From the NCBI RefSeq assembly GCF_004118375.1, contig NZ_SDHX01000001.1:1615693-1679692 (forward strand): a stretch of 64,000 nucleotides of DNA. Reading direction: 5' to 3'. Within the stretch, counting starts at the first letter, position 1. Each line of letters starts with the position of its first letter. The translations under genes and the position numbers were made by a program. This document shows, one piece after another, positions 1 to 64,000 of the stretch. The notes under the pieces were generated by a model. The model worked only from the letters and a program-made list of their open reading frames with translations. It ran no database searches and was not told the DNA's origin. The stretch comes from Oleiharenicola lentus (GTDB lineage Bacteria; Verrucomicrobiota; Verrucomicrobiia; Opitutales; Opitutaceae).

Positions 1-1
1 G

Positions 2-3000
2 ATCGCGGATGGCTCCGGCACTTACGTCTATCTGCGCGGCAACTTCGACAACAACGGGACGCTGACGGCGCAGAACAGCGGCAACCTGCTGTTCGACGGC
101 AGCAACACGTCGGCCAACCTGGGCAACGTCACCCTCACGGGCGGCGGCCGAGCCTTGCTCAATGGCACGATCGACAACACCTCGGCCACGCTGACGGCAC
201 CGACAGGCGGCGCTTACGAGCTTTACGGCGGCACGATCTCGGGCGGCACGATTGCCAGCGGCGCGCTCTCGTTCACCAGTTCGGGTGGTTACCTCAGCGG
301 CACCACGCTCAACGGCAATTTGACCGTGGGCAACAGCGCCTATGTGCGCTTCACCAACAACGCGAGTTTCACGGGCACGATTGTCAATTTGGGCAACAGC
401 GCGGGTCTCTACTGGCAGCAGAGTGGCACGTTGGCGAACCACACGTTTTCCCTCGGCAATAGCGGTTACGTTTATGTGCAGGGGACGGGCAACAGCCTGA
501 CGCTAAACTCCTCGACCCTGACCACGGGCAACGGTGCCTATTTCTATCTGAGCGGGGCGAATACCGCCCTCACGTTGGACATCACTACGGCGATGACGGG
601 CGGCATCTCGCTCTACAGTGATGGCAGTGCCGGCACGGCCATCACGAACCAGGGCACGCTGACGCACAACCTAGGCAGCGGCTCGATCTACGCGGCGAAC
701 TTCACGAACGCCGGCACGATTACGGCGACGGGTGCCAGTTACCTTTACCTGGGTTACCCGAGTGCCGGATACAATACGACGAACACGGGATCGGTGATCG
801 CGGATGGCTCCGGCACTTACGTCTACCTGCGCGGCAACTTCGACAACAACGGGACGCTGACGGCGCAGAACAGCGGCAACCTGCTGTTCGACGGCAGCAA
901 CACGTCGGCCAACCTGGGCAACGTCACCCTCACGGGCGGCGGCCGAGCCTTGCTCAATGGCACGATCGACAACACCTCGGCCACGCTGACGGCACCGACA
1001 GGCGGCGCCTACGAGCTCTACGGCGGCACGATCACCGGTGGCACCATCGCCAGCGGGGCGCTTGGCTTCACCAGCTCGGGCGGTTACCTCAGCGGGGCAA
1101 GTGTCACCGGGGATCTCAATCTGTCCACCGTGAGCAGCTACGTGCGTTTCACCAACGCTGCGAACTTCACGGGCGCCAATGCCACGTTTGCCAACAGCGC
1201 GGGCCTCTACTGGCAGCAGGTGGGCACGCTGACGGGCAAAAGCATCACGCTGGGCAACGGCGCCTACCTCTACGTGAGCGGGGCCAACAATGCGCTGACC
1301 TTGGACAGTGCGACGACGGTGACGGGGGATGTGAGCATCTATTCGGATGGCAGCGCGAACACGGCGATCACCAATCAGGGCACCCTGACGCACAATGTCG
1401 GGTCCGGCCAGATCTACGCCAGCAACTTCACCAACGCGGGCACGATCACCGCGTCAGCGGGCACCTATCTTTATCTGGGTTATCCGAGTGCCGGCTACAA
1501 CTCGACGAACACGGGCGCGGTGACCGCGGACGGTTCGGGTACCTTTGTTTATCTGCGGGGCAACTTTGACAACAACGGCACGCTGACCGCTCAGAACAGC
1601 GGCAACCTGCTGTGGGATGGTGACAACACGACGGCCAACCTTGGCAACGTGACGATCAGCGGCGGCGGCCGGGCGTTGCTCAACGGCACCATAAACAACA
1701 CCTCGGCTACGCTGACGGCCCCGACGGGCGGCGCCTACGAACTTTACGGCGGCACGATTACGGGTGGCACCATCGCCAGCGGGGCGCTTGGCTTCACCAG
1801 CTCGGGCGGTTACCTCAGCGGGGCAAGTGTCACGGGGGATCTCAATCTGTCCACCGTGAGCAGCTACGTGCGTTTCACCAACGCTGCGAACTTCACGGGC
1901 GCCAATGCCACGTTTGCCAACAGCGCGGGCCTCTACTGGCAGCAGGTGGGCACGCTGACGGGCAAAAGCATCACGCTGGGCAACGGCGCCTACCTCTACG
2001 TGAGCGGGGCCAACAATGCGCTGACCTTGGACAGTGCGACGACGGTGACGGGGGATGTGAGCATCTATTCGGATGGCAGCGCGAACACGGCGATCACCAA
2101 CCAGGGCACCCTGACGCACAATGTCGGGTCCGGCCAGATCTACGCCAGCAACTTCACCAACGCGGGCACGATCACCGCGTCAGCGGGCACCTATCTATAT
2201 CTGGGTTATCCGAGTGCCGGCTACAACTCAACGAACACGGGCGCGGTGACCGCGGACGGTTCGGGCACCTTTGTTTATCTGCGGGGCAACTTTGACAACA
2301 ACGGCACGCTGACCGCGCAGAACAGCGGCAACCTGCTGTGGGATGGTGACAACACGACGGCCAACCTTGGCAACGTGACGATCAGCGGCGGCGGCCGGGC
2401 CCTGCTTAACGGCACGATCGACAACACCGCTGCCACGCTGAACACGCCAACGGGCGGCGCATATGAGCTCTATGGTGGCACGATCAACGGAGGCACCATT
2501 GCCAGCGGCGCATTGAGCTTCACCTCGTCTGGCGGCTACCTGAGTGGTGCGACACTGACCGGCGATCTCACCCTGGCTGCCGCCAGCAGCTACGTGCGGC
2601 TGCAGAACAATGCCACCTTCACCGGTACCCTGCTCAGCATGGCGGCCAATACGGGCATTTACTGGCAGCAAAGCGGGACTTTAAGCGGCAAGACGATCAC
2701 CCAGGGCACCGGGAGCTATTTCTATGTGCAGGGAACCAACAATTCCCTGACCCTGGATTCCGCCACAACCGTGTCGGGTTCCATTTCCCTCTACAGTGAC
2801 AGCAGCGCCGGCACGGCGATCATCAACCAAGGCACCTTGACCCACAGCATCAATACGACCGGATATCTTTACGCCCAGACCCTGACCAACCAAGGCTCCA
2901 TTGCGATCAACACCGGCACGCTCTACCTGGGTTATTATGGTGACGATGCCACGATCAATTCAGCCGGCGGCACCATCACCCAGAATGGCGGCAACCTCTA

Positions 3001-3586
3001 TATCTATTCGCCGATGACCAATGCCGGCCAGCTGAAGCTGATGGCCGGCACGCTTTACACGAATGATCTGCTGACCAACACCGCCACGGGCTTCTTTGGT
3101 GGCGCCGGCACGGTCAGCGGGGCGGTGACCATGGCGGGTGGCACGATCGCGCCGGGCAATTCGATCGGCACGATGACTTTCACCGCCGGCAGCGATCTCC
3201 TCGTCACGGGCGCTTCGGTCTTTGAGGTGGAGTTGGACGCCACCACTGCGGACAAACTGGTCTTCCAGAACCCGGGCACGATCAGCCTCGGCTCCGGACT
3301 TCTGCAACTTAGCCTGAATCTTCTCAGTGCGCCGACTCCGGACGGCATCTACACCCTCATCGACATCACCTCCGGCGGAAGCGGCATCTCGGGGTATCTG
3401 GCCGGCCTGCCCAATTCCGGCGACGCCTTCACCGCCTATTTCGCCGGCAATCCCTACGACTTTCACGTCACTTACCTGACCAACCAGCTCCGCATCCAGG
3501 CGGTGCCCGAGCCGGGCACCTATGCCCTGATGGGGGCAGGCCTTGCGGCGGTGGCGCTGTTGCGCCGTCGCCGCCAGGTGAGCTGA
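2..3586 (+). CDS. Autotransporter-like tandem-repeat protein with PEP-CTERM sorting signal (5' partial)
   Basis: The reading frame is open from base 2, so the true start lies upstream; 1194 residues are visible. The chain is Gly/Thr/Asn/Ser-rich and built from large tandem repeats (NGTI, GGAYELYGGTI, YLRGNFDNNGTL recur), the pattern of beta-helical autotransporter-associated strand repeats. Near the end comes a GGAGTVSGAV / GTIAPGNSIGT segment typical of the last helix turns, then a globular part. The C-terminus is a textbook PEP-CTERM signal: VPEPGTYALMGAG, a hydrophobic stretch and an RRRR cluster. By family knowledge such proteins are exported and processed by an exosortase at the cell envelope; no exosortase is in the window. 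Function beyond a surface or matrix role cannot be said. Confidence 0.9.
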   Translation: MADGSGTYVYLRGNFDNNGTLTAQNSGNLLFDGSNTSANLGNVTLTGGGRALLNGTIDNTSATLTAPTGGAYELYGGTISGGTIASGALSFTSSGGYLSGTTLNGNLTVGNSAYVRFTNNASFTGTIVNLGNSAGLYWQQSGTLANHTFSLGNSGYVYVQGTGNSLTLNSSTLTTGNGAYFYLSGANTALTLDITTAMTGGISLYSDGSAGTAITNQGTLTHNLGSGSIYAANFTNAGTITATGASYLYLGYPSAGYNTTNTGSVIADGSGTYVYLRGNFDNNGTLTAQNSGNLLFDGSNTSANLGNVTLTGGGRALLNGTIDNTSATLTAPTGGAYELYGGTITGGTIASGALGFTSSGGYLSGASVTGDLNLSTVSSYVRFTNAANFTGANATFANSAGLYWQQVGTLTGKSITLGNGAYLYVSGANNALTLDSATTVTGDVSIYSDGSANTAITNQGTLTHNVGSGQIYASNFTNAGTITASAGTYLYLGYPSAGYNSTNTGAVTADGSGTFVYLRGNFDNNGTLTAQNSGNLLWDGDNTTANLGNVTISGGGRALLNGTINNTSATLTAPTGGAYELYGGTITGGTIASGALGFTSSGGYLSGASVTGDLNLSTVSSYVRFTNAANFTGANATFANSAGLYWQQVGTLTGKSITLGNGAYLYVSGANNALTLDSATTVTGDVSIYSDGSANTAITNQGTLTHNVGSGQIYASNFTNAGTITASAGTYLYLGYPSAGYNSTNTGAVTADGSGTFVYLRGNFDNNGTLTAQNSGNLLWDGDNTTANLGNVTISGGGRALLNGTIDNTAATLNTPTGGAYELYGGTINGGTIASGALSFTSSGGYLSGATLTGDLTLAAASSYVRLQNNATFTGTLLSMAANTGIYWQQSGTLSGKTITQGTGSYFYVQGTNNSLTLDSATTVSGSISLYSDSSAGTAIINQGTLTHSINTTGYLYAQTLTNQGSIAINTGTLYLGYYGDDATINSAGGTITQNGGNLYIYSPMTNAGQLKLMAGTLYTNDLLTNTATGFFGGAGTVSGAVTMAGGTIAPGNSIGTMTFTAGSDLLVTGASVFEVELDATTADKLVFQNPGTISLGSGLLQLSLNLLSAPTPDGIYTLIDITSGGSGISGYLAGLPNSGDAFTAYFAGNPYDFHVTYLTNQLRIQAVPEPGTYALMGAGLAAVALLRRRRQVS
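161..2407 (+). repeat. Three large in-frame tandem repeats in the PEP-CTERM gene
   Basis: Units begin at the recurring NGTI-(D/N)-NT motif near 161, 956 and 1682, with a fourth, diverged unit starting at 2408. Unit lengths are 795, 726 and 726 bases, all multiples of three. The second and third units are nearly identical at the DNA level over most of their length, which points to recent duplication or gene conversion. A further partial unit precedes base 161. Confidence 0.88.
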
Positions 3587-3594
3587 AAGCCGGT

Positions 3595-3611
3595 GCGGCG
3601 CTCAGCGCCGC
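3595..3611. terminator. GC-rich hairpin at convergent gene ends (weak candidate)
   Basis: A perfect inverted repeat with 8-base arms (GCGGCGCT / AGCGCCGC) sits between the end of the PEP-CTERM gene and the end of the opposing helicase gene. It has no T-tract, so intrinsic termination is only a possibility. Confidence 0.3.
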
Positions 3612-4999
3612 TGCCAGCGTCCGCGGGAAAGGTTGCCGAATTTGCGCGATGGATGCGCGGGCTGCTGGCCGTGGCCGCCACCGTGTCCTTGCGGTTGGGC
3701 CTGCTGCGGCGCCTGGGTCTGGCTGGAAGGCTGGAAGTGGCGCTGCTCGCGTTGCGGCTGGCCCCGACCGCCTCCGTGTCCGCCTTGACCACCGCGCCCG
3801 CCACCGTGACCGTGCTGCGGCCGCTGGCCGTGGGCAGGGGCCGCGCCTTGGAAGCCCATGGCGGGCTTGGGCTGGGCGTGGTAGTTGAAGCCCTCAAGCT
3901 TCAGCTGCGGGACCTTCTGGCCGATGAAGCGCTCGATATCGCGGATCTCACCGGCCTGGTCGGGTGTGGTGATGGTGAAGGCGTCGCCCACGGCGGCGGC
4001 CCGGCCGGTGCGGCCGATGCGGTGGACGTAGTCCTCGGGGTTGGCCGGGATGTCGTAGTTGATGACGTGTGATACGCCGGCCACGTCGATGCCGCGGGCG
4101 GCGATGTCGGTCGCGACCATCACCTCGTATTTGCCGGACTTGAAGCCGGCGAGCGCCTCGACGCGCTGGTTCTGGGAGCGGTTGGCATGGAGCACCGCGA
4201 CGGAATGGTTCGCGGCCTTCAGCTTGCGGGCGATCTTGTCGGCACCGTGCTTGGTGCGGGAAAACACGATGCAGCTGTGGAAGTCGGTCTTCTCGAGCAG
4301 CGCGACGAGCAGGTCGAACTTGAGCCCCTGCGGCACGGGATAGAAAGCGTGGGTGACCGACTGGTTGACCGTGCGGGAAACGCCGATCTCGACGCGGGCG
4401 GGGTTGCGCAGCGCGAAGCGGGCGACCTCCTCGATCTCGGGCGGGACGGTCGCGGAGAAGAACAGAGTCTGGCGCTCCTTCGGGCACATGCCGATGATCT
4501 TCTTCACGTCCTTCACGAAGCCCATGTCGAGCATGCGGTCCACCTCGTCGAGGATGAGGATCTTGACGCCGTCGAGGCGGAGCGTGCGCTCGTTGATGAA
4601 ATCCATCAGGCGGCCGGGCGTCGCGATGACGATATCGGTGCCGGCCTGGAGCTCGCTCCGCTGGCGGCCGTAGCCGACGCCGCCGTGCACGACGGTGGCG
4701 CGGAGGTCGGTGAAGCGGCCGAAGTCGCGGAAGGCGGTCTCGACCTGCGCGGCCAGTTCACGCGTGGGCTCGAGGATCAGCACGCGCGGCCCGCGGGGCT
4801 CGTGTTTGCCGAGGCGGGCGAGGGTGGGGAGGGCGAAGGCCGCGGTCTTGCCGGTGCCGGTCTGGGCCGAGCCGATGAGGTCGCCGCCGCCGAGCACGAC
4901 GGGGATGGCGCGGAGCTGGATGGGCGTCGGGTCGGTGTAACCCATGGCCTTGACTCCGTTGACGAGGGCGGGCGGCAGCCCGAGCTTGGAAAATGGCAT
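3602..4999 (-). CDS. rhlE: DEAD-box ATP-dependent RNA helicase, RhlE type
   Basis: A 465-aa RNA helicase. The Q motif is in residues 3-28, Walker A AQTGTGKT at 45-52, motif II at 151-154 reads DEVD rather than DEAD, motif III SAT at 182-184, and motif VI HRIGRTGR lies in the second RecA domain. From about residue 375 the tail is Gly/His/Gln-rich with RGG-like stretches and ends in basic residues, as in many RhlE-like proteins where it binds RNA non-specifically. Expected role: ATP-dependent RNA unwinding in ribosome assembly or RNA turnover. It starts at ATG 4999, 60 bases downstream of kdpE on the same strand, and converges on the PEP-CTERM gene. Confidence 0.93.
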   Translation of the reverse strand: MPFSKLGLPPALVNGVKAMGYTDPTPIQLRAIPVVLGGGDLIGSAQTGTGKTAAFALPTLARLGKHEPRGPRVLILEPTRELAAQVETAFRDFGRFTDLRATVVHGGVGYGRQRSELQAGTDIVIATPGRLMDFINERTLRLDGVKILILDEVDRMLDMGFVKDVKKIIGMCPKERQTLFFSATVPPEIEEVARFALRNPARVEIGVSRTVNQSVTHAFYPVPQGLKFDLLVALLEKTDFHSCIVFSRTKHGADKIARKLKAANHSVAVLHANRSQNQRVEALAGFKSGKYEVMVATDIAARGIDVAGVSHVINYDIPANPEDYVHRIGRTGRAAAVGDAFTITTPDQAGEIRDIERFIGQKVPQLKLEGFNYHAQPKPAMGFQGAAPAHGQRPQHGHGGGRGGQGGHGGGRGQPQREQRHFQPSSQTQAPQQAQPQGHGGGHGQQPAHPSRKFGNLSRGRWQRR

Positions 5000-5059
5000 A
5001 GCGGGTCATTAGCCGGGTTTTGGTCCCGCATAGCGAGGCAAATCACCCGGAGCCGGCCA

Positions 5060-5764
5060 TCAGCCCTCGGCCACCAGCCGATAGCCAATCCCCGGGTCTG
5101 TCTTCAGATGCCGGGGCGAGGCCGGCTCGGCTTCCAGCTTCTGCCGCAGGTGAGTCATGTGCACTCGGAGATAATCGGTGCGCTCCTCGGCGGCCGGACC
5201 CCAGAGCTCGCGGAGGATCTGCCGGTGGGTGACGACTTTGCCGCGGTGCTGCACCAACAGCCTGAGCATGGCGTATTCCTTGGCTGTCAGGTGAACCTCC
5301 TGGCCGGCCCGGCGCACCTGACGGGCCGCGAGGTCCACTTCGAGGTCCCCGATGCGCACGACTGCCGGTTCGTTTGCTGCCGGCATCCGGCGGAGAATCG
5401 CGCGCACGCGGGCCAGCAGTTCGCGGCCGCCAAAAGGCTTGGTCAGGTAGTCGTCGGCGCCGGCGTCGAGCGCGGCGATCTTGTCGTCTTCGGTTTCCCG
5501 CACCGACAGCACCAGCACGGGAACGTGCGACCACTCGCGCAGGCGACGGATGATCTCGGTGCCGTCGAGATCGGGCAGGCCGAGGTCAAGGATGATCCCG
5601 TCGGGGGCCGCGTGCGCGATCTCCTGCAGGCCGAGCGTGCCGTTCTCGGCCTCGCGCACCTGATAGCCGCCGCCCTCGAGCGTCACGCGCAGCAGCCGTC
5701 GGATCTGCCTTTCATCGTCGATCACGAGCAGGGTTGGGGCGGGGATGGGCGGCTGGCTGCTCAT
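5060..5764 (-). CDS. kdpE: KdpE response regulator (OmpR/PhoB family)
   Basis: 234 aa. An N-terminal receiver domain has the acidic pair IDDE (residues 15-18) and the phospho-acceptor Asp at about residue 60 in GIILDLGLPD. A C-terminal winged-helix DNA-binding domain of OmpR type follows (VHLTAKEYAMLRLL, then LRVHMTHLRQKLE). It is the last gene of the kdp operon and its ATG overlaps the kdpD stop (ATGA at 5761-5764). By family knowledge it activates kdp transcription after phosphorylation by KdpD under potassium limitation. Confidence 0.95.
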   Translation of the reverse strand: MSSQPPIPAPTLLVIDDERQIRRLLRVTLEGGGYQVREAENGTLGLQEIAHAAPDGIILDLGLPDLDGTEIIRRLREWSHVPVLVLSVRETEDDKIAALDAGADDYLTKPFGGRELLARVRAILRRMPAANEPAVVRIGDLEVDLAARQVRRAGQEVHLTAKEYAMLRLLVQHRGKVVTHRQILRELWGPAAEERTDYLRVHMTHLRQKLEAEPASPRHLKTDPGIGYRLVAEG

Positions 5765-8433
5765 TCGGGAGGCGGATTCTGCGGGGCCGTATGCGGCAGG
5801 TAAATGGTGAACACGGCGCCACCGCCGGGGTTTTCGCCGACCATGACCTCGCCGCCCTGTGCGGTCACGAAGCCGCGCACCAGGGAAAGGCCGAGGCCCA
5901 GCCCGCCGGCCCGGGCCGCGTCGCCGCGCTCGAATTTCTTGAAGAGCCGCTCGCGCATCGCCAGCGGGAAACCCGGACCGCGGTCGGCCACCGTGAAAAA
6001 CACGCGCCGGCCGTCGCGCTCCAGCCCGGCGGTCAGGAAGACCGGCGTGCCGTCGGGCGTGTGGCGCGCGGCGTTGAGCAGCAGGTTGGCCAGCGCCTGT
6101 TCGGTCAGGGCGAAGTCCATGCGCAGCGGCGGCAGGTCTTCAGGCACGACAATTTCCAGCGGGTGAACCGCCAGGCTGTCCCGCACGCCGTCCACCGCGG
6201 CGTTGACGAGATCGCGGGCGTCGCACCAATCGAGGCGAGGACGCAGGGCGCCGCTTTCGAGGCGCGTCTGGTCGAGCAGGTTGCCCACCAGGCGGTTCAG
6301 GCGGCCGGCCGCGGAACGGGCTTCGCGCACGAGTTCCGCGCGCAGCTCCGGCGGCGCATCCTGGATGTTTTCCAAGGCGCTGCCGATCACGGCCAGCGGA
6401 GTGCGCAGTTCATGCGAGACACTGTCGAGCAGCACCCGGTGGAGCTTTTCCGACTCGGCGAGGAGCTTTTCGCGCTCGCTGGCGTCGCGCAGGTGCTCGC
6501 GTTCCACGCTCAGGGCGAGTTGGCGGGCGAAGGCCTCCAGCAGGTCTCGCTGCGCCAGGGTGAGAGACGCTTCCCGCGGCACGGCCACGCCGAGCACGCC
6601 GACGGCGTGGTTCTCGCGCACGAGCGGGAGGTAAAATGCACCTGCGGCGGGCAGGGTGTCGGTGAAGCGTCCGGCGGGGCGCCGGTGCCGGAAGACCCAG
6701 TCGGCCACGCCCCGCTCCTTGTCGTCGAGCGCCAGGGAACCGGCGTAATGCGGGGCGAGTTCACCGTCGCCCACGGCCAGCAGGAGCGAGGTCCGGGCGT
6801 TGAACAGCGCGTCGGCCTGCCGGAGGGCGGCGAAGACGGCCTCGTCGAGCGAACGCGCCTCGGCAAGGGCGCGCGTGAGGTTGAAGAGCGCGGTGGCCCG
6901 GCCCTCGCGGCGGCGCTCGGCGAGGGCCTGCGCCCGGATGCGCGAGGTGAGCTGGCCGGCCACGAGCGCGACGACAAAGTAGGTGCCGAACAGCAGGCCG
7001 TCCTCGATCTTTTCGATGCGAAAGGTGAAGCGCGGCGGGATGAAGAGGAAGTTCCAGGTCACCGCGCTGAGCACGCCGGCCATGAGCACTGGGCCGCGCC
7101 CGACGCGCAGGCTGAGCAGGATGACGGCCAGCAGGTAAACCAGGCCGGCGGCGAGGTAGTAGTTGGCCGGCAGGAGAGTGGCCGCGAGGGTCAGGGCGGC
7201 GACGGTGCCGGCGGCCCAGGCGTATTCGCCGGCGCCGCTGCGCAGCTCGTGGTCGAGGTCGTCGAGCGTGAGCGGCCGGCCGCCGGTCTCGGCGGGCACG
7301 ACATACACGTCGATGTTGCCGCCAAGCCGGATGATGCGATCCACGAGGGAGCCGCCGGGCAGGTAGCGTGTCCACCACGCGTGGCGGGGCTTGCCGACCA
7401 CGATCTGGGTGGCGTTGTGCTGCAACGCGGCGCGCACGAGGGCTGCGGCGATGTCCGGTCCGGGCGACACGACGATCTCGGCGCCGAGTTCCCGGGCCAG
7501 CGCCAGGTTGCGGTCGAGGAGTTTCTGCGCCTCGGGCGAGGGCGGGGTGACCGGCTCGACATGCACCGCCAGCCACGGTGCTCCCTGCGCCGCGGCGAGC
7601 CGGCGGGTCCAGCGCACGAGTTGGGTGGAGAACGGGCTTGATCCCACGCCGACCAGCAGCCGTTCCCCGCTGCGCCAGACCGTCTGCTTGGTCGTGCTGG
7701 CGCGCAGTTCGCGAAGCTGGCGGTCCACGCGCTCGGCCGTGTAACGGAGGGCCAGCTCGCGCAGGGCGGAGAGGTGCGACTCCTGGAAAAAGTTCTCGCG
7801 GGCCGCCGCCGCGCGCTCACCGAGATACACTTTGCCGTCCTGCAACCGCTCGCGGAGGGTTTCGGGCGTGAGATCCACGAGCTCGAGTTCGTCGGCCAGA
7901 TCGAGGACGGAGTCGGGCACCGTCTCCTGCTGGACGGCGCCGGTGATCTGGTGAACCGCATCGGCGCGGGACTCGACGTGCTGGATGTTGAGCGTGGTCA
8001 GCACGTCGATGCCGGCCTCCAGCAGCTCGACCACGTCCTGCCAGCGCTTGGTGTGGCGCGAGCCGGGGGCGTTGGTGTGGGCGAGTTCGTCCACCAGCAC
8101 GAGCCTGGGCCGACGGGCGCGGACGGCCTCGAGGTCGAGTTCGGTGAGTTCCGTGCCACGGTGCGCGATGACCTTGCGCGGGAGGACGGTGAGGCCGGAC
8201 AGCAGCGCCTCGGTCTCGGAGCGTCCGTGGGTTTCGACGAGGCCGACGACCACGTCGGTGCCCGCCGCGCGTTCCTGCTGGGCGGCACGCAGCATGGCGT
8301 AGGTTTTGCCCACACCCGGGCACATGCCCAGAAACACCTTCAGGTGGCCGCGCCGGGCCCGGGCCTCCGCCGCGCGCAACGAGGCGAGCAGGGCGTCGGG
8401 ATCGGGTCGGGCGGCGGCGGGGTCGGGAGTCAC
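5761..8433 (-). CDS. kdpD: KdpD potassium/turgor sensor histidine kinase
   Basis: About 890 aa from GTG 8433, which overlaps the kdpC stop (GTGA); a longer frame upstream only runs antisense to or through kdpC. Domains in order: KdpD N-terminal domain with Walker-like GMCPGVGKT (residues 36-44) and the LVLVDELAHTNAPGS block; a USP-like domain; a DUF4118 four-helix membrane segment; a GAF-like region; HisKA with SVSHELRTPLAVI carrying the phospho-His; and an HATPase_c domain (LLLNAARHTPDG, GLGLGLSLVRG). It phosphorylates KdpE. Cytoplasmic membrane. Confidence 0.95.
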   Translation of the reverse strand: MTPDPAAARPDPDALLASLRAAEARARRGHLKVFLGMCPGVGKTYAMLRAAQQERAAGTDVVVGLVETHGRSETEALLSGLTVLPRKVIAHRGTELTELDLEAVRARRPRLVLVDELAHTNAPGSRHTKRWQDVVELLEAGIDVLTTLNIQHVESRADAVHQITGAVQQETVPDSVLDLADELELVDLTPETLRERLQDGKVYLGERAAAARENFFQESHLSALRELALRYTAERVDRQLRELRASTTKQTVWRSGERLLVGVGSSPFSTQLVRWTRRLAAAQGAPWLAVHVEPVTPPSPEAQKLLDRNLALARELGAEIVVSPGPDIAAALVRAALQHNATQIVVGKPRHAWWTRYLPGGSLVDRIIRLGGNIDVYVVPAETGGRPLTLDDLDHELRSGAGEYAWAAGTVAALTLAATLLPANYYLAAGLVYLLAVILLSLRVGRGPVLMAGVLSAVTWNFLFIPPRFTFRIEKIEDGLLFGTYFVVALVAGQLTSRIRAQALAERRREGRATALFNLTRALAEARSLDEAVFAALRQADALFNARTSLLLAVGDGELAPHYAGSLALDDKERGVADWVFRHRRPAGRFTDTLPAAGAFYLPLVRENHAVGVLGVAVPREASLTLAQRDLLEAFARQLALSVEREHLRDASEREKLLAESEKLHRVLLDSVSHELRTPLAVIGSALENIQDAPPELRAELVREARSAAGRLNRLVGNLLDQTRLESGALRPRLDWCDARDLVNAAVDGVRDSLAVHPLEIVVPEDLPPLRMDFALTEQALANLLLNAARHTPDGTPVFLTAGLERDGRRVFFTVADRGPGFPLAMRERLFKKFERGDAARAGGLGLGLSLVRGFVTAQGGEVMVGENPGGGAVFTIYLPHTAPQNPPPE

Positions 8434-8984
8434 GGCGACGGGAAGGCGGTGTCGAGGGCGAGATTGAGGCGCAGAATGTTGACGCGAGCCGGAGTAAATT
8501 GTCCGCCTTCGATGTGGCGCGCAACGAGATCGTTGAGTGCAATCCGTTGGGCCGCATTCAGGTGTCGCGCTTGGGCGACCCGGTCCTTTTGCGCGATGAC
8601 GGCGGCGGGCGAGAGGTGTGGATCGAGTCCGCCGCCGCTGCCGGTGAGGAGATCCGCGGGCAGGGCGGCGGCACCGCCGTGGGCGGCCCGGCGCTCGGCG
8701 ATGGCGGCGGCGAGCTTGGCATTGCTCCAAGCCTGGTTGCTGGCCCCGGAGGCGACCGTCGCGTAGTCGCCGGCGGAAGGACGAGACCAGAAGTAGCGCG
8801 GATCGGTGGTCTTTTGCGCGAGCAGGGCCGAACCGACGAGCCGACCCTCGCGATGGAGTTGCGAGCCTTCCGCCGCATCGCGGAAGAAAGCCTGCCCGAC
8901 GGCCCACACGGCGAGCGGATAGAGCAGCCCGGTCAGGAGCGTGAGGACGCCGAGGAGGCGCAGGCTGGAGAAGAAGGTTTTCAT
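8430..8984 (-). CDS. kdpC: KdpC subunit of the potassium-transporting ATPase
   Basis: 184 aa with one N-terminal membrane segment (residues about 9-31, LLGVLTLLTGLLYPLAVWAV) and the KdpC hallmarks FFWSRP-like YFWSRPSAGDY, SGASN and GGGLDPHLSP. KdpC is the single-span subunit that stabilises the KdpA-KdpB complex and promotes ATP binding. Length matches the family. It overlaps kdpD by four bases; the 57-aa small membrane gene lies immediately upstream. Confidence 0.95.
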   Translation of the reverse strand: MKTFFSSLRLLGVLTLLTGLLYPLAVWAVGQAFFRDAAEGSQLHREGRLVGSALLAQKTTDPRYFWSRPSAGDYATVASGASNQAWSNAKLAAAIAERRAAHGGAAALPADLLTGSGGGLDPHLSPAAVIAQKDRVAQARHLNAAQRIALNDLVARHIEGGQFTPARVNILRLNLALDTAFPSP

Positions 8985-8995
8985 GGGAAGGTGAT

Positions 8996-9169
8996 TCAGG
9001 GTTTGGCGGGTGAAACGGGCGGCCAGTCCACGCGGGACTTGCCGGATGGCCGATGCGCGGGATCATTGAACCAGAGCAGCACGACCAGGGCGGCGAGCAG
9101 GATCAGCACAGCCATGAACATGACCTGGTTGCGCGGCATCTGTCGGGGCGGTTTCATGGCGATGCTCAT
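8996..9169 (-). CDS. 57-aa single-span membrane protein between kdpB and kdpC
   Basis: ATG 9169 overlaps the kdpB TGA by one base (TGATG) and the frame stops at 8996, 11 bases before kdpC. The protein has a basic N-terminus (MKPPRQMPRNQ), one strongly hydrophobic helix at residues about 16-34 (VMFMAVLILLAALVVLLWF) and a short Pro-rich polar tail. Translational coupling to kdpB indicates a real gene. KdpF of other bacteria is a short membrane peptide normally encoded before kdpA; this one sits in a different place and is longer, so it may be a functional analogue or a lineage-specific Kdp subunit. I do not recognise a named family. Confidence 0.75.
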   Translation of the reverse strand: MSIAMKPPRQMPRNQVMFMAVLILLAALVVLLWFNDPAHRPSGKSRVDWPPVSPAKP

Positions 9170-11238
9170 CAGACGAGACCGGCGGTGACGAGCGCGAGGT
9201 CGATGAGCTTGATGCCGAGGAACGGCGCGACCAGTCCGCCCACACCATAGACCAGCAGGTTGCGCCGGAGCAGGTCGGCGGCGGGCAGCGCGCGGTAGGC
9301 GACGCCGCGCAGGGCGAGCGGCACGAGGGCGATGATGATGAGCGCGTTGAAAACGACGGCGCTGAGGATGGCGCTCTGCGGCGAGTGCAGGCCCATCAGG
9401 TCGAGGGCGGCCAGCGGACCGGCGCCGCCGGAGACGGCGTAGAGCCCCGCGAACATCGCGGGGATGATGGCGAAGTATTTCGCCACGTCGTTGGCGATGG
9501 AGAACGTCGTGAGCGAGCCGCGGGTCATGAGCAGCTGTTTGCCGATCTCGACGATCTCGATCAGCTTGGTGGGGTTGGAGTCGAGATCCACCATGTTGCC
9601 GGCCTCGCGCGCGGCCTGCGTGCCGGTATTCATGGCGACGCCAACGTCGGCCTGGGCGAGGGCGGGGGCGTCGTTGGTGCCGTCACCGGTCATGGCCACG
9701 AGCCGGCCCTGGGCCTGTTCGTGGCGGATGCGCGCGAGTTTCATCTCGGGCGTGGCCTGGGCGAGAAAGTCATCCACGCCGGCCTCGGCCGCGATGGCGG
9801 CGGCGGTCAGCGGGTTGTCGCCGGTGATCATCACCGTGCGGATGCCCATGCGACGGAGCTCGGCGAAGCGCTCCTTGATGCCGCCCTTCACAACGTCCTT
9901 GAGATAGATGACGCCGAGCACGGCGCGGTCCTCCGCCACGACGAGCGGCGTGCCGCCGGCTTTGGCGATGCGCTCCACGGTGGCGGCGACCTCGTCGGGC
10001 CAGACGCCGCCCTGGGCGTTCACCCAGGTACGGACGCTGTCGGCGGCGCCCTTGCGAGTGCTGCGCCCGTCGAGATCCACGCCGCTCATGCGGGTTTGGG
10101 CCGCGAAGGGCACGAAGGTGGCGTGTGGGGCCGCGACCTCCCTCTCACGCAGTTTGAATTTCTCCTTGGCGAGCACAACGATGCTGCGGCCCTCGGGGGT
10201 TTCGTCGGCCAGAGAGGCGAGTTGGGCGGCCGAGGCCAGGCGCTCGGCGGCGATGCCCGGTGCGGGCAGGAACTCGACGGCCTGGCGGTTGCCGAGCGTG
10301 ATGGTGCCGGTCTTGTCGAGCAGCAGCACGTCGATGTCACCCGCCGCCTCGACGGCGCGGCCGGAGGTGGCGATGACGTTGCGGCGGATGAGGCGGTCGA
10401 TGCCGCTGATGCCGATGGCGCTGAGCAAGCCGCCGATGGTCGTCGGGATCAGGCAGACGAACAGCGAGACCAGCACAGGCAGGGAGGTGTCCACGGCGCC
10501 GGGTTGTCCGGCGAGTTGCTCGCTGAAGCGGGCGAAGAAGGGCAGGGTGGCGACCACGAGCAGGAACACCGCCGTAAGCGCGACAAGGAGGATGCCGAGG
10601 GCGATTTCGTTGGGCGTGCGCTGGCGTGACGCGCCCTCGACGAGGCCGATCATGCGGTCGAGGAACCCGCCGCCGGGCTCGACCGTGACACGGACGATGA
10701 TGCGGTCGCTAAGCACGCGGGTGCCGCCGGTGACGGCGCTGCGGTCGCCGCCGCTTTCGCGGACGACCGGGGCCGATTCGCCGGTGATGGCGGATTCGTC
10801 GACACTGGCGATGCCCTCGATGACCTCGCCGTCGGCGGGGATGATGTCGCGCGCCTCGCACACGACGATGTCGCCCCGGCGCAGGTCGGGGGCGGCGACG
10901 CGCTCCTCGTGGTCGCCGCGCAGTAGCCGGGCGAAAGTCTGGGCGCGGGCGCGTTTGAGTGAGTCGGCCTGGGCCTTGCCGCGGCCCTCGGCCAGCGCCT
11001 CGGCGAAGGTGGCGAAGAGCACGGTGAACCAGAGCCAGAGCGTGATCTGGAGCGTGAAACCGGTAAGCACGCCGGCGAACAGGTCGCGCACGGCGGTCAG
11101 CGTGACCAGGACGGCACCGAGCGTTGTGACGAAGATGACCGGGTTGCGCCAGAGTTCGCGCGGATCGAGCTTGCGAAAAGCGTCGAGCGCGGCGCGACGG
11201 ATCAGGGAGGAGTTCCAGCTGGAGGCGGAAGGTTTCAT
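9169..11238 (-). CDS. kdpB: KdpB catalytic P-type ATPase subunit
   Basis: 689 aa from ATG 11238; upstream extension of the frame only overlaps kdpA. It has the actuator motif TGES (152-155), the phosphorylated Asp308 in DKTGT, the TGDNPLTA and [16 protein letters not shown] hinge motifs and the expected membrane helices including [13 protein letters not shown]. KdpB hydrolyses ATP to drive potassium uptake through KdpA. Length matches the usual 680-690. It lies 20 bases after kdpA and is followed with one-base overlap by the 57-aa small gene. Confidence 0.96.
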
Positions 11239-11258
11239 GGGAATGAGGCCGGGCGGGT

Positions 11259-12944
11259 TCAAAACGTGCGACCGGCGGCGAGCAGAAGGTGCTCGAGCAC
11301 GGGTCCGAGGGTCAGGGCCGGGAAATAGGTCAAGGCGGCGACGATGAGCATGACGCCGGCAAGGAGGACGGCAAAGAGCGGGCCGTCGGTCGGGAAGGTG
11401 CCGCTGGAGGCGGGCACGGTTTTCTTTGCCGCCAGCCCGCCCGCGAGGGCGAGCACAGGGATGATGACGCCGAAGCGTCCCAGCACCATGGCGAGCGCTC
11501 CGCCCCAGGTGTAGAGATCGCCGGAGGCCGTGAGACTGCCGAAGGCCGAGCCGTTGTTGTTGGTCATCGAACCCCAGGCGTAGAGGATCTCCGTCAGGGC
11601 ATGGGGGCCGGCATTGCCGACAGCCGCGCGGCCGGCTTCGGTGGCGAACGACACGGCACAGCCCAGCAGCACGCCCGCGCAGGGCAGCAGCACCGCGAGG
11701 GCGGCCATCCGCACCTCGAAGGCCTCGATCTTCTTGCCGAGATACTCGGGCGTGCGGCCAACCATCAGGCCGGCGAGAAAAACCGTCAGGACGATCAGCA
11801 TCACCATGCCGTAGAGGCCGGAGCCGACACCGCCGAAGATGATTTCGCCAAGCAGCATGTTGAACAGCGCAAGGCCGCCGGCCAGCGGCGAGAGCGACGA
11901 GTGCATGGCGTTGACCGAGCCGTTGGAGGCGGCGGTGGTCGCGTTGGCCCAGAGCACCGAGGGCGTGATGCCGAAGCGCACTTCCTTGCCCTCCAGCGCG
12001 AGCGCGGCGGAACCCGGGGCGGCGTATTCGCTCCACAGCGACAGGCCGAGCGCGCCGACGAAGAAGGCGGTCATCACGCCATATACCACCCACGCGTGGC
12101 GGCGCGCACCGACCAGCAGGCCGTAGGCATACACGCAGGCCGCAGGCAGGGCCAGGAGGGCCAGCATTTGCAGGAAATTGGAGAGCGGGGTCGGATTCTC
12201 GAAAGGGTGGGCGGAGTTCAGGCCGAAAAAGCCGCCGCCGTTGGTGCCGAGCTGTTTGATGGCGACCTGCGAGGCCGCCGGGCCGAGCGGAATGACCTGC
12301 TCCTGGCCGGCAAGCGTCGTGGCGAAAGGATAGGCGGCGAACGACTGGACGACGCCCTCGGAAACCAAGACCACGGCGAGAACAAAGGACAGGGGCAGCA
12401 GCACGTAAATCGTGGAGCGCACGACGTCGGTCCAGAAGTTGCCGAGACCGGCGGCCGCCTTGCGGCTCAGGCCGCGGGCCAGTGCGGCCATCACGGCCAG
12501 ACCGGTGGCGGCGCTGAGGAAATTCTGCACGCCGAGGCCGGCCATCTGCGTCAGGTAGCTGAGCGAAGCCTCGCCCGAGTAGGCCTGCCAGTTGGTGTTG
12601 GTCAGGAACGAGACGGCGGTATTGACGGCCACGCCCAACGGCACCGGTCCGAAATTTTGCGGATTGAGCGGCAGGCGGGCTTGCGCGAGTTGGAGCGCGA
12701 GGATCACGGCGCCGCCGAGCAGGTTGAAAATCACGAGGGCGACGGCGTAGCTGCGCCAGGTCATGTCGGCCTGGGCGTCCACGCCGGCGAGGCGGTAGAG
12801 GCTCCGTTCGAGCGGTGTGCACCAGCGCAAACCCGGGAGCGGTTCGCCGCGCAGCACGGCGGCCACCCAGCGTCCGAGCGGGACGGTCACGGCGAGCAGG
12901 GCGACAAGGTAGAGGGCGAGATAGGTGAAATCCGCGGAATTCAT
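11259..12944 (-). CDS. kdpA: KdpA potassium-binding, channel-like subunit
   Basis: 561 aa, about ten hydrophobic segments, starting at ATG 12944 ([14 protein letters not shown]). The KdpA signature [15 protein letters not shown] is present, as are the later selectivity-filter segments ([29 protein letters not shown]). It forms the potassium-selective pathway of the Kdp pump and is the first gene of the operon. The in-frame upstream extension contains no KdpF-like hydrophobic peptide. Confidence 0.95.
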
Positions 12945-12948
12945 GCGG

Positions 12949-13019
12949 GTCCAGCATACCGGACAACGCGCGCGCCGACTAATTAAGAGCGGAGCCCGGG
13001 CCATTAAGAAAACGCTAAG
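12949..13019 (-). promoter_or_regulatory. Candidate kdp promoter with KdpE-type direct repeats
   Basis: On the minus strand TCTTAAT occurs twice (complement of 12982-12988 and 13003-13009), 21 bases apart, which is two helical turns, with a related CCTTAGC ten bases further upstream (13013-13019). Downstream a TATGCT (12949-12954) could serve as -10 box before the kdpA ATG at 12944. OmpR/PhoB-type regulators such as KdpE bind direct repeats of this spacing; the assignment is inference. Confidence 0.4.
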
Positions 13020-13080
13020 GCGGCGGGACCGGATCAAACTTTGTGCTCTCTTTTTCCCGGGGCGGGGTCACTCTTCCGGC

Positions 13081-14847
<1,767 letters not shown>

Positions 14848-14856
14848 CCGCGGCGC

Positions 14857-15384
14857 ATGAATCCCGGCGGGCTTTCGCCTGAAACGCATACGGCGGAGCA
14901 GGTCATCACACTGCTCCGGCTGGAGCCGCTCGCGCAGGAAGGCGGCTTCTTCCGGCGCGAGGCCGAGGCGACCGCCCGGGGCGCCGACGGACGGCTCACT
15001 TGGTCCACGATCTATTTTCTGCTCACTCCGGCTGGATTCTCCGCCCTGCATCGGCTCAAGGTGGACGAAATCTGGTGCTTCCAGGCCGGGGATGCCGTGG
15101 AATCGTTGCGGCTGCATCCTGACGGACGCGGCGAACGCGTGCGGCTCGGACTGAACGTCGGGGCGGGGGAGCGCCTGCAGGACGTGATCACCGCGGGCAC
15201 CTGGCAGGGCACGCGGCTCGCGCCGGGCGGGCGTTGGGCCTTGGTCAGCTGCGTGGTCGTGCCCGGGTTCGAGTGGGGCGATTTCGAGCTGGGCGAGCGG
15301 CTGCCACTGGCAACCCGCTATGCCGCCTTTGCCGGAGACATCGCGGCCCTCACCCGCGCTCAGCCGATCAGCGGCCGGTTGTAG
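14857..15384 (+). CDS. Cupin protein of the DUF985 (cupin_5) family
   Basis: 175 aa, nine bases after the helicase and probably co-transcribed. The sequence has the DUF985 pattern: HTAEQVITLLRLEPLAQEGG at the start, then TIYFLL, HRLKVDEIWCFQAGD with the His/Glu of a cupin barrel, QGTRLAPGGRWALVSCVVVPGFEWGDFELG, and a hydrophobic end. Family members are small single-domain barrels of mostly unknown function, sometimes compared with sugar epimerases. No substrate can be assigned from context. Confidence 0.85.
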   Translation: MNPGGLSPETHTAEQVITLLRLEPLAQEGGFFRREAEATARGADGRLTWSTIYFLLTPAGFSALHRLKVDEIWCFQAGDAVESLRLHPDGRGERVRLGLNVGAGERLQDVITAGTWQGTRLAPGGRWALVSCVVVPGFEWGDFELGERLPLATRYAAFAGDIAALTRAQPISGRL

Positions 15385-15462
15385 CGAACAACTTCACAAA
15401 ACCGTCGCGGAGCACGACTTGACAGGGATAGGGGCGGAGCCTATCACACAGGCCCGTTGCCT

Positions 15463-16080
15463 ATGGAAGCCGTGCTGGATCAACCGGTGCTCGTGCTGAA
15501 CCGCCTTTGGCAGGCGGTCAATGTCATCGCGGCGCGTCGCGCCTTCGCCCTGCTGGCCCGCGAACACGCGCAGGTCGTCCATCAGACGGAGGACAACTTC
15601 CGCACCTTCTCGCTGATGGATTGGATCGATTTCTCGGCCTACAATCCCCCGGTTGAGGAACTGGAGACGGTCCGCACGATCAACCGCAAGGTGCGGCTGC
15701 CGCGGGTCATCCTGCTTACGTTTTTCGACAAGCTGCCCTGCAAGGAGCTGAAGCTCACGCGCAACAACGTCTTCGAGCGGGATGACGACAAGTGCCAGTA
15801 TTGCGGCCACGTTTTCCCCCGCGAGGAACTGAACCTCGACCACGTGATTCCGCGCCACTACGGCGGCAAGACGACCTGGGAGAACATCGTGTGCTCGTGC
15901 ATCAAGTGCAATTCCCGCAAGGCCAACCGCCTTCCGCACGAGGCCCACATGCGGCTTATCCGCAAGCCCGTGCGCCCGAAGTGGCGTCCGGTCATCAGTC
16001 TCGTGCTCAACAATCACCGGCACGAGAAGTGGAAGGACTTCCTCGATGTCGCCTACTGGAATGTGGAGCTGGAGGAGTGA
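15463..16080 (+). CDS. HNH endonuclease family protein
   Basis: 205 aa from ATG 15463 (a TTG two codons upstream is an alternative). The N-terminal half (VLNRLWQAVNVIAARRAFALL) is typical of the stand-alone HNH proteins common in environmental bacteria. The nuclease core shows a CQYCG zinc knuckle, LDHVIPRHYGG with the catalytic His, ENIV-C-CIKCNSRKANR with the second Cys pair. Domestic HNH proteins of this type have no well-established role; there is no methyltransferase or phage context here. Confidence 0.88.
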   Translation: MEAVLDQPVLVLNRLWQAVNVIAARRAFALLAREHAQVVHQTEDNFRTFSLMDWIDFSAYNPPVEELETVRTINRKVRLPRVILLTFFDKLPCKELKLTRNNVFERDDDKCQYCGHVFPREELNLDHVIPRHYGGKTTWENIVCSCIKCNSRKANRLPHEAHMRLIRKPVRPKWRPVISLVLNNHRHEKWKDFLDVAYWNVELEE

Positions 16081-16165
16081 TCTGGCGCGACCGGGCCAAA
16101 TTACCCTGGGGTGCGAATGCATAAGCGGGTTGCATGCGGCGGTTCCGCGCGGGTAGACTTGCTGC

Positions 16166-16687
16166 ATGATCGAGACACTTGTGATGACCATCATGGCCGA
16201 GGATCGGCCGGGTCTGGTGGAGCGGATCACCTCGTGTGTCGCCGACCACGGCGGCAACTGGCTGGAAAGCCGCATGTGCCATCTCGGCGGCCGGTTTGCC
16301 GGCATCGCCCGCGTCGAGGTCCCGGCCGAAAAGCTGAACGGGTTGACGCATTCCCTGCATGGCCTCGAGTCCGACGGGGTTCGCATCATTCTTGAGAGCG
16401 GCGCCGGTCCGGTTGCCCCGGCGGGGATGGTGGCGTCGCTCGAACTGGTGGGCAATGACCGCCCCGGAATCCTGCGCACCGTGACCGGCGTGCTGGCCGC
16501 GCATGGCGTGAACGTCGAGGAGCTCTCCTCCGAGTGTGTAAGTGCGCCGATGGGCGGCGGTGAACTTTTCCAGGCCCGCGCCCGTGTGCTCGTGCCGGTC
16601 GGCGTGAAGATCGAGGCGGTCCGGGCCGACCTGGAGAAAATCGCCACCGACCTGATGGTGGATTTGCAGCTCAGGCCGGTGGCCTGA
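16166..16687 (+). CDS. Two-ACT-domain regulatory protein (GcvR-like)
   Basis: 173 aa. Two ACT domains: residues about 4-80, opening VMTIMAEDRPGLVERITS, and about 90-170, opening SLELVGNDRPGILRTVTG. The DRPG loops are the usual amino-acid-binding elements. The arrangement matches the glycine cleavage repressor-like GcvR family, which senses small ligands without a DNA-binding domain. No gcv genes are near, so the specific role is unknown. It converges with the histidine kinase gene, 36 bases apart. Confidence 0.85.
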   Translation: MIETLVMTIMAEDRPGLVERITSCVADHGGNWLESRMCHLGGRFAGIARVEVPAEKLNGLTHSLHGLESDGVRIILESGAGPVAPAGMVASLELVGNDRPGILRTVTGVLAAHGVNVEELSSECVSAPMGGGELFQARARVLVPVGVKIEAVRADLEKIATDLMVDLQLRPVA

Positions 16688-16723
16688 GCGAGGAAGACCG
16701 GTCCCGGCAGCAAAGCCGATAAC

Positions 16724-18454
16724 TCAGCCTTGGGCGATCGGCAGGGTCACGCGCATCGTCGTGCCACGCGGACCGGTGCTCCGCAACTGGAGCGAACCGT
16801 GGTGGTCCTTGACGATCCGCAGCGCGATGGTGAGGCCGAGGCCGGTGCCGCCGGCGCGCGTCGAGAGGAAGGACTCGAAGATGCGCGGCTGAACCTCGGG
16901 CGGAATGCCGCCGCCGGTGTCGCTTACGTCAATGAGCACGTTGGCGCCTTCCGTCGCGCAGGTGATGCGCAGCTCGCCGCCCTGCGGCATGGCGTGGAAG
17001 GCGTTCAGGGCAAGATTCAGAAAGACCTGCTGGATCTGGCCCTTGTTGACGTCCACCGCGACGGCCCCGGCGGGCGGCGTGTAGTGCAGCTCGACGCCGG
17101 CCTGGGCGAGCTTGGCGCGCAACAGGTGGTTGGTGTCGCTCAGGATTTCGTCGAGCGACCACCGCGAGTGCAGGCTGGCCGGGGCGCGGGCAAAGGAGAG
17201 CACGCGGGTGACGAGGCCCTCGAGCTGCTCGATTTTCTCCGTGATGATCTGCAGGTCCTTGCGCCGCGGGTCGGCGGGGGCGAAGTCGGCGCCGAGCGGC
17301 CCGTGCAGGAGCTTGATCACCGTGAGCGGATTGCGGATCTCATGGGCGATCTCGGCGGCGAGCAGGCCGAGGGTGGTCAAGGTCTCGTTTTTGCGCAGCA
17401 CTTCCTCGGAGTGGAAGACGCGCGAGTAGAGCCGGGCGTTGTGCAGGGCCACCGTGGCGAAGTTGGCGAGCGCGGTGAACAGGCGTTTCTCATCGTCGCT
17501 GAACCGGTGCGGGTGGTCATGAAACACGCTCAGGATGCCGGCCGGTTTGTCTTCGAGGATCAGCGGCGAGGCGAGCGCACTGCACAACGAGGGATCGCGG
17601 GGCAGGTCGGCGGCCTCGCGGTAGCGCGCTCCGTCGAGATGCTGGTATTCCGTCGCCCGGCCGGTGCGGAGCGCCGAGGCGAAGAGCGCCTCGTCGATCG
17701 GCACCGTCTGCTGCTGGAGTGAGAGGCCGGTGGCTGCGAGGTCGCCGGCCGCGGACCAGGAGTGGAGCTTCAGTTCGCGACTCGCATCGTCGTAGTCGTG
17801 AAGCAGGCTGAGCCGGGCGTTGAAGAGGGCGCGGGCGCTGTCGGTGATCGTGTTGAGCAGCTCCTCCGGCGCGAGCTGGGCCACGAGCGCATGGCCCAGT
17901 TCCACGAGGGTCGTGAGCTGGGTGGAGTTGGCGCGCATCCGGTCGAACTGCCAGAGACGGTTCAGCACGCGCCCGGCCTCGTCGGCAAACGACTGGAGCC
18001 GGTCCAGGTCGGTGGAATTGAACGCACCCGGCTGGTCGGCATCGAGGTTGACGACGCCCACCACCTGGCCCTCGACGATGATGGGGGCGGCCATCTCGCT
18101 GCAGACACCACGCCGGGCCGCAATGTAGCGGGGTTCGTGACTCACGTCGGCGACGAGCAACGGACGCGCGTGCAGCGCGACCCAGCCGGTGATGCCCTGG
18201 CCCGGGCGCAGCGCGAATTCGCCGGTCTCGGGCGGCAGGCCCTGCTGCGCGCAGATCTCGAGGCTGGCGCTTTCCGGGGTCAGCAGGGAGAGGGAGCCGC
18301 TGTCGGCGGGGAAAGCCGACATGATCGCGGCGAGCACCCCTTCCTGGGCGGAGATGGCGTTGGGGGCGGTGACAGCCAGCGAGGCCAGGGCGTGATGGGC
18401 CGCCGCATCGGACTGCCGTTTGGCGGGGGCGGACTGGGGGTCGAATTCGGCCAT
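16724..18454 (-). CDS. GAF-domain sensor histidine kinase
   Basis: 576 aa from ATG 18454 (MAEFDPQSAPAKRQ); the longer open frame upstream runs inside glnD and is not used. Two GAF domains occupy about residues 40-170 and 190-335 (GQGITGWVALHARPLLVADV; LASPLILEDKPAGILSVF). A HisKA domain has the phospho-His in LLAAEIAHEIRNPLTVIKLL, and HATPase_c has NLALNAFHAMPQGGE, DTGGGIPPEV and GGTGLGLTIALRIV. No membrane segments or signal peptide, so it is cytosolic. No response regulator is adjacent. It follows glnD by 65 bases on the same strand, suggesting a possible link to nitrogen status. Confidence 0.9.
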   Translation of the reverse strand: MAEFDPQSAPAKRQSDAAAHHALASLAVTAPNAISAQEGVLAAIMSAFPADSGSLSLLTPESASLEICAQQGLPPETGEFALRPGQGITGWVALHARPLLVADVSHEPRYIAARRGVCSEMAAPIIVEGQVVGVVNLDADQPGAFNSTDLDRLQSFADEAGRVLNRLWQFDRMRANSTQLTTLVELGHALVAQLAPEELLNTITDSARALFNARLSLLHDYDDASRELKLHSWSAAGDLAATGLSLQQQTVPIDEALFASALRTGRATEYQHLDGARYREAADLPRDPSLCSALASPLILEDKPAGILSVFHDHPHRFSDDEKRLFTALANFATVALHNARLYSRVFHSEEVLRKNETLTTLGLLAAEIAHEIRNPLTVIKLLHGPLGADFAPADPRRKDLQIITEKIEQLEGLVTRVLSFARAPASLHSRWSLDEILSDTNHLLRAKLAQAGVELHYTPPAGAVAVDVNKGQIQQVFLNLALNAFHAMPQGGELRITCATEGANVLIDVSDTGGGIPPEVQPRIFESFLSTRAGGTGLGLTIALRIVKDHHGSLQLRSTGPRGTTMRVTLPIAQG

Positions 18455-18519
18455 GGCGGATTTCCCGGCAAACCTAGTGGACCCCGCGGGCAATGCGCAA
18501 CCAGCGATCGGTAATTCCT

Positions 18520-21318
18520 TTACCCGGAAGTCTCGGTCCGCCCCGGAGTGATAACCGCCCGCAGGGCATCGCGGAGGTGGAGCAGCCCGGCTTCCTCCAC
18601 CGGCGTGTCGGGCTTGTCCGGTTCGATGTAGAAGGTGTCGAGGGCGATGCTGCGCTCGGTGTTGATGCGGGCGAAGGTGATGTCGAAGCCGTGGTCGGAG
18701 ATTGTCTTCACGAGCTGGTAGAGCAGGCCGATTTTGTCGTGGGCCTGGATCTCGACGATGATGCGTTTGAGCGAAAGCTCGTGATAGACCTCGACGGTGG
18801 GCGGGAAGGTGGCGGGCAGCTCGGAGGTGCCGGCCTTGTAGCGGTTGGCGTGCGCGAGCTTCGCGGCCTGCGCATTGATGTCGGGGAGCAGGTCCTTTTC
18901 GCTCACCAGCGCGTCGTCCACCGTCTGGGCAAAACTCTCCATCGCCTTCTGGTTTTGCACGATGCCCCGGCCGGGCTCGACGACGTGGAAGGTGTCGATC
19001 GCGATGTGGTCGGCGCGGGTCGTGATGCGCGCCGAAAGGATGCTGAGGCCGGCGACGCTGAAGGCCCCGGCCAGCTTGTAGAACAGGCCGGCGCGGTCCC
19101 ACGTCACCACATGCACGGTGGTGTAGCTGCGGTTGAGGTCGTCCTTCCACTCGATGACCGGGCGCAGCGGATTGAGCGAGTCGGCGGTCGAGATCGTGTG
19201 GAGCAGGCGGTTCACCATCTGGATGTGGAGGGTGATCTCCGTCTCGTCCGTCTGGATGAAATAGCGCTCGGGCAGCAGATTGAAATGGGCGGTGATCTCG
19301 TCGGTGCTGATGCCCGGGATCGTCTGCGCAATGAGGGTCTGCCGGATCATTTCCTTGCGCTCCTGGAGTCGGGTTTCGACCTTCTCGCCGAGGGCGAGGC
19401 GCTCCAGCGTCGTGTCGAAGAGGCGGCGGTGCAGCGAGTCCTTGTAGCTGTTCCAGAGACTGGCCGAGGTGCCGTTCGCGTCGCAATACGTGTGGACGTA
19501 GAGGTAGCGCAGCAGGTCGGCGTCTCCGACGTGCGAGGCAAATGCGGCTGAAGATTTGGGATCATCCAGGTCATGCTTCTGCCAAAAGCGTGCCATGATG
19601 AGGTGATTTTTGATGACGAAATTGACGGTCTTGCGGATGTCCTTGGGGATCCCCAGGCGCTTGAGCACCGGGGCGGCGACCGTGACGCCCGTGTCGGCGT
19701 GGCCCTGGATGCCCTCGCTCTTGCCGATGTCGTGCAGGAGCAGGATCAGGTAGAGCAGGTTGGGTTTGACCGTCTGGTGCAGCACCTCGCGGTAGCGTTG
19801 GGCCCGCGGATCGGCGGAGGTGAAGATGTTGTCCAGCTCCCGGATGGTGCTCAGGGTGTGGATGTCCGCCGTGTAACGGTGATAATACTCGTGCTGCACG
19901 AGGCAGATCAGCGGCGCGAACTCCGGCAGGAAGCGCCCCAGCACCCCCAGTTCGTGCATCAGCGACAGGGAGGGGTAAACCTGGCCGGTCTCCTCCAGGA
20001 TGGTGAGGAAGCTGAGGTTGGCGTCAGGCGACTCGATGACCTGCTGGGTGATCAGCTGGCCCGAGCCGCGGATGAGCGAGGCGAGGTCGAGGTCGGGCGT
20101 GCAGCCGAGCTGCTGGCAGTGGCGGAACACCCGGATCAGGCGGACCGGGTCTTCCTGGAAGATGTTGCGGTTCTCGTAGGCGAGCTCGCTGCCGCGGATG
20201 AGGAACCCGTCGATGCGTTTGGTGCGTTCCGTGCGGCGGGCGAGCATCAGGTTCTTCAGCGAACCGACCAGGCCCGGCCCCGCGGAAACGCCCAGCGCCA
20301 GCCGCTGTTCGACGGTGCGTGACACCCGGAAAATCGCCTGCGCGTGCCGGTAGTAGTCCTGCATGAAGGCCTCGACGCGTTCCAGCAGGTCGGCCTGCGG
20401 GTAGCCGAGGTTGGCCGCGAGCCGGGGCTGGGTGTCGAGGTTGAGCACGTCGGTCGGGTGCTTGCTCATGAAGTGCAGTTCATGGCGCACGCGGAGCAGG
20501 AAGTCGTAGCCGTCCTCCATTTCGCGGAGTTCGGCGGGCTGGAGATAGTTCTGCTGGGCCAGTTCCTCCATGCGCGTGATGCCGAGGCGCACCCGCGACA
20601 TCCAGAGCGTGTTCTGGTAGTCGCGCAGGCCGCCCACGCCGTTCTTGATGTCGGGCTCCTGCAGGAAAACCGTGTCGCCGTGCTGGGCGCGCCGGCTGTT
20701 CTGGTCCGCGAGCCGGGCCACGATGTAGGCCTTGGGGTCGCTTTGCAGGTAGTGCTTCCGGTAGGCGTCGGCGAAGTTATCGTAGAGTGTCGCCGTGCCC
20801 GCCAGGAAACGGGATTCCAGCAACGCGGTCTTGGTTTTGATTTCCTTGGCCGCCTCGGCGAACACCTCGGGCAGGGTGCGCGTGGAGTGACCGATCTTCA
20901 GCTTCAGGTCCCAGAGCGGGTAAAGGATGGCGTTGGAGAGGTGTTCCTGAAACTTGGCCAGTTCCGGGGTCTTCCGGACCTCGGGGTAGAGGAACATCAC
21001 ATCCACGTCGCTGAGCGGGTTGAGCTCCGCGCGGCCGTAACCGCCCAAGGCGACGAGGCAGACCGGCACCGGCGGTTCGCCCTGCTGTTTGCGCCAGCCT
21101 GCGATCGCGGTCGTGAAAAGCGGCACGAGCAGCCCGTCCATCCGGTCCGCCAGCGCGCTGGCGACCTTCCGGCCGGGGGCGCCAGCCTGGTGCAGCTGGC
21201 GGATGCGCTCACCCTCCGTATCCAGGTAGGTCCGGCAGGCGGCCAACCGGGCAGGGGCCGGCGTCTCGGCCGTGAAGGCCGGCTGGTGCCGGAGAGGGGA
21301 GGCGGTTGGGACGGACAT
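18520..21318 (-). CDS. glnD: GlnD, bifunctional PII uridylyltransferase/uridylyl-removing enzyme
   Basis: 932 aa, normal length. The nucleotidyltransferase motif GGYGRAELNPLSDVDVMFLY (about residues 91-110) is complete. The middle HD domain contains LLHDIGKSEG and supplies the uridylyl-removing activity. Two C-terminal ACT domains (VVTWDRAGLFYKLAGAF and IEIQAHDKIGLLYQLVKTI) sense glutamine. GlnD modifies PII proteins in response to nitrogen supply; no PII gene is in the window. It is divergent from the tRNA-Gly gene. Confidence 0.96.
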   Translation of the reverse strand: MSVPTASPLRHQPAFTAETPAPARLAACRTYLDTEGERIRQLHQAGAPGRKVASALADRMDGLLVPLFTTAIAGWRKQQGEPPVPVCLVALGGYGRAELNPLSDVDVMFLYPEVRKTPELAKFQEHLSNAILYPLWDLKLKIGHSTRTLPEVFAEAAKEIKTKTALLESRFLAGTATLYDNFADAYRKHYLQSDPKAYIVARLADQNSRRAQHGDTVFLQEPDIKNGVGGLRDYQNTLWMSRVRLGITRMEELAQQNYLQPAELREMEDGYDFLLRVRHELHFMSKHPTDVLNLDTQPRLAANLGYPQADLLERVEAFMQDYYRHAQAIFRVSRTVEQRLALGVSAGPGLVGSLKNLMLARRTERTKRIDGFLIRGSELAYENRNIFQEDPVRLIRVFRHCQQLGCTPDLDLASLIRGSGQLITQQVIESPDANLSFLTILEETGQVYPSLSLMHELGVLGRFLPEFAPLICLVQHEYYHRYTADIHTLSTIRELDNIFTSADPRAQRYREVLHQTVKPNLLYLILLLHDIGKSEGIQGHADTGVTVAAPVLKRLGIPKDIRKTVNFVIKNHLIMARFWQKHDLDDPKSSAAFASHVGDADLLRYLYVHTYCDANGTSASLWNSYKDSLHRRLFDTTLERLALGEKVETRLQERKEMIRQTLIAQTIPGISTDEITAHFNLLPERYFIQTDETEITLHIQMVNRLLHTISTADSLNPLRPVIEWKDDLNRSYTTVHVVTWDRAGLFYKLAGAFSVAGLSILSARITTRADHIAIDTFHVVEPGRGIVQNQKAMESFAQTVDDALVSEKDLLPDINAQAAKLAHANRYKAGTSELPATFPPTVEVYHELSLKRIIVEIQAHDKIGLLYQLVKTISDHGFDITFARINTERSIALDTFYIEPDKPDTPVEEAGLLHLRDALRAVITPGRTETSG

Positions 21319-21404
21319 GGGCGGCCGCTACATGAGCAGCGCAAATCCTTCGGGGGAAGCTGGAAATATTTTCGAGGGGCAGCGGAATATTTTAAGATTT
21401 CTAG

Positions 21405-21434
21405 TTGACGGGTGAAAATCGGGACGAATACTCC
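21405..21434 (+). promoter_or_regulatory. Candidate promoter of tRNA-Gly
   Basis: TTGACG at 21405-21410 followed after 18 bases by TACTCC (21429-21434); the mature tRNA 5' end is 12 bases further. The -35 is good, the -10 poor. Confidence 0.4.
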
Positions 21435-21445
21435 GCCTCTCTCTC

Positions 21446-21521
<76 letters not shown>

Positions 21522-21527
21522 TTTCAA

Positions 21528-21566
21528 GAAGGCCGCCGGAATAAACCCCGGCGGCCTTCCTGCGTT
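21528..21566 (+). terminator. Intrinsic terminator after tRNA-Gly
   Basis: Perfect 12-base arms (GAAGGCCGCCGG at 21528-21539, CCGGCGGCCTTC at 21548-21559) with an 8-base loop lie seven bases after the tRNA CCA; a short T run follows. Confidence 0.85.
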
Positions 21567-21594
21567 TTGGAGCCGGGCAGGGGTGCTGACTTTC

Positions 21595-21622
21595 AAAAAC
21601 CGCTGGTTTCCAGCGGGTTTTT
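21595..21622 (+). terminator. Second hairpin with A/T flanks before the beta-helix gene
   Basis: AAAAACCGCTGG (21595-21606), a TTT loop and CCAGCGGGTTTTT (21610-21622) form a 12-pair stem with one bulged G, and the 3' arm ends in five T. It looks like an intrinsic terminator or attenuator. It ends only 16 bases before the GTG of the next gene. Confidence 0.65.
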
Positions 21623-21638
21623 CGGTATCAAGGGCGGC

Positions 21639-22319
21639 GTGAAAGCTTCGGATTTTTTCGCGTTACCCCCGTCTTTGACCCGGTTTGCCGCGCATTTTCC
21701 CGCCACGGCCGCCCCTTGGGATTGGCTCAAGCAGATCGCCGCCGCCCTGAATGCTGAGACATTTGGACCCTTGGAGCTGAAAATCCCGGCCGGGGTGCAG
21801 ATCGAAGGCAAAGTCTGGCTCCACCCCACGGTCAAGCTGCCCGCCTTTGCGGTCATCCAAGGCCCGGCTTGGATCGGCGCCAAGACCGACATCCGCCCCG
21901 GCGCCTTCATCCGGGGCAACGTCATCGCCGGCGAGGGTTGCGTGCTGGGCAACTCCAGCGAATTCAAGAACTGCCTCCTGATGGACGGGGTGCAGGTGCC
22001 GCATTTCAATTACGTGGGTGACTCCATCCTCGGCAACGGCGCCCACCTCGGGGCCGGCGCCATCTGCTCCAACCTCCGCCTCGACCAGGGCGAGGTCACC
22101 GTCCGGTTGCCCTCCGGCGTGGTCGGCACCGGTTTGAGGAAGTTTGGCGCCATTCTGGGCGACAAGGCCGAGGTCGGCTGCAACAGCGTGCTCAATCCCG
22201 GCACCCTGCTCGGCCCACGTGCGCTCGTCATGCCGTCCATGGCCTTCAGCGGCGTCCTCGCCCCCGCCACCATCGCCCGCGTCCGGCAGACTGTGACGAC
22301 GATCCCACGCCGGGACTGA
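21639..22319 (+). CDS. Left-handed beta-helix (hexapeptide repeat) nucleotidyltransferase/acyltransferase-like protein
   Basis: 226 aa from GTG 21639, with AAGGG four bases upstream; the frame extends back through the tRNA, which cannot be coding. After about 50 residues come hexapeptide-type turns: GVQIEGKVWLHPTVKLPAFAV.., GAKTDIRPGAFIRGNVIAG, LGNSSEFKN, LGNGAHLGAGAICSN, LGDKAEVGCNSVLNPGTLLG. This resembles the C-terminal acyltransferase-like part of GlmU-type sugar-1-phosphate enzymes without an obvious pyrophosphorylase domain. Substrate unknown. The terminator-like hairpin just upstream implies either a very short leader or attenuation. Confidence 0.78.
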   Translation: MKASDFFALPPSLTRFAAHFPATAAPWDWLKQIAAALNAETFGPLELKIPAGVQIEGKVWLHPTVKLPAFAVIQGPAWIGAKTDIRPGAFIRGNVIAGEGCVLGNSSEFKNCLLMDGVQVPHFNYVGDSILGNGAHLGAGAICSNLRLDQGEVTVRLPSGVVGTGLRKFGAILGDKAEVGCNSVLNPGTLLGPRALVMPSMAFSGVLAPATIARVRQTVTTIPRRD

Positions 22320-22331
22320 GCGAATTAAGAG

Positions 22332-22466
22332 GGACGATTTACGAATTACGATTCGAGTCGATCGGGCCCGCTGCTCATTTCGCGCTTTTCACTCTTACGA
22401 CAATCCGTCCACATGGGCGATTAACCTGCAGTGATTCGTCCTTCGTAAATCTGAAATCGTAACTCG
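22332..22466. repeat. Imperfect palindrome upstream of trpS
   Basis: AT-richer intergenic segment whose ends carry related inverted words (ACGATTTACGAATTACGATT near 22334-22353; TTCGTAAATCTGAAATCGTA near 22442-22461). Pairing is imperfect. It fills most of the 151-base gap before trpS. Confidence 0.5.
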
Positions 22467-22470
22467 CCTC

Positions 22471-23439
22471 ATGCCCCGTATTTTGACCGGCATCACGCCC
22501 TCCGGCACCCTTCATATCGGCAACTATTTTGGCGCGATGCGCCCGGCCATCGAGCTGCAGGCCGGCGGCGACGCCTACTACTTCATCGCCGATTACCACT
22601 CGATGACGGCGCTGACCGACGCCAAGGAGCGCCGCGCCTTCACGCAGGGCATCGCCCTCGACTGGCTCGCCTGCGGCCTCGATCCGGCCAAGGCCGTCTT
22701 CTGGCGGCAGAGCGACATCCCCGAGGTCTGCGAACTCATGTGGCTGATCGGTTCGCTCACGCCGATGGGCCTGCTCGAGCGTGCCCACAGCTACAAGGAC
22801 AAGACCGCCAAGGGCATCGAGGCCAACTTCGGCCTCTTCGCCTACCCGGTGCTCATGGCCGCCGACATCCTCCTCTTCGACACGAACGTCGTGCCCGTCG
22901 GCAAGGACCAGAAGCAGCACCTGGAGATGACGCGCGACATCGCGATCAAATTCAACCACACCTACGGCGAGACCTTCGTCGTGCCCGAGGAGCGGATCAG
23001 CGAGACGCTCGCCGTCATCCCCGGCCTCGACGGCCAGAAGATGTCCAAGAGCTACGGCAACACGATCGAGATTTTCGGCGACGAGAAGGCGCTGCGGAAG
23101 AAGATCATGGGCATCGTCATGGATTCGCGCACGCCGCAGGAGCCCAAGCCCGACGCCGACAAGAACCTCGCCGTCCAGCTCCTGAAGCTCTTCGCCCCGG
23201 CCGATGTTGCCGCCGACTTCGAGAACCGCCTCCGCGCCGGCGGCCTCGGCTACGGCGACCTCAAGAAGGCGCTCTTCGAGCACTACTGGAACTTCTTTGC
23301 TCCCTACCGTGCCAAACGCGCCGAACTCGCCGCCAACCTGGATTACGTGGACAAGGTCCTGCGCGAAGGCGCCGACCGCGCCCGCGCCGTGGCCGCGAAG
23401 ACAATGGCGCGTGCGCGGCAGAATTGCGGACTGCGGTAA
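22471..23439 (+). CDS. trpS: Tryptophanyl-tRNA synthetase
   Basis: 322 aa class I synthetase of normal length. The HIGH-type motif is HIGN at residues 15-18 ([13 protein letters not shown]) and the KMSKS loop is intact ([17 protein letters not shown]). [39 protein letters not shown] are family blocks. It charges tRNA-Trp in the cytosol. The gene stands alone after a palindromic spacer. Confidence 0.97.
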
Positions 23440-23519
23440 GGAAGAATGCCGCCACCCGGCTGGAGCCGGGCCATCGCGCATCGACAAGACTCGGATTCTC
23501 CACTTCGCTGGGCACCGGC

Positions 23520-24809
23520 ATGAGCCAGCCCCACTCGGACATCGGCCGGAAGCGGCAGCGGGAAATCTACGTAGCCGGTGTCGGCGGGCTGTCGCCGGTT
23601 GTGCCGGTGGCGCAGGCGGAGCTTGAAAAGGCGGCGCAGGTGGGGATGTCGCCCGAGGCCTGGGCCTACATCGCCGGCGGTGCCGGACGCGAGTCCACGA
23701 TGGACGCCAACCTGGCGGCCTTCGAGAAGTGGCGCATTGTGCCCCGGGTGCTGCGCGATGTCGAAAAGCGCGATCTCACCGTCGAGTTGTTTGGCCGGCG
23801 GCTGCCGGCGCCGCTGCTTTTGTCGCCCATTGGCGTCTTGGATATGGTGCATCGCGAGGCCGATCTCGCCGTGGGTCGCGCCGCGGCATCGCTGGACGTG
23901 CCGTTCATCTTTTCCAACCAAGCCTCATTCCCGATGGAGCAGGTGGCAGCAGCCATGGGCGATGCGCCCCGCTGGTTCCAGCTCTACTGGAGCCGGTCCA
24001 ATGATCTCGTGGCTTCCTTCGTGAAGCGCGCCGAGGCCTGCGGTTGCGATGCCATCGTGTTGACGCTCGACACGACGATGCTCGGCTGGCGTCCGCGCGA
24101 CCTCGACCTTGGGTCGCTGCCGTTCATCCAGGGGCAGGGGATCGCCCAATACACGAGCGACCCGGTGTTTCGGAAGGAATTGAAGGAACACGCGCCGGGG
24201 TCAGCGCGTTCCGCCCCGGAGATAAAACCGCCGCTCAACCTTCAGACCATCGCCACGGCGCTGGAGCAGAAGGCCAACTTCCCCGGCGGATTGCTCAAGA
24301 ACCTGTCCTCCGGCGAGCCACGGGCGGCGGTGCAGCGGTTCCTGACGACCTACTCCCGGCCGTCGCTGCAGTGGGACGACCTGAAATTCCTGCGCGCGCA
24401 CACGAAGCTCCCGGTCCTGCTCAAGGGCGTGCTCCATCCCGACGACGCCCGCAAAGCTGTCGAACTCGGGCTGGATGGACTGATCGTCTCCAACCACGGC
24501 GGGCGCCAGATCGACGGCGCGATCGCGTCGCTCGACGCCTTGCCGGCCGTCGTCGAGGCGGTACATGGCAGGATCCCCGTCCTTTTCGACAGCGGCGTGC
24601 GCGGTGGCGCGGATGTCTTCAAGGCCCTTGCACTCGGCGCCACCGCCGTCTGCCTCGGGCGTCCCTATGTTTACGGTCTGGCACTCGCTGGCCAGCGGGG
24701 GGTGGAAGAGGTCATCGCCAACGTGCTCGCCGAGTTCGACCTGACGCTCGGGCTGGCGGGTTGCACGAGCGTTCGGGGAATCGGCCGGGAATCGTTGCTA
24801 AAGATTTAG
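23520..24809 (+). CDS. FMN-dependent alpha-hydroxy acid dehydrogenase (lactate oxidase/dehydrogenase family)
   Basis: 429 aa from ATG 23520; the longer frame upstream lies in trpS. A TIM-barrel FMN enzyme: [18 protein letters not shown] near the N-terminus, [16 protein letters not shown] for the FMN loop, catalytic block [21 protein letters not shown] with His and Arg, and phosphate-binding [19 protein letters not shown]. Family members oxidise L-lactate, glycolate or mandelate; the substrate here is open. Glycolate/glyoxylate would connect to the purine island, but the gene is about 10 kb away, so this is only a thought. Confidence 0.9.
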
Positions 24810-24843
24810 GACGGGTCCCCGAACCCCGCCATGCTGCGGTGGA

Positions 24844-24890
24844 GGCTCCGCGTCTCTGCAGACCGGTTCGCCGGGACGCGAGCCCCTCCC
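24844..24890. repeat. Intergenic GC-rich repeat (related segment in the helicase linker)
   Basis: Begins GGCTCCGCG and ends GCCGGGACGCGAGCCCCTCC, matching the ends of 14454-14505. It lies in the 94-base gap between two convergent genes. Confidence 0.45.
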
Positions 24891-24903
24891 TTAAGCCGGG
24901 GTG

Positions 24904-27012
24904 TCAATGGGTGTGATTGTGGTTCGCGGTGCCGGCGGCGCGGGCACGCTGGTATTCCTCGACGAGTTTTTTCTCCTGGTCGGCGGGCATCTCCTCGTAG
25001 TGGGCGAATTTTTCGCTGTGGAGGCCGCGGCCGCCGGTGAGGGAGCGCAGCACGGTGCCGTAGTGGTAGAGCTGCGCGGCCGGGACCTGCGCCTTGATGA
25101 CCTGGAGGCGGCCGGCCACGTCCATGCCGAGAATGCGGCCGCGTCGACCGGAAAGGTCGCCGACCACGCGGCCGACGAATTCCTCGGGCACGCGGATTTC
25201 CAGCTCGTGGATCGGCTCCAGCAACACCGGCTGCGCGGAGGCGAAGGCCTCGCGGAAGGCAAAGTAGCCGGCGATCTGGAAGGCGATGTCCTTGGAGTCC
25301 ACCGGGTGCATTTTGCCACCGTAAAACTCCACCTTTACGTCCGTCATGCGGTAGCCGGCGTGGGCGCCTTCGCCGGCGCAGGTCTTCACGCCCTTTTCGA
25401 CGGAGGGCACAAACACTCGGTCCACGTCCTGGCCGACCAGCGATTCGGCGAATTTCAGGCCGGTGTCGCGCGGGCCGGGCTCGATGCGCAGCCAGACCTC
25501 GGCAAACTGGCCGGCGCCGCCGGTCTGCTTCTTGTGGCGGTAGCGGGCTTCGCCTTTGCCGCGGATGGTCTCGCGGTAGCGGATCTTCGGCGGCTCGAGC
25601 GACACGTCCACCTTGTAGCGCCGCTTCAGGCGCTCGAAGAGGACTTCGAGATGTAGCTCGCCCTGCGCCGAGATGATGAACTGGTGAAGCTCGGCGTCGG
25701 TATGGTAACTGAAGGCCGGATCCTCCTCGTGCAAGGCGGCGAGGCCGGCGGCGAGGCGCTCCTCGTCGCCGGGCGCGTTGAGCTTGAGCGCCGCATGGGT
25801 GTAGGGCGTGGGGTAGGTGAGCTTGGGCAGTGCGACGGCGTGCCGCGCGTCGCACAGCGTGTTGCCCGTGTGGGTGTCGCGGAGCTTGATGGCGGCGCCC
25901 ATGTCGCCGGCGTGCAGCGCCTCGACGGGGGTGCGGTTCTTGCCGTTGAGCCGGTAGAGCGGCCCGATGCGCTCGGCCACACGCCGCTCGCTGTTGTGCA
26001 TCTCCATGCCGGATTTGACCGTGCCGGAATAGACGCGGAAAATGGACAGGTCGCCGGTCTGCGGATCGGTCAGGGTCTTGAAGACGTAGGCGACCGGTTC
26101 GCCGCCGTCGAGGCGCACGAGGACGGGCGAGCCCGTGGCCGTGGCAATGGCGCCGATGGTCTGCCGGTCGTCGGGGGAGGAACCGTATTTGGCGATGAAG
26201 TCCATCAGCCGGGCCACGCCGACGTTGGTCTCGCCCGAAACGCACAGGAGGGGGATGAACACCTGGTTCTGGAGCGCCGGGTGGATGCCGGTGCGCAGGA
26301 CTTCCTCGGAGAGTCCGCCCTCGTCGAAATATTTTTGGAGCAGCGTGTCATCGCTCTCGGCGATGTGCTCGATGAGCTCCTTGTGCAGGGCGTCCACGCG
26401 GGCCTTCTCGGGGCCGGCGGCGGGCTCCTCGGTGTATTTTCCGGAGCGGTCGGCGGCATAGCTGCAGACCTCGCTGCGCATGACGTCGAGCACGCGGTGG
26501 AAGCCCGGACCGGAGTCGAGCGGGAGGGCCAGCGGGAAGACGCCCTGGCCGAAGTGGTCGCGCACTTCCTCCAGCAGCGTGTCGAAATCGTATTTCTCCT
26601 TGTCGAAGCCGGTGACGACAATCATCCGCGGGATGCCGACGGCGCCGGCCTGTTCCCACATGAGGTCGGTGCCCACGCCGATACCGTGGCCGGCGTGGAT
26701 CACGACGAGGGCGAAGTCGGCCACGCGCAGGGCGTTGATGGCCTCGCCCGAGAAGTCGAGGTAACCGGGGGTGTCGATAAAATTGAGACGCCGCCCCTGC
26801 CATTCGCAGTTGAGCGGCGTCCCGTGGATGGAGATGTGACGCGCTTGTTCTCCGACGTGATAGTCGGAGACCGTTGTTCCTTGGGCCACGGAGCCGAGGC
26901 GGTTGATGGCGCCGCCGCAGAGAAGCATGGCTTCTGCGAGGGTCGTCTTGCCGCAGCTGGCGTGGCCCACGATGGCGAAATTGCGGATGTCCGCAGGACG
27001 GGTGCCGTTCAT
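24904..27012 (-). CDS. Elongation factor G-like translational GTPase with altered guanine-specificity motif
   Basis: 702 aa, EF-G domain order I-V. G1 is GHASCGKTT (residues 16-24) and G3 is DTPGYLDF (80-87). Switch I reads RHISI where classical EF-G has RGITI. The G4 position, normally NKxD, reads TGFD at 134-137, so Asn and Lys of the guanine-recognition motif are missing although the following Asp is kept. The C-terminal part is well conserved (YRETIRGKGEARYRHKKQTGG, VEFYGGKMHPVDSKDIAFQIAG). This is a paralogue of the EF-G-like (EF-G-2) type, not the housekeeping fusA; there are no ribosomal protein genes nearby. Role uncertain. Confidence 0.88.
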   Translation of the reverse strand: MNGTRPADIRNFAIVGHASCGKTTLAEAMLLCGGAINRLGSVAQGTTVSDYHVGEQARHISIHGTPLNCEWQGRRLNFIDTPGYLDFSGEAINALRVADFALVVIHAGHGIGVGTDLMWEQAGAVGIPRMIVVTGFDKEKYDFDTLLEEVRDHFGQGVFPLALPLDSGPGFHRVLDVMRSEVCSYAADRSGKYTEEPAAGPEKARVDALHKELIEHIAESDDTLLQKYFDEGGLSEEVLRTGIHPALQNQVFIPLLCVSGETNVGVARLMDFIAKYGSSPDDRQTIGAIATATGSPVLVRLDGGEPVAYVFKTLTDPQTGDLSIFRVYSGTVKSGMEMHNSERRVAERIGPLYRLNGKNRTPVEALHAGDMGAAIKLRDTHTGNTLCDARHAVALPKLTYPTPYTHAALKLNAPGDEERLAAGLAALHEEDPAFSYHTDAELHQFIISAQGELHLEVLFERLKRRYKVDVSLEPPKIRYRETIRGKGEARYRHKKQTGGAGQFAEVWLRIEPGPRDTGLKFAESLVGQDVDRVFVPSVEKGVKTCAGEGAHAGYRMTDVKVEFYGGKMHPVDSKDIAFQIAGYFAFREAFASAQPVLLEPIHELEIRVPEEFVGRVVGDLSGRRGRILGMDVAGRLQVIKAQVPAAQLYHYGTVLRSLTGGRGLHSEKFAHYEEMPADQEKKLVEEYQRARAAGTANHNHTH

Positions 27013-27174
27013 GATCGTGGTCTCCTGGGTTGGAGGCCGGCCCGGCCCGGGCGGGTCGCGCCGGTCACTGGGGTTGGTTACGGCTACAGGCTAGCCACCC
27101 GCTTCGTCGGGTAAAGCCGCAAGACCGTTCGTAAATTGGCGGGCGCTGCGCGCCGGTTGTGGGCGGAGCCCGGG

Positions 27175-28641
27175 TTACATGCCGGGGGCCGGGTAGCCGG
27201 CGCCGGTATGGTCCAGCACGAGCACCCAGTCCGGGCCGTTTGCCGGGCTCCGCAGTTCGCGCGGTCCCGGTCCGGAAATCGTGCCGGCATCCCGGGATGC
27301 CCCGGTGCGGGGGTCATACCAGCGCACGCGGAATGTGCCCGGTTTCAGCCGGCTGAGGTCAACGATGGCCGTCTGCTCGCTTTCCGGAAAATACACGAAC
27401 GCGTAGCTGCCCTCGGCCTCGCGGCAGGCGACGAGGTGGCGCGAGCGATCACGGCCGGGCGCCGCCACCAGCAAGGGATCGGGCACCCGGTTGAAGAAGG
27501 GGCGTGATTCGATGAGACGCCGCAGGTGGATCATCTGCCGGGCGCCCGGGCGGTGCAGGGCATCAACCCAATCGCGGTCGGCGAAATTGACCGGGGCGTT
27601 GCGCTGGCCGGCAAATTGCCACACCGCATGGTGGCCGTAGGTGACGCCCGCCGCGCCGGCGAAAACCGAGCGGAAGCACTGCTTGCGAACGTCATGATCG
27701 CGGAAATACCCGTTGGCCGGATCCCAGACCGGCCACGGGCTCACCGGGTGGTCCTCGTAGTTCGGCTCCAGATCGAGCACGGGCTTGGGCGGGTTGCGCG
27801 CATAATCACTCGCGATGGACTCCCAGACGGGCACGTCTCGCCCGCCGCCGTGCCCGCTCTGCCAGGCATGGACATCCAGCCAGGACTCGCCGGAGAGCAT
27901 GAACGAGGTGCTGGAATGGCCGCCGGGCGGATGGTAGAGCGTCAGTGCCTTGGCGCCGTAGCCTTCGTTGAGGCCGGCGAGCATCTCGCGCCAGACCGGC
28001 CGCCAGTCGTGGTCCGGCGGGAAGCCGGCGGCGATGCCGGCCGAAGAGGGGTATTCGTTGGGGCGGGCGGGGTCGAGCAGGGCGGGACGGTCGCCGCCCA
28101 GCATCCAGATGACGTTGGTGCGGCCCCGCAATTTGGTCCCCAGGTAGCGGCCGTAGGCGCGGACGACCGGCAGGTTGGTGAGATCGAAGAGCCGGGGGCC
28201 TTCGCCCCAAGGCGCCGTGAGCTTGTCACCCCAGGCGGGAAGCACCGCCACATAAAGCCCGCGCGCCGCGGCCTCGTCCACCAATTCGACGAAGCGGTCG
28301 AAGTAGGCGTCAACCGGGCGCGCGGCGTCGAGGTTGTGAAACGGTTTCAGGCCGAGTGCCGTGGGACGACGCACGCCATCCATTTCCGCGAGCACGTTGA
28401 CCTGGATCACCGTGTAACCTTGGTCCGCCCGGGTGCGGAGGTAATAGCTGCATTCATCCCGGTCGGTGGCGTGAAGCAGCGACCAGGCCGTGTCCCCGAG
28501 CCAGAAGAACGGCCGGCCGTCGGTGGTTTCGAGATGATGGCCGCCGGAGTGGACCCGGATGGGCAGGAGCGGGGCCGCAAGGCCGGCCGCGGAGAACAGG
28601 AACAGGGACAGACCGCAGAAGAGGGTGCGGACGGGGTGCAT
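27175..28641 (-). CDS. Secreted glycoside hydrolase, DUF4038 / apiosidase-like (GH140-type) fold
   Basis: 488 aa from ATG 28641, chosen because a signal peptide follows directly (MHPVRTLFCGLSLFLFSAAGLAAP); an ATG at 28686 would add 15 residues. The (beta/alpha)8 part shows DUF4038 features: PFFWLGDTAWSLLHA, GYTVIQVNVLAE, NVIWMLGGDRP with an acidic residue, and VLDLEPNYED with the candidate second acid. A C-terminal beta domain (SYAFVYFPE, RVRWYDPRTGA) matches the collagen-binding-like domain commonly fused to this family. Characterised relatives act on plant pectin side chains. Isolated; no polysaccharide locus nearby. Confidence 0.85.
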   Translation of the reverse strand: MHPVRTLFCGLSLFLFSAAGLAAPLLPIRVHSGGHHLETTDGRPFFWLGDTAWSLLHATDRDECSYYLRTRADQGYTVIQVNVLAEMDGVRRPTALGLKPFHNLDAARPVDAYFDRFVELVDEAAARGLYVAVLPAWGDKLTAPWGEGPRLFDLTNLPVVRAYGRYLGTKLRGRTNVIWMLGGDRPALLDPARPNEYPSSAGIAAGFPPDHDWRPVWREMLAGLNEGYGAKALTLYHPPGGHSSTSFMLSGESWLDVHAWQSGHGGGRDVPVWESIASDYARNPPKPVLDLEPNYEDHPVSPWPVWDPANGYFRDHDVRKQCFRSVFAGAAGVTYGHHAVWQFAGQRNAPVNFADRDWVDALHRPGARQMIHLRRLIESRPFFNRVPDPLLVAAPGRDRSRHLVACREAEGSYAFVYFPESEQTAIVDLSRLKPGTFRVRWYDPRTGASRDAGTISGPGPRELRSPANGPDWVLVLDHTGAGYPAPGM

Positions 28642-28715
28642 GCCGGAAATCAGCCACGCCCGCCGACTGGTCGCGAGACGAATCATGCCTCGCCCACACG
28701 CCGTCGCGGCGCGGT

Positions 28716-29159
28716 TCAGCGTCCCAAGTGCTTCGCAAAGGCCGCCAGCGTGGCCGGGCTGACGTGGTGCTCGATGCCCTCGGCGTCGATCTCGGCGGTT
28801 TTCTCGGGGATGCCGAGCGAGCGCAGAAAGGCGACCACGATGCCGTGGCGGTGCTGGCACTCCTCGGCGAGCGTGCGGCCGCTGTCGGACAAGAAAATGG
28901 CGCGATACGGCTGGACGTTCACGTAGCCCTCACGCTGGAGGCGGGCGAGGGTGCGGTTGACCGTGACGTGCGTCACGCCGAGCCGGCGGGCGAGGTCCAC
29001 CACGCGGGCCTCGCCGTGGGCGGCGGTCAGATCGGCGATGGCCTCGACGTAGTCCTCGGCGGTCTCGGAGGCGTGTTCGCGCCGCGTCTGCTGCAGGGAC
29101 TCGGCCTGCAGGGCGGAGGGGCGGACGGATTTCCGGGGGGCGCGGACGGCTTTTTTCAC
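28716..29159 (-). CDS. mntR: MntR-type DtxR-family metalloregulator
   Basis: 147 aa from GTG 29159; a TTG at 29195 would give 159 aa, and neither has a clear ribosome site. A winged helix (VVDLARRLGVTHVTVNRTLARLQREGYV) is followed by the dimerisation/metal domain. DAEGIEHHVS matches the E. coli MntR metal block, with Glu where iron-sensing DtxR has Cys, indicating manganese. It lacks a C-terminal SH3 domain, as E. coli MntR does. It is divergent from the barrel-feo operon, with a palindrome between, so it probably represses that promoter when Mn is plentiful. Confidence 0.88.
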   Translation of the reverse strand: MKKAVRAPRKSVRPSALQAESLQQTRREHASETAEDYVEAIADLTAAHGEARVVDLARRLGVTHVTVNRTLARLQREGYVNVQPYRAIFLSDSGRTLAEECQHRHGIVVAFLRSLGIPEKTAEIDAEGIEHHVSPATLAAFAKHLGR

Positions 29160-29188
29160 AGGGATGAGGGAGGCATGCGGCCGGGGGC

Positions 29189-29224
29189 TTGACAAGTCGA
29201 GTTCAAAGTGTAGCTAAGGCTACA
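29189..29224 (+). promoter_or_regulatory. Promoter with palindromic operator upstream of the feo operon
   Basis: A perfect -35 TTGACA (29189-29194) is followed after 16 bases by TAGCTA (29211-29216). Overlapping it is the palindrome TGTAGC-taag-GCTACA (29209-29224), ending two bases before the ATG at 29227. A bound MntR or DtxR-like dimer would cover the -10 region and the ribosome site. The predicted 5' leader is only a few bases. Confidence 0.6.
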
Positions 29225-29226
29225 TT

Positions 29227-29991
29227 ATGTATCGCGCTCTACGCCATTCGCTCGTCCTCGCCTCGCTGCTGTTGGCCGCCGGTTGGGCCGGGGCCCAGAT
29301 CACGGAGCATCCCGCGACCGTGGCGCCGGGCAGCTTTCTGATCGAGATGGACGCGCTTTCGCTGACCCTCGACAAGGAGGGAGGCGGAAAATACACGGCC
29401 GTGGGCGCCGGTTCAGTATTTGTCTCCACGGGCCTGACCGAAAACTGGGACGTGCAGGTTGGAGCTGAACTCTTCATCAGCCAGAAGTTCGAGTCGGGCG
29501 GGTTCACCGAGCGCAACAGCGGCATCGGTGATCTCTACGTGCGCACCAAATACCGTTTCTACGACAACCCCGAGTCGGGCACGATGATCGCGCTGCTGCC
29601 CTACGTGAAGATCCCGACCAACTCGGGCGGCGTGGGCAACGACGCGCTCGAGGGCGGCTTCATCGTTCCGTGGTCCACCAATCTGGCCGGTGGCTTCCAC
29701 TGTGACATCATGGCCGAGCTGGATTTTCTGCGAAACGACAATGACGATGGCTACGATACGTATTGGTATGCTTCGGCGTCGCTGACTCGGTCGCTGACCA
29801 AGGCGGTGGGGCTTTATGGCGAGGTGGCGCTGGGCAAATCGTCCGGGGCCTCGGCCAGCGAGGGCGTCATGGGCGCCGGCGTGACCCTCGCGGTCTCCGA
29901 AAACACCTGGTGGGACTTCGCCGTTTACAAGGGCCTCTCCCGCGGCGCGGCCGACTGGAACCACGTCATCCGCTTCAATTTCGGCTTCTGA
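29227..29991 (+). CDS. Outer-membrane beta-barrel channel-like protein (MetA-pathway/phenol-degradation type)
   Basis: 254 aa with a signal peptide (cleavage after about residue 23, LLLAAGWAGA-Q). The rest alternates polar and hydrophobic residues, with amphipathic strands and terminal Phe (HVIRFNFGF), as in outer-membrane barrels of the Pfam 'phenol MetA degradation' transporter family. TGLTENWDVQVGAELF and GIGDLYVRTKYRF are typical. First gene of an operon with feo genes (next ATG one base after the stop), so it may admit metal ions or complexes; this is inference. Confidence 0.8.
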   Translation: MYRALRHSLVLASLLLAAGWAGAQITEHPATVAPGSFLIEMDALSLTLDKEGGGKYTAVGAGSVFVSTGLTENWDVQVGAELFISQKFESGGFTERNSGIGDLYVRTKYRFYDNPESGTMIALLPYVKIPTNSGGVGNDALEGGFIVPWSTNLAGGFHCDIMAELDFLRNDNDDGYDTYWYASASLTRSLTKAVGLYGEVALGKSSGASASEGVMGAGVTLAVSENTWWDFAVYKGLSRGAADWNHVIRFNFGF

Positions 29992-29992
29992 C

Positions 29993-31009
29993 ATGAAAGA
30001 CCTCCTTATCATCGTGCTGCTGGCGATTCTGGCGCTGACCCTTTTCTGGCCAGGAAAAGGGCTGGCGGCCCGCTGGCTGGCGGGTCGCAAACTGGCGGCG
30101 CGCGCCCGGCAGGAGGATGCGTTGAAACACATCCTCAAGGCGGAGGTGAACGGCCGGACCTGCTCCGTGACCAGCGTGGCCGGGGCCCTGCGCCTCGGGG
30201 AGGATGCGGCCGCCGCGTTGCTGGCCGAGTTGGAGAAGGGCGGACTGCTCTCGTTCGAGAAGGGCGCACCGCGGCTGCAACCCGCCGGCCGCGAACTCGC
30301 GCGGCATGTCGTGCGCGCCCACCGGCTGTGGGAAAGTTTTCTCGCCGACCAGACCGGCGTGGCCGAGACCGACTGGCACCGCCACGCCGAGCGGCAGGAG
30401 CACCTGCTGACGCGCGAGGAGACCGATCGCCTCGCGGCCAAGCTGGGGCATCCGCTGCTTGATCCCCATGGCGATTCCATTCCGGCGCGTGACGGCGAGG
30501 TGGCGGCTGATTCCGGCCAGTTGCTCACGGAAGTGGAGCCCGGCGGCTGGTTCGAAGTCGTGCACCTGGAAGACGAGCCCGAGATCCTTTACCGGCAATT
30601 GCTGGCCTTGGGGCTGCGTCCCGGCCTGCAGGCCCGTGTCGAGCACCGCACCCGCGACCATCTTGATCTCCTCACGGCTGACCGCCAGCGGCTTCGCCTG
30701 AACACCGTCCAGGCCAGCAACGTGGCCGTGGCGCTGCGCCCGGAGGTCGCCGGCGAATTTGACTCCGCCCTCAGTGAACTGCGAACCGGGCAGACCGCCG
30801 CCGTGCTCGGGCTATCTCCCGCCTGCCGCGGCGCTGCCCGGCGGCGGCTGTTGGATCTCGGCTTCGTGCCCGGCACGGTGGTTCGCGTCGAACTGGTCAG
30901 CCCCGTCGGCGATCCGACGGCTTACCGCGTGCGCGGCTCGGTCGTAGCGCTCCGGCGTCAACAGGCCGCGCTCATCCGCATCACTCTGCCGCGGGAGGAG
31001 GCCGCATGA
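29993..31009 (+). CDS. Membrane-anchored DtxR-like regulator fused to two FeoA domains
   Basis: 338 aa. Residues about 4-20 form one hydrophobic helix (LLIIVLLAILALTLFWPG). Then a winged-helix segment (SVTSVAGALRLGEDAAAALLAELEKGGLL, about 55-90), a DtxR dimerisation/metal segment (VRAHRLWESFL ... HAERQEHLL ... GHPLLDPHGDSIP, about 105-165) and two SH3-like FeoA domains (about 178-250 and 258-335, the second with LLDLGFVPGTVVRVELVSPVGDP). The metal block has Glu where DtxR has Cys102. A regulator tethered to the membrane and carrying FeoA modules would sit next to the FeoB transporter. Its stop overlaps the next ATG (ATGA). Confidence 0.82.
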   Translation: MKDLLIIVLLAILALTLFWPGKGLAARWLAGRKLAARARQEDALKHILKAEVNGRTCSVTSVAGALRLGEDAAAALLAELEKGGLLSFEKGAPRLQPAGRELARHVVRAHRLWESFLADQTGVAETDWHRHAERQEHLLTREETDRLAAKLGHPLLDPHGDSIPARDGEVAADSGQLLTEVEPGGWFEVVHLEDEPEILYRQLLALGLRPGLQARVEHRTRDHLDLLTADRQRLRLNTVQASNVAVALRPEVAGEFDSALSELRTGQTAAVLGLSPACRGAARRRLLDLGFVPGTVVRVELVSPVGDPTAYRVRGSVVALRRQQAALIRITLPREEAA

Positions 31010-31830
31010 GCCCGGTCGTTCCTCCATCCCCCGCACCGGCCGCGCCCAACGAGGCCTGCGCCAGCTGCTCCGTTTACCGCGCGGCGAGCCTCAAGAAGCT
31101 CGGCGTCTCGATGGACCGCTGGGACTACGTCGTTGCCCTCGCCGGCAATCCCAACACGGGCAAGAGCACCGTTTTCAATGCCCTGACCGGATTGCGCCAG
31201 CACACGGGCAACTGGCCTGGCAAGACCGTCGCGCGCGCCGAGGGCGGCTTCGACTATACGGGCAAACGCTTCAAGCTCGTGGACCTGCCCGGCACCTACT
31301 CGCTGCTCTCCACCAGCCCCGACGAGGAGGTGGCGCGCAACTTCATCCTGTTCGGCCAGCCCGACGTGACCGTGGTCGTGGCCGACGCCACGCGCCTGGA
31401 GCGCAACCTCAACCTCGTGCTGCAGGTGCTCGAGATCACCGACCGGGCCGTGCTCTGTCTCAACCTGATGGACGAGGCGCGCCGCCACGGCGTCACCGTG
31501 GACGACCGCCAGCTGGCCCGAGACCTGGGCGTGCCCGTCATCCCCACCGCAGCGCGTGGCGGCGAAGGGTTGCCGGAACTGCTGCAGGCGATCCACGACA
31601 TGGCCGTCGCCACGAGCGTGTCGCGTCCGCACCGCATGAGTTCCGAACCGGCGGCGCTGAAACATCCGCTCAACCAGCTTTGCCGGCAACTCGAGACCGC
31701 CTATCCCGGTTTGCCCAATCCCCGCTGGGTCGCCATGCGTCTGCTGGGCGGCGATGACCAGATCGCCGAGGCCTTGCGCCGCGGCGACATTGAAAACCTC
31801 GGCCGCCCGGCCGCGGCGCAACCGACCTGA
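31006..31830 (+). CDS. feoB: FeoB N-terminal GTPase half
   Basis: 274 aa. Small G domain with G1 GNPNTGKST (residues about 47-55), G2 GNWPGKTV, G3 DLPGTYSL and G4 NLMDE, all FeoB-type, then the helical GDI-like segment (HPLNQLCRQLETAYPGLPNPRWVAMRLL). The N-terminus has a CASC pair and a KLG segment before the G domain. There is no membrane part: the frame stops at 31830 with TGA, one codon before the ATG of the membrane half in the same frame. Together they make a complete FeoB. Confidence 0.92.
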   Translation: MSPVVPPSPAPAAPNEACASCSVYRAASLKKLGVSMDRWDYVVALAGNPNTGKSTVFNALTGLRQHTGNWPGKTVARAEGGFDYTGKRFKLVDLPGTYSLLSTSPDEEVARNFILFGQPDVTVVVADATRLERNLNLVLQVLEITDRAVLCLNLMDEARRHGVTVDDRQLARDLGVPVIPTAARGGEGLPELLQAIHDMAVATSVSRPHRMSSEPAALKHPLNQLCRQLETAYPGLPNPRWVAMRLLGGDDQIAEALRRGDIENLGRPAAAQPT

Positions 31831-31833
31831 GCC

Positions 31834-33267
31834 ATGTCCGCCTCCACGCCAACCTCCGTCACTCCGCCCGAACGCATCCTGCTGGAGGCCCGCCGTCTCC
31901 GCGAAGGCATTGCCGGCGACGTGCACGAGCATCTCGTCGAAGCGATCTACGCCGACGCCGCCCGCATCGCCGACCGCGCGGTGAGTCGTCCCGGCCGCGC
32001 CGCCCGCCCGACCTTCGACCGCACCCTGGATCGCATTGTGACGAGCCGCTGGCTCGGATTCCCGGTGATGTTCGCGCTGTTCGCGCTGATGTTCTGGCTC
32101 ACGGTCAGCGGTGCCAACGTGCCCTCGGCCTTGCTCGCCGATTTGCTGGTCGGGAATATCTACCCGTGGCTCCGCGAAGTCGCGGGCGGCCTGCCGTGGT
32201 GGTTGAGCGGCTTGCTGGTGGACGGCATCTATCTCGCGACGGCGTGGGTCATCAGCGTGATGCTGCCGCCCATGGCGATCTTCTTCCCGATGTTCACGCT
32301 GCTTGAGGATTTCGGCTACCTGCCGCGCGTGGCCTTCAACCTCGACCGGCTGTTCCAGAAGGCCGGCGCCCACGGCAAGCAGGCCATGAGCACCATGATG
32401 GGCTTCGGGTGCAACGCCGCCGGCGTCGTTGCCACGCGCATCATCGACAGTCCGCGCGAGCGCCTGATTGCGATCATCACCAACAACTTTGCCCTCTGCA
32501 ACGGCCGCTGGCCGACGCAGATCCTGATCGCATCGCTCTTCCTCGGCTCGCTCGTACCCTCGCAGCTCGCGGGGATCGTCTCGGCGGGCGCGGTGGTCGG
32601 CGTGGCGCTGCTGGGCGTTTCGTTCACCTTTCTCACCGCCTGGGCGCTGTCGCGCACCGTCCTGAAGGGGGAGGTCTCCACCTTCAACCTCGAGCTGCCG
32701 CCCTACCGGCCGCCGCGCTTCTGGCAGACGCTCTACACCTCGCTCATCGACCGCACCTTGCTCGTGCTGTGGCGCGCCATCGTGTTCGCCGCACCCGCCG
32801 GCGCCGTGATCTGGCTGACCGCCAACGTGCAGATCGGCGGTGTGAGCGTGGCCGAGCACGTGATCCACGGCCTCGACCCGCTTGGCCTGGCGCTCGGGCT
32901 CAACGGTGTCATCCTGCTCGCCTACATCGTGGCCATCCCGGCCAACGAGATCATCGTCCCGACCATCCTCATGCTCACGGTGCTGGTGACGCGGATGGCC
33001 GGGGTGGGCGAGGGCGCGGGCGTCATGTTCGAGCTGGATTCCGACGCCGACGTGAAGGCCGTGCTCACCGCCGGCGGATGGACCGTGCTGACGGGCGTGA
33101 ATCTCATGCTCTTCAGCCTGCTCCACAACCCGTGCAGCACCACGATCTACACGATCTACAAGGAAACCGGCTGCAAGCGCTGGACCGCCCTGGCTACGCT
33201 GCTGCCCCTCGCGCTTGGCTTCCTCGTGACCTTCGCCGTGGCGACCGTCTGGCGCTGGCTTAGCTAG
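31834..33267 (+). CDS. feoB: FeoB membrane permease half
   Basis: 477 aa. A short soluble helix ([18 protein letters not shown]) precedes the FeoB membrane domain with two Gate motifs: [44 protein letters not shown] and the C-terminal [16 protein letters not shown]. About eight to ten membrane segments. It moves Fe2+ (possibly Mn2+ given the neighbouring MntR) across the inner membrane, powered or gated by the GTPase half. The start ATG is four bases after the preceding stop and in the same frame. No FeoC. Confidence 0.93.
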
Positions 33268-33285
33268 CGCGGTTAAGATTTAAGT

Positions 33286-33340
33286 GTAGCCGCTTTGGCG
33301 CGCAGCGACAAAGTGGTCGTCCCCTGGCCACGCTTTCGCC
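33286..33340. repeat. Intergenic copy of the element also found inside the amidase gene
   Basis: Shares GTAGCCGC, GGCGCG, GCGACAA, GGTCGTCC and ACGCTTTC in the same order with the 84-base element at 61008-61091 (minus strand), and GCTACA/GCGCAGCGACAA words with 48521-48556. It occupies the start of the 203-base gap between feoB and xdhC; the rest of that gap (33341-33470) is GC-rich without recognisable features. Confidence 0.65.
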
Positions 33341-33470
33341 TGCGGATTAAGCGCGGGCTGCTCGGCGAGCGAGCGGCAAGGCAGATCAGCCCCTCGTTCG
33401 CGAACGTCTGGCTTCACCCTTGCCGCAGCGGGGCCGGCCGGGCACGTTGCCTGCTCACGTCGTCGCGCCC

Positions 33471-34304
33471 ATGAGCCAGCCTTCCCTCTACGAACAACTG
33501 ACCGCGCTCCAGCGCGAAGGACAGGGTTTCGTTTTGGTGGTGCTCGTCGAGGCGCTGGGCAGCACACCGCAGGACACCGGGGCCAAGATGCTCGTGACCG
33601 CTGCCGGCCTGCACGCCGGCACCGTCGGCGGCGGCAAGGTCGAGGCCAGGGCGTTGACGCTCGCGCAGGAAATGCTGGCAGCCGGCGCCTCGGCGCCGCG
33701 CTTTGTGAATTGGACGCTTAAGACCGATGTCGGCATGACCTGCGGCGGATCGGTGAAGTTGTATTTTGAGCCGCATGCTGCGGGTGGGGTGGGGGCAGCT
33801 TGGCCGATTTGGATCTTTGGCGCAGGTCATGTCGTGCAGGCGCTGGTTCCCGTGCTCGCGCCGCTCGACTGCCAGCTGACCGTTGTGGACCCGCGCCGCG
33901 AGTGGCTCGACCGCCTGCCCCGCAGCGCCAACATCCGCTTCATCCAGGCCGACGAGCCCAAGGAACTCGTGCCCACGATGCCGGAGAATGCCTTCCTGCT
34001 CTGCCTGACCAAGGGCCATGCCAGCGACCGGCCTGTGCTGCAGCGCGCCCTGGCCGAGCGGAATTTCCCCTTCATCGGCGTCATCGGCAGCGAAGCCAAG
34101 GCCGAGGTCCTGCGCCGCGAGATGATCGCCGACGGCCTGCCCGCCGAACGGGCGAAGCAGTTTCATTGCCCGGTTGGTCTGCCCTTCGGCAGCAATGATC
34201 CGAGGGAAATCGCGCTGAGCATTGCGGCGCAGTTGCTCACCGAGCGCGACGCGCTCAAGCCTCAACCGACAGACGCCAAACGCCAAAAAACTCCGAAGGG
34301 GTGA
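33471..34304 (+). CDS. xdhC: XdhC-family molybdenum cofactor insertion/sulfuration protein
   Basis: 277 aa from ATG 33471. N-terminal XdhC segment with EALGSTPQDTGAKMLV, TVGGGKVEA, and DVGMTCGGSVKLYFEP carrying the conserved Cys; C-terminal Rossmann segment IWIFGAGHVVQALVPVL ... DPRREWLDRLP, and FIGVIGSEAKAEVLRRE. XdhC binds sulfurated Mo cofactor and loads it into xanthine dehydrogenase, which is encoded convergently next door. The last eleven residues (TDAKRQKTPKG) are encoded by the arm of a palindrome shared with the xdh 3' end. Confidence 0.93.
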   Translation: MSQPSLYEQLTALQREGQGFVLVVLVEALGSTPQDTGAKMLVTAAGLHAGTVGGGKVEARALTLAQEMLAAGASAPRFVNWTLKTDVGMTCGGSVKLYFEPHAAGGVGAAWPIWIFGAGHVVQALVPVLAPLDCQLTVVDPRREWLDRLPRSANIRFIQADEPKELVPTMPENAFLLCLTKGHASDRPVLQRALAERNFPFIGVIGSEAKAEVLRREMIADGLPAERAKQFHCPVGLPFGSNDPREIALSIAAQLLTERDALKPQPTDAKRQKTPKG

Positions 34305-34473
34305 ACGGGTTGTTTCTATGTGGGGTCGGCGCTTGCGCCGACCTTGTGCGCGAGGTCGGACCAAGGTCCGACCCTACACCCGATCCAGCGCGGGACCGCT
34401 AGGCCCATCTCCATCGCGGACACGCGGGCAATTCCGCCCTATTTGGCGTTTGTGATTTGGACCTTTGGCGTTT
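34272..34473. repeat. Palindrome joining the convergent xdhC and xdh 3' ends
   Basis: GACGCCAAACGCCAAA (from 34272) faces TTTGGCGTTTGTGATTTGG and TTTGGCGTTTGC (34442-34472). The same words occur at 43003-43122. Between the arms lies the separate repeat at 34323-34378, so one element sits inside another. Confidence 0.7.
34323..34378. repeat. GGGTCGGCGC palindromic element, copy 1
   Basis: Starts GGGTCGGCGCTTGCGCCGACC, then a GCGCGAGGTCGG segment and ends CCGACCCTACA. Copies 2 (37740-37796, inside xdh) and 3 (44859-44914) have the same length and order of words. Confidence 0.8.
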
Positions 34474-37400
34474 GCCCGGCCTTGAGCCGGGCTTGGATCG
34501 CCGCGAAAATCGCCTCGCCTGTGGCCGGCGACTCGAGGTGCACCTCGCCGCTAGCCGGGCCGAAGGCGGCCACGGCGTCGCGGATGGCTTCGCGGACGCT
34601 GAAGGCCAGCATGAGCGGCGGCTCGCCGACGGCCTTGCTGCCGTGGATGGTGTTGGCCTGTCCGGCACGGGGCATGAGCGTGACGTTGAACTCAGGCGGT
34701 GCGTCGCTCATGGCGGGAATCTGGTAGGTGCTGGCGCTGTGCGTGAGGAGGCGGCCCTTGGCGTCCCACTTGAGTTCCTCGCTGGTCAGCCAGCCCAGGC
34801 CCTGCACGAAGCCGCCCTCGATCTGGCCGCGATCGATACCGGGGTTCAGGGAGTCGCCGACGTCGTGCACAACGTCCACTCGCCGCACGCGCTGCATGCC
34901 GGTGTGGCCGTCCACCTCAACCTCGGCCACGGCCACGCCGCAGGCGAAGTAGTGGAACGGCCGGCCGGTCGCCGTGTTCCAATCCCAGTGGATGCCGGGC
35001 GTTTTGTAGTAGCCGGTGGCAGACAGGCTGACGCGCTCCGTGTAAGCCTTGGCGCAGACCTTGGCGAAGGGCAGGCGCAGGTCGGGGTGGGCCCGGGGAA
35101 AGACTTCGCCGTTGGAGAATACGATGTCATCCGCTGGCGCCGCCAGCAGTCCCGCGGCCACGGGCGCAAGCCGCTCGCGCAACGTGGTGCAGGCGGCGGC
35201 GACAGCCATGCCGTTGAGGTCGGCGCCACTGGAGGCGGCGGTGGCGGAGGTGTTGGGCACCTTATCGGTGCTGGTCGTCATCATCCGGATCGCCGACGCC
35301 GGCAGGCCCAGTTCGCGCGCGGCGATACCAAGGATCTTCGTGTGCAGGCCCTGGCCCATTTCGGTGCCACCGTGGTTCACCTGCACGGAACCGTCCTGGT
35401 AAATGAGCACGAGCGCGCCGGCCTGGTTGTAGTGCGTCAGGGTGAAACTGATGCCGAACTTCACCGGGGTGATCGCGAGGCCGCGCTTGATGCGTGCATG
35501 GGTGCGGTTCCAATCGGCGATGCTGGCGCGCCGCTCGGCGAACATCGCCTGGTCAAGCGCCTGCTTCCACATCGCCTGGATACGGTTGTCACCGATATCC
35601 TCGTGGTAGTGCGTGCGATTGGTTTCGCCGATGCCGTGGTAGAGGTTGCGCGCGCGCACCACCTCGGGGGCGAGCCCGGTGCGGCGGGCGACGCGGTCCA
35701 TGATCTCCTCGATGACCATGATGCCCTGCGGGCCGCCGAAGCCGCGGAAGGCGGTGTGCGACGTGACGTTGGTCTTCGCGACGCGCGAGCGGAAGTCCAC
35801 CGCGGGCAGGTAATAGGCGTTGTCGAGGTGGAACAGCGCGCGATCGGCGATGGGCAGCGACAAGTCGAGCGACCAGCCGCCGTCGGACACCAGCTCCACC
35901 TGCGCGGCGAGCACGCGGCCCTCGGCATCGTGGCCGATGCGGAATTTCGCGTGGAAAGGATGGCGCTTGCCCGTGAGCGCCATGTCGAGGTCGCGATCCA
36001 GTTGCAAGCGGACCGGGCGGCCGGTCCGGCGCGCGGCGAGCGCGACATAGGCGGCGATGGCGTTGCCCTGGGTTTCCTTGCCGCCGAAGCCGCCGCCCAT
36101 GCGCGGGGCCTGCACGACAATCTTGTGGCGCGGCAGATGAAGTATTTCCGAGACGATGGCCTGGATTTCGGAGGGATGCTGGGTCGAGGAGTGGATCAGG
36201 ACCGTGTCATCCTCGCCGGGCTCGGCCCACGCGGCCTGCGTCTCGAGGTAGAAGTGCTCCTGTCCGCCAAACTCAAACTCGCCGGCAAAGGACTGCGGCG
36301 CGGCCGCGAGCGCGGCGGCGGCATCGCCGCGTTTCAGGGCATGCCAGTCGGTGTGGAAGCTGTTGGCGGCGATGGCCGCCTGGATGCCAAGGAGGGGCGG
36401 TAGCGGTTCGTAATCCACCTTCACCAACGCGGCGGCCTCGCGGCATGCCTTGGGGGATTCGCCGACGACCAGCGCCACGACCTGGCCGTGGAAGCAGACT
36501 TCTTCCTTGGCAAAGAGGGGTTCGTCGTGGCGGGCGGGGCCGGTGTTGTTCTCGCCGGGGATGTCCTCGGCGAGCAACACGGAGACCACGCCTGGAGCCT
36601 TCCGGGCGGCGGAGGCGTCGCGGCGGAGAATCTTCGCGCGCGAGTGCGGGGCCATGACGGGCCACACATCGAGCATCGGGCGTCGTTGCGCGGTGTCGTC
36701 TACATAGAGCGCGCGGCCGGTCACGTGGCCGACGGCGCTCTCGTGGCGCAGGGCCTTGGTGGCTTCGTCCACCGGCCAAGGACCTTGGTAAGCGTAGTCG
36801 GGCGGCAGGTCGTGCACGAGGCTCTGCTCGCCGGAGATGAACTTCTGCCAGAGCGAGACGACGAGACCGCGCCGGTAGGCGGCGCCGCTGCGCACGTCGT
36901 CGATGGGGGTAAACTCCGCGGTGAGAGTCTCAGCTACGGCGTCCACGGACTCCGTCAACTTTTTGCCGATCAGCAACGCCTCAGTCTTCAGAGCCCGTTT
37001 CGGTCGCTCGGCCACGCCGCCGTAAGCGAGGCGGGCGGAGCGCACGATGCCCTTGCGGTCGGTGTCCACGCAGAACGCGCCGGCCACGATGCTGATGTCG
37101 AGTTCCTGCCGGTGGGAAACCTTCACGAAATCCGCGCGCCGCTTGAGGCCGCGGCCGGGAGCAAACTTCGGCAGGATGATCTCCTTGATGAGTTCGCCCG
37201 GCTTGAGGGCGGTCTGACGGTAGCCCGTGAAGAAATCGGCCAGCGCGACGGTGCGCGTGCGACGCGCGGAGGCGAGCACCAGCGAGGCGTCGAGGGCGAG
37301 GAGCAGCGGCGCGCTGTCGCCGATGGGGGAGGCGGTGGCGATGTTGCCGCCGAGCGTGGCGCGGTTGCGGATCTGGCGCGCGGCGAAGACGCGGAGCATC

Positions 37401-38374
37401 TTCGCGAGCGGCGGATAGTGCGGGACGACCTTTTCCTCGATGGCGGTCAGCGTGACGGCCGCACCGATGCGCCAGCCGGCGGTGGTTTTTCGAATCTGCG
37501 TCAGCTCCCGCACGGCCTCCGTCGAGAGGAGCAGCGGGAAGGCCTTGAATTTCTTGTTCAGCTCGACGCCGATCTCCGTGGCGCCAGCCACGAGGCGAGC
37601 ACCGGGGTGCTTGCGTTGGAGCCGGAAAAGCTCGCCGAGCGTGGTCGGGCGGAGGAAGCGGTCGGGGCCGGCGGCGTAGTCGAGCGCGGTGGGGGCGGGG
37701 ACGGGTTTTTTGAGGCGGGCTGCAAATTTGTCTTTTGTCGGGTCGCTGCTTGCGGCGACCTTCGTGCGCGAGGTCGGCGCAAGCGCCGACCCTACAGAGG
37801 AAGGGTTGAACGCCTCCAGCGCGGCGTCACGGATGGCGCGGTAACCGGTGCAGCGGCAGAGATTGCCGCAGAGCTGGTCGTTGATGGCTGCGGGGCCGGT
37901 GCAGTCCTTGCGGTAGTGGCCTTCGAACAGCGACATCACGAACCCCGGCGTGCAGTAGCCGCACTGCGAACCGAAGTTCTTCACCATGCAGCTCTGCACC
38001 GGGTGCAGTTCATGCTCTTTCGTCCCTTGTCCCTGGTCCTTGGCCCCGCAGCCAGCCAGTCCCTCGACGGTGACAACCTCGCGACCCGCAAACATCGGCA
38101 GGAGGGCGATGCAGCTGTTGAGCGCGCGGTAGGTGGGTTTGCCGGCGGCATCGCGCTCTACGAGCGCCACGGTGCAGGCGCCGCAGTCGCCCTCAGCGCA
38201 ACCCTGCTTGCTGCCGGTGCGGCCGGTGGTGCGCAGCCAGTCGAGCAGGGTGGTCGTGGGCGGCAGACCCTCGACGCGCACGGGCGCGCCGTTGAGGATG
38301 AATTCGAAGAAGGAGGTGGTGGCCACGGGAAGAAGATTACTCGGACAGCAACCTTCCGAGTCGTTCTCGTTCAC
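34439..38374 (-). CDS. xdh: Xanthine dehydrogenase, single-chain XdhAB fusion
   Basis: 1311 aa in the eukaryote-like order. [2Fe-2S] clusters: Cys59/64/67/88 (GCAEGDCGAC, NSC) and Cys138/141/173/175 (QCGYC, CRC). An FAD domain follows at about 235-520 (LVAGATEIGVELNKK, RNRATLGGNIATASPIGD), then the Mo domain (PRMGGGFGGKE, TAFRGFGGPQG, GSKAVGEPPLML with the catalytic Glu). It oxidises hypoxanthine to xanthine to urate. GTG 38374 has AAGGAG nine bases upstream, but that site and the first 16 residues lie in a palindrome arm, so GTG 38326 (VATTSFFEF) is an alternative. Residues 194-212 come from a repeat inserted between Fe-S and FAD domains. Last gene of the all/ura operon. Confidence 0.95.
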   Translation of the reverse strand: MNENDSEGCCPSNLLPVATTSFFEFILNGAPVRVEGLPPTTTLLDWLRTTGRTGSKQGCAEGDCGACTVALVERDAAGKPTYRALNSCIALLPMFAGREVVTVEGLAGCGAKDQGQGTKEHELHPVQSCMVKNFGSQCGYCTPGFVMSLFEGHYRKDCTGPAAINDQLCGNLCRCTGYRAIRDAALEAFNPSSVGSALAPTSRTKVAASSDPTKDKFAARLKKPVPAPTALDYAAGPDRFLRPTTLGELFRLQRKHPGARLVAGATEIGVELNKKFKAFPLLLSTEAVRELTQIRKTTAGWRIGAAVTLTAIEEKVVPHYPPLAKMLRVFAARQIRNRATLGGNIATASPIGDSAPLLLALDASLVLASARRTRTVALADFFTGYRQTALKPGELIKEIILPKFAPGRGLKRRADFVKVSHRQELDISIVAGAFCVDTDRKGIVRSARLAYGGVAERPKRALKTEALLIGKKLTESVDAVAETLTAEFTPIDDVRSGAAYRRGLVVSLWQKFISGEQSLVHDLPPDYAYQGPWPVDEATKALRHESAVGHVTGRALYVDDTAQRRPMLDVWPVMAPHSRAKILRRDASAARKAPGVVSVLLAEDIPGENNTGPARHDEPLFAKEEVCFHGQVVALVVGESPKACREAAALVKVDYEPLPPLLGIQAAIAANSFHTDWHALKRGDAAAALAAAPQSFAGEFEFGGQEHFYLETQAAWAEPGEDDTVLIHSSTQHPSEIQAIVSEILHLPRHKIVVQAPRMGGGFGGKETQGNAIAAYVALAARRTGRPVRLQLDRDLDMALTGKRHPFHAKFRIGHDAEGRVLAAQVELVSDGGWSLDLSLPIADRALFHLDNAYYLPAVDFRSRVAKTNVTSHTAFRGFGGPQGIMVIEEIMDRVARRTGLAPEVVRARNLYHGIGETNRTHYHEDIGDNRIQAMWKQALDQAMFAERRASIADWNRTHARIKRGLAITPVKFGISFTLTHYNQAGALVLIYQDGSVQVNHGGTEMGQGLHTKILGIAARELGLPASAIRMMTTSTDKVPNTSATAASSGADLNGMAVAAACTTLRERLAPVAAGLLAAPADDIVFSNGEVFPRAHPDLRLPFAKVCAKAYTERVSLSATGYYKTPGIHWDWNTATGRPFHYFACGVAVAEVEVDGHTGMQRVRRVDVVHDVGDSLNPGIDRGQIEGGFVQGLGWLTSEELKWDAKGRLLTHSASTYQIPAMSDAPPEFNVTLMPRAGQANTIHGSKAVGEPPLMLAFSVREAIRDAVAAFGPASGEVHLESPATGEAIFAAIQARLKAGQTPKVQITNAK
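37740..37796. repeat. GGGTCGGCGC element, copy 2, in frame inside xdh
   Basis: Begins GGGTCGCTGCTTGCGGCGACC and ends GGCGCAAGCGCCGACCCTACA-like, nearly identical to copy 3 at 44859-44914. On the minus strand it is read through as xdh residues 194-212 (VGSALAPTSRTKVAASSDP), exactly in the interdomain linker, without a stop or frameshift. Confidence 0.85.
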
Positions 38375-38438
38375 TTAATCGTTCTCCTTCTCCAAAGAGC
38401 CGAGAGAATGAGAACGAGTATGAGAACGAGAACGATTA
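38361..38438. repeat. Palindrome spanning the allE stop and the xdh start
   Basis: Left arm built of TCGTTCTCGTTC / AATCGTTCTCC words (38361-38393), right arm of GAGAACGAG words ending GAACGATTA (to 38438). The allE stop TAA (38438-38436) is in the right arm; the left arm holds the xdh GTG and its AAGGAG. Confidence 0.75.
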
Positions 38439-39179
38439 CAGGGCAGCCCGGTTGACGTCTTTGTAGTAAAGGTAGCTAGCAGGAGTCTTGCCCATCGCGA
38501 CAAACCATTGCGGGCAATACGGGCCCATCCAGATCACGTCGCCCTTCTCGACGGGATACCAGGAGTCCTCGAGGCGATAGACGCCCTGGCCGCCGAGCAT
38601 CAGCAGGCCGTGCTCCATGACGTGGACCTCGACGAAGGGCAGATGGCCGCCGGGCTGGTAGGCGAAGACGTTCACGGCCATGTCAAAGGCCGGATCGTCG
38701 GGCAGCAGCACCTGCAGGTTGGCCGCCGGGTCGCCGAGGAAGGGCGTGCCCTTGACCTTGTCGGCGTCGGCGATGATCGGCGCGGGCGCGGCGGTGCCGG
38801 GGAGCGGGACGTATTTTTTCTGGAACAGCGTGACCTGCGTGCCGGGCTTCACGCCGGTGAGGCTCCAGGTCTGGCCGGCCGGGGCGTAGAAATACCAGCC
38901 CGCGTTGACCTTGGCCTTGAGCTTGCCGACGGCGAGCGTGCCGCCGCCTTCCATGACGTAGCCGAAGGTCTGCGACGGCCCCGCAGGCTGGCCGGCGCGG
39001 CCCTCGGCCTGGAAGGTCACCTGCAGCTGGGCGAACTTCGCGCCCATAGCCTCATTGATCAGGATGACGGAGGTCGCGCCCGAGATGCCCGGGACGGCGC
39101 TGGCGACGTGGTTGTGCGGCGTGAGGAGCGCGTGCCGGGGACCGACGTGGGCGCGGGTGTGGCCAAAGAGTTCGGGCAT
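38436..39179 (-). CDS. allE: (S)-ureidoglycine aminohydrolase
   Basis: 247 aa from ATG 39179 (MPELFGHTRAHVGPRHALLTP). Bicupin fold. The typical opening TRAHVGPRHALLTPHNHVAS and the second cupin with HLPFVEVHVMEHGLLMLGGQGVYRL (His, Glu and His metal ligands) and DVIWMGPYCPQWF identify AllE/UGHY. It converts S-ureidoglycine, the AllC product, to S-ureidoglycolate and ammonia. Operon member between allB and xdh; both spacers are palindromes. Confidence 0.93.
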   Translation of the reverse strand: MPELFGHTRAHVGPRHALLTPHNHVASAVPGISGATSVILINEAMGAKFAQLQVTFQAEGRAGQPAGPSQTFGYVMEGGGTLAVGKLKAKVNAGWYFYAPAGQTWSLTGVKPGTQVTLFQKKYVPLPGTAAPAPIIADADKVKGTPFLGDPAANLQVLLPDDPAFDMAVNVFAYQPGGHLPFVEVHVMEHGLLMLGGQGVYRLEDSWYPVEKGDVIWMGPYCPQWFVAMGKTPASYLYYKDVNRAAL

Positions 39180-39199
39180 GGGAGGCGAAGAGTTAGGAA

Positions 39200-39290
39200 T
39201 GGCCACAAAATGCACAAAAGACGCCAAAGGGGGAGAGCAAAGCCGGATCCATGGAATCTGTTTCTGCGCCTTTTGTGCCTTCTGTGGCTA
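39200..39290. repeat. Palindrome between allE and allB
   Basis: 25-base arms at 39200-39224 (starting TGGCCACAAAATGCACAAAA) and 39266-39290 (ending TTCTGTGGCTA), four mismatches. The allB stop TAG (39290-39288) is the outer edge of the right arm. Confidence 0.78.
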
Positions 39291-40682
39291 GATTTCTGGG
39301 TTCAGGAACTGACCCTTGGGACTGCCGGGTGAAACGTTGCCGTCGGACCAGATGGCTCGACCGCGCACGTAGGTGTGGGTCACCCGCGCCCGGGTGGTCC
39401 GGCCGATATAGGGGCTGATCGGGTGGCGAGTCCAGAGTTCGGCGGCGGTGATCTTGTGGGGTGCGCCGAGCTCCACGAGGCAGAAGTCGGCGTCGAGGCC
39501 CTCGGCCAAACGGCCCTTGCGGCCGTCGAGGCGGAAGCGGCGGGCGACGTTGCGCGCGAGCACCGCGGCGAGCCGGGGGAAGTCCTTGTCGGCGGTTGCG
39601 GCGCAGGCATTCATCAGCAGCTGAAAACCGTGCTGCACGCCGCCGATGCCGCCCCAGATTTCAAAAAAGTTCGGCGAAGTCTTCAGGTCCGGTGGCGAGG
39701 GCGAGTGGTCGGAGCCGACCGTGTGGATGCGGCCGGCGCGCAGGTCGTCCCAGAGCGCGAGGCGGCGCTTTTCGTCGCGGATGGGCGGGGCGCACTTGGC
39801 GGGGGCGCCGAGCTTGGCCACGTCCTTGTCGGTGAGCAGCAGGTAGTGGGAGCAGGTCTCCGCGGTCACATCCACCCGCTGCGCGCGGGCTTCCTCAATG
39901 AGCGCGATGCCCTCGGGGCTGCTGACGTGCACGATGTGCAGGGCGCAGCCGGTCTCGCCGGCGAACTCCGTGGCCTGACGGATGGCGGCGAGTTCGACCT
40001 CGACCGGGCGCGAGGCGAGCCAGGCCTTGGCGTCGGTTTTCTTCTTCGCCAGCTGGGCGTTCGTGAATTGAGAGGCAAGGGCGTCGTCCTCGGCGTGGAC
40101 GGCCACGAGCAGGCCGAGCTTGGCGGCGCGCTTCATGCCCGCGTGCAGTGACTTGGCGTCCACGCGCGGGAAGCTCTCGATGCCACTGTTGGACATGAAG
40201 GCTTTCAGGCCGATCGCGCCGGCGTCGCGCAGGCCGGCGAGTTTGTCGAGGTTGCCGGGGACGAGGCCGCCCCAGAGGGCGAAGTCGGTGCAGGCCTGCT
40301 GCTCGGCGAGCGCGCGCTTCGTGCGGAGGCCGGCGGCGTCGAGCAAGGGCGGCTCGGAGTTGAGCGGCATGTCGAAGAAGCAGGCGCCGCCGCCGGCCGC
40401 GAGGGCCAGGGAGCCATGGGCGAGGCCTTCCCACTCGGTGCGGCCGGGCTCGTTGAAGTGGACGTGGGCGTCGATGATGCCGGGGAAGACGTAGCGGCCA
40501 GCCGCGTCGAGTTCGGCGTGGGTGCGGTCGGTGACCTCGGGCGCGAGGCGCACGATTTTGCCCTCAAGGATGCCGAGTTCCGCGTCGTGCACGCCCTCGG
40601 GCGTCACGATCCGGCCGCCGCGCACGATCAGGTCGAGCGTGTCGGGTTCGGCAGGGGCGGGAATCTCGCGCTTACGAGGCAT
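39288..40682 (-). CDS. allB: Allantoinase
   Basis: 464 aa cyclic amidohydrolase. Metal ligands visible: DAHVHFNEPGR (HxH), IGLKAFMSNSG with the carbamylated Lys, VAVHAEDD, LHIVHVSS, and VGSDHSPS with the Asp. It opens allantoin to allantoate. Length and motifs match AllB rather than dihydropyrimidinase (the EWEGL and CSHYLLLTD blocks). Palindromes flank it on both sides. Confidence 0.95.
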   Translation of the reverse strand: MPRKREIPAPAEPDTLDLIVRGGRIVTPEGVHDAELGILEGKIVRLAPEVTDRTHAELDAAGRYVFPGIIDAHVHFNEPGRTEWEGLAHGSLALAAGGGACFFDMPLNSEPPLLDAAGLRTKRALAEQQACTDFALWGGLVPGNLDKLAGLRDAGAIGLKAFMSNSGIESFPRVDAKSLHAGMKRAAKLGLLVAVHAEDDALASQFTNAQLAKKKTDAKAWLASRPVEVELAAIRQATEFAGETGCALHIVHVSSPEGIALIEEARAQRVDVTAETCSHYLLLTDKDVAKLGAPAKCAPPIRDEKRRLALWDDLRAGRIHTVGSDHSPSPPDLKTSPNFFEIWGGIGGVQHGFQLLMNACAATADKDFPRLAAVLARNVARRFRLDGRKGRLAEGLDADFCLVELGAPHKITAAELWTRHPISPYIGRTTRARVTHTYVRGRAIWSDGNVSPGSPKGQFLNPEI

Positions 40683-40691
40683 GTTTTTTTG

Positions 40692-40781
40692 AAACCACTA
40701 AACCACACTAATTGGCCACTAATGAAGGCAGTGACAACTTGGTCGGGATTAGTGAGTCATTAGTGTTCATTAGTGGTTAAC
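40692..40781. repeat. CCACTAAT palindrome, copy 1 (allB/allC)
   Basis: Arms 40692-40722 (AAACCACTAAACCACACTAA...) and 40748-40781 (ending TTCATTAGTGGTTAAC). The allC stop TAA (40779-40777) lies in the right arm. Same family as 42393-42485. Confidence 0.78.
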
Positions 40782-42027
40782 TATTCTGATCCGTATAATC
40801 CGTGGCCAGCCGTTGCAGGAAATCGATCATCACCTGCAACGCGACGCCGAGGTCTTTGGGCGAGGCGTATTCGTCGGGGTGGTGGCTCAAGCCTTCGCGG
40901 CAGCGCACGAAAAGCATGGCGATGGGGCTGAGCGAGGCCATCACGACGCCGTCGTGACCGGCGCCACTGACGAGGCTGAGCGACTTGCCCTGCACGGCCT
41001 GCACGCTGCGTTCCAGCCGGGCGGTCAGGGCGGGGGAGCAGGGCGTGGCGGCGTTTTCCTGCGTGCGCTGCCAGGTGCGGGTGACGCGGCGCCGGGCGGC
41101 GATCTGCGTGGCGAGCCGGCCGATGGCCAGGAGGGCCTGCCGGCGGACGCGGTCGTCGGCGTGGCGGACGTCGAGCGTGTGGACAACCTGGCCGGGAATC
41201 ACGTTGGCGGCTCCGGGCGCAACAGTAAGCGACCCGACCGTCGCGACGAGTCCGCGCGTACGCTGGGCAATGGCTTCGATCCCGAGCGTGAACTCGGCGG
41301 CAGCGGCGAGCGCGTCGCGGCGCAGCGCCATCGGGGTCGTGCCGGCGTGCCCGGCCTTGCCGGTCCAGGTGAGCTTGAAGCGGCTTTGTCCCGCGATGGC
41401 CGAGACCACGCCGACGGCGAGGTTGCGCTCTTCCAGCACCGGACCCTGCTCGATGTGGACCTCGACGTAGCCAAGCAGGTCGCGGCGCGAGTGCGCGGGT
41501 TTGGGCAGGGTGAATTTGCCGCCGTTAAATTGCTTCAGGGCATCGCCGACCGAGATGCCGTCGGCATCGCACAGCTGGAGCGTCGCCGGTTTCAGCCGAC
41601 CGCAGTAGCCCTCGCTGCCGAGGTAGGCGCTGGCGAAGCGGACGCCTTCCTCCTCGGAGAAACCGAGCACCTCGACGGCGAAGGGCAGCTGCACGGCGCG
41701 GCGCTTCAGCTCGGCGAGCGCCACGATGGGCAGGAGAACCCCGAGCGGTCCATCGAAGCGCCCGGCGTCGCGCACGGTGTCCAAATGAGAACCGAGGAGG
41801 AGGGTCTTGGGTCTGGGATTTCGGCTCTGGGGCTCCAGCCGCCCGATGAGGTTGCCGACGGTGTCCACGCGGACCTTCAGACCGGCGTCCTTCATCCAAC
41901 CGCCGACAAGCGCATTGGCGCGCTTCATGCCGGGGGACAAGAAGGTGCGAGTCAGGCGGCCGGGTTCGTCCGTGATGGCTCCCAATTCCTCCAGCAGCGC
42001 GGCAAGTCGCTTGGCGGCGCGGCTCAT
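40777..42027 (-). CDS. allC: Allantoate amidohydrolase (M20 family)
   Basis: 416 aa. Binuclear metallopeptidase-like fold with LLLGSHLDTVRDAGRFDGPLG, GFSEEEGVRFASAYLGSEG, and VHIEQGPVLEERN; the dimerisation part carries GKAGHAGTTPMALRRDA. It removes a carbamoyl group from allantoate to give ureidoglycine, CO2 and NH3. Family relatives include ureidoglycolate amidohydrolase and N-carbamoyl amino acid hydrolases; position between allB and the HIU hydrolase favours AllC, though a broader role in the ureidoglycolate step cannot be excluded. Four bases after uraH. Confidence 0.9.
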   Translation of the reverse strand: MSRAAKRLAALLEELGAITDEPGRLTRTFLSPGMKRANALVGGWMKDAGLKVRVDTVGNLIGRLEPQSRNPRPKTLLLGSHLDTVRDAGRFDGPLGVLLPIVALAELKRRAVQLPFAVEVLGFSEEEGVRFASAYLGSEGYCGRLKPATLQLCDADGISVGDALKQFNGGKFTLPKPAHSRRDLLGYVEVHIEQGPVLEERNLAVGVVSAIAGQSRFKLTWTGKAGHAGTTPMALRRDALAAAAEFTLGIEAIAQRTRGLVATVGSLTVAPGAANVIPGQVVHTLDVRHADDRVRRQALLAIGRLATQIAARRRVTRTWQRTQENAATPCSPALTARLERSVQAVQGKSLSLVSGAGHDGVVMASLSPIAMLFVRCREGLSHHPDEYASPKDLGVALQVMIDFLQRLATDYTDQNS

Positions 42028-42031
42028 GAAG

Positions 42032-42376
42032 TCAGCTTCCGCGGTAGGTCTGGTAGGCCCAGGGGGTGACGAGGAGGGGGATGTGGTAGGTGGCCTTGGC
42101 GTCGGCGATGGCGAAGCGGATGGGTACGCGGTCGAGGAAGGGGCTGTCCTTGTGGTGCGTCACGAAGTAGTCCTTCACGAAGAAGAGCAGCTCGTAGGTC
42201 CCGACCGTCATGCCGACGGAGGCGAGCAGGGGTTCGTCGGTGCGGCCGTCGAGGTTGGTGACGACGGCCTTCAGCTGGTGCGGCTTGCCGTCGAGGTTCC
42301 AGAGTTCGATGCGCATGCCGGCGGCGGGCCGGCCGTTGGTGAGATCGAGGACGTGGGTGGTAAGTTTGCCGGGCAT
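42032..42376 (-). CDS. uraH: 5-Hydroxyisourate hydrolase (transthyretin-like)
   Basis: 114 aa. N-terminal KLTTHVLDLTNGRPAAGM, RTDEPLL and the diagnostic C-terminal tetrapeptide YRGS identify HIU hydrolase rather than transthyretin. It hydrolyses 5-hydroxyisourate, the PuuD product, to OHCU. No signal peptide: cytosolic. It immediately precedes allC and follows the OHCU decarboxylase gene with a palindromic spacer. Confidence 0.96.
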   Translation of the reverse strand: MPGKLTTHVLDLTNGRPAAGMRIELWNLDGKPHQLKAVVTNLDGRTDEPLLASVGMTVGTYELLFFVKDYFVTHHKDSPFLDRVPIRFAIADAKATYHIPLLVTPWAYQTYRGS

Positions 42377-42392
42377 GGGAGGAACGGAGTTG

Positions 42393-42485
42393 GTTAACCA
42401 CTAATTGGCACTAATGGGACACTAATTGAGGCAGATGCACCGAAGCAAACCGCTTCCTTAGTGTATAATTAGTGTGGATTAGTGG
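42393..42485. repeat. CCACTAAT palindrome, copy 2 (uraD/uraH)
   Basis: Arms 42393-42431 (GTTAACCACTAATTGGCACT...) and 42456-42485 (ending GTGTGGATTAGTGG). The uraD stop TAA (42471-42469) and its last codons are in the right arm. Confidence 0.78.
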
Positions 42486-42987
42486 TGCCCAGCACATCCA
42501 TCAGTCGGAGGCGGGCGATTTTTTCGATTTCGCCGAGGGCGGTAGCGAACTCGAGGTCGGGCGCGTGGTTCACGCGCGTGTTCATGGCGTCGAGGATCGC
42601 CGCCTTGGCGTTGAGGCGGGCGCAGATGATGAAGGGGAAGCCGAACTTCGCCTTGTAGGTGTCATTGTGCGCGGTGAAGGCGGCAAGTTCGGCGTCGGTC
42701 AGTTGGTCGAGGCCGGCGCTGGCCTGCTCGCGGGTGGATTCGACCGTGAGCTTCTTCTGCTGCGCAAGGCGTCCGGCGAGGTCGGGGTGGGCGCGGATGA
42801 GGGCGAGCTGGCGCTCGCGCGAAGCGCCGCGCATGGTCGCGCAGAGCGCGGCGTGCAAGGCGTCGGCGTCGGCAAACGGCCGCTTGTGCCAGGTTTCCTC
42901 GGCGACCCACGGCGAGTGCTCGAACAGGTGGCCGAGAGCGGCGACAAAGGCCGCGCGCGTGGACGTGTTAAGATTTTGGAGCGTCAC
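42469..42987 (-). CDS. uraD: OHCU decarboxylase
   Basis: 172 aa, all helical. The catalytic block IRAHPDLAGRLA with the conserved His and the FGFPFIICARLN block are characteristic. It stereospecifically decarboxylates OHCU to S-allantoin. Together with PuuD and UraH it completes urate-to-allantoin conversion. The last residues (GTTNPH) are encoded by a palindrome arm. Confidence 0.95.
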   Translation of the reverse strand: MTLQNLNTSTRAAFVAALGHLFEHSPWVAEETWHKRPFADADALHAALCATMRGASRERQLALIRAHPDLAGRLAQQKKLTVESTREQASAGLDQLTDAELAAFTAHNDTYKAKFGFPFIICARLNAKAAILDAMNTRVNHAPDLEFATALGEIEKIARLRLMDVLGTTNPH

Positions 42988-43002
42988 AGAAATCGGGTCG
43001 CC

Positions 43003-43122
43003 TCAAAATCCAAAGGCCAAAGGTCCAAACGCCAAAGAAATTCCAGAATCTAGAATCGAAATTTGGGTTTTGGTCATTGGATCTCTCTTTGGAGTTTGGC
43101 GCTTTGGCGTTTGGGATTTCTG
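43003..43122. repeat. CGCCAAA palindrome between aceB and uraD
   Basis: Left part AATCCAAAGGCCAAAGGTCC-AAACGCCAAAG, right part CTTTGGAGTTTGGCGCTTTGG-CGTTTGGGATTTCTG. Same vocabulary as the xdhC/xdh palindrome at 34272-34473. It fills the 138-base gap; the aceB stop is four bases beyond. Confidence 0.72.
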
Positions 43123-43125
43123 CCC

Positions 43126-44718
43126 TCACGGCAGCAGTTCGTAGGCGGGGAGGGAAAGGAATTCGTCGAAGGTGGGGCTCTTCGACATGCGCATGAAGAG
43201 TTCGACGGCTTCCTTGAAGTGACCGGAGTTGTAGCGCTCGTCACCGTATTCGGAGCGGATGGCAGCGAGTTCGAGCGGGAGCAGCTGGTCGTAGAGCTCG
43301 GCGGTGACGGGGCGGCCGTCGGCGAGCTTGGCGCCGAACTTCAGCCACTGCCAGAGCTGCGAGCGGGAGATCTCCGAGGTCGCGAGATCCTCCATGAGGT
43401 GGTGGATGGGCTCGGCGCCGGAGCCGCCCAGCCAGGCCTCGAGGTAGCGGACGCCGACGTGGAGGTTCCAGCGCACGCCCTGTTCGGTAATCGGGCCGTG
43501 AAGCGGGGCGAGGAGATCGGCGGCGGTGACCTTGGTCGGGTGGATGACGTGGAGCTGGTTCGGGCCCTTCATGTGCTCGCCGAAGGCGTCGAGGGCGGTC
43601 TTTACGAGGCCAGGGTGGGCGACCCAGGTGCCGTCGTGGCCGGCCTTCACCTCGCGGGTCTTGTCGGCGCGCACCTTGGCGAGGGCGGCTTCGTTGGCGG
43701 CGGGGTCGTGGCGGATGGGAATCTGCGCGGCCATGCCGCCCATGGCGTAGGCGCCGTGGCGGTGGCAGACGTTGATGACGTGGGTGACGTAGGCCTTGAG
43801 GAAGGGCACGTCCATGGTGATGAGCGTGCGGTCGGGGAACATATACCCCGGGCGGTTGCGCAGCTTTTTCACCATGCTGAACATGTAGTCCCACCGGCCG
43901 CAGTTGAGACCGGAGGCGTGCTCGCGCAGCTCGTAGAGAATTTCCTCGGCCTCGAAGGCGCCGGTGATGGTCTCGATGAGCATCGTGCAGCGGATGGTGC
44001 CGTGCGGGAGGCCGAGGGCGGCCTGCGCGTGGATGAACACGTCGTTCCAGAGGCGGGCCTCGAGGTGGCTCTCCAGCTTGGGCAGGTAGTAATACGGGCC
44101 GCTGCCGCGGGCGATCAGGGCCTTGGCACAATGGAAGAAGTGCAGGCCCCAGTCGAAGAGCGAGGCGGAGAGGCGCTGGCCTTGGAAGAGCACGTGCTTT
44201 TCCTCCATGTGCCAGCCGCGGGGGCGGGCGATGATGACGGCGATCTTGTCCTTGAGGGCGTAGGATTTCCCCTCCGGCGAGGTGTAGGCGATGGTCAGGC
44301 GCGCGGCGTCGCGCATGTTGATCTGGCCGTCGAGGCAGTTTTCCCAAGTCGGGGAATTGGCGTCCTCGAAGTCGGCCATCCAGCATTGCGCGCCGGAGTT
44401 GAGGGCGTTGATGGCCATCTTGCGGTCCACCGGGCCGGTGATCTCGGTGCGGCGGTCGAGCAGGTCGGGCGGGATGGGGGCAACTTTCCAGTCGCCGCCG
44501 CGAATGGAGGCGGTCTCGGGGAGGAAGTCGGGCAGATGACCGGCGTCGATGGCGGCCTGGCGCTCGACGCGCTTCGCGAGCAACTCGCGGCGGCGCGGGC
44601 CGAATTTTTCCTGCAGGCCGGCGACGAAGGCGCAGGCTTCGGGCGTGAGGATCTCGGCGTAACCGGGGTTCATCGGCCCGCGGATCTCCAGGCCGCCGAT
44701 CGTGGGATGGGAACTCAT
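43126..44718 (-). CDS. aceB: Malate synthase A
   Basis: 530 aa from ATG 44718 (MSSHPTIGGLEIRGPM), matching the usual length of isoform A. Blocks: FLPETASIRGGDWKVAPIPPD, ADFEDANSPTWEN with catalytic acids, RPRGWHMEEKHV with the catalytic Arg, GTIRCTMLIETITGAFE, and GRWDYMFSMVKKLRN. It condenses glyoxylate with acetyl-CoA to malate. As first gene of the operon that ends in allE and xdh, it provides the exit for glyoxylate from ureide breakdown. No isocitrate lyase is nearby, supporting a purine rather than glyoxylate-shunt role. Confidence 0.95.
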   Translation of the reverse strand: MSSHPTIGGLEIRGPMNPGYAEILTPEACAFVAGLQEKFGPRRRELLAKRVERQAAIDAGHLPDFLPETASIRGGDWKVAPIPPDLLDRRTEITGPVDRKMAINALNSGAQCWMADFEDANSPTWENCLDGQINMRDAARLTIAYTSPEGKSYALKDKIAVIIARPRGWHMEEKHVLFQGQRLSASLFDWGLHFFHCAKALIARGSGPYYYLPKLESHLEARLWNDVFIHAQAALGLPHGTIRCTMLIETITGAFEAEEILYELREHASGLNCGRWDYMFSMVKKLRNRPGYMFPDRTLITMDVPFLKAYVTHVINVCHRHGAYAMGGMAAQIPIRHDPAANEAALAKVRADKTREVKAGHDGTWVAHPGLVKTALDAFGEHMKGPNQLHVIHPTKVTAADLLAPLHGPITEQGVRWNLHVGVRYLEAWLGGSGAEPIHHLMEDLATSEISRSQLWQWLKFGAKLADGRPVTAELYDQLLPLELAAIRSEYGDERYNSGHFKEAVELFMRMSKSPTFDEFLSLPAYELLP

Positions 44719-45019
44719 GTTGCGCGGGACCATAGCCGGATGCGTGCCGGGCGCGAGTCCAAGAATGGGGCGGTGGACCTCTCGCGAAGGACGCAAGGGG
44801 CGCAAAGGTCACCCGGTTTGCTGGAGCCGGGATCGCTGACCCCGGTCCGGCCTATGGAGGGTCGCTGCTTGCGGCGACCTCGGGCGCAAGGTCGGCGCAA
44901 GCGCCGACCCTACATATAAGCAAGACGGGGTTGTTTCGCCATCTCCGCCCAGCCTGCGTCGGAGACCCCCTCCTCCAGACTCGCCACATGGCCCGCGTCT
45001 TGCTCTGCTGCGCATCAGA
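44719..45019. other. 301-base divergent spacer between aceB and guaD
   Basis: No gene seen. It must hold the promoters of the two divergent catabolic operons, but I find no convincing -35/-10 pair. Near 44780-44815 are GGACGCAAGGGGCGCAAAGG words like a palindrome arm, and 44859-44914 is a GGGTCGGCGC element. Confidence 0.6.
44859..44914. repeat. GGGTCGGCGC palindromic element, copy 3
   Basis: Starts GGGTCGCTGCTTGCGGCGACC and ends GGCGCAAGCGCCGACCCTACA-like; differs from the copy inside xdh at only a few bases in the middle. Confidence 0.82.
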
Positions 45020-45490
45020 ATGAGCCACGACAATTTCATGCGCGAAGCCATCCGGCTGGCCGACGAGGGCATGCAGGGCGGGCGGGGCGGCCCGTTTGGC
45101 TGCGTCGTTGTGCGGCAGGGCCAGGTCGTCGGTCGCGGGCAGAACCGCGTCACTTCCACCAACGACCCGACCGCCCACGCCGAGGTCACCGCCATCCGTG
45201 ACGCCTGCACCAACCTGAAGACTTTCCAGCTCACCGACTGCGAGCTCTACACGAGCTGCGAGCCGTGCCCGATGTGTCTGTCGGCGATCTACTGGGCGCG
45301 CATCCCGACGGTGTTCTACGGCAACACGCGACAGGATGCGGCCGACATCGGCTTCGACGACGATTTCATCTACCAGCAGGTGCCGCTCGCGCCGGAGAAA
45401 CGTGCGATCCGGATGAGCCCCCTGCTGCGCGCCGAGGCGCTGGCCAGCTTCAAGGGCTGGGCCACAAAGACCGACAAGGTCCGCTACTGA
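45020..45490 (+). CDS. guaD: Guanine deaminase (cytidine-deaminase fold, GuaD type)
   Basis: 156 aa. Zinc motifs TAHAEV and SCEPCPMC, with the longer context NDPTAHAEVTAIRDAC and CPMCLSAIYWARIP as in Bacillus GuaD. It deaminates guanine to xanthine, feeding xanthine dehydrogenase. tRNA adenosine deaminase is the main alternative, but the C-terminal segment (AADIGFDDDFIYQQV) and the context favour guanine. Three bases before puuD, same operon. Confidence 0.92.
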   Translation: MSHDNFMREAIRLADEGMQGGRGGPFGCVVVRQGQVVGRGQNRVTSTNDPTAHAEVTAIRDACTNLKTFQLTDCELYTSCEPCPMCLSAIYWARIPTVFYGNTRQDAADIGFDDDFIYQQVPLAPEKRAIRMSPLLRAEALASFKGWATKTDKVRY

Positions 45491-45493
45491 GCC

Positions 45494-46696
45494 ATGGACA
45501 CCGCCTACCTGCTGGACTTTCTGAGCATGCTGGTGCGCTGGCTGCACGTCATCGCCGGCATCGCGTGGATCGGCTCGTCGTTCTATTTCATCTGGCTCGA
45601 CAACAGCCTCGACGCGCCAGCGCCGGGATCCGACGCTGCAAAGAAAGGCGTGGGCGGCGAACTCTGGGCCGTCCACGGCGGCGGTTTCTACAACCCGCAG
45701 AAATACCTCGTCGCCCCCGCCGCCCTGCCGGAGAAGCTGCATTGGTTCAAGTGGGAGGCCTACACGACGTGGCTCTCGGGCACGGCGCTGCTCGTGCTGG
45801 TTTACTGGCTGAAAGCCGGCGCGATGATGGTGGACGGCAACGTCCGCGAACTCACCGCGCTGCAGGCCGTGGGCCTCGGCGCCGCCAGCATGGTCGGCTC
45901 GTGGATCATCTACGACCTGCTCTGCAAGTCTCCGCTCGGCAAACGCGAGGGCCTGCTCGGGTTGGTGATCTTCGGCCTGATCACCGCGCTGGCCTACGGG
46001 CTGGCGCAGGCCTTCGGTGGGCGCGCGGCGTTCATCCACGTCGGCAGCGCCATCGGCACGATCATGGCGGCGAACGTGTTCTTCGTCATCATCCCCGGCC
46101 AGAAGCGCATGGTGACGGCGATGAAGGCCGGCCAGGCGCCCAACCCGGAGGACGGCAAGCGCGCCAAGCAGCGCAGCGTGCACAACAACTATTTCACGCT
46201 GCCGGTGATCTTCATCATGGTGAGCAACCATTACGGCGCGACCTACGCCCATCCGCACAACTGGGCGGTGCTCGCGCTCATCATGGCGGCCGGCGTGAGC
46301 ATCCGGCATTTCTTCAACCGCAAGCACAAGGGCGTCTATGCGTGGCAATATCCGGCGATTGGGGCCGTGCTGCTCGGCGTCGTGGCGTGGTGGACCGCCC
46401 CGCGCGTGCAAACCCTGCCGCCGGTCGAGGGCGAGGTGACCTTCAACCGCGTCCGTGCCATCGTCGGCCAGCACTGCGTGGCCTGCCACTCGCCGGCGCC
46501 GACCTTCCCCGGCATCACGGTGCCTCAGGCCGGCGTGTTGCTGCACACGCCCGGCGACCTGGTGCAAAACGCCCCGCGCGTCTATCAGCAGGTGGTGGTT
46601 ACGCGCCTGATGCCTCTCGGCAACGTCACGAACATGACCGACCAGGAACGCGCGGTCATCGCCGCGTGGGTGAAGGCCGGGGCGAAGATGGAGTAG
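45494..46696 (+). CDS. puuD: Membrane urate oxidase PuuD with C-terminal cytochrome c domain
   Basis: 400 aa. An N-terminal membrane domain with about eight helices (RWLHVIAGIAWIGSSFYFIWLD; GGGFYNPQKY; FFVIIPGQKRMV; HNNYFTLPVIFIMVSNHY) and a C-terminal domain from about 315 with a single haem site CVACH and a distal Met in TRLMPLGN. PuuD proteins oxidise urate to 5-hydroxyisourate, passing electrons to the respiratory chain instead of making peroxide. Directly downstream of guaD; UraH, UraD on the opposite strand take the product. Confidence 0.94.
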   Translation: MDTAYLLDFLSMLVRWLHVIAGIAWIGSSFYFIWLDNSLDAPAPGSDAAKKGVGGELWAVHGGGFYNPQKYLVAPAALPEKLHWFKWEAYTTWLSGTALLVLVYWLKAGAMMVDGNVRELTALQAVGLGAASMVGSWIIYDLLCKSPLGKREGLLGLVIFGLITALAYGLAQAFGGRAAFIHVGSAIGTIMAANVFFVIIPGQKRMVTAMKAGQAPNPEDGKRAKQRSVHNNYFTLPVIFIMVSNHYGATYAHPHNWAVLALIMAAGVSIRHFFNRKHKGVYAWQYPAIGAVLLGVVAWWTAPRVQTLPPVEGEVTFNRVRAIVGQHCVACHSPAPTFPGITVPQAGVLLHTPGDLVQNAPRVYQQVVVTRLMPLGNVTNMTDQERAVIAAWVKAGAKME

Positions 46697-46778
46697 GCGG
46701 TTTTTGAGGTGGGGCGGGATCCGCCTCCCTCCGGACTTGTTTTGCGGCAGCAGCCTGCCAAAACGGAAGCACCCCTCC

Positions 46779-48479
46779 ATGAAGTCGCTCCGCTGTCTGG
46801 TTTCGCTGTGTGTTGTCACCTGCCTCTGGCTCGCCGCCGTTCCCGCCGTGCAGGCCAAGATGTCCACCTGGAAGGACGTCCAGGGCAGCACTCTGCTCAA
46901 GGGCGAGCCCACGGAGATCCTCGGGCCGTACGTGATTTTTCGCACCGCGGGCGGCGGCAAGCGCGTGCTGCTGCGCGCTTTTTCGCCCGAGGACTGCCAG
47001 CGCATCGAGGCGGAGGTTGCGGCGCGTCCCGCCAAGGCTGCGCGCTTCGCCGACGCCAAGGCCTACGCGACGGGCGGTCTGGTCGGCCGGGTGCAGCAGG
47101 TGGTGGACCGCGCGCTGGTTGAAGCCGATCTTGCGACGCGCCCGGAGCCCGACCTGCTGCTCGTCCTCGCCGGCTCGAACAACAGCCGGGAGGGCTGGTT
47201 CATGATCAGCAATCTGCATGAGTTCTACCGCCGGGTGCAGCGCGTTTATCCGGATGTTCTGGAAGGAGTGTTTCTTGGCGCCCGGCATGATGCGACCCAG
47301 CATCACAACATCGCGGTGACGGGCGCCATGCCTTGGCTCGTGGCGGAATTGCACCAGCAGCCTGGCATGGGCGCGTTGCGCGCCTATGTCCCGAACGTCG
47401 AGGGCGCCAACCTCGTGCTGGTCACGCGGGAGGGCGTGCCCCTGGTCGCGGCGAAAGGCGGCGACAGCGCGGAGGTGCGCAAGTTTGTGGACCAGACCTC
47501 TGAGCTCCTCTGGCAGATCGACCCGGCGAATCCCGCGGGTTGGCCCGACCGGCTGCATTTTCTGGCGGCAACCCGCCCGCGCGAGTTCGCCCAGGCGCAA
47601 ACCGACCCGCTCCTCGTCGGAAACCCGCTGCGCGCCGACATCCTGGCGCGCTACGGCATCCGCCGCGTGACGGCGCGCCTCGACGTGGCCGCCGACGGCA
47701 AGGTGTCCCCCGTGATTCTCTCCGGTGCAGACGAGGTCCCGGCCGATCTCGTCGAGCCCATCCGGGCCGCGCTCGCGCGGGCGGTGGTCGCGCCGGCGAT
47801 CGACCGCGGGCGGCCGGTGGCGGGCCGGTTGGACTACTTGATGGAGGCGCGGCCGGCCGATCCGGTCCGCGAGGCGGAACGCCTCTGGCTGGCCAGCACG
47901 ACGTATCCCACCCTGACCATTCCCGAGTGGCTGGTGCTGCGGCCAATCCAGGTTTCCGAGCAGGATTTCGAGTCAGCCGTCATCGGCGAGAACCCGGACG
48001 GCACCGTCATCCTCAATTCGGTCGAGGTGAACACGGGCCGGATTTCCCGTCGGGCGCAGATGAGCGCATTCAACACCGACTGGTTCACCGAGGCAGGGGC
48101 GGACAGCGTGCGCCCCCGGGAAGGCGACCGCCAGAAGATCGACGAGGAGACGGCGCTGACCTGGGAGCGCGTGCGCAGCGAGGACGGGTTCGTGAACATG
48201 CAGACCGGCATCGGCAAAGACTACGTGGTCGGCTATGCTTGGGCGGAGTTTGACTCGCCGCGGGAGACCGAGGCCTGGCTCGGCCTGGGCAGCGACGACG
48301 GCGTGAAGATCTGGCTCAACGGCGAACTGGTGCATGACAAGTGGATCCGCCGCCCGAGCCGGGTGGACGACGACGTGGTGCCGTTGAAGCTGAAGAAGGG
48401 CCCGAACCGGATGCTCATCAAGATCCAGAACGCCACCATCGACTGGAGTTTCCTCTACCGGCTGCGGCTGAAGCCGTGA
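46779..48479 (+). CDS. Secreted SHD1-like / PA14-like multidomain protein of unknown function
   Basis: 566 aa from ATG 46779, with a signal peptide (VSLCVVTCLWLAAVPAVQA). Residues about 30-75 (WKDVQGSTLLKGEP..GKRVLLRAFSPEDCQRI) look like an SHD1-type beta domain common in Planctomycetes/Verrucomicrobia. A middle region (LLLVLAGSNNSREGWFMISN, VFLGARHD) has a possible thioredoxin-like pattern without a CxxC. The C-terminal part (LGLGSDDGVKIWLNGELVHD, KLKKGPNRMLIKIQN) is the galactose-binding/PA14-like module often seen at the end of such proteins. It follows puuD by 82 bases and may be co-transcribed. No function claimed. Confidence 0.7.
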   Translation: MKSLRCLVSLCVVTCLWLAAVPAVQAKMSTWKDVQGSTLLKGEPTEILGPYVIFRTAGGGKRVLLRAFSPEDCQRIEAEVAARPAKAARFADAKAYATGGLVGRVQQVVDRALVEADLATRPEPDLLLVLAGSNNSREGWFMISNLHEFYRRVQRVYPDVLEGVFLGARHDATQHHNIAVTGAMPWLVAELHQQPGMGALRAYVPNVEGANLVLVTREGVPLVAAKGGDSAEVRKFVDQTSELLWQIDPANPAGWPDRLHFLAATRPREFAQAQTDPLLVGNPLRADILARYGIRRVTARLDVAADGKVSPVILSGADEVPADLVEPIRAALARAVVAPAIDRGRPVAGRLDYLMEARPADPVREAERLWLASTTYPTLTIPEWLVLRPIQVSEQDFESAVIGENPDGTVILNSVEVNTGRISRRAQMSAFNTDWFTEAGADSVRPREGDRQKIDEETALTWERVRSEDGFVNMQTGIGKDYVVGYAWAEFDSPRETEAWLGLGSDDGVKIWLNGELVHDKWIRRPSRVDDDVVPLKLKKGPNRMLIKIQNATIDWSFLYRLRLKP

Positions 48480-48520
48480 GGGGAAGACCGGGGCGAAGAC
48501 AGAGCAGGCCTGCACGCGTT

Positions 48521-48600
48521 ACCACGTTGTCGCTGCGCTCCAACGCCGTTGCTACAGTAGACAACCGTTACTGTCATTCTGAGCGCAGCGAAGAATCCAG
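48521..48600. repeat. Two repeat fragments between the SHD1-like gene and adenosine deaminase
   Basis: 48521-48556 (ACCACGTTGTCGCTGCGC...GCTACA) matches the reverse complement of the start of 33286-33340. 48573-48600 is a single arm of the GTCATTCTGAGCGCAGCGAA family. The remaining bases up to 48645 include a small CCCGCGCGGAGCGCGGG hairpin. Confidence 0.7.
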
Positions 48601-48645
48601 TTGTTGAACGCCGCGATCCAGCCCGCGCGGAGCGCGGGCTCCACT

Positions 48646-50043
48646 TCAGAACTCAAACCCCCACTTGCGCTTCGCGTAGCCGTAGGCGACGGGCTTGATG
48701 CCGGCGAGGGCGGGAGCGAGGTCGCCGGCGGCGAATTTCTTTTCGAAGGCAGTGACGGCGGCCTCGTAGTCAGCGAGGAGCTTCACCTTCACGTCGGGCT
48801 GGGCGAACGAAAAGGCGAGGGAGTTGCGGCCGAGCTGCACAAGTTCGTCCCAGGACAGGTTGAACGCGGTGACGGCCGTGTAGTATTCGTCGGTCAGGTT
48901 GGAGTCCCACATGCCGCGGTCGTCGGTGTTGAGGCAGACCGGGATGCCGGTGCGGAGGTATTCCGGGAAGGGGTGCGACGCGAGGTCGGGCGTGTATTCG
49001 AGCAGCTGGTTGGAGATGAGGTTGATCTCGATCAGCACGCGGCGGGTCTGCTGCAGCAGGAGCAGGGTGTCGGCGTCGCGGATGAGATTCAGACCGTGGC
49101 CGATGCGCGAGGCGCCGAGCAGCAGGGTGTCGCGCACGTGCGAGTCGTGCCAGTCCATCTCGCCGCCGTGGATGGAGAGCGGGAGCGTCGGGATGGTGCG
49201 GCGGAGCTCGCGGTATTTGGCGAGGAAGCGGGCGGGGTGGCCCTTGTTGTTCTCCTCGATGCCGGCCATGTTGAGGCCGACCCAGAGGTCGCGGTGGGCG
49301 TCCACGAAGCGGTAGAGTTCCTCCAGGCGTTCCTCGGCCCGCGGCGCGAACCGCAGCACGGTGGACTGCAGGCGCACGGTCACGCCGCTGGCGACGGCGT
49401 CGGGTTGCGCGAGGCGCTGGCGGAAGTAGGCGGCGACGGCTTCGGGCGGGATGGCGCGGCCGGCGTTGTCCACGAAGCCCATTGCGCCCTGCTGGGTCTC
49501 GAGGTAGCGCATGCCCTCGGCGCCGTAGGCCTTGATGATCTCGACGAGGATTTCGCCCATTACGGGTAGGTTGGAACCCAGCTGGCCGAGACGCGGCCAG
49601 ATCCATTCGAAGAATTCGTCACGACCCTCGCCAGTTCGGTCAAGGCGCAGCGAGTCGAGCCAGCCCTGCTTTTGCTCCGGGGTGAGCCGGTCAAGGCGCG
49701 TGTAGTCGGCCTTGAGTTCGGCGCTGAGCGCGTCGTAGCCATGCTGGCGGACGGTGTGGTAGAGGATAAGCGTCACGCCGGTGGCGGGCGTGGCGTGGAA
49801 TCGCGTGCGCGTGTAGAAGGTGTCGCCGCCGTTGCGCGCGGGATCGGTCGCCACGGCGAACCACCATTCGGGCAGTGCGGAGCCGCCGAGGTGGTTGTGC
49901 AGGTCGCCGCCCTTGGGCAGCGCGTAGAGAAAGGTGTAGAGCTGGGCCGGTGTGGCGGTGCGCTTGATCTCGTCGAAGCGGGCGGAGAAGGGCGCGGCCA
50001 AGGCTGATGCGACAAGACAGAACGACAAAAGCAGGACTCTCAT
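48646..50043 (-). CDS. Secreted adenosine deaminase (ADA/ADGF-like)
   Basis: 465 aa with a signal peptide (LLLSFCLVASALA-AP), so exported. Zinc and catalytic motifs: GDLHNHLGGS (HxH), LSIHGGEMDWHD (His and Glu), LGASRIGHGLNL (His) and CLNTDDRGMWDS (Asp pair). The longer N-terminal region (residues 20-60) and length exceed cytosolic Add, as in ADGF-type extracellular deaminases. It converts adenosine to inosine in the periplasm or outside. It is downstream of the NUP protein and permease on the same strand. Confidence 0.92.
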   Translation of the reverse strand: MRVLLLSFCLVASALAAPFSARFDEIKRTATPAQLYTFLYALPKGGDLHNHLGGSALPEWWFAVATDPARNGGDTFYTRTRFHATPATGVTLILYHTVRQHGYDALSAELKADYTRLDRLTPEQKQGWLDSLRLDRTGEGRDEFFEWIWPRLGQLGSNLPVMGEILVEIIKAYGAEGMRYLETQQGAMGFVDNAGRAIPPEAVAAYFRQRLAQPDAVASGVTVRLQSTVLRFAPRAEERLEELYRFVDAHRDLWVGLNMAGIEENNKGHPARFLAKYRELRRTIPTLPLSIHGGEMDWHDSHVRDTLLLGASRIGHGLNLIRDADTLLLLQQTRRVLIEINLISNQLLEYTPDLASHPFPEYLRTGIPVCLNTDDRGMWDSNLTDEYYTAVTAFNLSWDELVQLGRNSLAFSFAQPDVKVKLLADYEAAVTAFEKKFAAGDLAPALAGIKPVAYGYAKRKWGFEF

Positions 50044-50115
50044 GGAACGAAGCTACTTGGTTTGGGAATCAGGCAACAGGAGAAAGTCGGGGAGCCTCGT
50101 GCAAAACCCGGGAAA

Positions 50116-50306
50116 GTTAACCACCAAGACACGAAGGCACAAAGGTCGGAAAAGATATGCACTGTCATTCTGAGCGCAGCGAAGAATCCAGAGGATTCCG
50201 AACGTCGCGCTCGCTGCGCCTGGATTCTTCGCAGGGCTCAGAATGACAATCCGGGAGACCTTTCAAGTGGTCCGAATCTTTGTGCCTCTGTGCCTTGGTG
50301 GTTAAC
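50116..50306. repeat. Nested palindromes between adenosine deaminase and the NCS2 permease
   Basis: Outer 29-base arms at 50116-50144 (GTTAACCACCAAGACACGAA...) and 50278-50306 (ending GCCTTGGTGGTTAAC) differ at three positions. Inside is a complete GTCATTCTGAGCGCAG palindrome with 27-base arms at 50164-50190 and 50221-50247. The 276-base gap holds nothing else recognisable. Confidence 0.85.
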
Positions 50307-50319
50307 CGGATTGGTTTGC

Positions 50320-51654
50320 TCAGAACAACCCGCCGAGCAGCGCCTTGATCAGGTGGAGGCCGAAGATCAGGGCGAGCACGTAGGTGAGGGGCGAGCCTTC
50401 CCGGGCGCGACCGGTGGCAAGGAAGAGCACGGCGTAGGCGATGAGGCCGAGGCCGATGCCCTCGGCGATGCTGAAGCTCAGCGGGATGCCGGCGATGATC
50501 AGGAAGGTCGGCGCCGTGAGCGTGAAGTCGTTGAGCTTCATCTCGGCCACCGACTCGAACATGAAGATGCCCACGATCACCAGGGCCGGCGCGGTGGCGG
50601 CGGCGGGGATCGCGAGGATCACCGGCGTGAGAAACAGTGCGAGGAGGAACAGCACCGCCGTGGTGGCACCGGTCAGGCCGGTGCGGCCGCCGGCCTCGAC
50701 GCCGGAGGCGGACTCGATGTAGCTGACGACCGTCGAGGTGCCGAAGAGCGAGCTGAGGATGGCGGCGATGGAGTCGGCCACGAGGGCGCGGCCGGCCTTG
50801 GGCAGCTTGCCGTTCTTGTCGAGCAGGCCGGCGCGCTGGGTGACGCCAATCAGCGTGCCGATGTTGTCGAACATGTCCACGAGCAGGAGCGTGAGGATGA
50901 TCGGCAGGGCCTTGCCAAAGTCGCTCAGCAGGAGGTCAAAGTTGAGCTGGAACAGCGTCGGGGCCGGCGAGGCCGGCAGCGAGAAGAGCGCGTCCGGCAT
51001 CCTCGTGACGGTGCCGCCCTTGCCGTCGGAGACGAAGAGACCGACCGCGGTGACCGCGAGGATCGAAAGGATGATCGCGCCGGGAATTTTGCGGGCCACG
51101 AGCACGGCGGTGAGCAGAATGCCGCCGAAGCAGAGCAGCACGGCCGGGCTGCCGAAGTCGCCGTGCGTGACGAAGGTGGCCGGGCTGGAGACGACGATGC
51201 CGCCGTTTTTCAGGCCGATGAAGGCGATGAAGAGGCCGATGCCGCAGGTGATGGCGAGCTTCAGCTGGTGCGGGATGGCGGCGATGATCTTCTCGCGCAC
51301 GCCGGTGACGGACAACGCGAGAAAGATGACGCCGTTGACGAACACCAGGCCGAGGGCCGACTGCCACGACACGCCGAGCCCCAGGCAGATGGTGAACGCG
51401 AAGTAGGCGTTGATGCCCATGCCGGGTGCGAGCGCCAGCGGGTAGTTCGTGAGAAAACCCATCAGCAGCGTGCTCACGGCGGCGGTGAGCGCGGTGACCG
51501 TGATGAGCGCGGGCTGTGGCATGCCGGCGGCGGAGAGGATGGCCGGGTTGACCGCGAGGATGTAGGCCATCGCGGTGAAAGTCGTGGCGCCGGCCTGCAG
51601 TTCGCGGCCGATGGTGGTGCCGTTCTCGGAGAGACGGTAGAGCTTGTTCAGCAT
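50320..51654 (-). CDS. NCS2 family purine permease, AzgA/PbuG-like (guanine/hypoxanthine type)
   Basis: 444 aa from ATG 51654 (MLNKLYRLSENGTTIGREL). About 12-14 membrane helices. AzgA-like motifs: ELQAGATTFTAMAYILAVNP, LAPGMGINAYFAFT, FVDMFDNIGTL-type LLLVDMFDNIGTLIG, FGTSTVVSYIESASGVEAGGRTGLT. Bacterial relatives import adenine, guanine or hypoxanthine by proton symport. Inner membrane. It follows the NUP-type protein by seven bases and precedes the secreted adenosine deaminase, a logical uptake set. Confidence 0.92.
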   Translation of the reverse strand: MLNKLYRLSENGTTIGRELQAGATTFTAMAYILAVNPAILSAAGMPQPALITVTALTAAVSTLLMGFLTNYPLALAPGMGINAYFAFTICLGLGVSWQSALGLVFVNGVIFLALSVTGVREKIIAAIPHQLKLAITCGIGLFIAFIGLKNGGIVVSSPATFVTHGDFGSPAVLLCFGGILLTAVLVARKIPGAIILSILAVTAVGLFVSDGKGGTVTRMPDALFSLPASPAPTLFQLNFDLLLSDFGKALPIILTLLLVDMFDNIGTLIGVTQRAGLLDKNGKLPKAGRALVADSIAAILSSLFGTSTVVSYIESASGVEAGGRTGLTGATTAVLFLLALFLTPVILAIPAAATAPALVIVGIFMFESVAEMKLNDFTLTAPTFLIIAGIPLSFSIAEGIGLGLIAYAVLFLATGRAREGSPLTYVLALIFGLHLIKALLGGLF

Positions 51655-51661
51655 GGGGCGG

Positions 51662-52732
51662 TCAGGGGTGGGTGGGGATATCCTTTTCGAAACGGTCCCA
51701 GCCGGTGACAAGGGCGTGGACCACGCGCGAGCCCACGGCGTGGGCGGCCTCGAGCGAAGGCATATAGGCCGAGTAGTGGCCGATGCCCTCGCCGGCGAGG
51801 CTCTGCGCGGCGGTGAGGCCGGGCGGCTGCATGTCGTGGTTGCTGGCGGTGCGGAGGACGAGCGCGCGCTTCACGTCGGCGCGGCCGGCGCGGGTAAGGT
51901 TGGTCAGGGCACGCAGCGTGCCGGTATCCTCCATGGCGGTGGTCACGTAGTTGCCGCGGCCCTCGGTGTAGTAGGCCACCCAGTCGTTGGCCCACTCGTT
52001 GAGGAGTTTGCCGTGCCAGTAGGTGCTGGAGGCGAGGTTGGAGCCGATGAGAATTTGCGGCGGCTGCTGGGCCTTGGGGAAGTTGGGGTAGCGGGCGCGG
52101 AAGCCGCGGATGTCGTCGGTGTCGGCGAGCGGGGTGTCCTTGGTCAGCTCGTAGGCCCAGCGCATGAGGCCCGGGTTGAGCGCGTAGGCGTGGTCCACGC
52201 GCTCGGCGGCGGGCTGGAGGGGCTGGGCGTAGGGCGTTTTCTTGCGGAGGGGAATGTAACCGGTCTTCCAGGCGGCGGGGATTTCGCGGGCGTCGATCTC
52301 GTGGCCGAGGTCGCCCTCGACGACGAAGTCGGTCCAGACGGCGGAGCCCACCGGGCCGTCGGCCGGGTCGATGCCGGCAATGCCGGCGACCAGCCAGTAG
52401 CTTTTCGTCAGGTCGAAGCGCGGGTCGAGGCCGAGGGCCATGATGCCGGCGGCGGCGTTGGTGTTGCCCACGCCGGTGACGAGGGCGAGGACGGAGCCGT
52501 CGGCGTTGGTCCGCAGGTCGCGGTAGCCGGCGGGGAAGGGGAGCGTGCGGTCGAGTTTCTCGCGTTCGACCCAGAGCTGGAATTCGCCCGGCCGGTCGCC
52601 GGTGTCGGCGCCGATTTCAAACATGGCGACGACGACGACCTTGGGCCGGATGATTTCGGCGCGAGCAACGCAGGCGAGGAACCCGAGGGCCAGCACCACG
52701 GCTGGGCGGACGAACAGCGGAGATAAAACCAT
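51662..52732 (-). CDS. NUP-family purine nucleoside permease/phosphorylase-like protein, secreted
   Basis: 356 aa from ATG 52732 (a TTG three codons earlier is possible), signal peptide FVRPAVVLALGFLACVARA. The body fits the purine nucleoside permease (NUP) family described in yeasts: VVVVAMFEIGADTGDRPGEFQLWVER, VTGVGNTNAAAGIMALGLDP, GIAGIDPADGPVGSAVW, and ASNHDMQPPG. It lacks multiple membrane helices and resembles a nucleoside phosphorylase fold, so a periplasmic nucleoside-binding or cleaving role is more plausible than a true permease. Operon with the NCS2 permease; divergent from the TonB receptor. Confidence 0.85.
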   Translation of the reverse strand: MVLSPLFVRPAVVLALGFLACVARAEIIRPKVVVVAMFEIGADTGDRPGEFQLWVEREKLDRTLPFPAGYRDLRTNADGSVLALVTGVGNTNAAAGIMALGLDPRFDLTKSYWLVAGIAGIDPADGPVGSAVWTDFVVEGDLGHEIDAREIPAAWKTGYIPLRKKTPYAQPLQPAAERVDHAYALNPGLMRWAYELTKDTPLADTDDIRGFRARYPNFPKAQQPPQILIGSNLASSTYWHGKLLNEWANDWVAYYTEGRGNYVTTAMEDTGTLRALTNLTRAGRADVKRALVLRTASNHDMQPPGLTAAQSLAGEGIGHYSAYMPSLEAAHAVGSRVVHALVTGWDRFEKDIPTHP

Positions 52733-52856
52733 GCGACGCAACTAGCAGGGGGCATACCGCAGCGCAGTCTTTTTCTGGACGAATACGGCTCAGCCGCTGG
52801 CACATGCCATGCTTATGACAGCCACGCGGTCCATTGCCGCCACCTCACCACCTACC

Positions 52857-55217
52857 ATGAAGAAACCCAACCTGCTTCCACGCACACTGCTGGCCGTGTT
52901 CACTCTCGCCAGTGTCTCCGGGCGCCTGACCGCCCAGACCACGCCGCCGGTCGATGATTCCCCGCCGAAGGACGGCGAAATCCTCGAACTCGAGCGCTTC
53001 AAAGTCACCTCGGACGTCGAGATTGAAGAAATGGTCCTGCCGATCGCCCGGCCCTTCAACTCCGTGTTCGGCACCGACGACAACATCGTCGATGTGCCGC
53101 GCAACGTGACCATCATTTCCCGCCAGCAGCTGAGCGACATCAGCATCGAGAGCGTGCTGGACTTCTCCAAGCTCACCTCCTCGGCCTTCACCACGACGAA
53201 CTTCGGCGCCCCGGCCAACGCCAGCATCCGCGGCCAGTCCGCCGACCTCTTCCTCAACGGCGTGCGCGCCCGCATCACCTCGAACGGCAACGGCATGCCG
53301 GTGGACTTCAACTCCGTCGAGTCGGTCAACATCGTGAAGGGCCCCGCGACCGCGGTCCAGGGCGCCTCGATGTATGTCGGCGGCTTCGTTGACCTCATCT
53401 CCAAGCGGCCCTACTTCGACAAGACCAAGGGCTCGGTCAGCGTCACCATCGGTTCCTACAACACCCGCCGCTGGACGGCCGACATCGGCGGCCCGATCTC
53501 GAAGACGGTCGCCTACCGCGTCAGCTACTCGGGCGAGGACTCCGAGGGCTACTACGAGAACGGCTTCAAGAAGACCCACGCCTTCTACGGCGCGCTGAGC
53601 TTCCGCCCGACCCCGAATTACGAGCTGTTCATCAACAGCCAGATGTTCTTCGCCAACTACACCGAGAACTGGGGCATCAACCGCGTCACCCAGAACCTGA
53701 TCGACAACGGGCTCTACACCACCGGTATCAACATCAACAACAATTCGGCCGGTGCGCCCTCCGACGCGCAGAACTCCTATCACATTCTCGGCGGCGGCAA
53801 CACCATCGCCTGGGGTCCGGAGGTGCCGATCAACCGCCACACCCGCCTGCTCCGGCCCAGCAACGACTCCTACGGCGAGGAGTTCAACATCCAGGCCATC
53901 CAGACCGCCAAGGTCTCGTCCGAGCTGACGATCAAGAACACCTCGTTCTTCAGCCACACGCAGCGCGACACGATCTCCACCTACTACTACAGCGAGATCA
54001 TCGATCCGTCCTACTTCATGGAAAATCGCACGGACTTCATCTTCAAGCTGCCGAAGGCCCAGGTCATCACCGGCCTCGACCTCCGTTACCAGCGCACCAA
54101 GGCGTATGACGACTACTTCTTCGAGCCGGCCAACGCCTGGGACATCACGAAGGACCGCAACTTCATCAACGTCTACAACTCCGCCGCGTTCGTGAACGGT
54201 GGCGCCGGCTTCCCCGTGCCCGGCTGGCCCGGCCGCTTCGCCCAGCCCGGCATCTGGAACGGCGACACCAACGACTCCAAGGGCACGACCATCGGGCCTT
54301 TTGTCCAGGGCACCTGGGACCCGAACGACAAGTGGAGCATCGTGGCCGGCGGTCGCGTGGATTTCTTCAAGGCCGAGGTGCGCGAGCCCTTGGCGCCGTG
54401 GCATCCTGAGGCCGGGATCGACGTGAAGCTGCCCAACTTCAACACCTCGATCATCTACAAGCCCACCAGCACCTCGAGCGTGTATTTCACCTACAACAAG
54501 TCGAAGAACACCTCGGGCGCGGTCGGCAACGGCGGCGGCATCACGGGTTGGGACGCGGCCGGCACCGCCCTCGACAAGGAGCTCTTCCAGCAGCCCAGCG
54601 AGCTGTTCGAACTCGGCACCAAGTATGCCCTCCAGGGCAACACGCTCTTCCTGAACTTCGCGGTCTATGACCAGAAGCGCACGGCCAAGAGCACCAGCTC
54701 CACCGTCGTGCAGCAGTATAAATACAAGGGCTTCGAGGCCGAGATGAACTACCAGCCGAACAAGCACATCTACGCCACGCTCTCGTATTCCTACATCGAC
54801 GCCGAGGCCTCGGCCGGCTTCCAATACGGCCTCTTCGGAGGTGCGAGCGAGCTGCCCCCGGGCAACTCCGTCGGCGCCACCGTGCCGATCGGCACGCTGA
54901 CCAAGGTCCCCGGCCTGCCGAGCCACCTGTTCAACGCCCTGTTCTCCTACTCGTTTGACAACGGCCTGACGCTCACCGCGAACACCGTCATGACGGGCAA
55001 GATGAACAACAACACCGCCGGCACGCTCGTCATCCCCTTCCAATACACGCTCGATGCCTCCGCCTCCTACAAATACGAGGACTGGGACTTCCGCGTGCAG
55101 GTGCTGAACGCCACCGACGAGGAGAACTGGTCGCCGCCGAACGCCGTTTACGGCAACGGCTCGATCCTGGCCCTCCCCGGCACCCAGGTGCAGTTCACCG
55201 CCAAGTATAGCTTCTAA
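52857..55217 (+). CDS. TonB-dependent outer-membrane receptor
   Basis: 786 aa from ATG 52857 (MKKPNLLPRTLLAVFTLAS, signal peptide to about residue 26); ATGs at 52809 and 52815 would place extra residues before the signal. Plug domain at about 70-190 (VPRNVTIISRQQLSDISIESVLDF, SIRGQSADLFLNGVR, VESVNIVKGPATAVQGAS), then a 22-strand type barrel ending VQFTAKYSF. Ligand unknown. It lies between the NUP/NCS2/adenosine deaminase genes and the periplasmic SAM hydrolase and xanthine-type permease, so a purine, nucleoside or nucleoside-containing compound is a reasonable guess. A strong terminator follows. Confidence 0.92.
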   Translation: MKKPNLLPRTLLAVFTLASVSGRLTAQTTPPVDDSPPKDGEILELERFKVTSDVEIEEMVLPIARPFNSVFGTDDNIVDVPRNVTIISRQQLSDISIESVLDFSKLTSSAFTTTNFGAPANASIRGQSADLFLNGVRARITSNGNGMPVDFNSVESVNIVKGPATAVQGASMYVGGFVDLISKRPYFDKTKGSVSVTIGSYNTRRWTADIGGPISKTVAYRVSYSGEDSEGYYENGFKKTHAFYGALSFRPTPNYELFINSQMFFANYTENWGINRVTQNLIDNGLYTTGININNNSAGAPSDAQNSYHILGGGNTIAWGPEVPINRHTRLLRPSNDSYGEEFNIQAIQTAKVSSELTIKNTSFFSHTQRDTISTYYYSEIIDPSYFMENRTDFIFKLPKAQVITGLDLRYQRTKAYDDYFFEPANAWDITKDRNFINVYNSAAFVNGGAGFPVPGWPGRFAQPGIWNGDTNDSKGTTIGPFVQGTWDPNDKWSIVAGGRVDFFKAEVREPLAPWHPEAGIDVKLPNFNTSIIYKPTSTSSVYFTYNKSKNTSGAVGNGGGITGWDAAGTALDKELFQQPSELFELGTKYALQGNTLFLNFAVYDQKRTAKSTSSTVVQQYKYKGFEAEMNYQPNKHIYATLSYSYIDAEASAGFQYGLFGGASELPPGNSVGATVPIGTLTKVPGLPSHLFNALFSYSFDNGLTLTANTVMTGKMNNNTAGTLVIPFQYTLDASASYKYEDWDFRVQVLNATDEENWSPPNAVYGNGSILALPGTQVQFTAKYSF

Positions 55218-55231
55218 GCCATAGCCATTCG

Positions 55232-55267
55232 AGGGCCGCCTGTGCAAACGGGCGGCCCTTTGTTTTG
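55232..55267 (+). terminator. Intrinsic terminator after the TonB receptor
   Basis: AGGGCCGCC (55232-55240), ten-base loop, GGCGGCCCT (55251-55259) and then TTGTTTT. Confidence 0.87.
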
Positions 55268-55359
55268 CCTGCGGTCCGAGTGGAGCCGGGTCGCCCCCGC
55301 CCCGGAGCGTTCGTCCCACCGGCCCGAGGGCGGGCCGGTCTCCACAAAACACCTTGCTT

Positions 55360-55444
55360 GTCATTCTGAGCGCAGCGAAGAATCCAGAGGAACGCGGACA
55401 TCATGTCCGTTTGCGGCTGGATTCTTCGCTCCGCTCAGAATGAC
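55360..55444. repeat. GTCATTCTGAGCGCAG palindrome
   Basis: 27-base arms at 55360-55386 and 55418-55444, with a CGGACATCATGTCCG mini-hairpin in the loop. It lies 29 bases before the SAM hydrolase gene. A CCCGAGGGCGGGCCGGTCTCC segment just upstream (55323-55342) resembles the GGCCGGTCTCC elements at 60237 and 63642. Confidence 0.85.
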
Positions 55445-55473
55445 ACGTTACGGATAACGCTCTTCCCACGACC

Positions 55474-56382
55474 ATGAAATCGCTACGTCTCCTGTTTGCG
55501 CTGTCACTCCTTTGTTCGACCGCCACCTTCGCCTCCGCCCAGCACGCGCTCGTCATCCAGACCGACTTCGGCACCAAGGACGGCGCCGTTGCCGCCATGA
55601 AGGGCATCGCCTTCGGCGTGTCGCCGAAGCTGCCGATCTTCGACCTCAGCCAAGACAACACCCCCTACGACATCTGGGAGGGCGCCTACCGCCTGAAGCA
55701 GACCGCCGCGTTCTGGCCGGAGGGCACGGTCTTCATTTCCGTGATCGATCCCGGCGTCGGCACCGAGCGCGCGTCGGTTGTGCTTAAAACCAAGAGCGGC
55801 CACTACTTCGTCGGTCCCGACAACGGCACCTGGACGCTCGTGGCCGAGGAACTGGGCGTCGCGGCCGTCCGCCGCATCGACGAGAAGACCAATCGCCGTG
55901 CCGGCTCGGAGAAAAGCTACACTTTCCACGGCCGCGATATCTACGCCTTCGTCGGTGCCCGCCTCGCCGCGGGCGTCATCACCTATGAGCAGGTCGGCCC
56001 GCTCCTGGAGCCCAAGGTGATCAGTCTGCCCTACCAAAAGCCTGCGCGCGACGGCGCGGCGCTCGTCGGCACGATCCCGCTGATCGATTTTCACTACGGC
56101 AACGTCTGGTCGAACATTCCCGACACGCTCTTCGAGGGACTCAGCCCCGCGCCCCAGTTTGGCGACAAGTTCACCGTGATCATCTTCCACGACGGCCGGG
56201 AGAAGTATCGCGGCGTCATCCCCTACGTGCGCACCTTTGGCGACGTCAAGGAAGGCGAGCCGCTGCTCTACCTGAACAGCCTGCTCAATGTCGCCTTCGC
56301 CCTCAACATGGGCAGCTTCTCCGAAAAACACGGCCTGGCCTCCGGCGGCGACTGGACGGTGCGGATCGAGCGGGTGAAGTGA
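55474..56382 (+). CDS. S-adenosylmethionine hydrolase (adenosine-forming, DUF62 family) with signal peptide
   Basis: 302 aa. N-terminal signal MKSLRLLFALSLLCSTATFASA-Q indicates export. Family blocks: IQTDFGTKDGAVAAMKG, VFDLSQDN-type IFDLSQDNTPYDIWEG, FISVIDPGVGTER, YFVGPDNGTWT, TFHGRDIYAFVGARLA, and LIDFHYGNVWSNI. The family cleaves SAM with hydroxide to adenosine and methionine; halogenase relatives use chloride or fluoride. Most bacterial members are cytosolic, so export is notable. Neighbours handle nucleosides and purines, so released adenosine would be used. Confidence 0.87.
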   Translation: MKSLRLLFALSLLCSTATFASAQHALVIQTDFGTKDGAVAAMKGIAFGVSPKLPIFDLSQDNTPYDIWEGAYRLKQTAAFWPEGTVFISVIDPGVGTERASVVLKTKSGHYFVGPDNGTWTLVAEELGVAAVRRIDEKTNRRAGSEKSYTFHGRDIYAFVGARLAAGVITYEQVGPLLEPKVISLPYQKPARDGAALVGTIPLIDFHYGNVWSNIPDTLFEGLSPAPQFGDKFTVIIFHDGREKYRGVIPYVRTFGDVKEGEPLLYLNSLLNVAFALNMGSFSEKHGLASGGDWTVRIERVK

Positions 56383-56395
56383 TTGCCGGCTCGTT

Positions 56396-56445
56396 GGAGG
56401 GCTCAGCTCCCGCTGAGCCGCGGCCCAGCGGGAGCTGGGCCCTCC
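56396..56445. repeat. GGAGGGC palindrome before the NCS2 permease
   Basis: 20-base arms at 56396-56415 (GGAGGGCTCAGCTCCCGCTG) and 56426-56445, one mismatch, ten-base loop. It may act as a transcript-end or regulatory hairpin 29 bases before the next ATG. Confidence 0.85.
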
Positions 56446-56474
56446 ATTGGCCCAAGGCTTGCTTGGAGTGAAGC

Positions 56475-57818
56475 ATGGAAGTCCTGCCCCCGCCGACCAC
56501 CCCGGACAAAAGCGCCACGATCATCTACGGCTTGGAGGACCGCATCCCGCTCGGGCCTTCGGTGCTCGTGGGGGTCCAGCACGTCTCGGCCATGGTGGTC
56601 GGCACGGTCACCCCGCCGCTGATCCTCGCCGGGGCACTAAAGTTTTCGCAGGCGGACACCGCCTATCTGGTCAGCATCGCGCTGCTGGCCTCGGCGTTCG
56701 GCACTTGGCTGCAATGCCGGCGACGTGGCCCCGTGGGCTCGGGTTTGCTGAGTGTCACGGGCACGAGCTTTGCCTTTCTCCAGCCTCTGAGCGCTGCCGG
56801 ACAGGCCGGCGGGCTCGCGCTGATGCTGGGAATCTCGTGCGTGACCGCGCCTATGTTGATCGTGCTCGCGCCCTTCATTGCCCGGCTCAAGCGGGTCTTC
56901 ACGCCGCTGGTCTCGGGCGTGGTGGTGTTGCTCATCGGAGCCTCGCTGATCCCGACGGCGTTCTACGGCCTCGCGGCCCCGGTGGCTCCCGGGGCGCCGC
57001 CGTGGCTTGGATTGGTCGTGGGCCTGGTGGTCATCGCGGTCATCGTGGTTGCGCAGGCGACCGGCCGGTCATGGGCGCGCATCGCCGGGGCTGCACTGGG
57101 GGTGGTGGCAGGTTGTCTGGTGGTCGGTCTCGTCGGCGGACTGAAGGCGCCGGAGCCGGGTGCGGGCTGGTTCACGATGCCGAGGCTTTTCCCGCACGGC
57201 TTCGCCTTCGAGTGGAAGTTCGTGCCACCGTTTTTGTTCATCACCCTCGTCTCAATGCTGGAGGCGATCGGCGACATCACCGCGACCTCGCAGCTTTCGG
57301 GCCTGCCGGCGAAGGGGCCGGATCACTGGAAGCGCCTTTCCGGCGGTGTCCTCGCCGACGGCATCACGAGCACGGTGTCGGCGCTCTTCGGCGGCTTTCC
57401 CAGCGCGACCTACGCGCAGAACAACGGCGTCATCCAGATCACCGGCGTGGCCAGCCGGCGCGTGGGCTACGTGATGGCGGTCATCCTCGCCGTGCTCGGG
57501 CTGGTGCCGCTGGTCGGCCGCTGGATCACGGTCATGCCGCCGGCTGTGCTCGGCGGGTTGGCGCTGATGATGTTCGGCCTCGTCGCCGTCGCCGGCGTGC
57601 GACTGCTGCTGACCGTCGGGCTCGGCCAGCGCGAGGGAGTGATCGTGGCGCTGTCGCTCGGCATGGGCCTCGGTCTGCCGACGCAACCGGCGCTGCTGGC
57701 CAGCCTGCCGGGTTGGTTGCACGGCTTGTTGGAATCGGGCATCTCGGCCGGCGGATTGACCGCGCTGGTCCTGACGCTGCTCTGGCCCGGCAAGGATGAA
57801 CCAACAGAAAGCAGCTAA
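56475..57818 (+). CDS. NCS2/NAT family xanthine-urate-uracil permease
   Basis: 447 aa, 14 predicted helices. NAT hallmarks: GVQHVSAMVVGTVTPPLIL, GTSFAFLQPL, EAIGDITATS and the signature QNNGVIQITGVASR. Compared with UraA it has the longer EAIGD type typical of xanthine/uric acid transporters (PbuX/UacT). It imports xanthine or urate with protons into the cytosol where XDH and PuuD act. It is followed by the 8-oxoguanine deaminase gene. Its last codons and stop lie in a palindrome arm. Confidence 0.9.
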   Translation: MEVLPPPTTPDKSATIIYGLEDRIPLGPSVLVGVQHVSAMVVGTVTPPLILAGALKFSQADTAYLVSIALLASAFGTWLQCRRRGPVGSGLLSVTGTSFAFLQPLSAAGQAGGLALMLGISCVTAPMLIVLAPFIARLKRVFTPLVSGVVVLLIGASLIPTAFYGLAAPVAPGAPPWLGLVVGLVVIAVIVVAQATGRSWARIAGAALGVVAGCLVVGLVGGLKAPEPGAGWFTMPRLFPHGFAFEWKFVPPFLFITLVSMLEAIGDITATSQLSGLPAKGPDHWKRLSGGVLADGITSTVSALFGGFPSATYAQNNGVIQITGVASRRVGYVMAVILAVLGLVPLVGRWITVMPPAVLGGLALMMFGLVAVAGVRLLLTVGLGQREGVIVALSLGMGLGLPTQPALLASLPGWLHGLLESGISAGGLTALVLTLLWPGKDEPTESS

Positions 57819-57863
57819 GCAGCCAAGAGAGCCTTCGCTTCTTGGCTCCTTTGTGTATTTCTG
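57805..57863. repeat. Palindrome at the 3' end of the NCS2 permease gene
   Basis: 24-base imperfect arms at 57805-57828 (CAGAAAGCAGCTAAGCAGCC...) and 57840-57863 (TCTTGGCTCC...TTTCTG). The permease stop TAA (57816-57818) is in the left arm. Confidence 0.65.
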
Positions 57864-57869
57864 CCGTCC

Positions 57870-59231
57870 ATGCCCACGCTGCTGATCAAAAACATCCACA
57901 CGCTGGTCACAATGGACGCCAACCGGGCGGAAATCCGTGACGGCGCGCTGTTCGTGCGCGACCACGTGATCGAGCAGGTCGGGCGCACGGCGGACCTGCC
58001 TTTGACGGCGGACGAGGTGCTGGACCTGCGCGGGCGGCACGTCGTGCTGCCGGGACTGGTCAACACGCACCACCATTTCTACCAGGTGCTGACGCGCGTC
58101 GTGCCCGCGGCGCAGGACGGCGATCTGTTCCAGTGGCTGAAGACGCTTTACCCGATCTGGTCGCGGCTCACCGCGGAGGGCGTCTATGTGAGCGCGCAGA
58201 TGGCGGCGGCCGAGCTGATGCTCTCGGGCTGCACCACGTCGAGCGATCACCTCTATCTGTTTCCCAACGATTGCAGGCTCGACGACGAGATCCGCGCGCT
58301 GCGCGACATCGGGATGCGCTTCCATGCCTGCCGCGGCAGCATGAGCGTGGGTGAGAGCGAGGGCGGCCTGCCGCCGGATGCGCTCGTGGAGAAGGAGGCG
58401 GCCGTCCTACGCGACAGCGAGCGGCTGATCCGCCAATACCACGACCCGGCCAGGCACGCCATGCTGCGCGTGGCCCTGGCGCCGTGCTCGCCGTTCTCGG
58501 TGTCGCGTGACCTGATGCGCGAGTCGGCCGCGCTGGCGCGGTCGCACCGGTGCGTGCGCCTGCACACGCACCTGGCCGAGAATGCCTCCGATGTGACCTA
58601 CAGCCGCGAGAAGTTCGGCCTCACGCCCGGCGACTACGCCGAGTCGGTGGGCTGGGTGGGGAACGACGTCTGGCACGCGCATTGCGTGCAACTCGACGAC
58701 GCGGCCATCGCGAAGTTCGGCCGCACCGGTACGGGCGTGGCGCATTGTCCGTGCAGCAACATGCGGCTTGCGAGCGGCATCGCGCCCGTGCGCAAGATGC
58801 TCAACGCCGGCGTGCCGGTCGGCCTCGGCGTGGACGGCTCGGCCTCGAACGATTCCGGCAACCTCCTGCACGAGACCCGCGCCGCCTGCCTGCTGGCGCG
58901 CGTGGGGGCGCAGGACGCGTCGGTCATGACCGCCCGGCAGGCACTGGAACTCGCCACGCTGGGCGGCGCGCGGGTCCTCGGTCGCGATGACATCGGTTGC
59001 CTCGCGCCCGGCATGGCCGCCGACTTCATCGCGGTGAATCTCGACCGCCCGGCCTTCGCGGGCGCGCAGACCGACCCGGTGGCCGCTCTGGTCTTCTGCG
59101 ACAGCGGCGCCGTGGACTACAGCTTCATCCACGGCCGCCGCGTCGTGGACCAGGGCCGGCTCGTGACCGTGGATTTGCCCGTGCTCGTCGAGCACACCAA
59201 CCGCCTGTCGGCGAAGCTGGTGGCGGGCTGA
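57870..59231 (+). CDS. 8-Oxoguanine deaminase (amidohydrolase superfamily)
   Basis: 453 aa. Zinc/catalytic motifs: VNTHHHFYQVLTR, VRLHTHLAENASD, VWHAHCVQLDD, and GLGVDGSASNDSGNL; DHLYLFPNDCRLDDEI is typical of the 8-oxoguanine/hydroxyatrazine deaminase group. The 8-oxoguanine enzyme yields urate, the PuuD substrate, so it fits the island. Related deaminases act on isocytosine or triazines; context decides. Follows the permease by 51 bases. Confidence 0.85.
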   Translation: MPTLLIKNIHTLVTMDANRAEIRDGALFVRDHVIEQVGRTADLPLTADEVLDLRGRHVVLPGLVNTHHHFYQVLTRVVPAAQDGDLFQWLKTLYPIWSRLTAEGVYVSAQMAAAELMLSGCTTSSDHLYLFPNDCRLDDEIRALRDIGMRFHACRGSMSVGESEGGLPPDALVEKEAAVLRDSERLIRQYHDPARHAMLRVALAPCSPFSVSRDLMRESAALARSHRCVRLHTHLAENASDVTYSREKFGLTPGDYAESVGWVGNDVWHAHCVQLDDAAIAKFGRTGTGVAHCPCSNMRLASGIAPVRKMLNAGVPVGLGVDGSASNDSGNLLHETRAACLLARVGAQDASVMTARQALELATLGGARVLGRDDIGCLAPGMAADFIAVNLDRPAFAGAQTDPVAALVFCDSGAVDYSFIHGRRVVDQGRLVTVDLPVLVEHTNRLSAKLVAG

Positions 59232-59382
59232 GCGGTCGCAGGTGGCGCGTGTTGCTCCTCAACGCGCATAGGATGTGTGTCGCGCGAAAGCGCCTTGGGG
59301 AGCAAGGCGCTCCACCTTTGCGGGCAGTCTCCCGCTCTAGTCCCGGCTTGCGGGGCCGTGCTTCCGTGGTGAAGGTTGCGCC

Positions 59383-60240
59383 GTGGACCTGATCGACGCG
59401 CACGTGCACCTTTACCCGATTGCGGTGAACCGCGACCCGGTGGGCTGGGCGACCGAACATGGCGAGGCGCACTGGGCGCAGCTCTGCACCCGCAAGCGCA
59501 AGGACGGCGCGCCCGTGCAGGCGTTTCCCACCATGGCGCAGCTCCTTTTCGACCTGAACGCCGCCGGCATCCGCCGGGCGGTGTTGATGGGCTGGTATTG
59601 GGAACGCCATGCGACCTGCGTGGAGCACAACCGGTTCTACGCCTCCTGCCTGCAGGCGTATCCGACGCGCTTCGCGGCCTTTGCGACCGTGCATCCCGAT
59701 GCCGGACAAAAGGCGCTCGACGAAATCCGTCGGGCGAAGGACGCCGGGTTCTGCGGCATCGGCGAACTGTCGCCGCACTCACAACACGTGCCGTTGGACG
59801 AGCCCGTCTGGCACCGCATCCTTGAGCTGGCCGCCGAGCTGGACATGCCCGTGAACCTGCACGTGACCGATCCCGCCTCGCGGCCTTATCCCGGCCGCGT
59901 GGACACGCCGCTCGCAGACTTCATCGCGATGGCGAAGGATTTTCCGAAGACGAATTTCATCCTCGCACACTGGGGCGGGGGACTGGCGTGGGCCGAGGCC
60001 GCCGCCGGCCTGCGCAACGTGTGGTTCGACACCGCCGCCTCGCCGCTGCTCTACGGCCCGGAGGTCTGGAAGAAGGGTCCGATCGGCCGCGTGCTGTTCG
60101 GCTCGGATTATCCGCTGATGCTTTACCCGAAGACCGGCGCCGGGCACGGCTTCGCCGACCTGCTCGCCGAAGCGAAGGCCGCGGGCGCCGACGACTCCAT
60201 CTTTCGCGTCAACGCGGCGACGCTGCTCGGCATCGAGTAG
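59383..60240 (+). CDS. Amidohydrolase-2 family protein (TIM-barrel metal-dependent hydrolase)
   Basis: 285 aa from GTG 59383, with GAAGG seven bases upstream. Motifs: IDAHVHLYPI (HxH), NLHVTDP, NFILAHWGGGLAWAEAA and LFGSDYPLM with the metal Asp. The amidohydrolase-2 family includes decarboxylases and lactonases; the substrate cannot be named. It follows the 8-oxoguanine deaminase on the same strand after a 151-base spacer of GC-rich sequence with GCGCGAAAGCGCC and GGAGCAAGGCGCTCC hairpin words. Its TAG stop lies in the outer arm of a palindrome shared with the convergent amidase. Confidence 0.85.
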   Translation: MDLIDAHVHLYPIAVNRDPVGWATEHGEAHWAQLCTRKRKDGAPVQAFPTMAQLLFDLNAAGIRRAVLMGWYWERHATCVEHNRFYASCLQAYPTRFAAFATVHPDAGQKALDEIRRAKDAGFCGIGELSPHSQHVPLDEPVWHRILELAAELDMPVNLHVTDPASRPYPGRVDTPLADFIAMAKDFPKTNFILAHWGGGLAWAEAAAGLRNVWFDTAASPLLYGPEVWKKGPIGRVLFGSDYPLMLYPKTGAGHGFADLLAEAKAAGADDSIFRVNAATLLGIE

Positions 60241-60433
60241 GGCCGGTCTCCGACCGGCCGGATGGCCCCCAGAAGGCCGAGTTCCCGCAACAGCGGAACG
60301 ACAGGCGCTGGATGCTTCGCTGAGCTCAGCATGACAGCAACGGAAGCAACTTTCTATGCGTGTCATTCTGAGCGCAGCGAAGAATCCAGCGAACGAGCCA
60401 TCGACTTCGCGGCCGTTCAGAGACCGGCCCTAC
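60237..60433. repeat. Nested palindromes joining two convergent genes and supplying both stop codons
   Basis: Perfect 14-base outer arms GTAGGGCCGGTCTC (60237-60250) and GAGACCGGCCCTAC (60420-60433). TAG in the left arm ends the amidohydrolase (60238-60240); its mirror TAG ends the amidase on the minus strand (60432-60430). Inside is a GTCATTCTGAGCGCAG-type palindrome with 27-base arms at 60309-60335 and 60362-60388. Confidence 0.88.
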
Positions 60434-61812
60434 CGGCTCAGCAGCCATGGCACGGCCGGGCTGTCGGCGGACGGTAGGATAATCTGCAGGCCGGCGGTCA
60501 GTCCGGAATTGAGCGGCACGGGGATCGTGAGCACGGGCAGGCCGGCGAGGCTGGCGGGGGCGGTGAGCGTGAGGATGTTGCGGCGCAGCTCGAGGTTCGC
60601 CTCGGTCTTGGTGGGTGCGACGCAAGGCACGGCGGGCAACACGAGGTAGTCGTAGGCGCGGAAGAAATCGCGGAAGACGGATCGCACCTCCGCGAGCCGC
60701 TCACGGGCACGGGCGATGTCGGCGGCGGGGAAATGGCCTGCGTCGGTGAAGCGTTTCCAGATGACGGGGTCGTAGTGTTCCCGGTAGGGCGCGAGCCAGT
60801 GGCGGTGCACGGCGTGGGCCTCGCTCATGCCGATGGTGATGTAGGACTCGACCGCGTGGTTCCACGAAAGGCTGAGCGCGGCCTCGGCGACCGGGTCGGC
60901 ATGCGCGCTCAGGCTGGCGGCGGCGTAATCGCAGGCGGTGGCGACGGCGGGGTCCATGCCGGGCACGAGTTTGCGGGCGTTGAGGTAGCAGCCCCTCGGA
61001 GGGGTATCCGGTAGCCGCGCTTGAGTCCCGGCTGGGCGGGATGAAAGCGTGGACGACCCCGTTGTCGCTTTCGCGCCCACGCGGCTACCGGTCCAAGCCT
61101 GCCATACCGCCAGCATGTCGCCCGCACTGGCGGTGAACCAGCCGGCGGTGTCCAGCGTGGGCGCGAGCGGGAAGGCGTCGCGGATGAATTCGTCGCCGGG
61201 CGAAAGGCGGAAACCGTGCAAACCGCACCACGCCGCCGGCACGCGGACCGAGCCGCCGGTGTCGGTGCCGATGGAGAGCGGCGCCACGCCTGCGGCGACG
61301 AGCGCGGCCGAGCCGCTGCTGGAGCCGCCGGACAACCGGTTGGGGAAACGCGGATGCGGGCAGTCACCGTAGTGTGGATTTTCGCCGGTCAGGCCGGAGG
61401 CGAATTCCACGAGATGGGTTTTGCCCGCGCAGACCGCGCCGAGTTCGCCGAGGCGTTGGACGATGCGACTGTCGGTCTTTGGCGCGGGGCGCACTTGGTC
61501 GAGAAACGTGGAACCCGCGCGCGTGGGCACACCGGCGAGGTCGAAGAGATCCTTCAGGAGATAGGGGATGCCGCGGAGGGGACGAGGGCGGGCCGCCGTG
61601 TCGGTCGCGGTTGGTGCGGAGACCGACCCTCCGGTAGAAAACTCGTGCGCCAGGTCAGGCTCCGGTTTCAGCCAGGCGACGGCGGCGCGGCGGAGATGAT
61701 CGGGCAGGGCGGCGACGCGGGCGTGGACTTCGCGGGCGGCGGCGTCCGGTGACAGGTTTTGCCACGCCGCCAGCGGCAATGGGTCTGGCGTTTTGGACGC
61801 GTTTGTATCCAT
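60430..61812 (-). CDS. Amidase-signature family hydrolase with two repeat-derived inserts
   Basis: 460 aa from ATG 61812. The Ser-cisSer-Lys triad is visible: CAGKTHLVEFASG (Lys), LSGGSSSGSAALVAAG (nucleophile region) and IGTDTGGSVRVPAAW. It hydrolyses an amide; substrate unknown (indole-acetamide-like, ureide or allophanate-type). Two inserts are repeat-encoded: STGGSVSAPTATD near residue 62, and 28 residues (84 bases, 61008-61091) between AVWQAWT and the NARKLVPGMDP segment. Both lie between conserved blocks and keep the frame. It is divergent from the ABC ATPase gene, start codons 12 bases apart. Confidence 0.88.
   Translation of the reverse strand: MDTNASKTPDPLPLAAWQNLSPDAAAREVHARVAALPDHLRRAAVAWLKPEPDLAHEFSTGGSVSAPTATDTAARPRPLRGIPYLLKDLFDLAGVPTRAGSTFLDQVRPAPKTDSRIVQRLGELGAVCAGKTHLVEFASGLTGENPHYGDCPHPRFPNRLSGGSSSGSAALVAAGVAPLSIGTDTGGSVRVPAAWCGLHGFRLSPGDEFIRDAFPLAPTLDTAGWFTASAGDMLAVWQAWTGSRVGAKATTGSSTLSSRPAGTQARLPDTPPRGCYLNARKLVPGMDPAVATACDYAAASLSAHADPVAEAALSLSWNHAVESYITIGMSEAHAVHRHWLAPYREHYDPVIWKRFTDAGHFPAADIARARERLAEVRSVFRDFFRAYDYLVLPAVPCVAPTKTEANLELRRNILTLTAPASLAGLPVLTIPVPLNSGLTAGLQIILPSADSPAVPWLLSR
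61008..61091. repeat. 84-base palindromic element in frame inside the amidase gene
   Basis: Perfect 12-base terminal inverted repeats CCGGTAGCCGCG (61008-61019) and CGCGGCTACCGG (61080-61091). The total length is exactly 28 codons with no stop in the amidase frame. Internal words match the intergenic copy at 33286-33340. Confidence 0.85.
61613..61632. repeat. Half-copy of the GGTGCGGAGACCGACC element inside the amidase gene
   Basis: These 20 bases (GGTGCGGAGACCGACCCTCC) are identical to 63689-63708 in the intergenic palindrome at 63642-63720. They encode part of STGGSVSAPTATD in the N-terminal region of the amidase. Confidence 0.7.
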
Positions 61813-61824
61813 TCGGAAAGACTC

Positions 61825-62595
61825 ATGGAGGAGGCCACGCCCATCGTCAAATTCACAGCGGTGCGGAAGCGCTACGGCGCCGGACCGCTGGTGTTGGACG
61901 GTCTCGACCTCGCGGTGGCCGCGGGTGATTTTGTCTCGCTGATCGGCCCCAGCGGGTGTGGCAAGTCCACCGTGCTCAAGCTGGTCTCCGGTCTCAATCC
62001 GGTGAGCGAGGGCGGCTTGGCGGTGCTCGGCACCCGCCCCAAACAGGCGCGCGACCGGCAGGCGTTCATCTTCCAGGACGCGACGCTGCTGCCGTGGCTC
62101 ACGGCACAGGCCAACGCGGAGCTGCCGTTGCGGTTGCGCGGTGTCGCAGCGGCGGAACGGCACACCCGCGCGGCCGAGGCGCTCGCCCGGGTGGGGCTGG
62201 AAAAGAACCGCGACTACTACCCGCGGCAGCTTTCCGGCGGCATGAAGATGCGCGTGTCCATCGCGCGGGCCATGACGCTCTCGCCGGAGCTGCTGCTGCT
62301 CGACGAACCGTTCGGTGCGCTCGACGAGATGACCCGCAACCGGCTCAACGAAGAGCTGCTCCAGCTGCGCGAGCGGCAGAAATTCACGGCGCTGTTCGTG
62401 ACGCACTCCGTGAGTGAGGCGGTGTTCCTGTCCAACCGCATCGTCGTGATGGCCGCGCATCCCGGTCGCATCCACGCCGAGGTGGCGGTGGATTTCCCGT
62501 ATCCGCGCGACCAGGCGCTGCGGGAGCAACCGGAGTTTCAGGCCAAGGTGACGGAAGTGTCGCGCCTGCTGCACCAGGTGGAGGAGGCGCCGTGA
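61825..62595 (+). CDS. ABC transporter ATP-binding protein (NitT/TauT/ThiZ-type)
   Basis: 256 aa from ATG 61825 with GGAAAG four bases upstream. Walker A GPSGCGKST, Q-loop FIFQDATLLPW, signature QLSGGMKMRVSIARAM, Walker B LLLLDEPFGALDE and H-loop FVTHSVSEAVFL. The closest class is the nitrate/taurine/HMP importer ATPases. Together with the permease and the THI5-like lipoprotein it forms an importer. It is divergent from the amidase, whose start is 12 bases away, so promoters must lie inside the opposing coding regions. Confidence 0.92.
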   Translation: MEEATPIVKFTAVRKRYGAGPLVLDGLDLAVAAGDFVSLIGPSGCGKSTVLKLVSGLNPVSEGGLAVLGTRPKQARDRQAFIFQDATLLPWLTAQANAELPLRLRGVAAAERHTRAAEALARVGLEKNRDYYPRQLSGGMKMRVSIARAMTLSPELLLLDEPFGALDEMTRNRLNEELLQLRERQKFTALFVTHSVSEAVFLSNRIVVMAAHPGRIHAEVAVDFPYPRDQALREQPEFQAKVTEVSRLLHQVEEAP

Positions 62596-62679
62596 GGCAA
62601 AACCTTCGAAACTGTCATTCCGAAATCACGGACCAATCCGGGGTCCGCTTCGGTGCGATTAGGAATAAACTTTGTTACC

Positions 62680-62761
62680 GTCATCCTGAGCAGTGCGAAG
62701 GATCCAAGGGCGCTAGCGCTGACGGACATCATGCTGGATCCTTCACTTCATTCAGGATGAC
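62680..62761. repeat. GTCATCCTGAGC palindrome between ABC genes
   Basis: 27-base arms at 62680-62706 (GTCATCCTGAGCAGTGCGAA...) and 62735-62761, a diverged member of the GTCATTCTGAGCGCAG family with GGATCC in place of GAATCC. It splits the ATPase and permease genes by 196 bases; 62614-62679 before it holds no feature I recognise beyond a lone CTGTCATTCCGA word. Confidence 0.8.
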
Positions 62762-62791
62762 ACGCTGCGGCGGTGTCGGGGAGGAACGCCC

Positions 62792-63586
62792 ATGAAAAAA
62801 CTCCCCACCTTGTGGCTCTGGCTCCTGCCCGTGATCAGCGGCGCTGTCTTCGTCGCCGTCTGGTATGCGGTCCGGCACTTCAGCGGCCTGCAAAGTTGGA
62901 TCCTGCCCACGCCCGGCGAGATTCTTGAGGCGGCGTGGAATGAACGCGGGCGGCTCCTGCCGGCCGTGGGCAAGACTTCGGTCGGGGCGCTCGCGGGCTT
63001 CCTGCTGGCGGCGGTCTCCAGTTTCGCTATCGCGCTGCTGTTGGGCGGAGCGCGGGCCTTGCGCGCCGGGCTGTATCCGTGGCTGCTGGTGCTGCAGATG
63101 ACGCCGGTCATCGTCCTTACGCCGATCATCGTGCTCTGGGCCGGACCGGGCACGCCCGGCATCATCACCATCACTTGGCTGATCAGTTTCTTTCCCGTGG
63201 TCGTGAACACGACGCAGGGGCTGATCTCCGCCGACCTCAACCATGTGGCGCTGTTCCGCATGGCCAATGCGACCCGCTGGCAGGACCTCATCCATCTGCG
63301 CGTGCCGGGGGCGATGCCGTATTACCTCACCGGCCTGCGCATCGCCGCCACGCTTGCGCCCATTGGCGCGATCTTCGGCGAATACATGGTCGGCAACACG
63401 TCGGGCGGCTCGGGCGGGCTGGGGTATCTTGTCTATAGCTACAATTCCCAGATCAAGATCCCCGCGCTCTTCGCCACCGCGCTGACAAGCTGCCTGCTGG
63501 GATTCCTGTTCGTGGCCGCCATTTCGCTGCTCAACTGGGCCGTGCTCCACAAGTGGCACGACTCCTTCGACCGCGACGACCACTGA
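62792..63586 (+). CDS. ABC transporter permease (NitT/TauT/ThiX-type)
   Basis: 264 aa with six hydrophobic segments and the EAA-like loop NATRWQDLIHLRVPGAMPYYLTG. The start ATG 62792 has GGAGG eight bases upstream. ILPTPGEILEAAWNERGRL and APIGAIFGEYMVGNTSGGSGGLGYL are typical of the SsuC/ThiX group. It forms the membrane channel for the substrate delivered by the downstream lipoprotein. Confidence 0.92.
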   Translation: MKKLPTLWLWLLPVISGAVFVAVWYAVRHFSGLQSWILPTPGEILEAAWNERGRLLPAVGKTSVGALAGFLLAAVSSFAIALLLGGARALRAGLYPWLLVLQMTPVIVLTPIIVLWAGPGTPGIITITWLISFFPVVVNTTQGLISADLNHVALFRMANATRWQDLIHLRVPGAMPYYLTGLRIAATLAPIGAIFGEYMVGNTSGGSGGLGYLVYSYNSQIKIPALFATALTSCLLGFLFVAAISLLNWAVLHKWHDSFDRDDH

Positions 63587-63600
63587 TGACCGCGGTGGGG

Positions 63601-63792
63601 CACCACAAAACACACGGAATACTCGAAAGGGAGTATCGCTGCATGGGTGGAGGGCCGGTCTCCGCACCGGCCGTGATCGATTCCGGTCGGTGCGGAGACC
63701 GACCCTCCCGTTTACCCATGCGAGGCCGCGCGGGAACCTGGCCCTCTGGGAATTAGCGGAAAACTTTTGTGTATTTCGTGTGTTTCGTGGTT
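63601..63792. repeat. Nested palindromes between the ABC permease and lipoprotein genes
   Basis: Outer 29-base arms at 63601-63629 (CACCACAAAACACACGGAAT...) and 63764-63792 (ending GTGTTTCGTGGTT), five mismatches. Inside is a GC-rich palindrome at 63642-63720 (CATGGGTGGAGGGCCGGTC... / ...GACCCTCCCGTTTACCCATG). Confidence 0.85.
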
Positions 63793-63807
63793 ATCTATTT
63801 GCCCGAG

Positions 63808-64000
63808 ATGAAGCCTTCCATTCCACGCCTCTTGCTCGTTCTACCGGTGGTCATCTTCCTGGCCGGTTGCGGCAAGCAGGAGCCGGTCGCGCCGCTCCAC
63901 ACCGAAAACGAACTGGTGAAGATCCGGTTCCAGACCGACTGGTTTCCGCAGCCGGAGCACGGCGGCTACTACCAGGCGCTGGCCAAGGGCTACTACGCCG
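63808..64000 (+). CDS. ABC transporter substrate-binding lipoprotein, THI5/NMT1-like (3' partial)
   Basis: 64 residues are visible. A lipoprotein signal peptide ends in the lipobox LAGC (Cys21). The mature start IRFQTDWFPQPEHGGYYQALAKGYYA matches the NMT1/THI5-like fold, in which DWxPxxEHGGxYxAxxxGYY contacts a pyrimidine-type ligand in HMP/FAMP-binding proteins. Substrate is therefore possibly a pyrimidine or purine-related ring, by inference. The gene is cut by the window end. Confidence 0.85.
   Translation, partial: MKPSIPRLLLVLPVVIFLAGCGKQEPVAPLHTENELVKIRFQTDWFPQPEHGGYYQALAKGYYA

Follow-up and report, generated by a model that had tools for sequence, protein, structure and literature searches.

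A GTAG-tagged REP pair in the open frame of an amidase gene of Oleiharenicola lentus, and REP families that recur in the same enzyme loops of its relatives

Opitutus terrae belongs to the Opitutaceae, as does Oleiharenicola lentus, the source of the DNA analysed here. In the available text of the account of GTAG REP families by Di Nocera et al. (2013, PMC3733652), O. terrae is the species richest in intragenic GTAG repeats, and these inserts code for 20-30 residues. The same text describes tags whose TAG serves as a stop codon and an association of GTAG REPs with RAYTs, and it suggests that an insert falling in a flexible linker or loop could be neutral. It also reports that the recB genes of two Xanthomonas carry different REPs at about one site, and that other related genes carry them at different sites. 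REPINs were defined in Pseudomonas fluorescens SBW25 (Bertels and Rainey 2011, PMC3116915). A further group, the Rickettsia palindromic elements (Ogata et al. 2000, 2002, as cited in the available parts of PMC2229807 and PMC3733652), are 105-146 bp long or CGTC-tagged and have Rickettsia hosts; among them RPE-4 and RPE-6 are CGTC-tagged and REP-like, and no dedicated transposase is reported for them in those parts.

The window, the whole stretch of 64,000 nucleotides analysed, contains an amidase gene in which the sequence-only reading had noticed an 84-base palindrome with 12-base inverted repeats. These ends (61008-61019, ccggtagccgcg, and 61080-61091, cgcggctaccgg) do match perfectly, and the minus-strand amidase frame has no stop across 61008-61091. 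The family to which the palindrome belongs ends in GTAG and CTAC, so on sequence comparison the element proper is the 78 bases from 61011 to 61088 on the minus strand, and the flanking CCG/CGG that lengthen the ends to 12 bases belong to the amidase site. The features of the window that bear on this element are as follows.

60430..61812, minus strand: amidase (PF01425), with a putative start codon; the element follows about residue 240
61011..61088, minus strand: head-to-head pair of GTAG REPs (REPIN), type A, through which the amidase frame reads
61057..61088, minus strand: unit 1, GTAG tag and hairpin, two stem positions off the consensus CCGCGTTG...CAACGTGG
61053..61056, minus strand: spacer of 4 nt (median over 24 aligned copies, 11 nt)
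61011..61052, minus strand: unit 2, inverted: CCACGCTT, inner hairpin, AAGCGCGG, with the CTAC tag last
61600..61632, minus strand: probable decayed REP in amidase loop 1, identified by eye; an intact-looking palindrome lies there in G013
33286..33356, plus strand: intergenic copy of the amidase-element family, second hairpin short, found by profile
48516..48550, minus strand: half copy, unit 1 alone, found by profile (E 5e-5)
60411..60433, minus strand: single GTAG REP of other sequence, whose TAG is the amidase stop codon
60237..60259, plus strand: partner GTAG REP; the convergent ORF 59383-60240 stops at its TAG

The last two form a GTAG REP pair that closes two convergent genes, and a further repeat-like stretch (gtcattctgagcgcagcgaagaatccagcg) lies between them at 60362-60391.

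The 84 bases had been described as 28 codons inserted exactly in frame. They are free of stops and the frame is kept, but the 84-mer lies off codon boundaries and the amidase loop, 56 residues here against 36 in the nearest empty relative, is only 20 residues longer, so no clean gap with an exact footprint emerged. Neither a clean empty site nor a target duplication was seen among the related amidase loops compared, which vary in length and sequence and include no close empty site. As single-stranded DNA the element folds more strongly than any of 200 dinucleotide shuffles, with z -3.95 and -5.23 for the two strands. Rfam, run over the window and three loci, returned one match only, a tRNA.

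In the host genome (G000; 4.71 Mb, two contigs), where the window spans C1:1615693-1679692, blastn with the 84-mer gave at least 33 matches at E<=1e-3 (best non-self 2.2e-16), a lower bound, since 40 of the 57 first-look candidates were scored. An iterated profile, built from these matches and run over 31 stretches and the window, raised this to at least 38 separate places after merging, some of them partial; the count covers those stretches and the window, and diverged copies elsewhere would escape the profile. The kinship proposed between the amidase element and an intergenic copy was borne out, as the profile finds 33286-33356 with E 7.2e-11. The copies are mostly intergenic: 2 of the 38 were flagged as intragenic by a rough test, which does not amount to an annotation. 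Hexamers of the window served to train the coding score, and a place was flagged if a frame scored as coding on both sides and was open through the element. Besides the amidase copy, the flagged one lies in an FGGY kinase in L097 (PF02782, PF00370), which we take from its motifs to be a rhamnulokinase and whose frame is likewise open through the element, so that the family has in-frame insertions in two conserved genes.

The consensus of 24 copies reads GTAGCCGCGTTGGAGCGCAGCGACAACGTGGTC, then a variable spacer, then CCACGCTTTCATCCCGCnnnnGCGGGACTCAAGCGCGGCTAC. An exact GTAG start is found in 19 of the 24 and an exact CTAC end as well in 11; each unit carries the tetranucleotide at its outer end (GTAG and CTAC in the window copy), and the inverted pair with a spacer is the usual repeated unit. 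Under a fold of two unit hairpins, 14 cells are changed on both sides of a pair against 3.0 in shuffles, and the covariation score is 0.114 against 0.066, neither value being reached in any of 500 shuffles. The double changes fall in unit 1 (columns 9-28, 6; columns 10-27, 4) and, within unit 2, in its inner hairpin (3 and 1), so that both units form stem-loops with compensating changes; in the 24 aligned copies no double change affects the unit 2 outer stem. The number of pairs with a double change (4 vs 2.2 shuffled, 38 of 500 as high) and the number of pair types (10 vs 11.2) show no clear excess. G-T pairs are present in the tag strand of the family. A cruciform of the outer arms was rejected as the conserved fold, as it scores below the two unit hairpins (7 cells, 0.093). 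Its anatomy, the covariation and the number of copies identify the element as a REPIN, in which two REP hairpins with GTAG tags stand head-to-head, and it would be a non-autonomous, presumably mobile, element. Among 150 genomes of the bacterial family, 12 match the 84-mer at E<=1e-3 among the matches listed (at most the best six candidates per genome), the best of those outside G000 being 1.2e-8 in G019, so the family is patchy in its present form. A second repeat, ccctcgacaggctcggg...gagcttgtcgaaacgg, is nested in the unit 1 loop of five places:

L003:2325-2463, L094:1412-1541, L105:1503-1627, L106:1501-1661, L108:1496-1656: places with the nested repeat

The host genome has four Y1_Tnp matches. 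The ORF at L116:1417-1953 (contig C2) is RAYT-like, matching NF047646 (REP_Tyr_transpos) with E 7.3e-14 and 51.9 bits, below the NCBI cut-off of 80, and Y1_Tnp with E 4.8e-5 and 23.9 bits, just above the cut-off of 23. The stop codon of this ORF overlaps the start of a consensus unit of the amidase-element family (1950-1984, E 5.8e-8); upstream lie weaker and degenerate units of the family, which lack clean GTAG tags, so that family units flank the gene on both sides. By these flanking units the L116 gene is associated with the amidase-element family, which it may mobilise. L113, L114 and L115 were rejected as partners, with no convincing family unit within about 1.5 kb (E 2.8, none and 4.5, respectively). 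The Y1_Tnp gene L113:921-1922 has inverted ggggtcatgctttacctttt ends on both sides, which recall the TIR-flanked tyrosine transposases described in the available text of PMC3733652.

The element belongs with the GTAG REPs and REPINs, as is seen from its GTAG tag, its pair of inverted hairpins and the units of its family on both sides of a RAYT-like gene; a GTAG REP pair inside a gene is of a kind already known in the Opitutaceae. As in the portion of PMC3733652 that deals with O. terrae, we find the tag, head-to-head pairs, inserts of 20-30 residues, a RAYT and TAG stops, a likeness at the level of description. Unlike the cases reported there, apart from recB, three enzymes here have loops in which several REP families turn up again. 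The inverted REP doublet as repeated unit, with spacer and hairpin, is shared with the REPINs of SBW25, again by description only, and the accessible text of PMC3116915 analyses those in extragenic space. The sequence-only reading had compared the insert with the Rickettsia palindromic elements, which are likewise palindromes read in frame inside conserved proteins (PMC2229807 and PMC3733652, as far as their available parts go). The comparison holds for an in-frame added peptide, a multicopy palindrome and a distant lineage; it fails as an identification, as the tag is GTAG where the REP-like Rickettsia elements, compared by description, have CGTC. The accompanying suggestion that such elements can be tolerated as coding sequence agrees with a multicopy palindrome being read through by the open amidase frame. 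None of the literature titles concerned different REP families reusing the same protein loops, in a survey that left most subscription papers outside its scope.

Amidase relatives were taken from 21 genomes labelled as one genus and from named records, and the loop was read from the TAGWFT motif, except in L126 and L015, which escaped the pattern and were read separately. In general, the loop is 34-38 residues long in amidases at least 57% identical to the window amidase, and within this set every loop of 40 residues or more carries a GTAG REP; in more distant amidases the loop can reach 45 residues with no GTAG pair in it. The loop of G013 (taken to be L009) holds the same REP family as the window amidase, that of G017 holds GTAGGGTCG...CGACCCTAC, those of G015 and of L011 (G164) hold GTAGGGCG...CGCCCTAC, and that of G006 has a single GTAGGGCTGCCGC hairpin. 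The insert of the window amidase recurs only in G013/L009 among the amidase loops compared, one contig counted once and belonging to an Oleiharenicola sp. record labelled as the same genus, and the same residues did not turn up in unrelated genera. The blast matches listed number, for the G017 type, 59 (G017), 34 (G015) and 25 (G014), for the L011 type, 43 (G015), 23 (G017) and 7 (G164), and for the G013 insert, 6 in its own genome, with no match in G001, G009 or G017; these figures are not copy numbers, as palindromes may match twice and at most 40 candidates were scored. The three insert types searched are multicopy in the relatives' genomes.

In a loop-free tree the empty G001 stands beside G000 (99/97), and G013 falls outside both with weak support (81/55), so that an insertion shared by G000 and G013 needs a loss or a second event. 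A simple shared insertion is favoured in the sequences by two indels that the amidase inserts of G000 and G013 have in common, an extra base and a shortened spacer. The two inserts differ by 9 bases, in frame, in the inner hairpin, and the G013 insert fits two other short-hairpin copies of G000 slightly better (50.0 and 49.9 vs 45.9). Amidase loop 1, near residue 60, has REP pairs in G017, L011, G006 and G002; L132 and L121 have insertions there as well, 22 and 12 residues long, in which no REP was recognised. In an amidase loop at L011:1913-2020, half of a REP-like hairpin of another type comes directly after a REP pair, and the whole stretch is in frame.

Two loops of the rhamnulokinase orthologs carry REP pairs. 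Loop 1, near alignment column 219, has them in G013, G009 and G017. Near column 333 (loop 2), 9 of the 16 orthologs are empty, and the others hold the G000 family (G000), GTGGGAGGGGC-type pairs (G013 and G015, with a GTAG form in G011), the GTAGGGGCG type (G014 and G008) or the GTGGAGCGC type (G010). The G010 gene has an extra single unit near column 26, outside both loops. A survey of 400 kb of G017 gave 25 GTAG pairs, of which 2 were flagged as intragenic and 1 is credible, in an FMN-dependent dehydrogenase; the other flagged pair (L228) was rejected, its host ORF being judged spurious by eye. With GTAG or GTGG tags, 76 candidates were obtained in G017 and 29 were flagged. Among the FMN dehydrogenase orthologs the G017 type is also present in G015, another type in G008 and a single GTGG unit in G010, all types being assigned by eye, and the window contains a counterpart.

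23520..24800, plus strand: match to the presumed FMN-dependent alpha-hydroxyacid dehydrogenase, the enzyme with a REP pair in G017, G015 and G008
24185..24212, plus strand: decayed single GTGG-type REP in the FMN dehydrogenase loop, by eye against G010

Pairs were counted with a detector that accepts GTAG tags, or GTGG tags with a fold z < -3.5, within a coding frame; GTGG was counted only under this threshold, as it otherwise gives many chance hits. The amidases have 8 pairs in 19 genes (6 of 19 carry any), the rhamnulokinases 9 in 16 (8 of 16) and the FMN dehydrogenases 3 in 10 (3 of 10). A total of 20 pairs were thus detected in 45 orthologs, all 20 within five loops, and 17 of them are unprompted, as one pair per gene was the reason for examining that gene. 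The 38 control orthologs of genes that we take to be helicase (18), allantoinase-like (13) and deaminase-like (7) gave 0 pairs; the deaminase set is a weak control, with three orthologs at 83-84% and another three at 42-44%. Before the GTGG filter there were 14, 10 and 4 candidates in the three enzymes against 2, 4 and 2 in the controls. The species are related and their orthologs are no independent trials, so no probability is attached to these counts, and the detector overlooks pairs that are visible by eye (L190, L131). The amidase scan covered 22 genes and the count 19, without L014, L015 and L016; the rhamnulokinase set leaves out L199 (gene cut by contig ends) and the FMN set L241 (split gene). 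L009/L118 (both 54316 in length, with the same loop), L010/L120, L012/L121 and others of equal length were taken as one contig each, of which only the L117-L134 member was counted. The helicase orthologs L286-L303 have 7 insertions of at least 8 residues near the C-terminus, none with a REP.

A total of 23 coding REP tags were tabulated (18 GTAG, 5 GTGG). None of the GTAG tags stands in the phase in which its TAG would be a stop, and just two tags do stand in it, both of them GTGG; this follows from the frames being open and reflects what selection has left. The types occupy different nucleotides, and partly different phases, in the FMN loop, in amidase loop 1 and in loop 2 of rhamnulokinase, which favours separate insertions. 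In one clade of amidase loop 2, three types sit at the identical point, nt 64 (L122, L123, L124), and in rhamnulokinase loop 1 three stem sequences share one point, with CCCGAG before the tag (L187, L194, L200). Identical points for different types, as aligned here, are beyond what loop tolerance alone predicts. The fewest changes by type on the trees are 6 for amidase loop 2, 3 for amidase loop 1 (with L132 and the probable decayed loop 1 REPs of G000 and G013 scored as empty) and 7 for rhamnulokinase loop 2, on a rhamnulokinase tree in which 8 of 13 inner branches are open. A single insertion inherited by all relatives is rejected, as types and phases differ.

We consider it very probable that a few permissive loops retain REP pairs mobilised by RAYTs and become filled with them time and again. 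The pair would most likely have been spread by a RAYT and have landed in an exposed amidase loop, at a phase and with a net length that preserved the frame, and the insert would have survived since the loop tolerates extra residues. Permissive loops in this genus would be refilled by REP pairs of different families, and a few loops of a few enzymes would be recurrent landing places. The peptide itself is most likely a tolerated passenger evolving as ordinary coding sequence, and an enzymatic role is not part of this claim. For mobility the reading draws on the copies and the RAYT-like gene, no transposition having been seen. Against it, not all loop growth is due to REPs, as the L132 and L121 insertions and the distant loops without a GTAG pair indicate.

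The shared points also allow a stricter view, which we hold only tentatively and put at somewhat under even chances: some loops may be fixed sites that different REP families re-enter, through target preference or replacement. Close species would then receive different loop peptides of 20-30 residues at the same codon. It is rather unlikely, if conceivable, that this happens by replacement in place, with a resident REP exchanged for one of another family, for instance by a RAYT cutting at GTAG/CTAC junctions, in which case one old insertion per loop would look like many. Replacement in place would account for the exact points shared by three types in amidase loop 2 and three stems in rhamnulokinase loop 1, and for the G000 and G013 inserts agreeing in their extra base and short spacer and differing by the 9-base hairpin change; it sits poorly with the types that differ in nucleotide and partly in phase within the FMN loop, amidase loop 1 and loop 2 of rhamnulokinase, and with the many empty relatives, presence alone needing at least 6 changes in amidase loop 2 and at least 7 in rhamnulokinase loop 2.

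How the insert behaves as protein was judged from models and from substitutions. The amidase matches PF01425 with E 8.9e-63, has biuret hydrolase 6c62 among its nearest solved sequences, and is modelled by AlphaFold, on 29 aligned rows, with a mean pLDDT of 86.8. K87, S164 and S188, which we take to be the catalytic residues, are invariant in 29 of 29 aligned rows (29 of 38, omitting L023, L035, L046, L052, L058, L068, L075, L081 and L087). The insert, read as about 26 residues judging from the open frame, lies in a region (residues 241-270) with block pLDDT of 43-64; residues 250-262, between the helix 230-241 and the strand 274-276, fall below 50, and the loop is predicted to be disordered. 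Low values are also found by loop 1 (block 61-70, 63) and, without an insert, at 101-105 and 137-147 (<50). Between G000 and G013 the insert has pS 0.28 and pN 0.07 (5 silent and 3 replacement differences; Fisher p 0.049) over 20 codons aligned by hand with the unalignable middle omitted, and the amidase outside it has pS 0.55 and pN 0.13 (pN/pS 0.24), a similar ratio. Intergenic copies in the same frame have a median pN/pS of 0.88, and 5 of the 219 control pairs used (of 253; pairs not independent) are as low as the insert. Small as the numbers are, this suggests a coding-level constraint on the insert. Its lower pS compared with the gene equally fits a possibly younger insert or a constraint at the DNA level.

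The gene-like ratio would also be expected if the added peptide altered the behaviour of the enzyme and were kept for that. We regard this as improbable: the ratio rests on eight changes in 20 hand-aligned codons with non-independent control pairs, the low pS leaves room for DNA-level constraint or younger age, the nearest relative in the tree (G001) has no insert, and the loop is predicted to be disordered. Still less probable is a function of the RNA or DNA structure (mRNA stability, termination, gyrase) with the copy in the gene by chance. The strong folds and the G-T pairs in the tag strand would suit it, and such roles for REPs are proposed in the available text of PMC3733652, but the amidase copy has lost two unit 1 stem positions relative to the family consensus, and 36 of the 38 places were not flagged as intragenic, which ties no function to the amidase gene. 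That the amidase is a dying pseudogene gathering repeats, as repeat-like sequence in two of its loops might hint, is hardly credible given the open frame, the strong Pfam match, the invariant K87, S164 and S188 and the pN/pS of 0.24 outside the insert.

The reading we prefer, repeated filling of a few permissive loops by REP pairs, bears on the old question of whether intragenic REP pairs are accidents, tolerated or used. One genus offers a natural series here, the same enzyme and the same loop, empty or filled by unrelated REP peptides, which makes tolerance, targeting and replacement separable. The series also shows one way in which mobile DNA can diversify protein loops. Most worth pursuing is that different REP families keep returning to the same few loops.
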